This document shows, one piece after another, positions 1 through 35,896 of a DNA stretch of 35,896 bases (positions are counted from its first letter, which is position 1; every line of letters begins with the position of its first letter). The stretch lies in NCBI GenBank assembly GCA_948329525.1, contig CAOJBM010000009.1:1-35896 (forward strand), read 5' to 3'. The translations under genes and the position numbers were made by a program. Source of the stretch: an uncultured Mycoplasmatota bacterium (GTDB lineage: Bacteria > Bacillota_I > Bacilli_A > RF39 > UBA660). The notes under the pieces were generated by a model, which was given only the letters and a program-made list of their open reading frames with translations, was not told the origin of the DNA and ran no database searches.

Positions 1-457
1 ACACACATGTTGTAGACGTTCCTATACCTGCTGCTGTATAACTTAAACTTATTGTCGTTTTATCACTTGTTGCTGTAACACTTGTTAGTGTCGCCCCTGG
101 TGTAGCAAAGTTTACTTCACATTTTACTTTACCCGTTGTAATATTTCTAATATTTGGTCCCCATTCATTCTTATCCCATGTACCAGTAGCATTATCACAA
201 TTTACTGTCACTGTATATAGACTATTCTTTGCTGGGGGGGCATCAACATCACTCCCATCTAATTTCATAGTAAGTTCGATGTCATTAGCCACAAACTTTC
301 CTACCTTTGCATTGATAAATGTCACTTCATTTTCACTTTGGTATACTGCATAAGACATACCAATAAATAAAGCACCAATTACCATAAAAAGAGACGCCAA
401 AACTATAAAAGTTTTTCTTTTATTCTTCTCTTCATTAAATTTTTTCATTTTTCCCAT
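1..457 (-). CDS. Membrane-anchored repeat surface protein, 5' part only (runs off left edge)
   Basis: This open frame runs from the window edge up to an ATG at 457 and has no stop, so only about 152 N-terminal codons are visible. The start is set by GAGGAAAA just upstream. The protein begins MGKMKKFNEEKNKRK, then has one hydrophobic segment (about residues 17-36) and the stretch SYAVYQSENEVTFINAKVGKF. A segment with two cysteines follows, and then SVTATSDKTTISLSYTAAG, which closely matches the repeat units of the protein at 22526-24163. The two are therefore paralogues with the same N-terminal anchor. The region after the membrane segment recalls SipW/TasA-type signal regions (A-x-Y/F, then V-x-F-x-N-A-x-V), but that is only a resemblance. 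Likely an exported, fibronectin-III-like surface protein; the C-terminus is not visible. Confidence 0.8.
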   Translation of the reverse strand, partial: MGKMKKFNEEKNKRKTFIVLASLFMVIGALFIGMSYAVYQSENEVTFINAKVGKFVANDIELTMKLDGSDVDAPPAKNSLYTVTVNCDNATGTWDKNEWGPNIRNITTGKVKCEVNFATPGATLTSVTATSDKTTISLSYTAAGIGTSTTCV

Positions 458-469
458 ATTATTTTTCCT

Positions 470-493
470 CTACTTTCCTATTGTTGATAACAT
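470..493 (-). other. Possible 7-codon leader ORF (MLSTIGK)
   Basis: GGGAGG at 499-504 (minus strand) lies 5 nt before an ATG at 493 that opens a 7-codon frame. Its TAG stop overlaps the ribosome binding site of the surface-protein gene starting at 457. It could be a leader peptide for translational coupling, but the predicted transcription start (about 502) would leave almost no 5' leader, so the call is weak. Confidence 0.25.
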
Positions 494-508
494 TTTAACC
501 TCCCAAGT

Positions 509-541
509 ATTATACAAACAAGGTATTTATAAATACCTTGT
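509..541 (-). promoter_or_regulatory. Promoter with perfect 24-bp palindrome (probable operator)
   Basis: A minus-strand TATAAT lies at 509-514. Immediately upstream, 518-541 is a perfect 24-bp palindrome with half-site ACAAGGTATTTA, covering the spacer and the -35 region. No good -35 hexamer is present (GGTATT at the expected spot). A dimeric regulator binding here would overlap RNA polymerase. A similar GGTAT/ATACC dyad lies in the 5' region of the paralogous gene at 24163. Confidence 0.55.
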
Positions 542-591
542 AAAAGTTATCTTATGGAATTTTTTTCCTTAAATATGGGATTTTAATTCAT

Positions 592-617
592 TAAAAAAGA
601 GATTATTCTCAAATCTT
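592..617 (-). terminator. Weak rho-independent terminator of the UPF0316 gene
   Basis: On the minus strand, AGATT and AATCT pair around a short loop and are followed by CTTTTTTA, 35-60 nt after the stop at 652. The stem is only 5 bp and AT-rich, so this is a tentative call. Confidence 0.4.
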
Positions 618-651
618 ATTTTTTAATAATTGACAACAAATTGACAAATTT

Positions 652-1161
652 CTACTTTATAAAACCATTATAAACAAGTTTCGATTCATTTACTACAACA
701 AAAGCACTTTCATCTATATCTTTAACAATTCTCTTTATTTTCTTTAATTCTTTATTTTGAGCTTCAATTAAAAGTAAGTCTTTATTAGAATTCTTAAGAC
801 TGATAACTGATACTCCATATCCTGCTTTTTTAATAAATTCAATATTTTTTTTCGTAGCTTGACTAGTAATTATTTCTACTCTTATAAGTCCTTTAATAAA
901 AGTTTTGGATATATATGTACCAAGCATTGTCCCCACAGTATAACCTGAAGCATAGGAAATAACAATAAAAAAATTAGTATCTGCAGCAATTGCTTCTTTA
1001 ACAACGACAAACCAAATAGTTACTTCAATAAAAGCAATGATAGCAGCAATTAATGTTTTACCCTTAATAGTTATATAAGTTCTAATAGTACCTAAGCTTA
1101 CATCAATAATTCTTGCAAAAAAGATTTCTAAACACATATATAGTAAGCTCAATTTAATCAC
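652..1161 (-). CDS. UPF0316/YebE-like membrane protein (DUF5698 + DUF2179)
   Basis: The 169-residue protein has three or so hydrophobic helices in its first 90 residues (FARIIDVSLGTIRTYITIKG, then IIAFIEVTIWFVVV and ISYASGYTVGTMLGTYI). A soluble C-terminal domain follows (residues about 92-165) with the GYGVSVI...KDLLLIEA pattern of DUF2179. This arrangement and length are those of the UPF0316 family, whose biochemical role is unknown. The start is GTG, directly adjacent to the TAG stop of the upstream zinc-ribbon gene, with AGGAAA about 8 nt before it; an internal ATG at 1137 would cut into the conserved first helix. The zero-gap junction implies translational coupling with that gene. Confidence 0.85.
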   Translation of the reverse strand: MIKLSLLYMCLEIFFARIIDVSLGTIRTYITIKGKTLIAAIIAFIEVTIWFVVVKEAIAADTNFFIVISYASGYTVGTMLGTYISKTFIKGLIRVEIITSQATKKNIEFIKKAGYGVSVISLKNSNKDLLLIEAQNKELKKIKRIVKDIDESAFVVVNESKLVYNGFIK

Positions 1162-1425
1162 CTAATTTCCTATTACTTTAAGTAAAGCAATGATAACTAA
1201 TATTAGTATGATTAAAGGAACAAGAATAATACCTATTTTATTTTTTATTTCTGTGGCTTTTTCCCTTTTATACATTGATGTATTCTTATTACTATATTTA
1301 TCCCATCCACTATTTTTATTAAAATCTTTTAAAAATTCTATCTGTTCACTACTCGCTATTCTACCACAATTAGGACACCTTTTAGTGGTACTAGGTATTG
1401 AAGTTCCACAATATTTACAATGCAT
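1162..1425 (-). CDS. Zinc-ribbon protein with C-terminal membrane helix
   Basis: This 87-residue protein starts MHCKYCGTSIPSTTKRCPNCG: two CxxC pairs (C3/C6 and C17/C20) form a typical short zinc ribbon. A charged linker follows, then one hydrophobic segment near the C-terminus (about residues 65-84). Proteins with this layout are common in low-GC Gram-positives and are usually annotated only as zinc-ribbon domain proteins; the role is unknown. The start is supported by AGGAGG 9 nt upstream. It lies 11 nt after trmL and its stop touches the start of the UPF0316 gene, so the three are likely co-transcribed. Confidence 0.8.
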   Translation of the reverse strand: MHCKYCGTSIPSTTKRCPNCGRIASSEQIEFLKDFNKNSGWDKYSNKNTSMYKREKATEIKNKIGIILVPLIILILVIIALLKVIGN

Positions 1426-1436
1426 TATAAATCCTC

Positions 1437-1946
1437 CTAAGCTTCTTCGATAAATGTTTTACTCTTATGAGGCTCATCAAGTAATAAATCATTATAGTTT
1501 TGTTGCCTTAAAGCTTCATAAATAATAATAGCTGCAGCATTAGATACGTTTAATGCTCTTACATTAGAAGTCATTGGTATTCTCATACATCTATCAATAA
1601 ATGGTTTTAAAATACTTCTTGGTATTCCAGTACTTTCTTTTCCTAAAAAGAAATAAATATTTTCTTCTTTGTTACTATAATCAAAAGATGTATGGGGCTT
1701 ATGTCCATACCTCGTTAAGAAAAAATATTCACCTTTATTTTTAGAGAAGAAATCTTCGATATTTTCATATACTTTAAATTCACATTTTTCAATATAATTA
1801 ACCCCACTTCTTTTAATATATTTATCATCTAAAGAAAAACCTAATGGCTTTATTAAGTGAAGGCACGTATTAGTTGCGACACATGTACGCATTATATTCC
1901 CTGTATTACCAGGTATTTCTGGTTCAAATAAAACAATATTTAACAT
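1437..1946 (-). CDS. trmL: tRNA (cytidine/uridine-34 2'-O)-methyltransferase TrmL
   Basis: SPOUT-class SAM-dependent methyltransferase that 2'-O-methylates the wobble nucleotide of tRNA-Leu isoacceptors. Diagnostic stretches are the N-terminal LNIVLFEPEIPGNTGNIMRT, the central FLGKESTGIPRSIL, and the C-terminal knot signature IPMTSNVRALNVSNAAAIII that forms the SAM pocket. About 169 residues is the usual minimal TrmL length. I place the start at the ATG at 1946, which has GAGG 6 nt upstream and gives the family N-terminus (M-L-N-I-V-L-F). The in-frame ATG at 1958 lies within that ribosome-binding region and has no site of its own. It heads the small cluster with the zinc-ribbon and UPF0316 genes. 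Confidence 0.93.
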   Translation of the reverse strand: MLNIVLFEPEIPGNTGNIMRTCVATNTCLHLIKPLGFSLDDKYIKRSGVNYIEKCEFKVYENIEDFFSKNKGEYFFLTRYGHKPHTSFDYSNKEENIYFFLGKESTGIPRSILKPFIDRCMRIPMTSNVRALNVSNAAAIIIYEALRQQNYNDLLLDEPHKSKTFIEEA

Positions 1947-1973
1947 ATTCCACCTCATGAAAAAAAGAGTTTA

Positions 1974-2528
1974 TTATCTTTGATAATCTTTCTCTTCTAA
2001 AAATTGTTGTAAATCAGATGCATTAATAATATTATCATCAGCTCGAACTAAAATTCCATCTTTAGCCACTTCTCCATTTTTATAATAAATAATAGTTGGA
2101 ACTTTGGTAATTTTTTGGTCTTTTAAATCTAAAGTTTCATTTAATTTATCAATATAGTTATCTTCTTTTTGAATATCTGTTATATTAATGAAATAGAATT
2201 TATCATTTAGAGAATAATCATTAATAACTCTTGTTAATTCTTTTTCCATTTCATAAACTTTTTCATCATTAGTATAACTAATATAAATGAAGTAATCATC
2301 GGGTACTTCTGTAAATACTGCTTCAACTTCTTTCAAGTCTTTAATCTCATTAGTAATTGTGTTTGATTTAATTAAATAGCTAGATGCAACTTTGTTTTCT
2401 TCATAAACATTATACCATTTAAAAAAATATAAAGTTAAAACTATTACTACTATAACAAGTACTAAAGCAGTTAGATAATTTCTAGTTGGAATGTACTTTT
2501 CATTTTTTCCACTTGCCACGTTAATCAT
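1974..2528 (-). CDS. Membrane-anchored thioredoxin-fold protein lacking CxxC
   Basis: The 184-residue protein has a short basic N-terminus, one membrane helix (about residues 18-37) and an extracytoplasmic domain with thioredoxin-fold features: a strand FYFINITD, the cis-proline segment ITKVPTIIYYKNGE (Pro144), and a C-terminal helix. Where an active thioredoxin carries CxxC it reads SYTNDEK, and the whole protein has no cysteine, so it cannot do disulfide chemistry. It resembles bacteriocin-transport-accessory-like thioredoxin-fold proteins, but the role is unknown. AGAAGGG precedes the ATG. It lies 27 nt upstream of trmL on the same strand. Confidence 0.7.
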   Translation of the reverse strand: MINVASGKNEKYIPTRNYLTALVLVIVVIVLTLYFFKWYNVYEENKVASSYLIKSNTITNEIKDLKEVEAVFTEVPDDYFIYISYTNDEKVYEMEKELTRVINDYSLNDKFYFINITDIQKEDNYIDKLNETLDLKDQKITKVPTIIYYKNGEVAKDGILVRADDNIINASDLQQFLEEKDYQR

Positions 2529-2641
2529 ACCCTTCTGTTACTATTCTAACATAAAAGAACTTTCTTTGTAAACTATTAAGTAGGCAAAAACATATACGCG
2601 GAATATAGGCAAACATATATTACTTTAGGAGGATGAAAAAG

Positions 2642-3046
2642 ATGTTATTTGAAGATATAAACTATGAAATTTTTGGACTTAAAAGAGATGATGTATTCAG
2701 TCCTGAAGAAACTTTAATGCATGGTAATTTATTTAAAAGTCTTTATCAAGGTTACAAAGGTTATCCAGTTTACAAAATAGTTGCTAACAATGAACATGAT
2801 GCTTGTCTTTTAAAAATTTACGAATTAGACCAAGTAATTAATGATTTAAATCTGTATTTAGATTTAAATCCTAAAGATGATTATTTTTATTCTATGTTTA
2901 AAAATTATGTTAAAGAACTTGAAATGCAAAAAGAAAAATATGAAAGACTTTATGGCCCTTTAATGTTATGTAATACTAATTATGATAATTATAGATGGAG
3001 TGAAAATCCATGGCCATGGGAAGGAGATAGTGATAAATATGTTTAA
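2642..3046 (+). CDS. CotJA-CotJB fusion-like spore coat protein
   Basis: Residues about 19-42 (FSPEETLMHGNLFKSLYQGY) match the core of CotJA, the small spore-coat protein. Residues about 54-128 match CotJB: LDQVINDLNLYLDLNP, KEKYERLYGPLM and the terminal WSENPWPWE. In Bacillus these are separate genes (cotJA, cotJB) preceding cotJC, so this single 134-residue product appears to be a fusion of both, or a CotJB with a captured CotJA core. AGGAGG at 2627-2632 sits 9 nt before the ATG at 2642; the ATG at 2633 abuts it and is unlikely. The stop overlaps the cotJC start by 8 nt. A CATATATT at 2614-2621 could be a sporulation sigma-E-type -10, but this is speculative. Confidence 0.8.
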   Translation: MLFEDINYEIFGLKRDDVFSPEETLMHGNLFKSLYQGYKGYPVYKIVANNEHDACLLKIYELDQVINDLNLYLDLNPKDDYFYSMFKNYVKELEMQKEKYERLYGPLMLCNTNYDNYRWSENPWPWEGDSDKYV

Positions 3047-3599
3047 ATATGAGAAAAAGCTTAACTACCCTATTAATATTAAAAATAAAGATTTAAAAAT
3101 GGCTAAATATATCATTACTCAACTTGGTGGCCCAGCAGGTGAACTTGGTGCTGCAATGCGATATTTTTGTCAAAAGTTCTCTATGCCTGATGAAAAAGGA
3201 AAATCTTTATTAAATGATATTTCTTGTGAGGAACTTGGACATTGTGAAATGATATCTACAATGTTTAAGCAATTAATAAAAGATGCAACTGTTAAGGAAC
3301 TTGAAGAAGCAGGATTAGGTGCTTATTTTGCCGACCATGGTAAAGGTGTTTATACAGTAGATGCAAGTGGAGTACCATTTAATGCGGCTACTTTTGATTC
3401 AACAGGTGATATTCTTGCTGACTTAGAAGAGGATATGGCAGCAGAAGAAAAAGCAAGAGCTGCTTATGAAAACTTAATTGATTTAGCTTCTACAGAAGAT
3501 TTAATTGGCCCACTACTTTTTTTAAGACAAAGAGAAATTGTTCATTACGCAAGATTTAAAGAACTTCGTGATTACTACAAAGAAAAATTGTTCAAATAG
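3039..3599 (+). CDS. cotJC: CotJC manganese-catalase family spore coat protein
   Basis: This 186-residue protein is a short manganese-catalase-type ferritin-like four-helix protein of the CotJC spore-coat family. Candidate metal ligands are visible: E35 in GPAGELGAAMRY, E65 and H68 in EELGH, a glutamate in the EEDMAAEEKARAAYE helix, and E166/H169 in REIVHYARF. These are the E, ExxH, E, ExxH positions of dimanganese catalases, and the length is typical of CotJC rather than of full-length catalases. The ATG at 3039 is chosen because the family begins MF-YEKKLNYP; AAGGAG lies upstream at 3021-3026. It overlaps the CotJA/B gene by 8 nt, indicating coupling. It suggests the organism, or its recent ancestor, forms endospores. 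Confidence 0.93.
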   Translation: MFKYEKKLNYPINIKNKDLKMAKYIITQLGGPAGELGAAMRYFCQKFSMPDEKGKSLLNDISCEELGHCEMISTMFKQLIKDATVKELEEAGLGAYFADHGKGVYTVDASGVPFNAATFDSTGDILADLEEDMAAEEKARAAYENLIDLASTEDLIGPLLFLRQREIVHYARFKELRDYYKEKLFK

Positions 3600-3612
3600 T
3601 GAACAATTTTTT
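3583..3612. terminator. Bidirectional terminator between cotJC and the TPDTG protein
   Basis: A 12-bp hairpin pairs 3583-3594 with 3600-3611 around a 5-nt loop and is followed by T-runs on both strands. The cotJC stop codon TAG (3597-3599) forms part of the loop, so the stem begins inside the last codons. It serves the two convergent genes. Confidence 0.85.
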
Positions 3613-3614
3613 AA

Positions 3615-4226
3615 TTAAACTTTATAAAATTTTGTACTTCTCTTAGCTATTGAAATAGTAGCAAGAGCTATTGCAGCACCACCAGCTAAAATAGCATAAG
3701 AAGCAAAGTTACCTGTGTCAGGAGTTTCAAATTTAGGGTCTGTTGGAGTTGTACTTCCTCTTTCACAAACTTTTTGGTCATATAATTGTGGTTTTTCACT
3801 TTTCTCTCCAGTTGCTCCAAACTCTGTATAATATATTTCAACACATATATTACCACAATCATCACCTTGTTCTGCAACTTTAGCAACAATATTTGCTACA
3901 TTACCCGAACTCACACCTGCTGCCGTTTTAGAAGTTAATGTCGTATAGCCTGTTGTAGCATCAGGCACAGGATTATTCCAAGGATCAGTTGCCCCAATTG
4001 CATATGTTGTACTCTGTACTTCCAAATTATAACTTGTAGTCTTCATTCTTAACTGAGTTATAGGAGTTGTAGATTGTTGCAAAGTAACTTGACAATTTAC
4101 CGTATCCCCATAATTTGGTTGATCTGGTGTACAAGTCAAATTAAATTGAACTGCAGCATTGGCAATAGATGGAAAAAACATTATTCCAAATAAACCAACA
4201 AGTAACATTGATAACTTCTTTTTCAT
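3615..4226 (-). CDS. Secreted sortase substrate with TPDTG sorting signal
   Basis: The 203-residue protein has a clear signal peptide (KKKLSMLLVGLFGIMFFPSI, then ANAA). A beta-rich extracellular part follows, with cysteines at the start (NLTCTP, VNCQV) and in DDCGNICVEIYY. The C-terminus is a cell-wall sorting signal: ETPDTG (TPDTG at 168-172), a hydrophobic helix (AILAGGAAIALATISIA) and a basic tail KRSTKFYKV. TPDTG resembles the (S/N/P)PxTG signals used by class B sortases of clostridia, and a class B sortase is encoded divergently 140 bp away. The start at 4226 has GAGG 9 nt upstream; the ATG at 4241 has no spaced site. The fold may be cohesin- or Big-like; that is inference. Confidence 0.8.
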   Translation of the reverse strand: MKKKLSMLLVGLFGIMFFPSIANAAVQFNLTCTPDQPNYGDTVNCQVTLQQSTTPITQLRMKTTSYNLEVQSTTYAIGATDPWNNPVPDATTGYTTLTSKTAAGVSSGNVANIVAKVAEQGDDCGNICVEIYYTEFGATGEKSEKPQLYDQKVCERGSTTPTDPKFETPDTGNFASYAILAGGAAIALATISIAKRSTKFYKV

Positions 4227-4274
4227 ATAAAAATACCTCATTCCTTACTTTTATTTTTCCCTTATTGTATTCTA

Positions 4275-4283
4275 ATTATAACA
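4275..4283 (-). promoter_or_regulatory. Extended -10 promoter for the TPDTG protein gene
   Basis: On the minus strand TGTTATAAT (TGnTATAAT) occurs about 50 nt before the ATG at 4226. The -35 region (CTATAC) is poor, as is usual for extended -10 promoters. Confidence 0.6.
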
Positions 4284-4368
4284 TACTTTTTAAAAATGTA
4301 TAGTTTTTTTTCAAAAATGTATTAATTTATGATATTATTAGAAAAGAGAATAGGAAAGCGGTGAGACA

Positions 4369-5943
4369 TTGAAACAAATAGAAGTACATATTACCAATGA
4401 TTGCCTAGTTTTTTCATATAATACCGCTATAAGTAATGAACAAGATTTAATAAATACTCGGGCTTTATCTAAAACTGTTTTAACATTTAGTGAAAAATAT
4501 ATGGAAGAAAATACCAAAGCTGTTGCTTCTTTTTTAAAAGATTTATCTTTTAAAAGACAAATAAAAAAAGCAGTAATTTTACAACACTCTTTAGCTCCTT
4601 TAATCATTGATTGCTTAAATAAAACTGAGTTTGAAAGAATCTCTTTCTTAGAGAATACTTGTCTTACCTTTAAAATTTGTGAAAAATTAGCTGAAGTTAA
4701 ACACTTAAAGTATATCGATTGTCATAGTATCCCAACTTTTATGTTAGAATACTTAGATAAAGTTGGTATTGTAGCCGAATCAAGATGTGAAGTATTAACT
4801 CATAGCAGATTTATGAATGAAAACAATTTAACTTCATATTCTAAAATGTACTATAAAATAAATTTAAGAATTACTACTCCAGTTGATGATGAAGATATTA
4901 AAGACTTAGAGGCATTTTGTAATATTAATAGATACTTGAAAACTATTCATCTTGACCACTGTGATATTGAATCAATTAATAAAATTGCTGATGCTCTTTA
5001 TAAAGAAAGAATAAAAAATATTAAAATAATTATTCATGATAATATTCATGATGAAAAAATAATTGATGCTTTAAAAAAACTAAATAAAAAATATACTAAA
5101 AAGTATAAAGTATCTTTAAAACTTAGTTATACCGAAGAATATATAAAAGATAATTTTATTAAACAAGTAACATTTACGACTTTAAAAGTATGTTCATTTT
5201 TAATATTTGTCATAATTGGTGGAGTTTTAGGTTACATATTTTTAAATAATAATAACAGTTTAAGAAAAGTTAAAGAAATTAATGAAGAGATTAACACAAT
5301 ATTAAGTAGTGCTGAAAAAGATACTATATATAATACAGTAGAAGATAATGAAGAAACCAGTAATAATGGTAATAGTAATAGTAGTAATAATTATCTTCGA
5401 AGTTTATTATCATTAAACAGCGATACAGTTGGCTGGTTAACTGTAAAAGGAACTAATGTTGATTACCCTGTTGTTCAAACTAATGACAACAAATATTATT
5501 TAAGAAAAAATTATAATAAACAAAAAGATTTTAATGGCTGGATATTTATGGATTATCGAAATAATCCTGAAGTGTTAGATAAGAATACAATCATTTACGG
5601 TCATAACATCTATTATAGTGATGTAATGTTTGGTACTTTGACAAAACTGACAAAGAAGAAATGGCGTGAAGTAGAAGAAAATCATTATATATCATTTAGT
5701 ACACTTGACGAAAAATTAACATGGAAGATATTTTCTGTCTACTCAATAAATGTTACTAGTGATTATTTGCAAACTACTTTTGATAGTGGCGATGAATGGT
5801 TAGAGTTTACATCTAAATTAAAAGACCGTAGTGACTACGAATTTGATGCAGAAGTTAAAGAAGATGACAAAATTTTAACTCTTTCTACATGTTTGGAAAA
5901 TAATCGAAGACTAGTTGTTCATGCTGTATTAGTTAAAAAATAA
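4369..5943 (+). CDS. Class B sortase with large N-terminal cytosolic domain
   Basis: Residues about 345-524 form a class B sortase, a cysteine transpeptidase joining surface proteins to the cell wall. The signatures are DTVGWLTVKGTNVDYPVVQ, GWIFMDYRN, NTIIYGHN (His412), LTLSTC (Cys508) and RRLVVHAVLV (Arg514), which together give the His-Cys-Arg active site. A membrane helix spans about residues 268-292. Ahead of it is an unusual domain of about 260 residues, predicted to be cytosolic, with irregular leucine-rich-repeat-like stretches (HLKYIDCHSIPTFMLEYLDK; LKTIHLDHCDIESI). Ordinary SrtB proteins are about 220-260 residues with only a short N-terminal anchor. The start is TTG with GGTGAG just upstream. 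Likely substrates in this window are the TPDTG protein next door and the NPITG protein at 19855-22233. Confidence 0.9.
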   Translation: MKQIEVHITNDCLVFSYNTAISNEQDLINTRALSKTVLTFSEKYMEENTKAVASFLKDLSFKRQIKKAVILQHSLAPLIIDCLNKTEFERISFLENTCLTFKICEKLAEVKHLKYIDCHSIPTFMLEYLDKVGIVAESRCEVLTHSRFMNENNLTSYSKMYYKINLRITTPVDDEDIKDLEAFCNINRYLKTIHLDHCDIESINKIADALYKERIKNIKIIIHDNIHDEKIIDALKKLNKKYTKKYKVSLKLSYTEEYIKDNFIKQVTFTTLKVCSFLIFVIIGGVLGYIFLNNNNSLRKVKEINEEINTILSSAEKDTIYNTVEDNEETSNNGNSNSSNNYLRSLLSLNSDTVGWLTVKGTNVDYPVVQTNDNKYYLRKNYNKQKDFNGWIFMDYRNNPEVLDKNTIIYGHNIYYSDVMFGTLTKLTKKKWREVEENHYISFSTLDEKLTWKIFSVYSINVTSDYLQTTFDSGDEWLEFTSKLKDRSDYEFDAEVKEDDKILTLSTCLENNRRLVVHAVLVKK

Positions 5944-5981
5944 TACTTTTTCTTTTTATTTGGCTAAATATTGTTACTTTA

Positions 5982-5990
5982 TGCTATAAT
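5982..5990 (+). promoter_or_regulatory. Extended -10 promoter for the 725-residue protein
   Basis: TGCTATAAT (TGnTATAAT) ends 26 nt before the ATG at 6017. A TTGGCT at 5960-5965 with a 19-nt spacer is a weak -35. It indicates transcription independent of the sortase gene. Confidence 0.65.
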
Positions 5991-6016
5991 TTTAGATAAT
6001 AGAGAGGTTCTAGAAT

Positions 6017-8194
6017 ATGGGAGCAAATAGTTTTAAAGATTACAGAATAACAAAAGACAATAAAGATGAAATAATTAACTTATTGAGAAATCAAGAATTT
6101 ATAGCTCAAATAAACTCAAAAGACTTAGAAAAAATAATCAATCAGCTAGATTTCAAATCATTGTTTAATATAATCCAAAATAATAGTATTTTAGATAAAA
6201 TTAATTCTATAAAGACTAATATTTCAGATAAAGACAGTGTTTTCTTTCCTAATTTTCTTGATTCTATTACTCTCGTTAATAAATCCAACTCTCATATGAT
6301 TTATGATATGCTGTATTACTTAAGCAATACTAAAATTCTTTATTATTTAGCTTACCCATATATTCGAAAAAAATTAAGTGATAATGAAGTTGTGGAACTT
6401 TTATACGTTAAAGAAATTCCTTTTAGTAATATATCAGATAATGATGAATTATTTAACTCAATTTCACCTAGCTTGTTAATAAATTATATAAATGAGTTAT
6501 GGAAAGAAAAACCAGATAGTAAAATAATTACTAAAAGAGTTATAAAAAAAATATTTGATATTAACGATGAAATATTAGATAGTATTAATTTAGAAGAAAT
6601 AAATTATCTTTTTGAAACGATAAAAACAAAAAATATATTAAGTATACAAGAAACTAGTGTCACAATTTCCTCTTATAAAGCTTTACTAATCTCTTATCTC
6701 ATTTTTGGACTAAAAATGACTTTAGATATAATAAATAATGGTAATAAAGGGATAAATGCCAATATGATTAATGTTTTGCAAAAGGAAATTATTGATTATA
6801 AATTGACAGATTTTTACTTTCGAAATTCAAGTATTTTACACAATCTTACAGAAAACATTTTAAGTAATTTAAAAACCATTAAGAGCAAAAATGAAAACGA
6901 TTTTAAAGATAAAATTACTAAAAATAGTTATTTAAGTTCAATTATTAACTTAGTAATAGCTAACAATTATATGACTTTTAATGATGTCGCTAACTTTTTA
7001 TATACTGTCAATTTACAAAAAAATGATATAAAAAAGAAAAAGAAAGTGTCTAGATTTTGTGACAATTTTGTAAATCATATATCAACAAAAATAGAAGAAG
7101 AGATAAAAGATAATATAAAAAAGACGGCTTTAAAACATTTTGAATTAAAGAAAAAACCTCGAGAAGCGGCATATAGAAAATCAAGTAGACTTTCTTTACA
7201 AAGAATAACATTAAAATTGTTTATCAAAGCATTAAAAGGGAATATTCATAATTATGCATTTAATAGTGAAAATCCAACAGCTTTTTTAACATCATATCAA
7301 AAGTTTATAAAAGAAACTGGATTAGAAGAAAATTATTTTATTGAAAATATTTTAATACCATTAAGTAATGGCAACTTTGAAATCACTTCTTTCTTAGAAA
7401 AGCTAGGAATACTTAAGCCTTATAATTATAGTTTATATATAAAGAGTAAAAAAGATAAAAGCATTGTTTTGGAAATAAATACTATTTTAAAAGAATTGAA
7501 AAAAAAATATAACACAAATACTTTATTACAAATTATAAATTATATAATCTATGGTACTAAAATAAACAATAAAATTTATAAAAAAGATTTAGAAGTAATA
7601 AAAGAAATTCAAGAAAGAATTAATGAAATATCAAAAGAGTTCTATTTTGATAGAGAAAATTTAGAAATTAAATTAGAAGATTCTCATGTAATTTTAGATG
7701 ATTACGAGTTATTTAATTATATATCTATAATAGAAAAAATAGAAAAAATCCTAAAAAAAACAACAAACTATCTTAATCGTCACATGAATAAAAAAGCAAT
7801 AAAAGAAAAACATTTTAAAGAGTTTTTAAATCTAACTTGTGAGCTATCAACTACTCTTCCCTTTAATAATCTAAATTATACATTAATTGTTCGTACATTT
7901 ACATTTGAAGATTTAGAAAAAATTTTTAAAGGATTTAATTTAAAAGAAATATTTATTCAAGATATGGATTTAAAAAAGTTGTTTTTAAATAATCATTTGA
8001 TAATACTTACAGCAGAAGGATATTTAAAAGATACAATTAATCTAAGATTTATAATTTCTAACTGGCAAAGTATAAAAAATATATGTCAAAATCATAACAT
8101 CGATATTAAAGAACTCACTATATTTGACTATTTTAAGCTTTTTAAAGATAACACTTTTAACCTTAAAACTATTGAAAATACCATAAAATTATAA
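6017..8194 (+). CDS. Unrecognised 725-residue protein upstream of the CRISPR array
   Basis: I do not recognise this protein. It is rich in Lys, Asn, Ile and Leu, looks almost entirely alpha-helical, and has no signal peptide and no convincing membrane helix. A basic central region (about residues 337-395) contains KKKKKVSRF and REAAYRKSSRLSLQR, which could contact nucleic acid. I see no Walker, HNH, RuvC, HExxH or other catalytic motif, and no similarity to Cas9, Cas1, Cas2 or Csn2. The start has AGAGAGG 9 nt upstream and an extended -10 promoter in front. The stop is only 109 nt before the first CRISPR repeat, in the position where csn2 ends in many type II-A loci. A link to the array is only positional. 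Confidence 0.75.
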   Translation: MGANSFKDYRITKDNKDEIINLLRNQEFIAQINSKDLEKIINQLDFKSLFNIIQNNSILDKINSIKTNISDKDSVFFPNFLDSITLVNKSNSHMIYDMLYYLSNTKILYYLAYPYIRKKLSDNEVVELLYVKEIPFSNISDNDELFNSISPSLLINYINELWKEKPDSKIITKRVIKKIFDINDEILDSINLEEINYLFETIKTKNILSIQETSVTISSYKALLISYLIFGLKMTLDIINNGNKGINANMINVLQKEIIDYKLTDFYFRNSSILHNLTENILSNLKTIKSKNENDFKDKITKNSYLSSIINLVIANNYMTFNDVANFLYTVNLQKNDIKKKKKVSRFCDNFVNHISTKIEEEIKDNIKKTALKHFELKKKPREAAYRKSSRLSLQRITLKLFIKALKGNIHNYAFNSENPTAFLTSYQKFIKETGLEENYFIENILIPLSNGNFEITSFLEKLGILKPYNYSLYIKSKKDKSIVLEINTILKELKKKYNTNTLLQIINYIIYGTKINNKIYKKDLEVIKEIQERINEISKEFYFDRENLEIKLEDSHVILDDYELFNYISIIEKIEKILKKTTNYLNRHMNKKAIKEKHFKEFLNLTCELSTTLPFNNLNYTLIVRTFTFEDLEKIFKGFNLKEIFIQDMDLKKLFLNNHLIILTAEGYLKDTINLRFIISNWQSIKNICQNHNIDIKELTIFDYFKLFKDNTFNLKTIENTIKL

Positions 8195-8204
8195 AAAATT
8201 TTTA

Positions 8205-8303
8205 TGAACATTTGAAAGAAATAGTGTTATAATTTAGATAGATGATGTATTATCCATTTAAGATTTATACTTTTTCTCTAGGAGTATGTGATGTAGATTT
8301 GAG
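8205..8303 (+). promoter_or_regulatory. CRISPR leader with promoter and ATTTGAG anchor
   Basis: A TATAAT at 8228-8233 has a 17-nt spacer from TGAACA at 8205-8210 (4 of 6 matches to TTGACA), giving a start near 8240. The leader ends ATTTGAG at 8297-8303, touching the first repeat. ATTTGAG is the known leader-anchoring sequence of type II-A CRISPR systems (Streptococcus), needed there for integration of new spacers at the first repeat. It also fixes the array direction as plus. Confidence 0.75.
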
Positions 8304-8801
8304 GTTTTAGATCTATGTCATCTTGAATGGTATTAAAACAATGCATTTTGAGTGTCCACTACCAAAAGAGTTTTAGATCTATGTCATCTTGAATGGTATT
8401 AAAACTAAAGTTACGTTCAGTTCATGTACATCATAGTTTTAGATCTATGTCATCTTGAATGGTATTAAAACTTATTTTTTGATATTTAGATAATTCTTTA
8501 AGTTTTAGATCTATGTCATCTTGAATGGTATTAAAACTAAGAAGAACTATTTAAAAACAAATCTAAAGTTTTAGATCTATGTCATCTTGAATGGTATTAA
8601 AACTTCACAAGAGTGGTATCCGATGGATGCAAAGTTTTAGATCTATGTCATCTTGAATGGTATTAAAACCCATAATAGAAATTCTATGGGATTTAATACG
8701 TTTTAGATCTATGTCATCTTGAATGGTATTAAAACAAGAATACAAATGAACATGGTTCAGCTAGAGTTTTAGATCTATGTCATTTTATATGATATTAAAA
8801 T
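8304..8801 (+). CRISPR. Type II-A-like CRISPR array, 8 repeats and 7 spacers, no cas genes nearby
   Basis: Eight 36-bp repeats begin at 8304, 8370, 8436, 8502, 8568, 8634, 8700 and 8766, with seven spacers of exactly 30 nt. Repeats 1-7 are identical; they start GTTTTAGATCTATG and end GGTATTAAAAC. Repeat 8 is degenerate in its second half (it ends GATATTAAAAT), marking the leader-distal end. The GTTTTAG start, AAAAC end, 36-nt repeat and 30-nt spacer are the hallmarks of type II-A arrays read by Cas9 with a tracrRNA. No cas9, cas1, cas2 or csn2 is present in the 8 kb upstream or 27 kb downstream, and I found no convincing tracrRNA anti-repeat. Identical internal repeats argue against long decay. 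Confidence 0.97.
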
Positions 8802-8825
8802 AATAACTCTTATTCTTGATTTATT

Positions 8826-9956
8826 TTAATTTTTAAGAATGCAAATATAGTTTGCATTTTTTAAATAACCTGTTATTCCAACATAAGTATTACTATTTCC
8901 AAAACTATCTTTGTTATCTTCCCTAAAAGTTACTTTACTTAAACTATCATCATAACTATAAGCATTAGTTTGATGAGAATTTTTATAATTTAAATAATTA
9001 TTATTATCAACATATTCATAAGTAGTTAACTTTTTACTAGTTAAATAATTATAATTTTTGTCAAAAGTTAATTCATAAGCAAGAGTTTCTTTATATCCTA
9101 AATTATAATTAAAAGGAGTAGATTTGCTACAAGTATAAACTATATTAGTATTTCTAACAGTCACAGTTACTTGTTTTGTATCACTATTACCATAACTATC
9201 CTTAACAACAATATACTCTGTATTATCCCCCATTTCAGTAGCTGTCTTAATAGTTGAACCATCTTCAAAAGTAGCAAAACAAGAACTTAAGTCTGTACAA
9301 GTTTTAATAAACATTTCAGGAGTATAAGTATCTCCTGGATTTAAAGTAATTGCTTGTGTTTCTATAACAGGAGCTTTTGTATCTGATACTTCAATTTTTC
9401 CAACTTTAGTTCTACCATTGTGACTAATCTTAAAAGTATATTCGCCAATTAAATCAGGGACAAACTCCCCTAAGTCAAGAGTATATAACTTTTCATCTGG
9501 GTCTTTAACATTAACATAATCAGCTATTCTTAAAGATGCTGGCTCGCCATATTCCACATGGACAATTTTTACCGAAAAATCTTTGTTATTAACAACATTT
9601 TTATAGTAATAATAAACACCATATACTCCGCCAAATAAAGCAAGGACTATTAAAGCAACTATTGATTGGACTCTTTTTGCTTCTTTTGATTCATCAATAG
9701 CTTTAGCTTTCTTTTTTTTGTTATTTAACATTTCTTTTTTAGCTTTAATTCTTGCTTCAATATCTATTTTACCTGGTAATATAGCATTATTTACATTATA
9801 AGTATTATCTTGATTTCTAGTCCCAATTACCATTGTACCATCAGTTTTATATTTATCATCTGTTGTTTTAATATTTAAATCGTTAGTAGCTTCTAAATTA
9901 ACTACTTCACTTGCAAGGGTAGTTAATTCTTTTTTTGTTTTTTTCTTTTTGAACAC
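8826..9956 (-). CDS. Single-pass membrane protein with extracellular Ig-like domains
   Basis: The 376-residue protein has a charged cytosolic N-terminal part of about 95 residues (KKKKTKKEL; later AKKEMLNNKKKKAKAIDESK). One membrane helix follows (about residues 96-117, SIVALIVLALFGGVYGVYYY), then an extracellular region with a Bacterial-Ig/HYR-like module starting DTKAPVIETQ (about residue 192) and ending NSDTKQVTVTV. Two cysteines (KTCTDLSSC) are likely disulfide-bonded. The C-terminal 100 residues are unrecognised. I choose the GTG at 9956 because AAAGGGG lies 9 nt upstream; a longer frame would start with TTG at 10013, inside the promoter. An IS4-family element has inserted about 60 nt upstream. 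Confidence 0.7.
   Translation of the reverse strand: MFKKKKTKKELTTLASEVVNLEATNDLNIKTTDDKYKTDGTMVIGTRNQDNTYNVNNAILPGKIDIEARIKAKKEMLNNKKKKAKAIDESKEAKRVQSIVALIVLALFGGVYGVYYYYKNVVNNKDFSVKIVHVEYGEPASLRIADYVNVKDPDEKLYTLDLGEFVPDLIGEYTFKISHNGRTKVGKIEVSDTKAPVIETQAITLNPGDTYTPEMFIKTCTDLSSCFATFEDGSTIKTATEMGDNTEYIVVKDSYGNSDTKQVTVTVRNTNIVYTCSKSTPFNYNLGYKETLAYELTFDKNYNYLTSKKLTTYEYVDNNNYLNYKNSHQTNAYSYDDSLSKVTFREDNKDSFGNSNTYVGITGYLKNANYICILKN
8838..8862 (+). terminator. Terminator of the CRISPR transcript
   Basis: AATGCAAA (8838-8845) pairs with TTTGCATT (8851-8858) around a 5-nt loop, followed by a T-run, 36 nt after the last repeat. It overlaps the last codons of the convergent gene at 8826. Its presence supports plus-strand transcription of the array. 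Confidence 0.75.
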
Positions 9957-9984
9957 TATTAACAACCCCTTTTCTCTACTATAA

Positions 9985-10013
9985 AATATACACGATTTTA
10001 AGACTTTTTTCAA
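9985..10013 (-). promoter_or_regulatory. Promoter of the Ig-domain gene, 3 nt from the IS target duplication
   Basis: On the minus strand, TTGAAA (10008-10013) and TATATT (9985-9990) are separated by exactly 17 nt. The left copy of the IS target duplication begins at 10017, so the element landed immediately upstream of an intact promoter. Confidence 0.65.
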
Positions 10014-10024
10014 TATTAAGATAA

Positions 10025-11600
10025 TTTGAGTTTCCGTATTTTTAAATTTAATCCACTATAAACTAAAAATTTTATTAGACATGTCAAATAAATTGACTAA
10101 CTTAAATAAATTATTACATCTAAAAATTACATTGATTTTTTTATCAATTTTTATAATATTACTTTACACTATAATTTTATCTATATTTCCAAACTTAATT
10201 GAGTTTCTAATATCTCTTCTTTAATCTTTCTTTTAAAATAACATTTTATACCTTTCTGGGATCGCCGTAATATAGTATGTATTCCTATTGCAAATTGTGT
10301 TATCCATACTCCTACTTTCTGCCGTAATGATGCACTTTCTTCTATTATTTTTATGCTTAATAACCTGTTGTTCATTTCTTCTGTTAAATTAACTATTAAT
10401 AATATCAATAATTCAAATATATTAGTTAAATTGTTTAGCAAAGTTAGGTTTCTTACTCTCATATCTTCATAATTATATTCTGTTTTTATTGATCTATGAA
10501 ATGTTTCAATTCGCCATCTATCTAGATATATTCTTACTAATTTTATTGCGTCTTTACTTTCTTTTATTTCTCTATTGGTTAATAATATAAATTTCTCTTT
10601 TTTTCCTAATCCATATACAAATATTAATGTATATGTTCTATTATCTGCTGGTAATGTTGCTTTTGTATAAGACACATATACATCTTTTTCTTCTACTTCA
10701 AACTTTAAATGCATCTTTATTTTTCCTTTTCGACTGTTGTATGCGTCATATAATTTTCTTTTCACTTTCTTAAATATAAAATTTCTATTATCTTTTAATC
10801 TTACTAATATATCATCTCCACCTTTTAAAACATAATCAAATAATTTTTGATCGTCATATCCACGATCAAATACCATTAACGATGTTTTTCCTACACATTT
10901 TCTTACTGCATCTATACTTTTATATGTTTCATCATTTGTACTTTTAAATCCTTTGCTTTTACAAGAATATACTTTACTATATACTGGCATTGGTTGTTTT
11001 GCATTCTTAGATAGTACTACAGCATTACACATATGATATCCTGGTACATATGTATCTTTTATAGCACTTGCATCTCTTACAATATCTAAGTCCTCAAATT
11101 TCTTCCCATATATTTTTGCTATATCACTATCATCAAATATGGATATTACTTCATTTGATAACATTGTTTTTATATAACTATATTTATTTTTATTTATGAT
11201 TTCTTGTTTATCAAACGATTCTAAATGTAAACACAATCTTTCTATTGTATTATTTAATTTTATATCCTCGTGTAATTCTCTTGCTACGTTAGATATTTTT
11301 ATATCTTTACTAGCACCTAGGCCATAAATCATACCACAAATAAATTTTTGATCTGTCTTTTTTAGACCATTTGACATGATTTTTGAAAATTTGACAATTT
11401 CTCGTTTCATTTCATTCGTATTTGATGTAAAATAATTCATAAGGAAACACCTCCATAATTGTTTTTAATAAATTATTTTATTACAACTACATTTTATCAA
11501 AAACAGGAGATAATTTCCTTATTTTTAGTTAAAAAACTGAAAAAGTTATCAACACTCTTTCAGTTTTTAATTTTAGTTGTCATTTTTACGGAAACTCAAA
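10025..11600 (-). mobile_element. Complete IS4-family insertion sequence with perfect ends and target duplication
   Basis: Perfect terminal inverted repeats TTTGAGTTTCCGTA (10025-10038) and its complement (11587-11600) bound a 1576-bp element with one transposase gene. An 8-bp direct repeat TAAGATAA flanks it (10017-10024 and 11601-11608). If the IR is drawn one base longer, the duplication becomes AAGATA. An intact gene, perfect ends and a perfect duplication point to a recent insertion. A 7-8 bp duplication fits some IS4 subgroups (for example ISPepr1-like). The 142 bp between the left end and the transposase stop, and the 146 bp between its start and the right end, hold no other gene. Confidence 0.9.
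10181..11440 (-). CDS. IS4-family DDE transposase
   Basis: The 419-residue DDE transposase has its acidic residues in IFDDSDIAKIYG (first D, about 103), SLMVFDRGYDD (second D, about 192) and YLDRWRIETFHRSIK (E312). The last stretch is the Y-R-E-K signature of the IS4 family. An insertion of beta-rich sequence lies between the second D and the E, as is usual in this family. The frame is intact and of normal length, with GGAGGTG upstream of the ATG. It lies inside an element with perfect inverted repeats, so it is probably active. Confidence 0.95.
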   Translation of the reverse strand: MNYFTSNTNEMKREIVKFSKIMSNGLKKTDQKFICGMIYGLGASKDIKISNVARELHEDIKLNNTIERLCLHLESFDKQEIINKNKYSYIKTMLSNEVISIFDDSDIAKIYGKKFEDLDIVRDASAIKDTYVPGYHMCNAVVLSKNAKQPMPVYSKVYSCKSKGFKSTNDETYKSIDAVRKCVGKTSLMVFDRGYDDQKLFDYVLKGGDDILVRLKDNRNFIFKKVKRKLYDAYNSRKGKIKMHLKFEVEEKDVYVSYTKATLPADNRTYTLIFVYGLGKKEKFILLTNREIKESKDAIKLVRIYLDRWRIETFHRSIKTEYNYEDMRVRNLTLLNNLTNIFELLILLIVNLTEEMNNRLLSIKIIEESASLRQKVGVWITQFAIGIHTILRRSQKGIKCYFKRKIKEEILETQLSLEI

Positions 11601-11617
11601 TAAGATAAATACTTAAA

Positions 11618-11644
11618 GAAAAAAAGCAATTTCTCTATTGCCTT
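11618..11644 (-). terminator. Rho-independent terminator of the 11.6-15.4 kb cluster
   Basis: On the minus strand AAGGCAAT pairs with ATTGCTTT (8 bp with one G-T) around a 6-nt loop, followed by a T-run. It starts right after the stop codon at 11646 and ends the minus-strand cluster. Confidence 0.8.
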
Positions 11645-11645
11645 T

Positions 11646-11912
11646 TCATTTATTAGTATTTTCGTAATAGTTTCTCTCTTGTAAAGTATCTGCTACCCAC
11701 TCTAAATCTTGGGCATCACTATCACTATCCAATATTTCATCAATCAAGTATAAGATTTCTGTTAAACTACCACACTTTTCTACATCAATATCATATCTTC
11801 TTAAAATTTCCACTTGTTCTTCTGTAATTAAAAGACCATTATAATTTTTTAGAAACTTTTTCGAATAATCAATACTATTAGCAATTGCTTCTATTTCTTC
11901 TCTTTTATACAT
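11646..11912 (-). CDS. Small acidic protein of unknown function
   Basis: This 88-residue, mostly helical protein (MYKREEIEAIANSIDYSKKF...) has an acidic C-terminal half (IDEILDSDSDAQDLEWVADT). It has no signal peptide, membrane helix or cysteine pair, and I do not recognise a family. Its start lies inside the 3' end of the PLP-enzyme gene (22-nt overlap), so it is translated from the same message as the last gene of the cluster. A strong terminator follows immediately. Confidence 0.65.
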   Translation of the reverse strand: MYKREEIEAIANSIDYSKKFLKNYNGLLITEEQVEILRRYDIDVEKCGSLTEILYLIDEILDSDSDAQDLEWVADTLQERNYYENTNK

Positions 11913-13141
11913 TCTTCCTCCATATAAGATAAGGCAGTAATTAAGCCAATCTTACCATATTCATAAGTTAGACTTCCTTGTTGAAAAGCAATGTAAGGTT
12001 CTCTTAATGGTCCATCACAAGATAGTTCAATACTACTTCCTTGAATGAATGATCCTGAGGCCATAATAACGTCATCATCGTAACCAGGTATGTAAGAAGG
12101 TAGTGGAATAGCATAAGCATCAATTGCTGAACCTCTTTGAATACCACCACAATACTTAATTAATTTATCTCTATTTTTGAAAGTTATATTTTGAACAATG
12201 TCTGCTCTTACCTCATCATATTTTGGCTCCACATCATAACCTAATCTATCCATTACTTTTGCAGTTAGTATAGCCGTTTTTAAAGCTGATGCCACAACAG
12301 ATGGAGCAAAGTATAATCCTTGTAATAATTCTTTATTAAGACCTAGACTTGGTCCAACTTCTTTACCTTCGCCTGGTAATGTAAGTCTTTCTGCTGCTAA
12401 CGCAACTAAGTCTTTTCTTCCAGCAATATAACCGCCATTAGATGCAATACCTCCACCTAAATTTTTGATTAAAGAACCAACAATAATGTCTGCTCCTACA
12501 GATAAAGGAGTTAATTCTTCCACAAACTCACAATAACAATTATCAACCATAATAATAACATCTTGTGAAATTTTTCTAATCTCTCTAATCACTTTTTCTA
12601 TTTTATCAATTGTGATACTTTTTCTTGTTGAATACCCTTTACTTCTTTGAATTTCGATAACTTTTATTTTATCTTCTTTTAAAACTTTTTTAATTGTTTC
12701 AATGTCAAAATCATTATCAACTAAATCAATTTGTTTATAGTTTATTCCATAAGAAGCTAAAGAACTACTATTTTCTTTGATTCCAATAACTTCGTGTAAT
12801 GTATCATAAGGAAGACCTGTAATACTAAGTAAGGTATCATTTGGTCTTAAAAGAGCGAATAAACAAACTGTAAGAGCGTGAGAACCAGATATAAACTGGG
12901 TTCTAACTAAAGCAGCAGGAGCATCTAAGACATAAGAAAAAACTTGTTCTATAGCATCTCTTCCTATATCATTATATCCATACCCTGTTGTTTTGTTAAA
13001 ATGGCTTTCAGATATTTTATATTTATGAAAAGCGTCCATTACTTTCTTACTATTATAAAAATCATTTTCATCTACCCTAGCAAATATATCTTTTAAATTT
13101 TGTTCTTCTTCATTTACCAACTTAATAATTTCTTCTTTCAT
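11891..13141 (-). CDS. YnbB/aluminium-resistance-like PLP enzyme (methionine gamma-lyase family)
   Basis: The 416-residue fold-type-I PLP enzyme belongs to the family annotated as aluminium resistance protein or methionine gamma-lyase family (YnbB, COG4100). The stretch IIMVDNCYCEFVEEL provides the Asp (D200) that contacts the pyridine nitrogen, and IIVGSLIKNLGGGIASNGGY carries the Schiff-base lysine (K226). The N-terminal FNKTTGYGYNDIGRDAIEQV and the region RTQFISGSHALTVCLFALLR are typical of the family. The in vivo substrate is uncertain; related enzymes cleave sulfur amino acids. The ATG has AAGGTT upstream. It lies 28 nt after the helicase gene and overlaps the small gene downstream. Confidence 0.9.
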   Translation of the reverse strand: MKEEIIKLVNEEEQNLKDIFARVDENDFYNSKKVMDAFHKYKISESHFNKTTGYGYNDIGRDAIEQVFSYVLDAPAALVRTQFISGSHALTVCLFALLRPNDTLLSITGLPYDTLHEVIGIKENSSSLASYGINYKQIDLVDNDFDIETIKKVLKEDKIKVIEIQRSKGYSTRKSITIDKIEKVIREIRKISQDVIIMVDNCYCEFVEELTPLSVGADIIVGSLIKNLGGGIASNGGYIAGRKDLVALAAERLTLPGEGKEVGPSLGLNKELLQGLYFAPSVVASALKTAILTAKVMDRLGYDVEPKYDEVRADIVQNITFKNRDKLIKYCGGIQRGSAIDAYAIPLPSYIPGYDDDVIMASGSFIQGSSIELSCDGPLREPYIAFQQGSLTYEYGKIGLITALSYMEEECIKEKK

Positions 13142-13169
13142 CCTATAACCTTCTTTAAATGGTATTATA

Positions 13170-14657
13170 TCATTTACTTTTAACTATTTCGATATATTTT
13201 TTATACTTTGTTAATTCTTTAACAAAGACAGATTCGTTATTACAAATAATATAGACTTTATTTTTTGTTCTTGTTAATGCTACATAAAATAGTCTTCGCT
13301 CTTCTTCATAAGGATAAATATCTTTCGTATTATTAACATATTTTAAGATTTCTTCATCTTTAATTTTAGTAGGAAAACCAAGTAAATCATTACAAACATT
13401 TATAAGTATAACTGTATCACTTTCTAATCCTTTCGATTTATGAGCAGTTAAATATCTAAATTTTATATCTTGGTAAGAGTAATAACTATCTTCTAAGTTT
13501 TTGTACTCAGAATCTATGTATTTAAAAATATCTTTATTATTTCTACCGATAACAAATATTTCTCCTTCACTTTTTTTCAAAAGTTCTTTTAAAGCTTTGA
13601 TATTATTATTAGTATAATATAAAATGATTGGTTTATCTAAATGTTTAAATGACACTAACTTTTTTCTTATTTGTCTTTTATTTTGCATTACAAAAGAACC
13701 AGCAACATTGATTAGTTCTTGAGGATTGCGATAAGTATTTATTATTTTTAAAATTTCCGCTTCCTTAAAATATTTTTGAAAATTTAGAAAGATATTTAAA
13801 TCACAGCCTGTAAAACGATAAATTGATTGAAAGTCATCTCCGACACCTAAAAATGTGGCATTAGTTTTATTAATTATTTCTTTTAGAAGATTAAATTTAG
13901 TTAAAGAAGTATCTTGATATTCATCGACAATTATATATTGCCATTTATTTAAAACTCCCTTTTTACTTACTATTTCCCGACACTTATTAATCATATCATT
14001 AAAATCAATTAAATTGTTTTCTTGTAATTCATGCTGATACATTAAATAAATATTTAAAATTAAAAGAATTAAAGACTTATTTTTTTGATATTTTTTATAA
14101 CTAAAAGTCCATCTAATTTTCTTTAATATTTCTTGAAAATATACTATTTCATAATTATTTGCTTTAAATAGATTAATAAAAGTTTTAATTAGTCTTTTTA
14201 AGTTTAATTCTTCTTTATTATTTGTCACTAATTTTTTATAGGATTTTAATAGAATTTTATTTGTAGGAATAATATTTAATATAAAGTTATCAATTACCGA
14301 ATCAAGAATTGTATCATCAGCAATATCGTAAGCTTTATTATGACTCTTTAAAATTTCTAAAGCCAGTTTATGAAAAGTATAGACGGTAATATCAAAATCA
14401 TAGTTTTTCTTAATATTATTTCTTAAGTTATTGGTAGCGTCATTAGTTAGGGATATACATAAAATCGAAGAAATCGGAGCATTTAGACACTTAACTAAGT
14501 AAACAATTTTCCCAATAATCGTTAAGCTTTTACCACTACCAGCTCCAGCTACAACTAAAACAGCTTTTTTGTTCGATAAAACTACTTTTCTTTGATATTC
14601 ATCTAAAGCATAACCATTAATATTATTTAAAATATCTTCTTTAATAAGTTCCTCCAT
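13170..14657 (-). CDS. Short UvrD/PcrA-like superfamily 1 DNA helicase
   Basis: This SF1A helicase of about 495 residues shows the motifs in order: Q-motif-like ALDEYQRKVV, Walker A AGAGSGKSLT, SLTNDATNNLRNNI (Ia), IIVDEYQDTSL (II, with DEYQ), LGVGDDFQSIYRFTGC (III), AHKSKGLESDTVILI (V) and FYVALTRTKNKVY (VI). Full-length PcrA or UvrD has about 720-770 residues, so the 1B/2B subdomains are reduced. The role is probably in DNA repair or mobile-element biology, but the specific pathway is unknown. Its start is uncertain: the ATG at 14657 overlaps the 3' end of the SDR gene by 17 nt and lacks a strong site, and an in-frame GTG at 14699 is the alternative. Confidence 0.88.
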   Translation of the reverse strand: MEELIKEDILNNINGYALDEYQRKVVLSNKKAVLVVAGAGSGKSLTIIGKIVYLVKCLNAPISSILCISLTNDATNNLRNNIKKNYDFDITVYTFHKLALEILKSHNKAYDIADDTILDSVIDNFILNIIPTNKILLKSYKKLVTNNKEELNLKRLIKTFINLFKANNYEIVYFQEILKKIRWTFSYKKYQKNKSLILLILNIYLMYQHELQENNLIDFNDMINKCREIVSKKGVLNKWQYIIVDEYQDTSLTKFNLLKEIINKTNATFLGVGDDFQSIYRFTGCDLNIFLNFQKYFKEAEILKIINTYRNPQELINVAGSFVMQNKRQIRKKLVSFKHLDKPIILYYTNNNIKALKELLKKSEGEIFVIGRNNKDIFKYIDSEYKNLEDSYYSYQDIKFRYLTAHKSKGLESDTVILINVCNDLLGFPTKIKDEEILKYVNNTKDIYPYEEERRLFYVALTRTKNKVYIICNNESVFVKELTKYKKYIEIVKSK

Positions 14658-15381
14658 CAACTCGAATAACTGTATTATTAATGTAACTAGCTTCTTCACT
14701 TGCTAAAAAGAAAATAACATTGGCAATTTCTTTAGCTTCTCCTAAACGTTTAACAAAAATTTTTGCTTCTTCACTTTTGATAAATTCTTCATCTAAATCT
14801 TTTATTTCATTTTCCGTCGCAATAAATCCAGGAGCAACAGAGTTTACTCGCACGAAAGGTGCAAACTGAAAAGCTAAGTTATGAGTAAGAGATATTAAAG
14901 CTGCTTTCGAAGCATCGTAATCTAGAGACATTGGATAATATTTATCTATCCCGTTTGTTGAAGAAACATTAATTATAACTCCTTCTTTTTGTTCATACAT
15001 CAGCTCTCCAATTTTTTTTGATAAATAAAAAGGAGCAATTAAATTAGTATCAATTGTCTTTTTAAAATTAGCCACTGTTTTATCTTGAAATAACGTATCT
15101 ATTGCAATAGCAGCATTATTGATTAAAATATCAATTCTTTTAAACTCTGATAAAATCTTATTAATCATTTCATCTACTTCATCTTGTTTTGTAATATCAG
15201 CTTCAATAACTAGTGACTTAGCTCCTAATTTAGTAATGTCTTCTTGTAATTTGTAAGCTTCTTTCATACTTGTGTTATAATTTATTACTACTCTACATTT
15301 TTCTTCAGCAAATTTTTTAATAGTTGCTGCTCCAATTCCTTGAGCTCCCCCTGTAACTAGAACCACTTTATCTTTTAACAT
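14641..15381 (-). CDS. Short-chain dehydrogenase/reductase, FabG-like
   Basis: The 246-residue classical SDR has VTGGAQGIGAAT (residues 9-20) as the dinucleotide site, ADITK for adenine contact, INNAA (88-92), the catalytic serine in NVSST, and Tyr155-x3-Lys159 in DYDASKAAL. VNSVAPGFIATE and the terminal IRVDGGTY are typical of FabG-type 3-oxoacyl-ACP reductases. Many such homologues act on other ketones or sugars, and no fatty-acid genes are nearby, so the substrate is open. AGGTGA precedes the ATG. Gene spacing (8 nt upstream, 17-nt overlap downstream) puts it in the minus-strand cluster. Confidence 0.88.
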   Translation of the reverse strand: MLKDKVVLVTGGAQGIGAATIKKFAEEKCRVVINYNTSMKEAYKLQEDITKLGAKSLVIEADITKQDEVDEMINKILSEFKRIDILINNAAIAIDTLFQDKTVANFKKTIDTNLIAPFYLSKKIGELMYEQKEGVIINVSSTNGIDKYYPMSLDYDASKAALISLTHNLAFQFAPFVRVNSVAPGFIATENEIKDLDEEFIKSEEAKIFVKRLGEAKEIANVIFFLASEEASYINNTVIRVDGGTY

Positions 15382-15389
15382 TTTATCAC

Positions 15390-16296
15390 CTATTTTACAT
15401 TAAGAATTTCTTTAACTTGTTTAATGGATAAATTAGTACTTTTAGAAATTAGATTTAATGTAGCTCCATTTTTGAATAATGACTTAATCATATCAATCTT
15501 AGTTTTCTCTTCACCTTGTTTAATACCTTGTTCTATCCCATCTTGATACCATTGCTCATTACTTGCTTTTTCATAATCATATGCTTCCCCAAAAATTGGT
15601 TCTTTTATTACTTCTTTTGCTTCCTCAATATACTCTCTCACTATGGCCACCTTTTTCATTATTTTATCTAACTTCTCTATATCTCTTTCGACTAAAGAAT
15701 AGGTATATTTCTCTAATTCCGTTAAACTTTCTATGCCTTTAGTGTAACATTTTTCTAATAAATTGGGAAGTACTACATTTATAATTACAATCTTTTTTGT
15801 TAAAACTATTCCTTCTTTATTTCTTATATAAAACACATCTATTATTTTTTTACTCTCTTTATATGCAAAATTATTAAAATTTATCTGGAAAACCATATTA
15901 AAATCATATTCTTCTCCACTAATATTTTGATAATATAACTTAAATACATATCCTAAATTTCTTTCATATGTTTTTATATCTTTATTATTATTTACCTCAA
16001 TATTTATATACGCTCCATTTATCTTAGCAACAAAATCACTTCTTTCTCCTTTAGCATTTCTTCTCTTTTTTGTTAACTCATTAGTTATTAATTTCATATT
16101 CCTAAGTAATTCTTCATATTTTAACTTTGTTAACAATGAATAAGCTGAATACTTTATTCTTTTTTCAGTTTGAAACATTGTTTTAAACATTGTATCCGAT
16201 ACTATTGATGGTTTATCTTTATACTTTGTAATGTAAATCACTTAAAGATATTACTTTTTCAGCATTTACTTCAACTATAAGTTCTTCTTTTAGCAT
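15390..16296 (-). pseudogene. Frameshifted PD-(D/E)XK (Rpn-type) transposase-like nuclease
   Basis: The main frame (15390-16241) encodes about 283 residues of an Rpn/PD-(D/E)XK transposase-family protein. It contains PSIVSDTMFKTMFQTEKRIK, the nuclease core SDFVAKINGAYINIEVNNNK (D...E-x-N), and a C-terminal tail with EQGIKQGEEKTK and a small helix-turn-helix-like end. The natural start seems to be the ATG at 16296, which has GAGG 8 nt upstream. It reads MLKEELIVEVNAEKVISLSD but is in another frame and stops at 16219. The GTG at 16241 has no binding site and its frame is blocked by TAA just upstream. A single-nucleotide indel near 16219-16241 would join the two. Such proteins promote RecA-independent recombination in other bacteria. 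Confidence 0.75.
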
Positions 16297-16323
16297 TTTT
16301 TAAACCTCATATAATTATTTTTT

Positions 16324-16497
16324 ATCTATTATTCACTATATCCACGAATATTTTTTAGTATTTAAAGACTTAAGAATCTTTAAGTAAACTTATAAATGGT
16401 ATAGGGTAAATTTATCTTTTAAAATAGAAAGTAGGTGAAAGTTTTTCTTAAGTCTAATACTAAATTTTTAAATATTCGTGAATACAATGAATAATAG
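16324..16497. repeat. Inverted-repeat mini-element (MITE-like), copy A
   Basis: Imperfect inverted repeats of about 50 bp occupy 16326-16376 and 16445-16497. Each arm contains CTATTATTCA, CACGAATATTT, TTTAGTATT and AGACTTAAGAA. The element is flanked by direct repeats TTATTTTTT (16315-16323 and 16498-16506), a possible 9-bp target duplication, although low-complexity. It lies just upstream of the frameshifted Rpn-type gene. The core TATTnAnGAATATTT recurs in the element at 22366-22513. No coding capacity. Between 16507 and 16658 I see nothing else of note. Confidence 0.7.
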
Positions 16498-16658
16498 TTA
16501 TTTTTTCCTCCCTTCACCCTTATTACTACACCATAGAAGTCTAATTTCCTCTTTTTTTTTGTGAAATTTCTTAAAAATTTTCTTTAATTCTTACAAAAAA
16601 GGCTTTTTTGCAAAGATTTTAATAATTTACACAATCTATAAAATTACTATTTTTAAAG

Positions 16659-16687
16659 TTGTAAATAATATGCTTTTACGTTATAAT
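16659..16687 (+). promoter_or_regulatory. Promoter of the DUF3592-phosphoketolase operon
   Basis: TTGTAA (16659-16664) and TATAAT (16682-16687) are separated by 17 nt, with a predicted start about 22 nt before the ATG at 16716. This is one of the best sigma-A-type promoters in the window. Confidence 0.75.
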
Positions 16688-16715
16688 TAAGTTAATATAA
16701 GAGAGGTTGGTTAAC

Positions 16716-17156
16716 ATGAAAAAAGCGAAAATTTTATTTTTTATTTGTTTTGCAGTAGCAATATCTGGAGTATTTTTATTAAGTTTTTATCTTACTAATA
16801 TTATAACTTTTATGGTTAGATATAATAGTTATAGTCAAATACAAGGGAAAATTGTTGGTTATACAATAAATGATAATGGAGAAAAGGCAAAAGTTATTAA
16901 TTATACAGTTAATGAAAAAGAATATCAAGTATTATCTACTTTTAGCAAAGACGAACCCCAACAAATCGGTTATTCTATTCTTGTAAGATACGATAAAGAA
17001 CATCCAAATATGTATATCTTAGGTGATGAACAATTACCCTTTATTAAAGTTACTGCTGGGCTTATTTTAGCTATTGTTGGAATTAGTGGAATGGGTATGA
17101 ATTATAAAAAACTTAAAAAGAAAAATGAAGTTATAGAAGAACAAAAAGGTGAATAA
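16716..17156 (+). CDS. DUF3592-like two-helix membrane protein
   Basis: This protein of 146 residues has an N-terminal membrane helix (about 6-32, [20 protein letters not shown]) and an extracytoplasmic domain: [28 protein letters not shown], then [20 protein letters not shown] second helix follows (about 109-128) with a Lys-rich cytosolic tail. The sequence pattern (a 'V.Y.v.g..Y' domain followed by 'v.Yd..nP') is that of DUF3592, function unknown. The ATG at 16716 has GAGAGG 9 nt upstream; the track frame could begin at a TTG at 16707 inside that spacing. The stop is 2 nt before the phosphoketolase ATG, so the two are translationally coupled. Confidence 0.75.
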
Positions 17157-17158
17157 AT

Positions 17159-19510
17159 ATGTCAAAAGTACTTCTTGAAACGGAACTTAATGTTTTAAAT
17201 AAATATTTTAAAGCCCTAAATTATTTAAGCGTGGGACAACTATATTTATTAGATAATCCGTTATTAAAAAGAAAACTAGTAAAAAGTGATATTAAGAAAA
17301 AAATTGTTGGTCATTGGGGTACAGTTCCAGGCCAAAATTTTATTTTTACCCATTGTAATAGAGTAATTAATAAATATGATTTAAACATGCTTATGGTAGT
17401 TGGTCCAGGCCATGGTGGTAATGCATTTGTTAGTAATACATACTTAGAAGGAACTTATAGTGAGGTATATCCAAATATTTCACAAGACGAAGAAGGAATG
17501 AAAAAACTATTTAAACAGTTTTCTTTTCCAGGTGGTATTAGTAGTCATGTTGCTCCAGAAACACCAGGTTCAATTAACGAAGGTGGCGAGCTTGGTTATA
17601 GCCTTGCTCATGCTTTTGGTGCAGTTTTTGATAACCCTAACTTAATTGCAACTTGTATTGTGGGAGATGGTGAAGCTGAAACGGCTACTTTAGCTACTTC
17701 TTGGCACTCCAATAAGTTTTTAAACCCAATCACGGATGGTGCAGTCTTACCAATTCTACATTTAAATGGTTATAAAATTAGTAATCCAACTATTTTATCA
17801 AGGATTAGTGAAAATGAACTTAAATCTTTATTTTTAGGATACGGCTGGAAACCATATATCGTTAGCGGGGATAATCCTTTGGAAATGCATGAAAAAATGG
17901 CAGCTACTATGGATGTGTGCATTGAAGAAATTAAAAACATTCAACTAACTGCAAGAAGTAAAAACATTTCTTCTCGTGTCTTATGGCCAATGATTATTTT
18001 AAGAACACCAAAAGGTTGGACAGGTCCAACTGAGGTCGATGGCAAAATTATTGAAAGTACGTTTCGTGCTCATCAAGTTCCTATTATGATGGATAAAGAA
18101 GAACATATAGAACTTTTAGAAAAATGGTTAAGAAGTTATCATCCTGAGGAATTATTTGATAATAATGGCAAGTTAGTTCCAGAATTACAAGCTTTTATTC
18201 CAAAGGGAAATAAAAGAATGGGCGCCAATCCTCACTCTAATGGTGGCAAATTACTAAGAGATTTAAGACTTCCCGATTTTCGAGATTATGGACTTAAAAT
18301 AGCTACTCCTGGGAGTATCGAAAGCTCTGATATGACTGAACTTGGCAAATTTGTAAGAGATATAATCGAATTAAATGAAGATAATAAAAACTTTCGTCTT
18401 TTTGGTCCTGATGAAACAATGAGTAATCGACTTTCTTCTGTTTTTGAAAAAACTAACAGGACTTGGAATGCTACTACTTTTAAGGCTGATGAATTTTTAA
18501 GTAGTAATGGTCGTGTTATGGACTCAATGCTTTCTGAAAACATGTGTGAAGGTTGGTTAGAAGGCTATTTACTTACAGGTAGGCATGGAGTATTCTCTTC
18601 TTACGAAGCTTTTATAAGAGTAATCGATTCAATGGCTTCGCAACATGCTAAATGGTTAAAGATATCTAAGAATTTAAGTTGGAAAGCTCCAATAGCATCC
18701 TTAAATTATTTATTAACCAGTAATGTATGGCAACAAGACCATAATGGTTATACCCATCAAGACCCAGGTTTTTTAGACCATATTGCTAATAAAAAAGCTG
18801 ATATCGTAAGAATCTATCTTCCTCCTGATACAAACTGCTTATTATCTTGCTTTGACCACTGTATAAGAAGTAAAAATTATATTAATGTCATGGTTACTTC
18901 CAAACACCCAAGACCTCAATGGTTAACAATGTCACAAGCGGTTAAGCATTGTACAATGGGAGTTAGTATTTGGGATTTTGCAAGTAATGACCAAGATAGT
19001 GAACCAGATGTTGTTATTTCTTGTGCTGGTGAAACACCAACGCTTGAAGCATTAGCAGCAGTAAGTATTTTAAAAGAAAAAACTCCCGAAATAAAAGTGC
19101 GTTTTATCAATGTTGTTGACTTAATGAAATTACAACCAAAAACAAGGCATCCTCACGGATTATCTGACGAGGAATTTAATCTTTTATTTACTAAAGATAA
19201 ACCTATTATATTTGCTTTTCACGGATATCCTACACTAATTCATGAGTTTATATATGAACGAGAGAATAAAAACTTATTCGTCGCTGGATATAATGAAGAA
19301 GGAAGCATTACTACCCCATTTGATATGCGTGTTCAAAATGAAATAGATAGATATCATTTAGTCATTGAAGTTATGAAAAAACTCCCAAATTTAGGAGCTA
19401 AAGCAACTTATATAATTAAAGAAATGAATGAAAAGTTAATTGAACATAAAGAATACATTACAACTTATGGTATTGATATGGAAGAAATTAGAAACTTTAA
19501 ATGGCAATAA
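17159..19510 (+). CDS. xfp: Phosphoketolase (xylulose-5-P/fructose-6-P)
   Basis: This 783-residue thiamine-diphosphate enzyme splits xylulose-5-phosphate (and usually fructose-6-phosphate) with phosphate to acetyl phosphate plus glyceraldehyde-3-phosphate (or erythrose-4-phosphate). It is the key step of heterolactic or bifid-type fermentation. Hallmarks are [57 protein letters not shown], and the TPP motif [20 protein letters not shown]. Also present are RTPKGWTGP, the second-domain [28 protein letters not shown] and the C-terminal [24 protein letters not shown]. The length is normal and the frame intact. AAGGTG lies 7 nt upstream of the ATG. A strong terminator follows. It provides ATP via acetate kinase, which is not in this window. 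Confidence 0.98.
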
Positions 19511-19547
19511 AAACTGTGAATTAGTTTAAAATAATTCATAGTTTTTT
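19510..19547 (+). terminator. Rho-independent terminator of xfp
   Basis: A 14-bp stem with one G-T pair joins 19510-19523 to 19532-19545, followed by a T-run, immediately after the xfp stop codon. Confidence 0.88.
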
Positions 19548-19548
19548 A

Positions 19549-19695
19549 TTTACAGACTCTTTTCCTACAGATATGTCCCTATTAAAATGCCTATATTTAT
19601 CTACTAAGAATATTACAAAAAAGTGGACTGCTCCTTATCAAAATTTGGGTCCAATATTATCAGAACTATCTATAATGTTTGATAGCAGAATTTAA
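19549..19695 (+). pseudogene. C-terminal remnant of an IS256 (Mutator)-family transposase
   Basis: The 48 codons before the TAA at 19693 read FTDSFPTDMSLLKCLYLSTK, then NITKKWTAPYQNLG and PILSELSIMFDSRI. This matches the extreme C-terminus of IS256/Mutator transposases (SFPs-x-x-ALK-LYLA-x-x-NI-x-KKW-x-x-x-x-NW-x-x-x-L-x-QLAI-x-F-x-R). The catalytic part is absent, and the fragment starts directly after the xfp terminator. The stretch near 19783-19806 (AACACAGATTTTAGGACACA) resembles IS256-family terminal repeats and may be the right end of the dead element. Recognition is from pattern knowledge; no start codon with a binding site exists. Confidence 0.75.
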
Positions 19696-19735
19696 GTTCT
19701 TTGATAATTTAGAATTATATGTTACTATTTAAATA

Positions 19736-19766
19736 ACAAAAAAGAAGCAAAATATATTGCTTCTTT
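19736..19766 (-). terminator. Terminator downstream of the VWA protein gene
   Basis: A perfect 10-bp stem joins AAAGAAGCAA (19741-19750) to TTGCTTCTTT (19757-19766). On the minus strand it is followed by six Ts. It lies about 90 nt after the stop at 19855, perhaps inside the IS256 remnant. The rest of 19696-19854 holds no gene. Confidence 0.7.
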
Positions 19767-19854
19767 CGTGGAAAGTTATCATTAACACAGATTTTAGGAC
19801 ACACTCTTTTTATTTGAGAACTTTCAACAAAAATTTTTTTAAATTTACACATTC

Positions 19855-22233
19855 TTACAATTTATATATACGATTCCTTTTATCTTTAAAATAAAAACAT
19901 ATAAATATTAATATTGCACTTAAAACTATTGCTATTATAGCTGCTTTAAATCCTGTTATAGGATTATCCTCTTCTGGAGCAATATAATCTTCAGCAACAT
20001 AAGTATTTGTTATAAGATACCCTTTCTCCTCACTTCCTACAATATTTGATTTATAATTTTCTACTTCCTCTTCAAAAACTGTATATTTTATCTTTTTTCC
20101 ATCTACTTTTGATGGTAAATTTAAAAATGTATAACTCCATTCATTTTCTTCACTTAATTCTACTTCTTTTCCTACTAAAAATTCTTCATTTCCTTTTAAC
20201 CTTACTCTAATACTTTTTGGTCTTTTTTCATTAAAATCTTCATTATCTTCCCATCTTTTTTCGACTCCAATACTTGTTCTTTCTACATCCATTTCTACTG
20301 TTACTATTCCATTATTTCCTAAATAACTCTTTATTTCTAAATTATTCCAATTTGTATCTTCTAAATTTACTGATGTATGGGTTTCATTCTTTTCTTTTAA
20401 CATAGTACTATCTATTGTTTTTTTATTTACTCCATTTAAATACCAATAATTTTCACTATCTTTTATTGCTTTTGTTATGTCATTCACTACTAGATATTTA
20501 TCCTCTGTTGGCAATTCTGTTCCTACTTTATAAAATTTATGTTTCACATAATATATATTACTTGATAATGTTTCTCCATTATACTTTATATATTCACCAC
20601 TTCCATTTTTCACGTATAAATAACTCTCATCTTCATAAAAATATTTATTATTCATACTATATGGTTTATAACTTACTTCTGTTGTTCCATTTTCACTCAT
20701 TTGATAATAATTAGAATAAAATTTTACTCTAGCTATATTATCTTCTATTTTCCCATTTCTCTTTATATATTCAATTAATTTAGTATCATAATTACGATAT
20801 AACTCATAAACTTCTTCTTTTATATTTGATGAATATACTAATGTTATTGGTTTTTTCTCTTGCAATGTCGTTGTATACACTGTCCTATCAGTTAAAAACT
20901 TACTTGTTACATTATACATCGACATTGGTACTAAATTACTTGGTATTATAACTTTTATCAGATCCCCTTCTTCTATATTTTCACTTTTTGTTACTTCTAT
21001 AATTATATTACTTAAACTACTTGCTTTATTAAAAATATCATTTACGGCATTTGAATAAGTATATTTTTTTATATTACCATTTGTACTTTCTGAAACATAA
21101 GTGTAAACTGTTCCATTATACGACAATCCTTTTATTTTATTCACTTCCATATAATTACCAAGTTTATCAGTAAATATTAAATTACTCCCCTTTTCCAATG
21201 CATAACCTTTTCTTTGAATGGTTTTAATTATATCTTTAAATGCATTAATTAAATCATCTGCTGTTTTTGGTATATAATAATAGGTATTTCCTGTTTTCTC
21301 CCCTAATTCTTCTTTACTAGTGGCACCATCATAGTTTGAAGATAATGCTTGTCCTATTTTATCAATATTAGTAGTTGTTCCTCCTTTGGCATTACTATTC
21401 ATAATAACTGAATACATAACTATTTTATGATCATTTTTTAAACTATGAGCTATATTAATACTTACTTGTCCATCACTTGCTGGATAAGGTTCTCCATCCA
21501 TAAAAGTAATTATTGATGAATCAACATTTTCTCTTCCATTAGTTTGTATTTGATTTAAAGCTAAATTAAGACCTGTACTTATATATGTATCTCCCTTAGT
21601 AGTTATACCATTCACTTTTGTTTGTAATTCAGATAAGTTTGTAGTATTAACTTCACTTAAATCAAAGATTACTTTTTCAGAACCTTTAGTATTAAATGTA
21701 ACTACTGCTAATTTAAACTTTTCCTCATCACTAGATAAATTATCATTTGCTTTCGCAATTGTTTCTAATAATTCATTAATAGCATTTTTACTAGCTTGTA
21801 ATCTTGTAATCGACCCAACTTTATTATCTTTCATTGAATTTGACGCATCTTGTACTATTACAATATCTTTAACATTACCCTCTTTTAAGTTTAAATCTAT
21901 TCCTAGTGATGTAGCTGATAAAGATACTAGAAAATCTTCATCTAAATTCTTTTTAATTGTTGCATTATCTAAAGTAATATCATTAGCAAAAACTGTTTTA
22001 TCTGTCCATACACTACCTATATTATTTTCACTAATAATATTTTTATATTTTGTATTTGTTGCTGGATCTATTACTATCTCTTTATTTTCACTTATATTTA
22101 CTGCATGAGAAGTTTTAAATGTTATAGATATTATCAAACAAAAAAGTAATACTAAAAATAAATAAACATATTTATTTACTCTTTTATGATAATTCATTTG
22201 TTTTATATCTTTTATAAAATTATTTAACATCAT
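19855..22233 (-). CDS. VWA/CnaB surface adhesin with NPITG sortase signal
   Basis: The 792-residue surface protein has an N-terminal export helix (about 21-40). A von Willebrand A domain spans about 121-345, with MIDAS D129-x-S131-x-S133 (IVIVQDASNSM) and later TFMDGEPYP. A long middle region follows, then a CnaB-type Ig domain near the C-terminus: the Lys in IGVEKRWED, the Glu in YTVFEEEV and the Asn in YLITNTY form the expected isopeptide triad. The sorting signal is NPITG at 757-761, then a hydrophobic helix and the tail KDKRNRIYKL. VWA plus CnaB with a sorting signal is the layout of pilus tip adhesins, but no pilin backbone gene is adjacent. NPxTG suits class B sortase, such as that at 4369-5943. 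AGAAGG precedes the ATG. Confidence 0.88.
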   Translation of the reverse strand: MMLNNFIKDIKQMNYHKRVNKYVYLFLVLLFCLIISITFKTSHAVNISENKEIVIDPATNTKYKNIISENNIGSVWTDKTVFANDITLDNATIKKNLDEDFLVSLSATSLGIDLNLKEGNVKDIVIVQDASNSMKDNKVGSITRLQASKNAINELLETIAKANDNLSSDEEKFKLAVVTFNTKGSEKVIFDLSEVNTTNLSELQTKVNGITTKGDTYISTGLNLALNQIQTNGRENVDSSIITFMDGEPYPASDGQVSINIAHSLKNDHKIVMYSVIMNSNAKGGTTTNIDKIGQALSSNYDGATSKEELGEKTGNTYYYIPKTADDLINAFKDIIKTIQRKGYALEKGSNLIFTDKLGNYMEVNKIKGLSYNGTVYTYVSESTNGNIKKYTYSNAVNDIFNKASSLSNIIIEVTKSENIEEGDLIKVIIPSNLVPMSMYNVTSKFLTDRTVYTTTLQEKKPITLVYSSNIKEEVYELYRNYDTKLIEYIKRNGKIEDNIARVKFYSNYYQMSENGTTEVSYKPYSMNNKYFYEDESYLYVKNGSGEYIKYNGETLSSNIYYVKHKFYKVGTELPTEDKYLVVNDITKAIKDSENYWYLNGVNKKTIDSTMLKEKNETHTSVNLEDTNWNNLEIKSYLGNNGIVTVEMDVERTSIGVEKRWEDNEDFNEKRPKSIRVRLKGNEEFLVGKEVELSEENEWSYTFLNLPSKVDGKKIKYTVFEEEVENYKSNIVGSEEKGYLITNTYVAEDYIAPEEDNPITGFKAAIIAIVLSAILIFICFYFKDKRNRIYKL

Positions 22234-22365
22234 ATATATTACCTTCTTACATCTTTATTGTTAATAATATTATCCCCCCCGATTTTGGGAGCAAGATTTA
22301 TACGACTTATAAAAAAACAAAGAAGTTAATTTTGTAACCAACTCTGGTTTGATCTTCGCCTTTTA

Positions 22366-22513
22366 TTCCCCATATTGAAGAATATTTTTATTTTAGTACT
22401 TAATTTATTTATAGGAAAAAATAGTAAAATATAAAACATATGGAAGCTTGCTTTACACTTTAAAAAAAATATATATTGCACTAAAACACCAAAATATTCT
22501 TCAATACGGGGAA
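22366..22513. repeat. Inverted-repeat mini-element (MITE-like), copy B
   Basis: A 23-bp inverted repeat with one mismatch lies at both ends (22366-22388 and 22491-22513). Each arm reads TTCCCC, then A or G, then TATTGAAGAATATTTT. The 148-bp element is non-coding and lies between the VWA gene and the repeat-protein gene. The inner core TATTGAAGAATATTT, followed by TTTTAGT, is closely similar to the arms of the element at 16324-16497. No clear target duplication is visible. The remaining intergenic sequence from 22234 to 22365 shows a short AACCA/TGGTT hairpin and nothing else I can name. Confidence 0.65.
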
Positions 22514-22525
22514 GTAATGATATTT

Positions 22526-24163
22526 TTAACCACCACTTAAACTATAAGGTGAAGATTCCGAGCCATTTCCTCCCGCTACTTTTACTGTTGATTTTAATGT
22601 TAAAACAGGTCGGATATACCCAGAGTGAGTGTTTACTAAATTGCCGCTCACTAGATTATTGTCGTCATCTAGGTTACCATAACCATCAACACTTACTATT
22701 TGGCAAGTAACTGGATCGCGATCATAGAATTTTCTCCCAGCGACAAAGTATCCCTTTCCAGGACCGTAATCTTCATTACCAGGTTTTAAACTATCACAAT
22801 AAGATGTACAACTCGAAACTCCACCATACACTGTATTTACTAATTCTATATCTGTTTTGTAACCTGTATCCGATACACAATCTGATGAATTATATTCAGT
22901 ACAAAATTCTGTTTGATTAGAATACCCCATATGTCTTGTTTTATAAACATAATTACTATTTGTATAACTTGCTGCTATCTCATTTAATGTTCCTATATAA
23001 TTCTTATATCCTGTTTTTCCTTTGAAACTTACTGCTTTAGTTGATACATTATGTGATACCATATCGACTGTTCCATCAGCATTCTTTCTTATTACTCGCC
23101 ATAAATTTAATTCACTGGGATTGATTGTTTGAGCACTTGTATATCCTGTCTTTGTTGTTGCTATTTTATATGATGTTAATGTTGGAGTCATACTTATGTA
23201 ATCTCCTATTTGTACTTCATCTGCTATTGTCTTCTTCTTTGTTGCTATACTTCCTGTCTTACAGTTTTGTCCGCCACTATTACTTCCACATACTTGATAA
23301 TAGAATGTTGTATTCTCTGCTAATCCTGTGATACTACATCCTGTATTTGAAGGATTACTTACTGAGTTTGTATAACTTCCATTACTTGTTCCATATTTAC
23401 ATGTTCTTGTACTTACTGTTCCACTCATTGTATAACTTAAATTGATTGAATTATATGTACTTGTTGCTGTGATAGAGGATACTGTTGGTGGATTTAATTT
23501 TGTTGCTGTATTTCCTGTTTTACAATTCTGTCCGCCATTGTTTGATACACATACCCTATAATAATATGTTACTCCTTGAGTTAATCCAGTTATATTACAT
23601 TCACTTAAACTCATTCCTGCTGTATTTGGGTAATTTCCATTACTTGTTCCCCACTTACATAAATAATCTGGGGCATGTCCTGTTACTGTATATGTTAACC
23701 TTATTGAGTTTGTTGTACTTGTTGCTGTGATGTTACTTAAAGTTGGAGCATTATACTTTGTATTTATACTTCCTTCCCTACATGACTCTTGATTTAATTT
23801 ATTCTTTGTACATACTTTATAATAATATGTTGTATTTTGATTTAATCCTGTTTTGGTACAATTGTTATTATTGACACTTGTTGCTCCGATATTATAATTT
23901 CCTTTTGTTGTTCCAAATGTACATGTTGTTGTAGCATTATATCCACTTGCTGTATACGATAGATTAACACTATTATTTGTACTTGTTGCTGTTACATTAC
24001 TTAAACTTACTCTGAAATCAGCTACCTTAGCATTGATAAATGTTACTTCTGCTTCTTGCTTGTACTCTGCAAAAGAAATTCCAACTACTAGTACTAGTAG
24101 TGCCATTGTTACTATAGTAACAATAATCGTTTTCTTATTATCTTTTTTCTTCAATTTTTCCAT
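22526..24163 (-). CDS. Cysteine-rich three-repeat surface protein
   Basis: The 545-residue exported protein has a Lys-rich N-terminus, a membrane helix (11-31) and SFAEYKQEAEVTFINAKVADF. Three fibronectin-III-like repeats follow at about 55-138, 139-224 and 225-310. Each has ITATST..NSI.LSYT, a C-x-[FWY]-GT-[ST]-x-G-x-Y motif, TGL...T-[TF]-YYYxVC and one more Cys, giving four cysteines per repeat and probably two disulfides. The C-terminal domain (about 311-545) has LNLWRVIRKNADGTVDMVSH and ends SGYIRPVLTLKSTVKV then GGNGSESSPYSL. This ending is common in surface proteins of uncultured Firmicutes (DUF6273-like). There is no sorting motif, so it is anchored by the N-terminal helix or released by a signal peptidase. 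GGAGGA precedes the ATG. It is a paralogue of the gene at 1-457. Confidence 0.82.
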   Translation of the reverse strand: MEKLKKKDNKKTIIVTIVTMALLVLVVGISFAEYKQEAEVTFINAKVADFRVSLSNVTATSTNNSVNLSYTASGYNATTTCTFGTTKGNYNIGATSVNNNNCTKTGLNQNTTYYYKVCTKNKLNQESCREGSINTKYNAPTLSNITATSTTNSIRLTYTVTGHAPDYLCKWGTSNGNYPNTAGMSLSECNITGLTQGVTYYYRVCVSNNGGQNCKTGNTATKLNPPTVSSITATSTYNSINLSYTMSGTVSTRTCKYGTSNGSYTNSVSNPSNTGCSITGLAENTTFYYQVCGSNSGGQNCKTGSIATKKKTIADEVQIGDYISMTPTLTSYKIATTKTGYTSAQTINPSELNLWRVIRKNADGTVDMVSHNVSTKAVSFKGKTGYKNYIGTLNEIAASYTNSNYVYKTRHMGYSNQTEFCTEYNSSDCVSDTGYKTDIELVNTVYGGVSSCTSYCDSLKPGNEDYGPGKGYFVAGRKFYDRDPVTCQIVSVDGYGNLDDDNNLVSGNLVNTHSGYIRPVLTLKSTVKVAGGNGSESSPYSLSGG

Positions 24164-24210
24164 TTTCTTTCCTCCGCTAATATTTTTTCCAACTTTTGAA
24201 TATTTATGTT

Positions 24211-24271
24211 AGGGTATTTATATATATACCTTATGTACAAGATTATATCTTAATAATTTGGAACTAGTCAA
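24211..24271 (-). promoter_or_regulatory. Promoter and dyad operator of the repeat surface-protein gene
   Basis: On the minus strand TTGACT (24266-24271) and TATAAT (24242-24247) are 18 nt apart, giving a start near 24235. Just downstream, 24211-24232 holds a near-perfect dyad with half-sites GGTAT and ATACC (18 bp between outer bases), similar to the 24-bp palindrome in front of the paralogue at 457. A repressor bound here would block the first transcribed bases. From 24272 to 24434 I see nothing else. Confidence 0.6.
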
Positions 24272-24434
24272 GAAAAATTTACATAAGTATGACACATATT
24301 TTTTCATAAAATGCAGAATACATTTTTTTGACTTTGTAACAATTCCTAAATTATAAAACAATATTTTTATATGAAGATAATAGAATGAAAAAGAAGTACA
24401 AAGACTTCTCTAAAAACTTTAAATACTTAAATAA

Positions 24435-24641
24435 TTAATCTGTAAAAGCTTCCTTAAATTCCGTTTTATCAACAAAATTCCCTAATTCTTTAGTACCTTC
24501 ATTAGCATTAAAAATATCATCTACTAAAGAATCTATTTCAATATCTTCAAAACCAATTTGTAAAATTGCACTGATACCATTTTTAGAAAAAACATTTCTT
24601 AAGGAAAAAAGTGTTGTAAAGAAAAAAATACTAAAAAACAT
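24435..24641 (-). CDS. Small membrane protein, start probably disrupted
   Basis: The frame encodes 68 residues: a hydrophobic segment (FFSIFFFTTLFSL), then an acidic C-terminal part (FEDIEIDSLVDDIFNANEG). The ATG at 24641 has no binding site. Upstream, in the same frame, codons TVVISII extend the hydrophobic segment back to a TGA. A well-placed AAGGAG and ATG at 24676 start a different frame (MKKIEQL, stop). Removing 2 nt near 24660-24665 would join them into an exported protein beginning MKKI, so this is either a frameshifted gene or a coupled pair. I do not recognise a family. Confidence 0.5.
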   Translation of the reverse strand: MFFSIFFFTTLFSLRNVFSKNGISAILQIGFEDIEIDSLVDDIFNANEGTKELGNFVDKTEFKEAFTD

Positions 24642-24652
24642 AATTATAGAAA

Positions 24653-24676
24653 TTACAACTGTTCAATTTTTTTCAT
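24653..24676 (-). other. 7-codon ORF with strong ribosome binding site (MKKIEQL)
   Basis: AAGGAG lies 8 nt before the ATG at 24676; the frame stops at TAA 24653, 11 nt before the ATG of the downstream 68-codon frame. It is either the original 5' end of that gene after a frameshift or a leader peptide allowing reinitiation. Confidence 0.4.
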
Positions 24677-24693
24677 CGTTTACTCCTTTCTTA

Positions 24694-24705
24694 TGCTATT
24701 ATAAT
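24694..24705 (+). promoter_or_regulatory. Extended -10 promoter of the sirtuin gene
   Basis: TGCTATTAT at 24694-24702 overlaps TATAAT at 24700-24705, some 24-30 nt before the ATG at 24729. A TTTACT at 24679-24684 could serve as a -35 with a short spacer. It is back-to-back with the binding site of the minus-strand small gene. Confidence 0.45.
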
Positions 24706-24728
24706 AATATAAAAGAAGGTAAATAGAT

Positions 24729-25445
24729 ATGAAAAAAATAGAATTATTACAAAAATATATCGACGAGTGTAAAAGTATTGTTTTCTTTGGTGGAGCTGGT
24801 GTTAGTACTGAAAGTGGTATTAAAGATTTTCGAAGTGCTGATGGTCTTTATAATATGCAATATGACTACTCTCCTGAAGAAATATTAAGCCATACATTTT
24901 TTCTTAATAACACAAAAGAATTTTATAAGTTCTATAAAGATAAATTAAATTGTTTAGATACTTTACCTAATATTACTCATAAATATTTAACCAAATTAGA
25001 GAATAATGGGAAATTAAAAGGCATTATTACTCAAAATATTGATGGATTACACACAAAAGCAAACTCAAAAAAAGTATTTGAGTTACATGGAAGTATTTAT
25101 CGTAATTATTGTATGAATTGCCATAGATTTTATGAAGCTAAAGACATATTTGAAAGTAAGGATATACCTAGATGTAGTTGTGGAGGAATTATTAAACCTG
25201 ATGTTGTTTTATATGAAGAAGCGTTAGATGAAAAAGTCATAAATAAAAGTATTGAGCTAATAAGTAACGCTGAGCTTTTACTAATTAGCGGAACTAGTTT
25301 AACTGTCTATCCTGCTTCTTCATTTATAAATTATTTTAGAGGCAAATACTTAGTTATTATTAATCGTGATACAACAAACTTAGATAATATAGCTAACTTA
25401 GTTATTAATGACTCTTTAGGAAATGTTTTTTCTAAACTAAAATAA
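24729..25445 (+). CDS. NAD-dependent protein deacylase, sirtuin (Sir2/CobB family)
   Basis: The 238-residue sirtuin removes acyl groups from protein lysines using NAD+. It has the NAD site FFGGAGVSTESGIKDFRS (residues 19-36), TQNIDGLHTKA (101-111), the catalytic His120 in FELHGS, and a zinc ribbon with C128/C131 and C149/C151. IIKPDVVLYEE and LLLISGTSLTVYPASSF complete the Rossmann fold. The length is typical of bacterial class U/M-like sirtuins. AGAAGG precedes the ATG. It appears to be a single-gene transcription unit. Confidence 0.96.
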   Translation: MKKIELLQKYIDECKSIVFFGGAGVSTESGIKDFRSADGLYNMQYDYSPEEILSHTFFLNNTKEFYKFYKDKLNCLDTLPNITHKYLTKLENNGKLKGIITQNIDGLHTKANSKKVFELHGSIYRNYCMNCHRFYEAKDIFESKDIPRCSCGGIIKPDVVLYEEALDEKVINKSIELISNAELLLISGTSLTVYPASSFINYFRGKYLVIINRDTTNLDNIANLVINDSLGNVFSKLK

Positions 25446-25454
25446 AAGAACTCT

Positions 25455-27170
25455 CTATTTAGAAAATTCTTTTTCACCAATTCTTTGGTCGGGAAATAAC
25501 TCATAAATAGTTGGATAATAATTTACTTTCTTTTCTTCTAACATAATATCTCCTTGATAATTTATAGGTATGTTTTTATATTTTTCTAAATCAATACTAT
25601 CAAAACTGATCTCTTTTCCTTGACAATAAAACTTTACTTCATTTTCTTCTAAAAAATCTGAAGTAAAATCATTTATACTTCCAACTTTTACGTTATCTTT
25701 AAATAATATATATAATATTTCACTATTAGGATTTTCAATATCATTTAATGCATCTAAAACAGGAATATTCGATACGGAATAAGTAGGCCAAAAATTAAAA
25801 TTTTGCTCTTTTGTATAAGGTATCTCTTTTTCAATTAAATCACTATTAAAATAATATCTACTATGCATTTGTCCATTACCTAGTAAACAGTTTATAAAAG
25901 GATTTGTTTTCATATCTTCTCCATACATATTAGTATACATTTCAGATAATAACGCTGTTATGTCTGTATCTAAATTTTCTATTTGATCACTTCCTGGTTT
26001 TTCTTTTAATAAATCAATTAATTTGTTGGCTTTCTCTTCTTCTAAATTGGCTTTTATAGCATTAACTAAGTCTGTTTCATCACCACTAAAACATAATTTC
26101 CATATTGGTTTTGGTCCAATCATTTCCATTAATATTTTTGTATTTTTCACAGGCTCACGATATGCATTATTTACACACTTAGCATCATACTCACAAGATA
26201 TAATTTCAGCACTTCCCTCTATTATATATCTACATTCATGTTCTACTTGCAAAAGGTGAAGATATTCATGAACTTTATCATCATACCTATTCTCTTTACC
26301 AAAATATGTATTAACATATAACTTATCAGGTGTAAGTGGAGAATAAAAAGCAGCCTCTACACCTACATATCCATTAGTATTTTCGTCCTTTTTTGGTTCT
26401 GCATAATAATAGAAAACTTGTAATTCGTTAAATTTTAATGGAATTAATACATTCATATTAGTATTTTCATAATATGGTATAATATCTTCTAATAATTTTG
26501 TATTATTTACCATTTCCTTTTCTTCTTCTGTTAGTTTATCATTATTATCAATATAAAATTGAATTTGCTCTAAAGTAACAATATCATTACTAGGAAGAGT
26601 TATTTCTTCAGCAGAGTTTTCACTTACTGTAGAATTTTCACTTATTGTGGAGTTTTCACTTATTGTAGTTACTTCGATAAAATTTTCGCTTATTGTGGAG
26701 TTTTCGCTTATTGTATTAAAATTGCTATTATTTGATATTACTGAACTATAAGTTGTTCTACTTGTTATAATAATAGAACTCGCAACTATTGAGCAAAAAA
26801 AGATTGAACTAATTATAAGAGTAGAATTTTTTAGTTTAATTTTTTTCACTTTATCTCTAGATTTTTCTAAAATAAAATCTTTATATATTAGAGCATCTTC
26901 CCCATTATAAAGCCAAGTAGCTTCTATGTCTTCTTTGCTATTTTTAAAATAGTGTTTTAAGCCTGAAATATTATCTAAATAAACATCATAATCATTTTCT
27001 TTTCCTAAATAACTTTTATCATCACCTAATTTAAGTAAGTTAATAATATTAACTTCTTCTATTGTTAATGGAGTTACTACTCCATTTTGAACATTAAAAC
27101 CTTTAATCTTAGTATCTTCAAATTTTATATAACTTTCTTTTTTATTTTGTTTTATTATTATATCAAACAC
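25455..27170 (-). CDS. Membrane-anchored HEYLH zincin-like metallopeptidase, copy 1
   Basis: The 571-residue protein has an N-terminal domain of about 110 residues (FDIIIKQNKKESYIKFED...), presumably cytosolic because KSRDKVKKIKLK precedes the single membrane helix (about 116-137). A Ser/Asn/Glu repeat linker (153-187) follows, then a large extracellular domain with DDKVHEYLHLLQVEHE: His301, Glu302 and His305 form HExxH. EGSAEIIS (Glu318/Glu322) follows and could supply the third zinc ligand. I do not recognise a named family; zinc peptidase is inferred from these motifs. GTG at 27170 is chosen because GAGG lies 8 nt upstream and the paralogue at 27926-29566 starts at the matching residue. 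The two proteins align almost from end to end. Confidence 0.72.
   Translation of the reverse strand: MFDIIIKQNKKESYIKFEDTKIKGFNVQNGVVTPLTIEEVNIINLLKLGDDKSYLGKENDYDVYLDNISGLKHYFKNSKEDIEATWLYNGEDALIYKDFILEKSRDKVKKIKLKNSTLIISSIFFCSIVASSIIITSRTTYSSVISNNSNFNTISENSTISENFIEVTTISENSTISENSTVSENSAEEITLPSNDIVTLEQIQFYIDNNDKLTEEEKEMVNNTKLLEDIIPYYENTNMNVLIPLKFNELQVFYYYAEPKKDENTNGYVGVEAAFYSPLTPDKLYVNTYFGKENRYDDKVHEYLHLLQVEHECRYIIEGSAEIISCEYDAKCVNNAYREPVKNTKILMEMIGPKPIWKLCFSGDETDLVNAIKANLEEEKANKLIDLLKEKPGSDQIENLDTDITALLSEMYTNMYGEDMKTNPFINCLLGNGQMHSRYYFNSDLIEKEIPYTKEQNFNFWPTYSVSNIPVLDALNDIENPNSEILYILFKDNVKVGSINDFTSDFLEENEVKFYCQGKEISFDSIDLEKYKNIPINYQGDIMLEEKKVNYYPTIYELFPDQRIGEKEFSK
26616..26716 (-). repeat. 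In-frame tandem repeat encoding TISENS units
   Basis: Related 15-21 nt units (cttattgtggagttttc-like on the plus strand) encode TISENST, TISENF, TISENST, TISENST and TVSENS between the membrane helix and the catalytic domain. They form a flexible extracellular stalk that is absent from the paralogue, and are likely to vary in number by slippage. Confidence 0.75.
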
Positions 27171-27193
27171 TAATAACACCTCTATTTTATTTT

Positions 27194-27238
27194 ATTATAC
27201 TACATATTTACATTTTTAGAAAAAATACTATGTCAACA
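27194..27238 (-). promoter_or_regulatory. Promoter region of zincin copy 1 with conserved direct repeat
   Basis: On the minus strand TATAAT lies at 27194-27199, with TGTAAATATG (27203-27212) and TGTTGACATA (27229-27238) upstream. The start-to-start distance of the two decamers is 26 nt. The same layout, base for base, occurs before zincin copy 2. TTGACA is 31 nt from TATAAT and so cannot be its -35; the decamers look like regulator sites. Confidence 0.55.
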
Positions 27239-27305
27239 GTTGTCTAGTAAGTGGCATTATTAGAAAATATATGCTATTCTTTTATTATAGTAAGGAAGAA
27301 TTTAT

Positions 27306-27512
27306 ATGGAAGATAAAAAGAAAGTAATTGGAAACGAAACAAAAACAATTAATAATCTTGAAATAGCAAAAGAAGAATATATAAATTTGTTATCAAATAC
27401 AACAGAAGAAACATATGAAGAAGAATTAATTGATCAGGTAGAAGCAGCAAGAGAAAAAAATTTATATGAAGAAGATGAAAAAAGATTTAATGATATAGAT
27501 AATTTTACATAA
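27306..27512 (+). CDS. Small acidic protein of unknown function
   Basis: This 68-residue, highly charged, probably helical protein contains TTEETYEEELIDQVEAAREK and ends EEDEKRFNDIDNFT. It has no cysteine, signal peptide or membrane segment. AAGGAAG lies about 9 nt before the ATG. It is divergent from zincin copy 1 and 40 nt upstream of a small membrane protein gene. I do not recognise it; an inhibitor or regulator of the neighbouring membrane proteins is only a positional guess. Confidence 0.6.
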   Translation: MEDKKKVIGNETKTINNLEIAKEEYINLLSNTTEETYEEELIDQVEAAREKNLYEEDEKRFNDIDNFT

Positions 27513-27532
27513 AAGATAATTAGTGCTATACT
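27504..27532 (+). promoter_or_regulatory. Promoter of the small membrane protein
   Basis: TTTACA (27504-27509) and TATACT (27527-27532) are 17 nt apart, with TGC directly before the -10 (extended -10). The -35 overlaps the stop region of the small acidic gene, so the membrane protein can be expressed on its own. Confidence 0.7.
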
Positions 27533-27552
27533 AACATTCAGGAAGTGACTGT

Positions 27553-27906
27553 ATGAAAAAATTCATCTTAACTCATAAATTAGTATTATTTCTTATCCTA
27601 GTAGTAATAGTTTTAACTACCTTACTTTACTTGTCAAATAAACATAAAGTTAACACAATACCAAGTAAAGCCGATTTATTAATTGGAATAGAAAAAACAT
27701 TTAAAAAAATTAATAATTTAGATTGTAAATTTCATAGTCAAGTACATTATAATGAGGACGTTTATAAATATACTTGCCATTTTGATTATGAAATTGAAAA
27801 AGATGATGAGATAATAAGTAATCAAGATTATGAGCAATGTACTATCTGTATGATTCATGATGATAAATGGGATTGCAGTATTAGTAGTAGCAAATGCTTT
27901 AAATAA
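27553..27906 (+). CDS. Small membrane-anchored cysteine-containing protein
   Basis: This 117-residue protein has one N-terminal membrane helix (about 9-27, KLVLFLILVVIVLTTLLYL) and an extracytoplasmic domain. The domain holds six cysteines (LDCKF, YTCHF, QCTICM, WDCSI, KCFK), which probably form disulfides. Its family is unknown to me. AGGAAGTG lies 9 nt before the ATG, and a good promoter and a terminator frame it as an independent unit. It sits on the opposite strand between the two zincin genes, so its domain would face the same compartment as their catalytic domains. Confidence 0.65.
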   Translation: MKKFILTHKLVLFLILVVIVLTTLLYLSNKHKVNTIPSKADLLIGIEKTFKKINNLDCKFHSQVHYNEDVYKYTCHFDYEIEKDDEIISNQDYEQCTICMIHDDKWDCSISSSKCFK

Positions 27907-27929
27907 CACCTAATAAATAGGTGTTTTAT
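27905..27929 (+). terminator. Terminator of the small membrane protein gene
   Basis: AACACCTA (27905-27912) pairs with TAGGTGTT (27918-27925) around a 5-nt loop, followed by TTATTTTG. It overlaps the stop codon and touches the convergent zincin gene. Confidence 0.8.
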
Positions 27930-29566
27930 TTTGTTATAGATGAAGACTTTCCTATTCTTTGGCTTGGAAATGACTCATAAATAGTTGGATAGTAAATATA
28001 TCTTATTCCAGTTTCTACTTCAGGATTTATTCCACCTACCAAGTTAAAAGGAATTCCTTCATATTTAGATAAATCAAAATTATCTTTAGTAAATTCTTCT
28101 CCATGACAATAAAATTTTATTTCATTTTTTTCAAACACATCTTCTTCAATAGCTCTTATGTCATTAAATTGAAGCTGATTTTTGGAAAGCATAAATACAA
28201 TATCAACATCTTTATTATATATATAACTTTTTATGTCAATTTCGGGATTTAAATAATACTCAGAAGAAAAAGCATAAACATACCAAAAAGTATAACCTGA
28301 TGGTAAAGTATTTACTTCTACTGGTCTGTAAGGTTGGTTTTTTTCTATAAAATCACTATTAAAATAATAACGCCTATTCATTTTTCCATTACCAAGTAAA
28401 CAATTTATAAAAGGATTATTTCTCATATTTTCTCCATACATATTTTGATACATTTCAGATAATAAAGTTTCTATACTTTTATCTAAGTTTTTTATTTTTG
28501 ATTTAGTTGGTTTTTCTTTTAATAAACTAATTAATTCATTAGCTTTTTCTTCCTCGAGATTTTCTCTTATAATATTTACTAAATCAGTATCATCACCGCT
28601 AAAATTTAACTTCCATATTGGAACTGGTCCCACAATTTCCATTAATATTTTTGTATTTTTAACAGCAATTTCATAAGTATCGATTGTACATTTATCATCG
28701 TATTCAGAAGATATTATTTCTGCACTTGCTTCTTTTATATATTTATATTCATGAGCTATTTGCAAAAGATGAATATATTCATGAACTTTATCATCATATC
28801 TATCCTCATTATCATAATAAGTATTAAGAAATATTGCATTAGGTTTAGTTTCATTGTAGTAAGCTCGTGTAGAATTTTTTTCTTTATAATACTCTTCAAA
28901 CTGCAAATCCGCATATTTTAAAGGTATTAAAATATTCATATTAGTATTTTCATAATATGGCACTACATCTTCGAGTAGCTTTTCATTATAAAACATTACT
29001 TTTTCTTCTTCTGTTAAATTCTCATTTTCTTTTATATAACTTTCTATCTGTTCAATCGTTACACCATCATTATATTCTTTAGAAAGTGTTACATTAACTT
29101 CTGATATCTTATATTTTATATTATAAATAGTCATATCTGGGTCAAGAAGAAATGAAATTGATAAAGCAATAAATGCACCAGCTATATATCCTCTAAATAT
29201 ACTTTTAGTAATAATAGCAATCTTCTCTTTTAAATTAAAGGTTTTAACCTCATCTTCATCTGTAGATTTATCACCACTATAAAGCAAGGCATCTTCTCCA
29301 TTATGTTCCCAAGTAGCATTAGCGTCTTCCACTCCATCTTTAAAATAATGTTTTAAACCTGATTTGTTATCTAAATAAACATCGTATTCATCATCTTTTC
29401 CTAAATACTTTCTATCATCACTTAGTTTAAGCAAGTTAATACTATTAACTTCTTTTATTGTTAATGGAGTTATAACTCCATTTTGAGCATTAAATCCCTC
29501 AAGCTTATTATCATTTAGCTTAATATAACTTTCCTTTTTTCCATTTTTTATAATAATGTCAAACAT
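27926..29566 (-). CDS. Membrane-anchored HEYIH zincin-like metallopeptidase, copy 2
   Basis: The 546-residue paralogue of the protein at 25455-27170 has the same order of parts. It comprises an N-terminal cytosolic domain (FDIIIKNGKKESYIKLND...), a basic stretch, one membrane helix (about 121-141) and an extracellular domain with VHEYIHLLQIAHE. His262, Glu263 and His266 form HExxH, with EASAEIIS following. Shared blocks outside the motif include PYYENTNMN, KNTKILME, NPFINCLLGNG and YYPTIYE near the C-terminus, so the whole ectodomain is conserved, not just the zinc site. It lacks the TISENS stalk. GAGGTGA precedes the ATG. Zinc peptidase activity is inferred; the substrate is unknown. Confidence 0.72.
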   Translation of the reverse strand: MFDIIIKNGKKESYIKLNDNKLEGFNAQNGVITPLTIKEVNSINLLKLSDDRKYLGKDDEYDVYLDNKSGLKHYFKDGVEDANATWEHNGEDALLYSGDKSTDEDEVKTFNLKEKIAIITKSIFRGYIAGAFIALSISFLLDPDMTIYNIKYKISEVNVTLSKEYNDGVTIEQIESYIKENENLTEEEKVMFYNEKLLEDVVPYYENTNMNILIPLKYADLQFEEYYKEKNSTRAYYNETKPNAIFLNTYYDNEDRYDDKVHEYIHLLQIAHEYKYIKEASAEIISSEYDDKCTIDTYEIAVKNTKILMEIVGPVPIWKLNFSGDDTDLVNIIRENLEEEKANELISLLKEKPTKSKIKNLDKSIETLLSEMYQNMYGENMRNNPFINCLLGNGKMNRRYYFNSDFIEKNQPYRPVEVNTLPSGYTFWYVYAFSSEYYLNPEIDIKSYIYNKDVDIVFMLSKNQLQFNDIRAIEEDVFEKNEIKFYCHGEEFTKDNFDLSKYEGIPFNLVGGINPEVETGIRYIYYPTIYESFPSQRIGKSSSITK

Positions 29567-29593
29567 AAAATCACCTCACAGATTATATACACT

Positions 29594-29638
29594 ATTATAA
29601 CACATGTTTACAATTTCAAAAAAACAAGTATGTCAACA
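29594..29638 (-). promoter_or_regulatory. Promoter region of zincin copy 2 with conserved direct repeat
   Basis: TATAAT (29594-29599), TGTAAACATG (29603-29612) and TGTTGACATA (29629-29638) are placed exactly as in front of copy 1. Here TGTTATAAT also makes an extended -10. The match across non-coding DNA suggests common regulation. Confidence 0.6.
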
Positions 29639-29646
29639 AAAGTAAA

Positions 29647-32600
29647 CTAAGCAAGAGGTGTTATTTCTTCTTTAATTATCGAATACAAATAGAGATTTAT
29701 TGGTTTATTTGTAAGAGTACTTATATAATTCTTATAACCATTTAATTGCTCTATATACCCCTCATCTAAAACATTACTGAGTTTATAATCAATAATGTCA
29801 ATATGGCTATCATATTCTATCATCAAATCAATAATCCCATGATATTCTTCTTCATTTTCAACATACATAAATTCATATTCTTTAAATATTTTTGCTTTCT
29901 TAATCTCACTTAAAAGAGGAATTTTCAAGAACTTAGCTATTTTATTTTTTATAAACTCATCATCTATCAAAGAAAAATTAGGTTCTTTAAAATCAATTAA
30001 TTCTAAAGTATTATGCATTTTTAAACCAAAATTCATATTATCTTTTACTTCACTTGTTAAGACTTCACTACTTTTCTTTGAAAAACTTTGACTAACAATT
30101 TTTTTATTTTCAATATTTAATTCATTTACTATTAATTTAGTATCTTGCTTTTCATTGAAAATACTTTCTTTATGATAAAGATAATCTTTAGTTAGATTCA
30201 AAGAGGCAGTATTAATTTGTTTTATATAAGGTTTTAATTCTGCTTTTATTGAAACTAGAATATCTAAAAAACTACGATATTTATTTCTTGTAGGTAAAGA
30301 TATTACTCCTTCCCCATTTTTATGCATCATTACATCATTTGTATTAGGAAGAATAAAAATCATTTTTTCTTTTGCTCTTGTTAAGGCAACATAAAAAAGT
30401 CTAATTTTTTCAGATATCTCCTCTTCAATAAATTTATCTTTAACTAATTCTTTTAATATCGTTGCACTAATCCCCTCTTTAAATAAAGGTACAACTATTC
30501 CATAGTTATTATCAAATAAAAACCTTTCTTTCATATCATCAATATTAAAGGATTTTTTTAAAGATGCAAAATAACAAATATTGTATTCCAGGCCTTTTGA
30601 TTTATGGATAGTCATTATTCTAACTGCATTATTATCATTTTCAAAAGTACTATATTTTAAAGGATAATTTTCATCTAAAATGGCTTGCAAATAATCATTA
30701 AAATCATAAATTGTATAACCAACATTCGACAAATTCTTAGCTGTTTCTAATAATTTATGAATAATAATCATACTTTTTTTAACATTTGTAATTTTAGTTA
30801 ATTTCTCATAAAATTTAAGTTTTTTTATAACATCTTCTAAAATTTCATAAATTGTTTGATAATCAATTTTCTTTGATATATCAACTAAATCTTGATAAAT
30901 TAAAGAGTCTTTAAAACTATTATTCATAAATATAGTAAATATAGCATCATCAGAAATACTATAAAGATAGCTTCTTGCAATACTCAATAAATCATATTTA
31001 AATTTTGTATCAAGATTATCTTCTTTAATGTGGATTAATAAATCAATAATATTTTTAATAATATAAAAATCATTAGTATCATTTAAATTCTCATCCTTCA
31101 ATATAGCTAATGGAATACCTAAATATTCAAAAATTTTCTTATATAAATCAAAATCTGTACTACGATCAAGTAAAATAACAAAATCATTATAAGTTGCATC
31201 ATGAAGAATTTTCGTATCTTTATCAAATACTTGATATTTATTCTCTATTTTATCTTTAATATCTTTTCCAATTGTAAATATTTCAATCTCTTCTTTACTA
31301 AAATTAGAATCATTGTCATATTCTAAAAATTCCATATTGTAATCTTGTTCTGTTTTACCTTCTATTTCATAGCTCTTATTACCATAACGCATTTGATGAG
31401 TATTTAAATAATCTGCTCCTCCTAATGTATTATCCATAATATAGTTAAAAATTTTATTAATATTATTTAAGACTTCATTACGACTTCTAAAATTACTTAA
31501 TAAATCAATTTTTATTCCATTAGTATTTTTGGCATAACTATCATATTTGTTTTTAAAAATATAAGGATTAGCATTACGAAAACGATAGATACTTTGTTTA
31601 ATGTCTCCCACCATATAAACATTATTTTGACTTATTAAAGATATAAATGTTTCTTGGATATCATTCGTATCTTGATATTCATCAACCATAATTTCTTTAA
31701 AACTATTTTTTAGCTCTTCTCTAATATTTGGATTATCTTTGAGTAATTTTATACTCATTAAAGCAATATCTTGAAAGTCGTATATACCTCTTTCTTTTTT
31801 ATATAAGTCTAATCTAGTAAAATATTTTTTTAAAATTTCTATAATCATATTAATTGTATCTTTTGTAATCTCTAAATTTTCTTCTATTTCTTTAATACTT
31901 CCATAGTTTTTAAGTTCTAATAATTGATCAATTTTCTTTTTTAATAAATCTTTACTTTTTTTAACATTATCTTCACTATTTTTAGGTAAAGGAGGTAATT
32001 TAACCGTAATATTATCAATAGTTTCTTCATTAAGTAAATTGATTAAAGATGCTGATAGTTTTAGATAATAGTCACTTGATACAATGTAAGATAATTCTTC
32101 TAATTGTTCTTCAATATCTTGTTTTCTTTTTCTAATTAAATTTTGATAATCATTTCTTATTTTTTCTTTAAAATTACTACTAAAAAAGTTAGACGCATAA
32201 GAATCAAGATATTTTTCTTTATCTATTTTAAGTTCTAGTTTATCTCCTATTTTGATAAGACTAGTTTTAATATTTTTATCATCTTTAACACAAAAATCTT
32301 CAATTAACTTACAAAACAATTCATTTTCACTTAAATAATATTCGTTAAATATTTCATCAATAATTCTTTTCTTTTCTAAAATAATAATTGAACTATCACT
32401 AATATTAATATTATTAGAAACATTTATAGCATAGTGATATTTTTTTAAGACAGATAAAGAAAACGAATCAAATGTTGTAATATAAGAAGCATCTAATAAG
32501 TCCAATTCATCTTTTAAAGAATCTATTTTACTTATTTCTTTTCTAATTCTTTCTTTCATTTCTGCGGCAGCAGCTTTTGTAAAAGTTAAAATTAATAGTT

Positions 32601-32745
32601 CATTTATATGAGTGCCATTTTTTAATTTTTCAATTACTCTTTCTGTTAAAACAGCCGTTTTCCCACTACCAGCTCCAGCAGAAACAATAATATTAGTACC
32701 ACTTTTGTAAATAGCTTCTTTTTGTTCATCAGTCCAATTTCTCAA
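29647..32745 (-). CDS. addA: AddA helicase-nuclease subunit
   Basis: AddA is the motor and nuclease subunit of the AddAB complex that processes double-strand breaks for RecA. Motifs in order: SAGAGSGKTAVLTERV (Walker A), LTFTKAAAAEMKERI (Ia), MVDEYQDTNDIQE (II), MVGDIKQSIYRFRNANP (III), IMTIHKSKGLEYNI (V), RLFYVALTRAKEKM (VI). A C-terminal PD-(D/E)XK nuclease (GIIDLMIEYD, IDIIDYKLSN) follows the GLKMHNTLELIDF helix. At 1032 residues it is shorter than the roughly 1200 of Bacillus AddA. The start codon is TTG, overlapping the addB stop TGA by 4 nt (TTGA), with AAGGTG upstream inside addB. Confidence 0.96.
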   Translation of the reverse strand: MRNWTDEQKEAIYKSGTNIIVSAGAGSGKTAVLTERVIEKLKNGTHINELLILTFTKAAAAEMKERIRKEISKIDSLKDELDLLDASYITTFDSFSLSVLKKYHYAINVSNNINISDSSIIILEKKRIIDEIFNEYYLSENELFCKLIEDFCVKDDKNIKTSLIKIGDKLELKIDKEKYLDSYASNFFSSNFKEKIRNDYQNLIRKRKQDIEEQLEELSYIVSSDYYLKLSASLINLLNEETIDNITVKLPPLPKNSEDNVKKSKDLLKKKIDQLLELKNYGSIKEIEENLEITKDTINMIIEILKKYFTRLDLYKKERGIYDFQDIALMSIKLLKDNPNIREELKNSFKEIMVDEYQDTNDIQETFISLISQNNVYMVGDIKQSIYRFRNANPYIFKNKYDSYAKNTNGIKIDLLSNFRSRNEVLNNINKIFNYIMDNTLGGADYLNTHQMRYGNKSYEIEGKTEQDYNMEFLEYDNDSNFSKEEIEIFTIGKDIKDKIENKYQVFDKDTKILHDATYNDFVILLDRSTDFDLYKKIFEYLGIPLAILKDENLNDTNDFYIIKNIIDLLIHIKEDNLDTKFKYDLLSIARSYLYSISDDAIFTIFMNNSFKDSLIYQDLVDISKKIDYQTIYEILEDVIKKLKFYEKLTKITNVKKSMIIIHKLLETAKNLSNVGYTIYDFNDYLQAILDENYPLKYSTFENDNNAVRIMTIHKSKGLEYNICYFASLKKSFNIDDMKERFLFDNNYGIVVPLFKEGISATILKELVKDKFIEEEISEKIRLFYVALTRAKEKMIFILPNTNDVMMHKNGEGVISLPTRNKYRSFLDILVSIKAELKPYIKQINTASLNLTKDYLYHKESIFNEKQDTKLIVNELNIENKKIVSQSFSKKSSEVLTSEVKDNMNFGLKMHNTLELIDFKEPNFSLIDDEFIKNKIAKFLKIPLLSEIKKAKIFKEYEFMYVENEEEYHGIIDLMIEYDSHIDIIDYKLSNVLDEGYIEQLNGYKNYISTLTNKPINLYLYSIIKEEITPLA

Positions 32746-35111
32746 CTCTCATCACCTTCTAAAAATTCTAAATCTTTATACTCTTTTAAAACAATAATAT
32801 CTTTTTCTTCTTTAAAACAAATATCTTTGTATTTACAAAATTCACAACCAATTAAAATATTTTTTATTTTTTTAGGATTAATAGCAAAATTACCTTTTTC
32901 AATGTTCTTAGCTCCTTCATTAATCTTAGATAAAGCAATACTTTCTAATTGTTCCATTTTTTTATTTGATAATACTTTACTATAAGGATAAAACCCTTTA
33001 CTACTAACTTTCAAACTTTTAATTACTTTACTATCCATAAAAGTATTATCAAAATCTTTAATTATTTCAAAGCTTTCGTTGCTATAACCTTGGAGTTTTA
33101 AAGCATCTTTTTTAAGTTCTAAATATGTTTTATTAGGTTCAGATATTACTTCATTATTAAGTATTTTTTGTAAGTAAAATCCTGCTATTTCAACATTACT
33201 AAACTTAGGATTATTTTTAGTAAGATAAATATAAAGCGGTAATTGAAGTGATAAACCATAAATAATGTTATTTAAATTAAGAGATGGAGTACCTGTTTTA
33301 TAGTCAATTATTACTAAGATAGTTTTCCCATTTTCTTCTTTGAATTTAATTTTATCAATTAAACCTTTAAATTCAATTTTAATATTTCCTTCTATATTAG
33401 TAATTATTTTTTCTTCATATAATTCATTAGTTAAATTACTATAACTATTTTGTTCGTTTATGGTTTCAACAATAAATAAAAGTTCTTTTTTTAATTTTCT
33501 TAAAAAGAATTTATCTTTAATACTATACTCATATTGTTCTTTATTTTTAGCTTCAAGAAATAATTCTTCAAATGATTTTTCATTTTTAAAAATATTTTCT
33601 AAGACATAATGAAAAATATTACCTACAACTTGCATAAAAGTTTCTTCATAAATATTTATTTTTAGAATATTAGTTAAATAATATCTAAAAGCACATTTAT
33701 AATAACTATCTAAACTTGTATAAGATAAGACTAAATGCTTATTAATATAATTATGGAAATTTGTAGTATCGATTCCTTTAAAACTATTATCATATTTCTC
33801 TAATTTATAATTACTATGAAGAAGTATTAAAGAATCATTGATAATATTATATTTTTGATAATCTTCCATATATGAAGCAAGAGTTAATTTATTAAAAGAA
33901 TGAGAATATGTAAAGTTTTGTTCTTTAGGTCTTATAACTTCAAAACCAAGTTCATCAATTATACTTGACTTATATAATTTTCCTTCATAAGTATAATCAA
34001 TAAACATAAGACATAAATTTTTGATATTTTTTATTTTGACTATTGTTCTTAAATTTTCTAATTTATTTTTATCACTTGCTGTATCCAATCCAAGTTGTTT
34101 CATTATAGAATCTTCTAAGTAATTTTCATCTTTATATATTTTAGGAACATTACCTTGATTAACATTAAATAAGAAAACATAATCATCATTAGTAAATGTT
34201 TCTTCTAAGTAATTAACTTCTTTAATAGAAAGAGCATTTTTTTTCTCTCTTATCTTTGTCTTTTTTAATTCCCAAATAATTAATTCTTTTACTTCATCAT
34301 AATCATTTACAAAGCTATATTTATTAATAATCATAACTATCTTTTCATATATATCATTACTATCTTCATTAATTATTAAATCTTTAATGCTTTCTAATGA
34401 CTTTGTAATATCACTTTGATAATTCTTAAGAAATTTTTTAACAATATTAGTCCCATATATTGCAGTATCGTTTTTAAGTTCTACTGGTATTTTAAATAAA
34501 GAAAAATACTTTGTAATATGTATTCTTGCTTCATCAGATAAATTAGCTAAGTAAATATTATTAGGATTTATCCCTTTATTTATTAAATCACTTATTTTAT
34601 TAGAAACGAATATTACTTCATTTTCTAAAGTATCAATGTGATAAACTTGATGATTATATTCATTTAACTTAGAATTAAATATTTTAGTATTATAGCAGTT
34701 AGATAATTCTTTGAAAAAAGAAAGATTATATTTACTAGGTTTAATATTATAAAATATTATTTGATAATTCTTTAACCACTCTAAAAACATTCTATTAGTT
34801 GTTAATAACTTGTTATTTATTAAGTCTTTTTTTAATTCTATTAAAAAATTTAATTTAGGATTATCAAAAATAGAATCATTTAAATAATATAAATAATCTA
34901 CATATATTTGAGCTATTTCTGGTTTTACTTGATATTTTTTAGTTATATAATATAAAGTTTTTTCATCATAATCAAAATAATACTTTTTTATAAATTCATT
35001 TATTGTATAAACCTTTATATCTAAAATTTCTTTTTGAGCATTAATTTCTAATAAAATTTTATTTTTAATGGCTGGTTCAACAATTAATACTGTTTTATTT
35101 TCATACTTCAT
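32742..35111 (-). CDS. addB: AddB-like nuclease subunit lacking Walker A
   Basis: This 789-residue partner of AddA has a C-terminal half that is a PD-(D/E)XK nuclease with iron-sulfur staple. Cys473 lies in YYKCAFRYYL, GLIDKIKF and VIIDYKTGTP give the nuclease core, and Cys756, Cys759 and Cys765 are in GCEFCKYKDIC. The four cysteines match the Fe-S cluster of AddB. The N-terminal half retains helicase-like spacing but begins TVLIVEPAIKNKILLEI with no GxxGxGKT, and Bacillus AddB has about 1160 residues. It therefore seems to be a reduced, ATPase-dead AddB/RexB type. AGGGTG precedes the ATG. Its 4-nt overlap with addA confirms the pair. Confidence 0.9.
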   Translation of the reverse strand: MKYENKTVLIVEPAIKNKILLEINAQKEILDIKVYTINEFIKKYYFDYDEKTLYYITKKYQVKPEIAQIYVDYLYYLNDSIFDNPKLNFLIELKKDLINNKLLTTNRMFLEWLKNYQIIFYNIKPSKYNLSFFKELSNCYNTKIFNSKLNEYNHQVYHIDTLENEVIFVSNKISDLINKGINPNNIYLANLSDEARIHITKYFSLFKIPVELKNDTAIYGTNIVKKFLKNYQSDITKSLESIKDLIINEDSNDIYEKIVMIINKYSFVNDYDEVKELIIWELKKTKIREKKNALSIKEVNYLEETFTNDDYVFLFNVNQGNVPKIYKDENYLEDSIMKQLGLDTASDKNKLENLRTIVKIKNIKNLCLMFIDYTYEGKLYKSSIIDELGFEVIRPKEQNFTYSHSFNKLTLASYMEDYQKYNIINDSLILLHSNYKLEKYDNSFKGIDTTNFHNYINKHLVLSYTSLDSYYKCAFRYYLTNILKINIYEETFMQVVGNIFHYVLENIFKNEKSFEELFLEAKNKEQYEYSIKDKFFLRKLKKELLFIVETINEQNSYSNLTNELYEEKIITNIEGNIKIEFKGLIDKIKFKEENGKTILVIIDYKTGTPSLNLNNIIYGLSLQLPLYIYLTKNNPKFSNVEIAGFYLQKILNNEVISEPNKTYLELKKDALKLQGYSNESFEIIKDFDNTFMDSKVIKSLKVSSKGFYPYSKVLSNKKMEQLESIALSKINEGAKNIEKGNFAINPKKIKNILIGCEFCKYKDICFKEEKDIIVLKEYKDLEFLEGDES

Positions 35112-35220
35112 CTTTAAACACCCTAAGGAAATTATAGCATTTAAAAGGCAAATTTGCTACTTACTTAGTATAAACTTTTATCAGAAAATTTGGCTTAATA
35201 AATTATTTTAAGTTATATAA

Positions 35221-35252
35221 AAAAACAAATAGAACATTAATATACTATTTGT
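35221..35252 (-). terminator. Terminator of the lipoprotein gene
   Basis: On the minus strand ACAAATAG (35245-35252) pairs with CTATTTGT (35225-35232) around a 12-nt loop, followed by a T-run. The intergenic stretch up to addB holds nothing else. Confidence 0.7.
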
Positions 35253-35260
35253 CTTTTTAA

Positions 35261-35812
35261 TTATCTAATAGTTACTATAGAAGCCTTACCTTTTAAACTA
35301 TCTGAAAAAGTTGCTCTAAAAGTTTGACCATCTTTATTTACCCAAGAATACATTTTTGAAGTTGGAGAATATGATTCTAAATTTCCCTCAACTCCTTCAA
35401 GTTTTTCAACCATTTCTTCGTATGTATAAGTTTGTTCTTTAATATGATTTAAAATATCATAACATAAAGAAATTTTTACGTTTTCATTTTTTAAGTCATC
35501 TTTATTATAAGTTGCTTTAATACTTCCTTTACCATTAGTATATTCAGCCTCTATTTTAGTTTTTTCAGTTAATTGCCATATATATTTTTCTGTACCTTCC
35601 GCTTTTTCACCTTCAAAACCAATTATTTCATTAATTTCTTCTACTTTCATTTCGGGATTTAGTTCTTTCATACATTCAGCAACTTCACATTTTCCTTTTG
35701 ATTTTTCTTGTACTTCAGGTTCTTTTGTATCCTTTTCCTCTTCTTTTCCACATCCAGTAGCAACCCCTAAAATAAAGGTACTACATAATAAAATAGTTAA
35801 TAATTTTTTCAT
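35261..35812 (-). CDS. Lipoprotein with two BLIP/SmpA-like repeats
   Basis: The 183-residue lipoprotein has a signal MKKLLTILLCSTFILG and lipobox VATGC (Cys21), then an acidic linker (KEEEKDTKEPEVQEKSK). Two similar halves follow. CMKELNPEMKVEEINEIIGF...KYIWQLTEKT and YTYEEMVEKLEGVEGNLESY...MYSWVNKDGQTFRATF both show the helix-helix-strand pattern of BLIP/SmpA-OmlA-like (DUF3862-type) domains. It is probably attached to the outer face of the membrane; the role is unknown. AAGGAG precedes the ATG, and the gene has its own promoter and terminator. Confidence 0.82.
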   Translation of the reverse strand: MKKLLTILLCSTFILGVATGCGKEEEKDTKEPEVQEKSKGKCEVAECMKELNPEMKVEEINEIIGFEGEKAEGTEKYIWQLTEKTKIEAEYTNGKGSIKATYNKDDLKNENVKISLCYDILNHIKEQTYTYEEMVEKLEGVEGNLESYSPTSKMYSWVNKDGQTFRATFSDSLKGKASIVTIR

Positions 35813-35841
35813 ATAAAATCTCCTTCTCTTTTAATGAGTTT

Positions 35842-35850
35842 ATTATATCA
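35842..35850 (-). promoter_or_regulatory. Extended -10 promoter of the lipoprotein gene
   Basis: TGATATAAT on the minus strand lies about 30 nt before the ATG at 35812. TAGAAA with a 17-nt spacer is a weak -35. The last 45 bases of the window hold no other feature. Confidence 0.6.
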
Positions 35851-35896
35851 AAAAAAATAAAAAATTTCTACTAACAATTTTCTTTATTATTTTTTA

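Follow-up and report, generated by a model that had tools for sequence, protein, structure and literature searches.

In the gluzincins, which include thermolysin (M4), the M1 aminopeptidases and the M48/M56 families, an HExxH helix is followed by a second helix whose glutamate usually stands in an EG signature; in thermolysin the segment reads E-x-x-x-D (Glu166/Asp170). The M78 peptidases are small cytosolic domains. In flagellinolysin, Glu262 serves as the third ligand and Ala265 as the 'basement' (PMC5595980).

Here we describe two genes, A and B, in a window of 35,896 nucleotides, the whole stretch of DNA analysed, from an uncultured Mycoplasmatota bacterium (contig CAOJBM010000009.1). We consider it likely that their products are duplicated, co-regulated membrane proteins with a cytosolic N terminus and an extracytoplasmic, gluzincin-type zinc peptidase core. 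They add an uncatalogued putative surface zinc peptidase family that combines an unusually short ligand spacing with a conserved cytosolic domain of no recognised kind, and that occurs in uncultured gut Bacilli, a group with an almost uncharted surface biology. Should the proteins prove active, they would be candidates for enzymes that process peptides or proteins where the bacterium meets the gut, and the locus supplies residues for testing this (E263, E279 and Y298 of B) along with a defined shared promoter element.

Architecture and topology of the paralogues

The initial annotation described two collinear genes and two small genes on the opposite strand, and all four open reading frames were found where it had placed them (Table 1). 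A and S1 are divergent, and S2 and B converge across a terminator-like hairpin, the designation of which follows mainly from its position, since the search returned one hairpin where 0.8 are expected by chance. Translation of A probably starts at the second GTG of its reading frame, which has the better-spaced ribosome-binding site (AGAGGTG) and aligns with the start of B; from there A reads (V/M)FDIIIK and B reads MFDIIIK.

Table 1. Positions of the genes and sequence features of the locus within the window.
Feature	Positions	Strand	Remarks
Zincin A	25455..27167	-	570 aa from GTG 27167; ORF as listed 25455-27179
Zincin B	27926..29566	-	546 aa
S1, small acidic protein	27306..27512	+	68 aa, pI 4.3; genus-specific
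S2, membrane-anchored six-Cys protein	27553..27906	+	117 aa; genus-specific
A N-terminal domain	26883..27167	-	
B N-terminal domain, residues 1-95	29282..29566	-	predicted cytosolic, beta-rich
A membrane helix	26763..26822	-	
B membrane helix, residues 112-141	29144..29233	-	N-in by positive-inside rule
A zincin core	25815..26558	-	
B zincin core, residues 166-414	28325..29071	-	model pLDDT 91.2, pTM 0.90
A HEYLH, residues 304-308 from GTG 27179	26256..26270	-	
B HEYIH (H262, E263, H266)	28769..28783	-	motif invariant 33/33
A Glu321, equivalent of B Glu279	26217..26219	-	
B Glu279, proposed third zinc ligand, in E-A-S-A-E	28730..28732	-	helix register inferred
43-bp promoter box upstream of A	27194..27236	-	in divergent A/S1 intergenic region
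43-bp promoter box upstream of B (TTGACA...TGTAAACATGTGTTATAAT)	29594..29636	-	
Terminator-like hairpin between convergent ends of S2 and B	27905..27925	+	

A and B align over their full length with 55% identity, in agreement with their original description as paralogues, and A also aligns from end to end with the orthologues in a genome of the same genus (L098). The layout proposed at that time, a cytosolic domain, one membrane helix and an ectodomain with HExxH, is seen in both proteins, each consisting of an N-terminal domain of about 100 residues, a single N-in membrane helix, a predicted extracytoplasmic HExxH core and a variable C-terminal part. This last region, about 130 residues long, had not been recorded before. 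Identity between the paralogues is highest in the N-terminal domain (72%), followed by the core (65%), the C-terminal part (41%) and the linker (27%), such that the predicted cytosolic end and the putative catalytic core are held between A and B while the outer end diverges. The C-terminal part may set the choice of substrate. Across the pair pN is well below pS (0.475), a substitution pattern by which the paralogues are retained under purifying selection.

The single membrane helix, predicted near residue 120 in A and B, is positively charged on its N-terminal side, as is the corresponding side in nearly all members that have the N-terminal domain. It is this charge that would place the N-terminal domain inside and the core outside; by the same rule, a C-terminal part of about 400 residues, containing the peptidase core, would lie outside the membrane. 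In members lacking the N-terminal domain (L035, L040, L083, L091 and L092), the protein begins with or close to a hydrophobic segment. The domain itself, in which D66, K76, E80, N89 and G90 are invariant in the family alignment, gave no recognisable match among known families and was found convincingly only as a fusion to the zincins, the few other matches having E values above 8e-4. It could act as a conserved anchor or as a regulatory part.

Putative catalytic signature and predicted fold of the core

The defining feature of the core is the HExxH motif, which starts at residue 304 in A (HEYLH) and residue 262 in B (HEYIH) and which, together with Tyr298 (B numbering, used hereafter), is invariant in all 33 divergent cores of an alignment whose most distant members are only about 16% identical to B. 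Composition predicts just 0.005-0.007 such motifs per protein, and this low expectation combined with the invariance argues against a chance occurrence. The E-x-x-x-E segment reported in the initial annotation is present as well, as Glu279/Glu283 in B, although in A the residues are Glu321/Glu325 counted from GTG 27179 and not 318/322. Position 279 is occupied by Glu in 32 of the 33 cores; the exception is the L098 orthologue of A, which has Asp there. The spacing between HExxH and Glu279 is 12 residues, so that counted from the second His the conserved acidic residue (E/D) stands at +13 and an alanine at +16; this alanine, A282, at +3 from E279, is nearly invariant, being kept in most members. 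Distant members carry EG[LIM][TA] at the same helix, as in QEGMTEL, EEGLAS, SEGITEL and EEGITSL. E288 and one upstream Gly are also nearly invariant. Despite this conservation, E288 was rejected as the third ligand because it lies two and a half turns past E279 and projects from the other side of the helix.

We propose that zinc would be bound by His262 and His266 of the motif and by Glu279, which lies early in the helix that follows, with Glu263 as the general base and Tyr298 as a candidate transition-state residue. The substrates of A and B would be peptides or proteins outside the cytoplasm, cut at the cell surface.

When the core of B was modelled alone with AlphaFold2 (Table 1), the prediction comprised strands at 57-61, 70-72 and 79-83, the HExxH helix at 92-103, the Glu helix at 110-124 and then further helices (core-model numbering, in which E114 is E279 of B). 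The full-length model, built from an 18-row alignment, has a mean pLDDT of 76.6, and values exceed 90 over most of the core. In these predictions the order of strands, HExxH helix and Glu helix fits a zincin fold. Judging from the helix limits, E279 would stand level with a point between H266 and H262, and E283 would be next to the first His. This register takes the turn as 269-274 with its centre at 271.5; counted from that centre, H266 is 5.5 and H262 9.5 residues back, whereas E279 is 7.5 and E283 11.5 residues forward. The order in thermolysin, H146/H142 and E166/D170, is the same.

Foldseek returned no significant match for the full-length model against the PDB and viral proteins, nor for the core alone against the PDB, where a zinc peptidase, 1ge6, stood second in the non-significant list (E 2.8). 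The zincin fold expected at the outset agrees with the helix arrangement in the model but drew no significant structural match. Profile searches weakly matched the zincins 4l7a and 9urd at the HExxH segment, among otherwise insignificant matches, and linked the same segment to an MXAN_6640-type protein (L145) and to an M78 protein in L146; shorter relatives with NEGYTDL were linked over 112 columns. Taken together, the core model and these profile contacts point to a zincin core remote from its solved members. The lack of a Foldseek match to any solved zincin is what would be expected if HExxH occurred by coincidence in a helical fold that has nothing to do with zincins, a reading that we regard as highly improbable given the invariance of the motif with its conserved E/D and alanine, the preceding strands and tight helix turn in the model, and the profile links to zincins at this very segment.

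Another alternative is that the core, though folded as a zincin and able to bind zinc, belongs to a surface protein that has a binding or structural role and is no peptidase. The Asp in place of Glu279 in one orthologue, the second core copy without HExxH in two long relatives and the absence of a match to a solved peptidase would all suit such a protein. However, the general-base Glu of HExxH, for which an inactive family would have no need, is never substituted among the 33 divergent members, which makes this alternative unlikely. The assignment to the gluzincins is well supported by the sequence and by a confident core model, and is putative as to geometry and biochemistry.

Distribution of the family

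In keeping with the earlier impression that no named family has this architecture, the zincin core showed no significant match to Pfam, NCBIfam or, by sequence, the PDB, and scans of all four proteins against Pfam, NCBIfam, PHROGs and PADLOC were likewise without a significant match (weak PADLOC matches of S1 to PycTM and of S2 to ThsB were judged to be noise). The genome of the window has two copies of the family, A and B. A single-sequence search matched 20 of 291 family-level genomes, and a 21-row profile matched 40 of 385 order-level genomes from 26 of 117 genera, all of them in the window's own bacterial family. That family also accounted for six of seven matches in a class-level sample and for seven of nine in a phylum-level sample, the other two being short and marginal. 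Genome contigs gave no match when scanned with one protein as the query and 15 named loci when scanned with alignment A2, while viral contigs and plasmids yielded no relatives. The named relatives are metagenome-assembled genomes (MAGs) called Bacilli, Erysipelotrichaceae, Tenericutes, Bacillales or Clostridia, several with sample labels such as goat, rabbit or similar. From the null family scans and the genome counts, the zincin family is uncatalogued, patchy and, by these searches, essentially confined to one family of gut Bacilli.

Small genes, synteny and duplication

The small acidic protein and the small membrane-anchored six-cysteine protein of the initial annotation correspond to S1 and to S2, the latter with Cys 58/75/96/99/108/115 and a single membrane helix at its N terminus. 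For comparison within the genus we used a locus on CAOJRP010000016.1 (G024, also L098), an uncultured Erysipelotrichaceae MAG, where the orthologue of B is 71-74% identical. S2 and its orthologue there share 78% identity (pN 0.11, pS 0.45) and all six cysteines, and S1 has a pN of 0.23 and a pS of 0.50. The excess of pS over pN between the two congeneric genomes indicates that S1 and S2 are real, constrained genes.

The small genes had been put forward as possible partners or inhibitors of the proteases, within a module in which the cytosolic domain senses or is regulated. A module of this kind, in which a signal sensed by that domain leads to activation of the ectodomain protease, would account for the same arrangement of S1, S2 and both zincins in two species of the genus, for the purifying selection on the small genes and for the conserved divergent intergenic region between A and S1. 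Yet comparison of neighbourhoods found S1 and S2 only at the syntenic locus of the one congeneric genome; no relatives lie beside about 35 other zincin loci, whose neighbours are diverse and mostly housekeeping genes (by our reading of the sequences, presumably era/recO, rlmH/ung, ribosomal genes and enolase), and none that is convincing was found elsewhere. Matches to S2 outside the genus were rejected, being short, 26-33% identical and in part interrupted by stops. Absence of the small genes next to homologues was what the initial annotation had named as refuting its reading, and it holds throughout apart from that one congeneric genome. Moreover, conserved gene order in only two genomes of one genus counts for little, as the flanking housekeeping genes are syntenic too. 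We therefore hold the module to be improbable. S1 and S2 form a pair particular to this genus and transcribed separately, and a link to the peptidases is not supported.

Phylogenetically, A groups with A across the two species with modest support (85/89), and synteny agrees, suggesting that the A/B duplication predates the split of these species. Other tandem zincin pairs occur at L040 and L108.

A promoter box shared by A and B

A 43-bp box that the initial annotation did not mention lies upstream of the start codons of A, B and both orthologues and has the common form TTGACAYA-N12-AAAWTGTAAAYATRTRKTATAAT. It occurs twice in the window's genome, only upstream of A and B, and is identical at 34 of 43 positions between the two, whereas synonymous sites are only about half identical (pS 0.475). 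Its restriction to these two genes and its conservation beyond that of synonymous sites point to shared regulation, implying that A and B are co-regulated. A sigma-70 reading of the box was rejected, as TTGACA and TATAAT are 31 bp apart; since this spacing does not suit a sigma-70 promoter, the upstream part of the box may be a candidate regulator site.

A more elaborate proposal would join the shared promoter element to transmembrane signalling proteases, with the cytosolic domain controlling an HExxH-x12-E gluzincin across the helix and S1/S2 acting as a tuning pair; we rate its chances as slim.

Comparison with known peptidase families

The preferred reading, a membrane-anchored peptidase core of the gluzincin type, can be set against several described families. 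Among them are the MXAN_6640 putative metalloproteases (NF045524): HEYFHAIQ...WFKEAAAEW of L145 aligns with HEYIHLLQ...YIKEASAEI, although the similarity is limited to about 45 residues and the curated cut-off of 140 bits was not reached (best E 0.047, one of 33 members). The HExxH segment also aligns with the M78 (IrrE/ImmA; PF06114) protein in L146, and no Pfam match to PF06114 was obtained, one of 21 members touching the model at E 0.014. Peptidase_MA_2 (PF13485) matched no family member in Pfam scans, and a search of genomes with its model gave no matches but none in the controls either. With flagellinolysin (NF033876; PMC5595980) the family shares HExxH, and its proposed third ligand, E279, is followed at +3 by Ala (A282), as is the third-ligand Glu of flagellinolysin; in contrast, flagellinolysin has a ligand spacing of 24 and is inserted in flagellin, and the curated cut-off of 205 bits was not reached (best E 0.022, one member).

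The well-known gluzincins differ from the new family in the spacing from HExxH to Glu (18-24 as opposed to 12), and the family has no sequence match to them, possesses several helices beyond the Glu helix and adds an N-in membrane anchor and an unrecognised N-terminal domain. What it has in common with them, as predicted for the core, is that strands come before the HExxH helix and that the next helix bears an E-x-x-x-E/D segment; its distant members also carry the EG motif.

Promoters and relatives of the zincins

A 43-bp box is common to the promoters of zincins A and B and of their orthologues and is absent elsewhere in the genome. Within this box TTGACA and TATAAT lie 31 bp apart, a spacing which suggests that part of the box may serve as an operator. 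Zincins A and B are adjoined neither by a transposase-like ORF (window 10181-11440, -) nor by an ORF of the PD-(D/E)XK/Rpn-type transposase family (15390-16241, -), both judged by reading the sequence.

The shorter relatives at L142 and L143 (about 290-297 aa) have no N-terminal domain, carry HELLH/HELIH followed downstream by LNEGYTDL, and are a further unnamed branch of the superfamily. Two long relatives hold, within one chain, an extra copy of the core, partial or degenerate, without HExxH. The zincin genes at L086 and L042 are spread across two or three frames, possibly as pseudogenes or assembly errors.

One segment of zincin B is similar to the B domain of protein A, NLNEEQRNAFIQSLKDDP (E 0.0015 summed over repeats, with no individual repeat reaching significance), a likeness that is probably chance helical similarity.

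Features of the zincins and their relatives (L, locus in another genome, local coordinates)
Feature	Position	Strand	Detail
Promoter box, 43 bp	27194-27236	-	upstream of A
Promoter box, 43 bp	29594-29636	-	upstream of B
Shorter relative	L142:1408-2277	-	
Shorter relative	L143:1312-2202	-	
Long relative	L044:6742-9219	-	825 aa
Long relative	L110:78-2912	+	944 aa
Gene in broken frames	L086:5964-7569	-	
Gene in broken frames	L042:6947-8474	-	
Zincin B segment similar to the B domain of protein A	28433-28591	-	residues about 326-378; NLEEEKANELISLLKEKP
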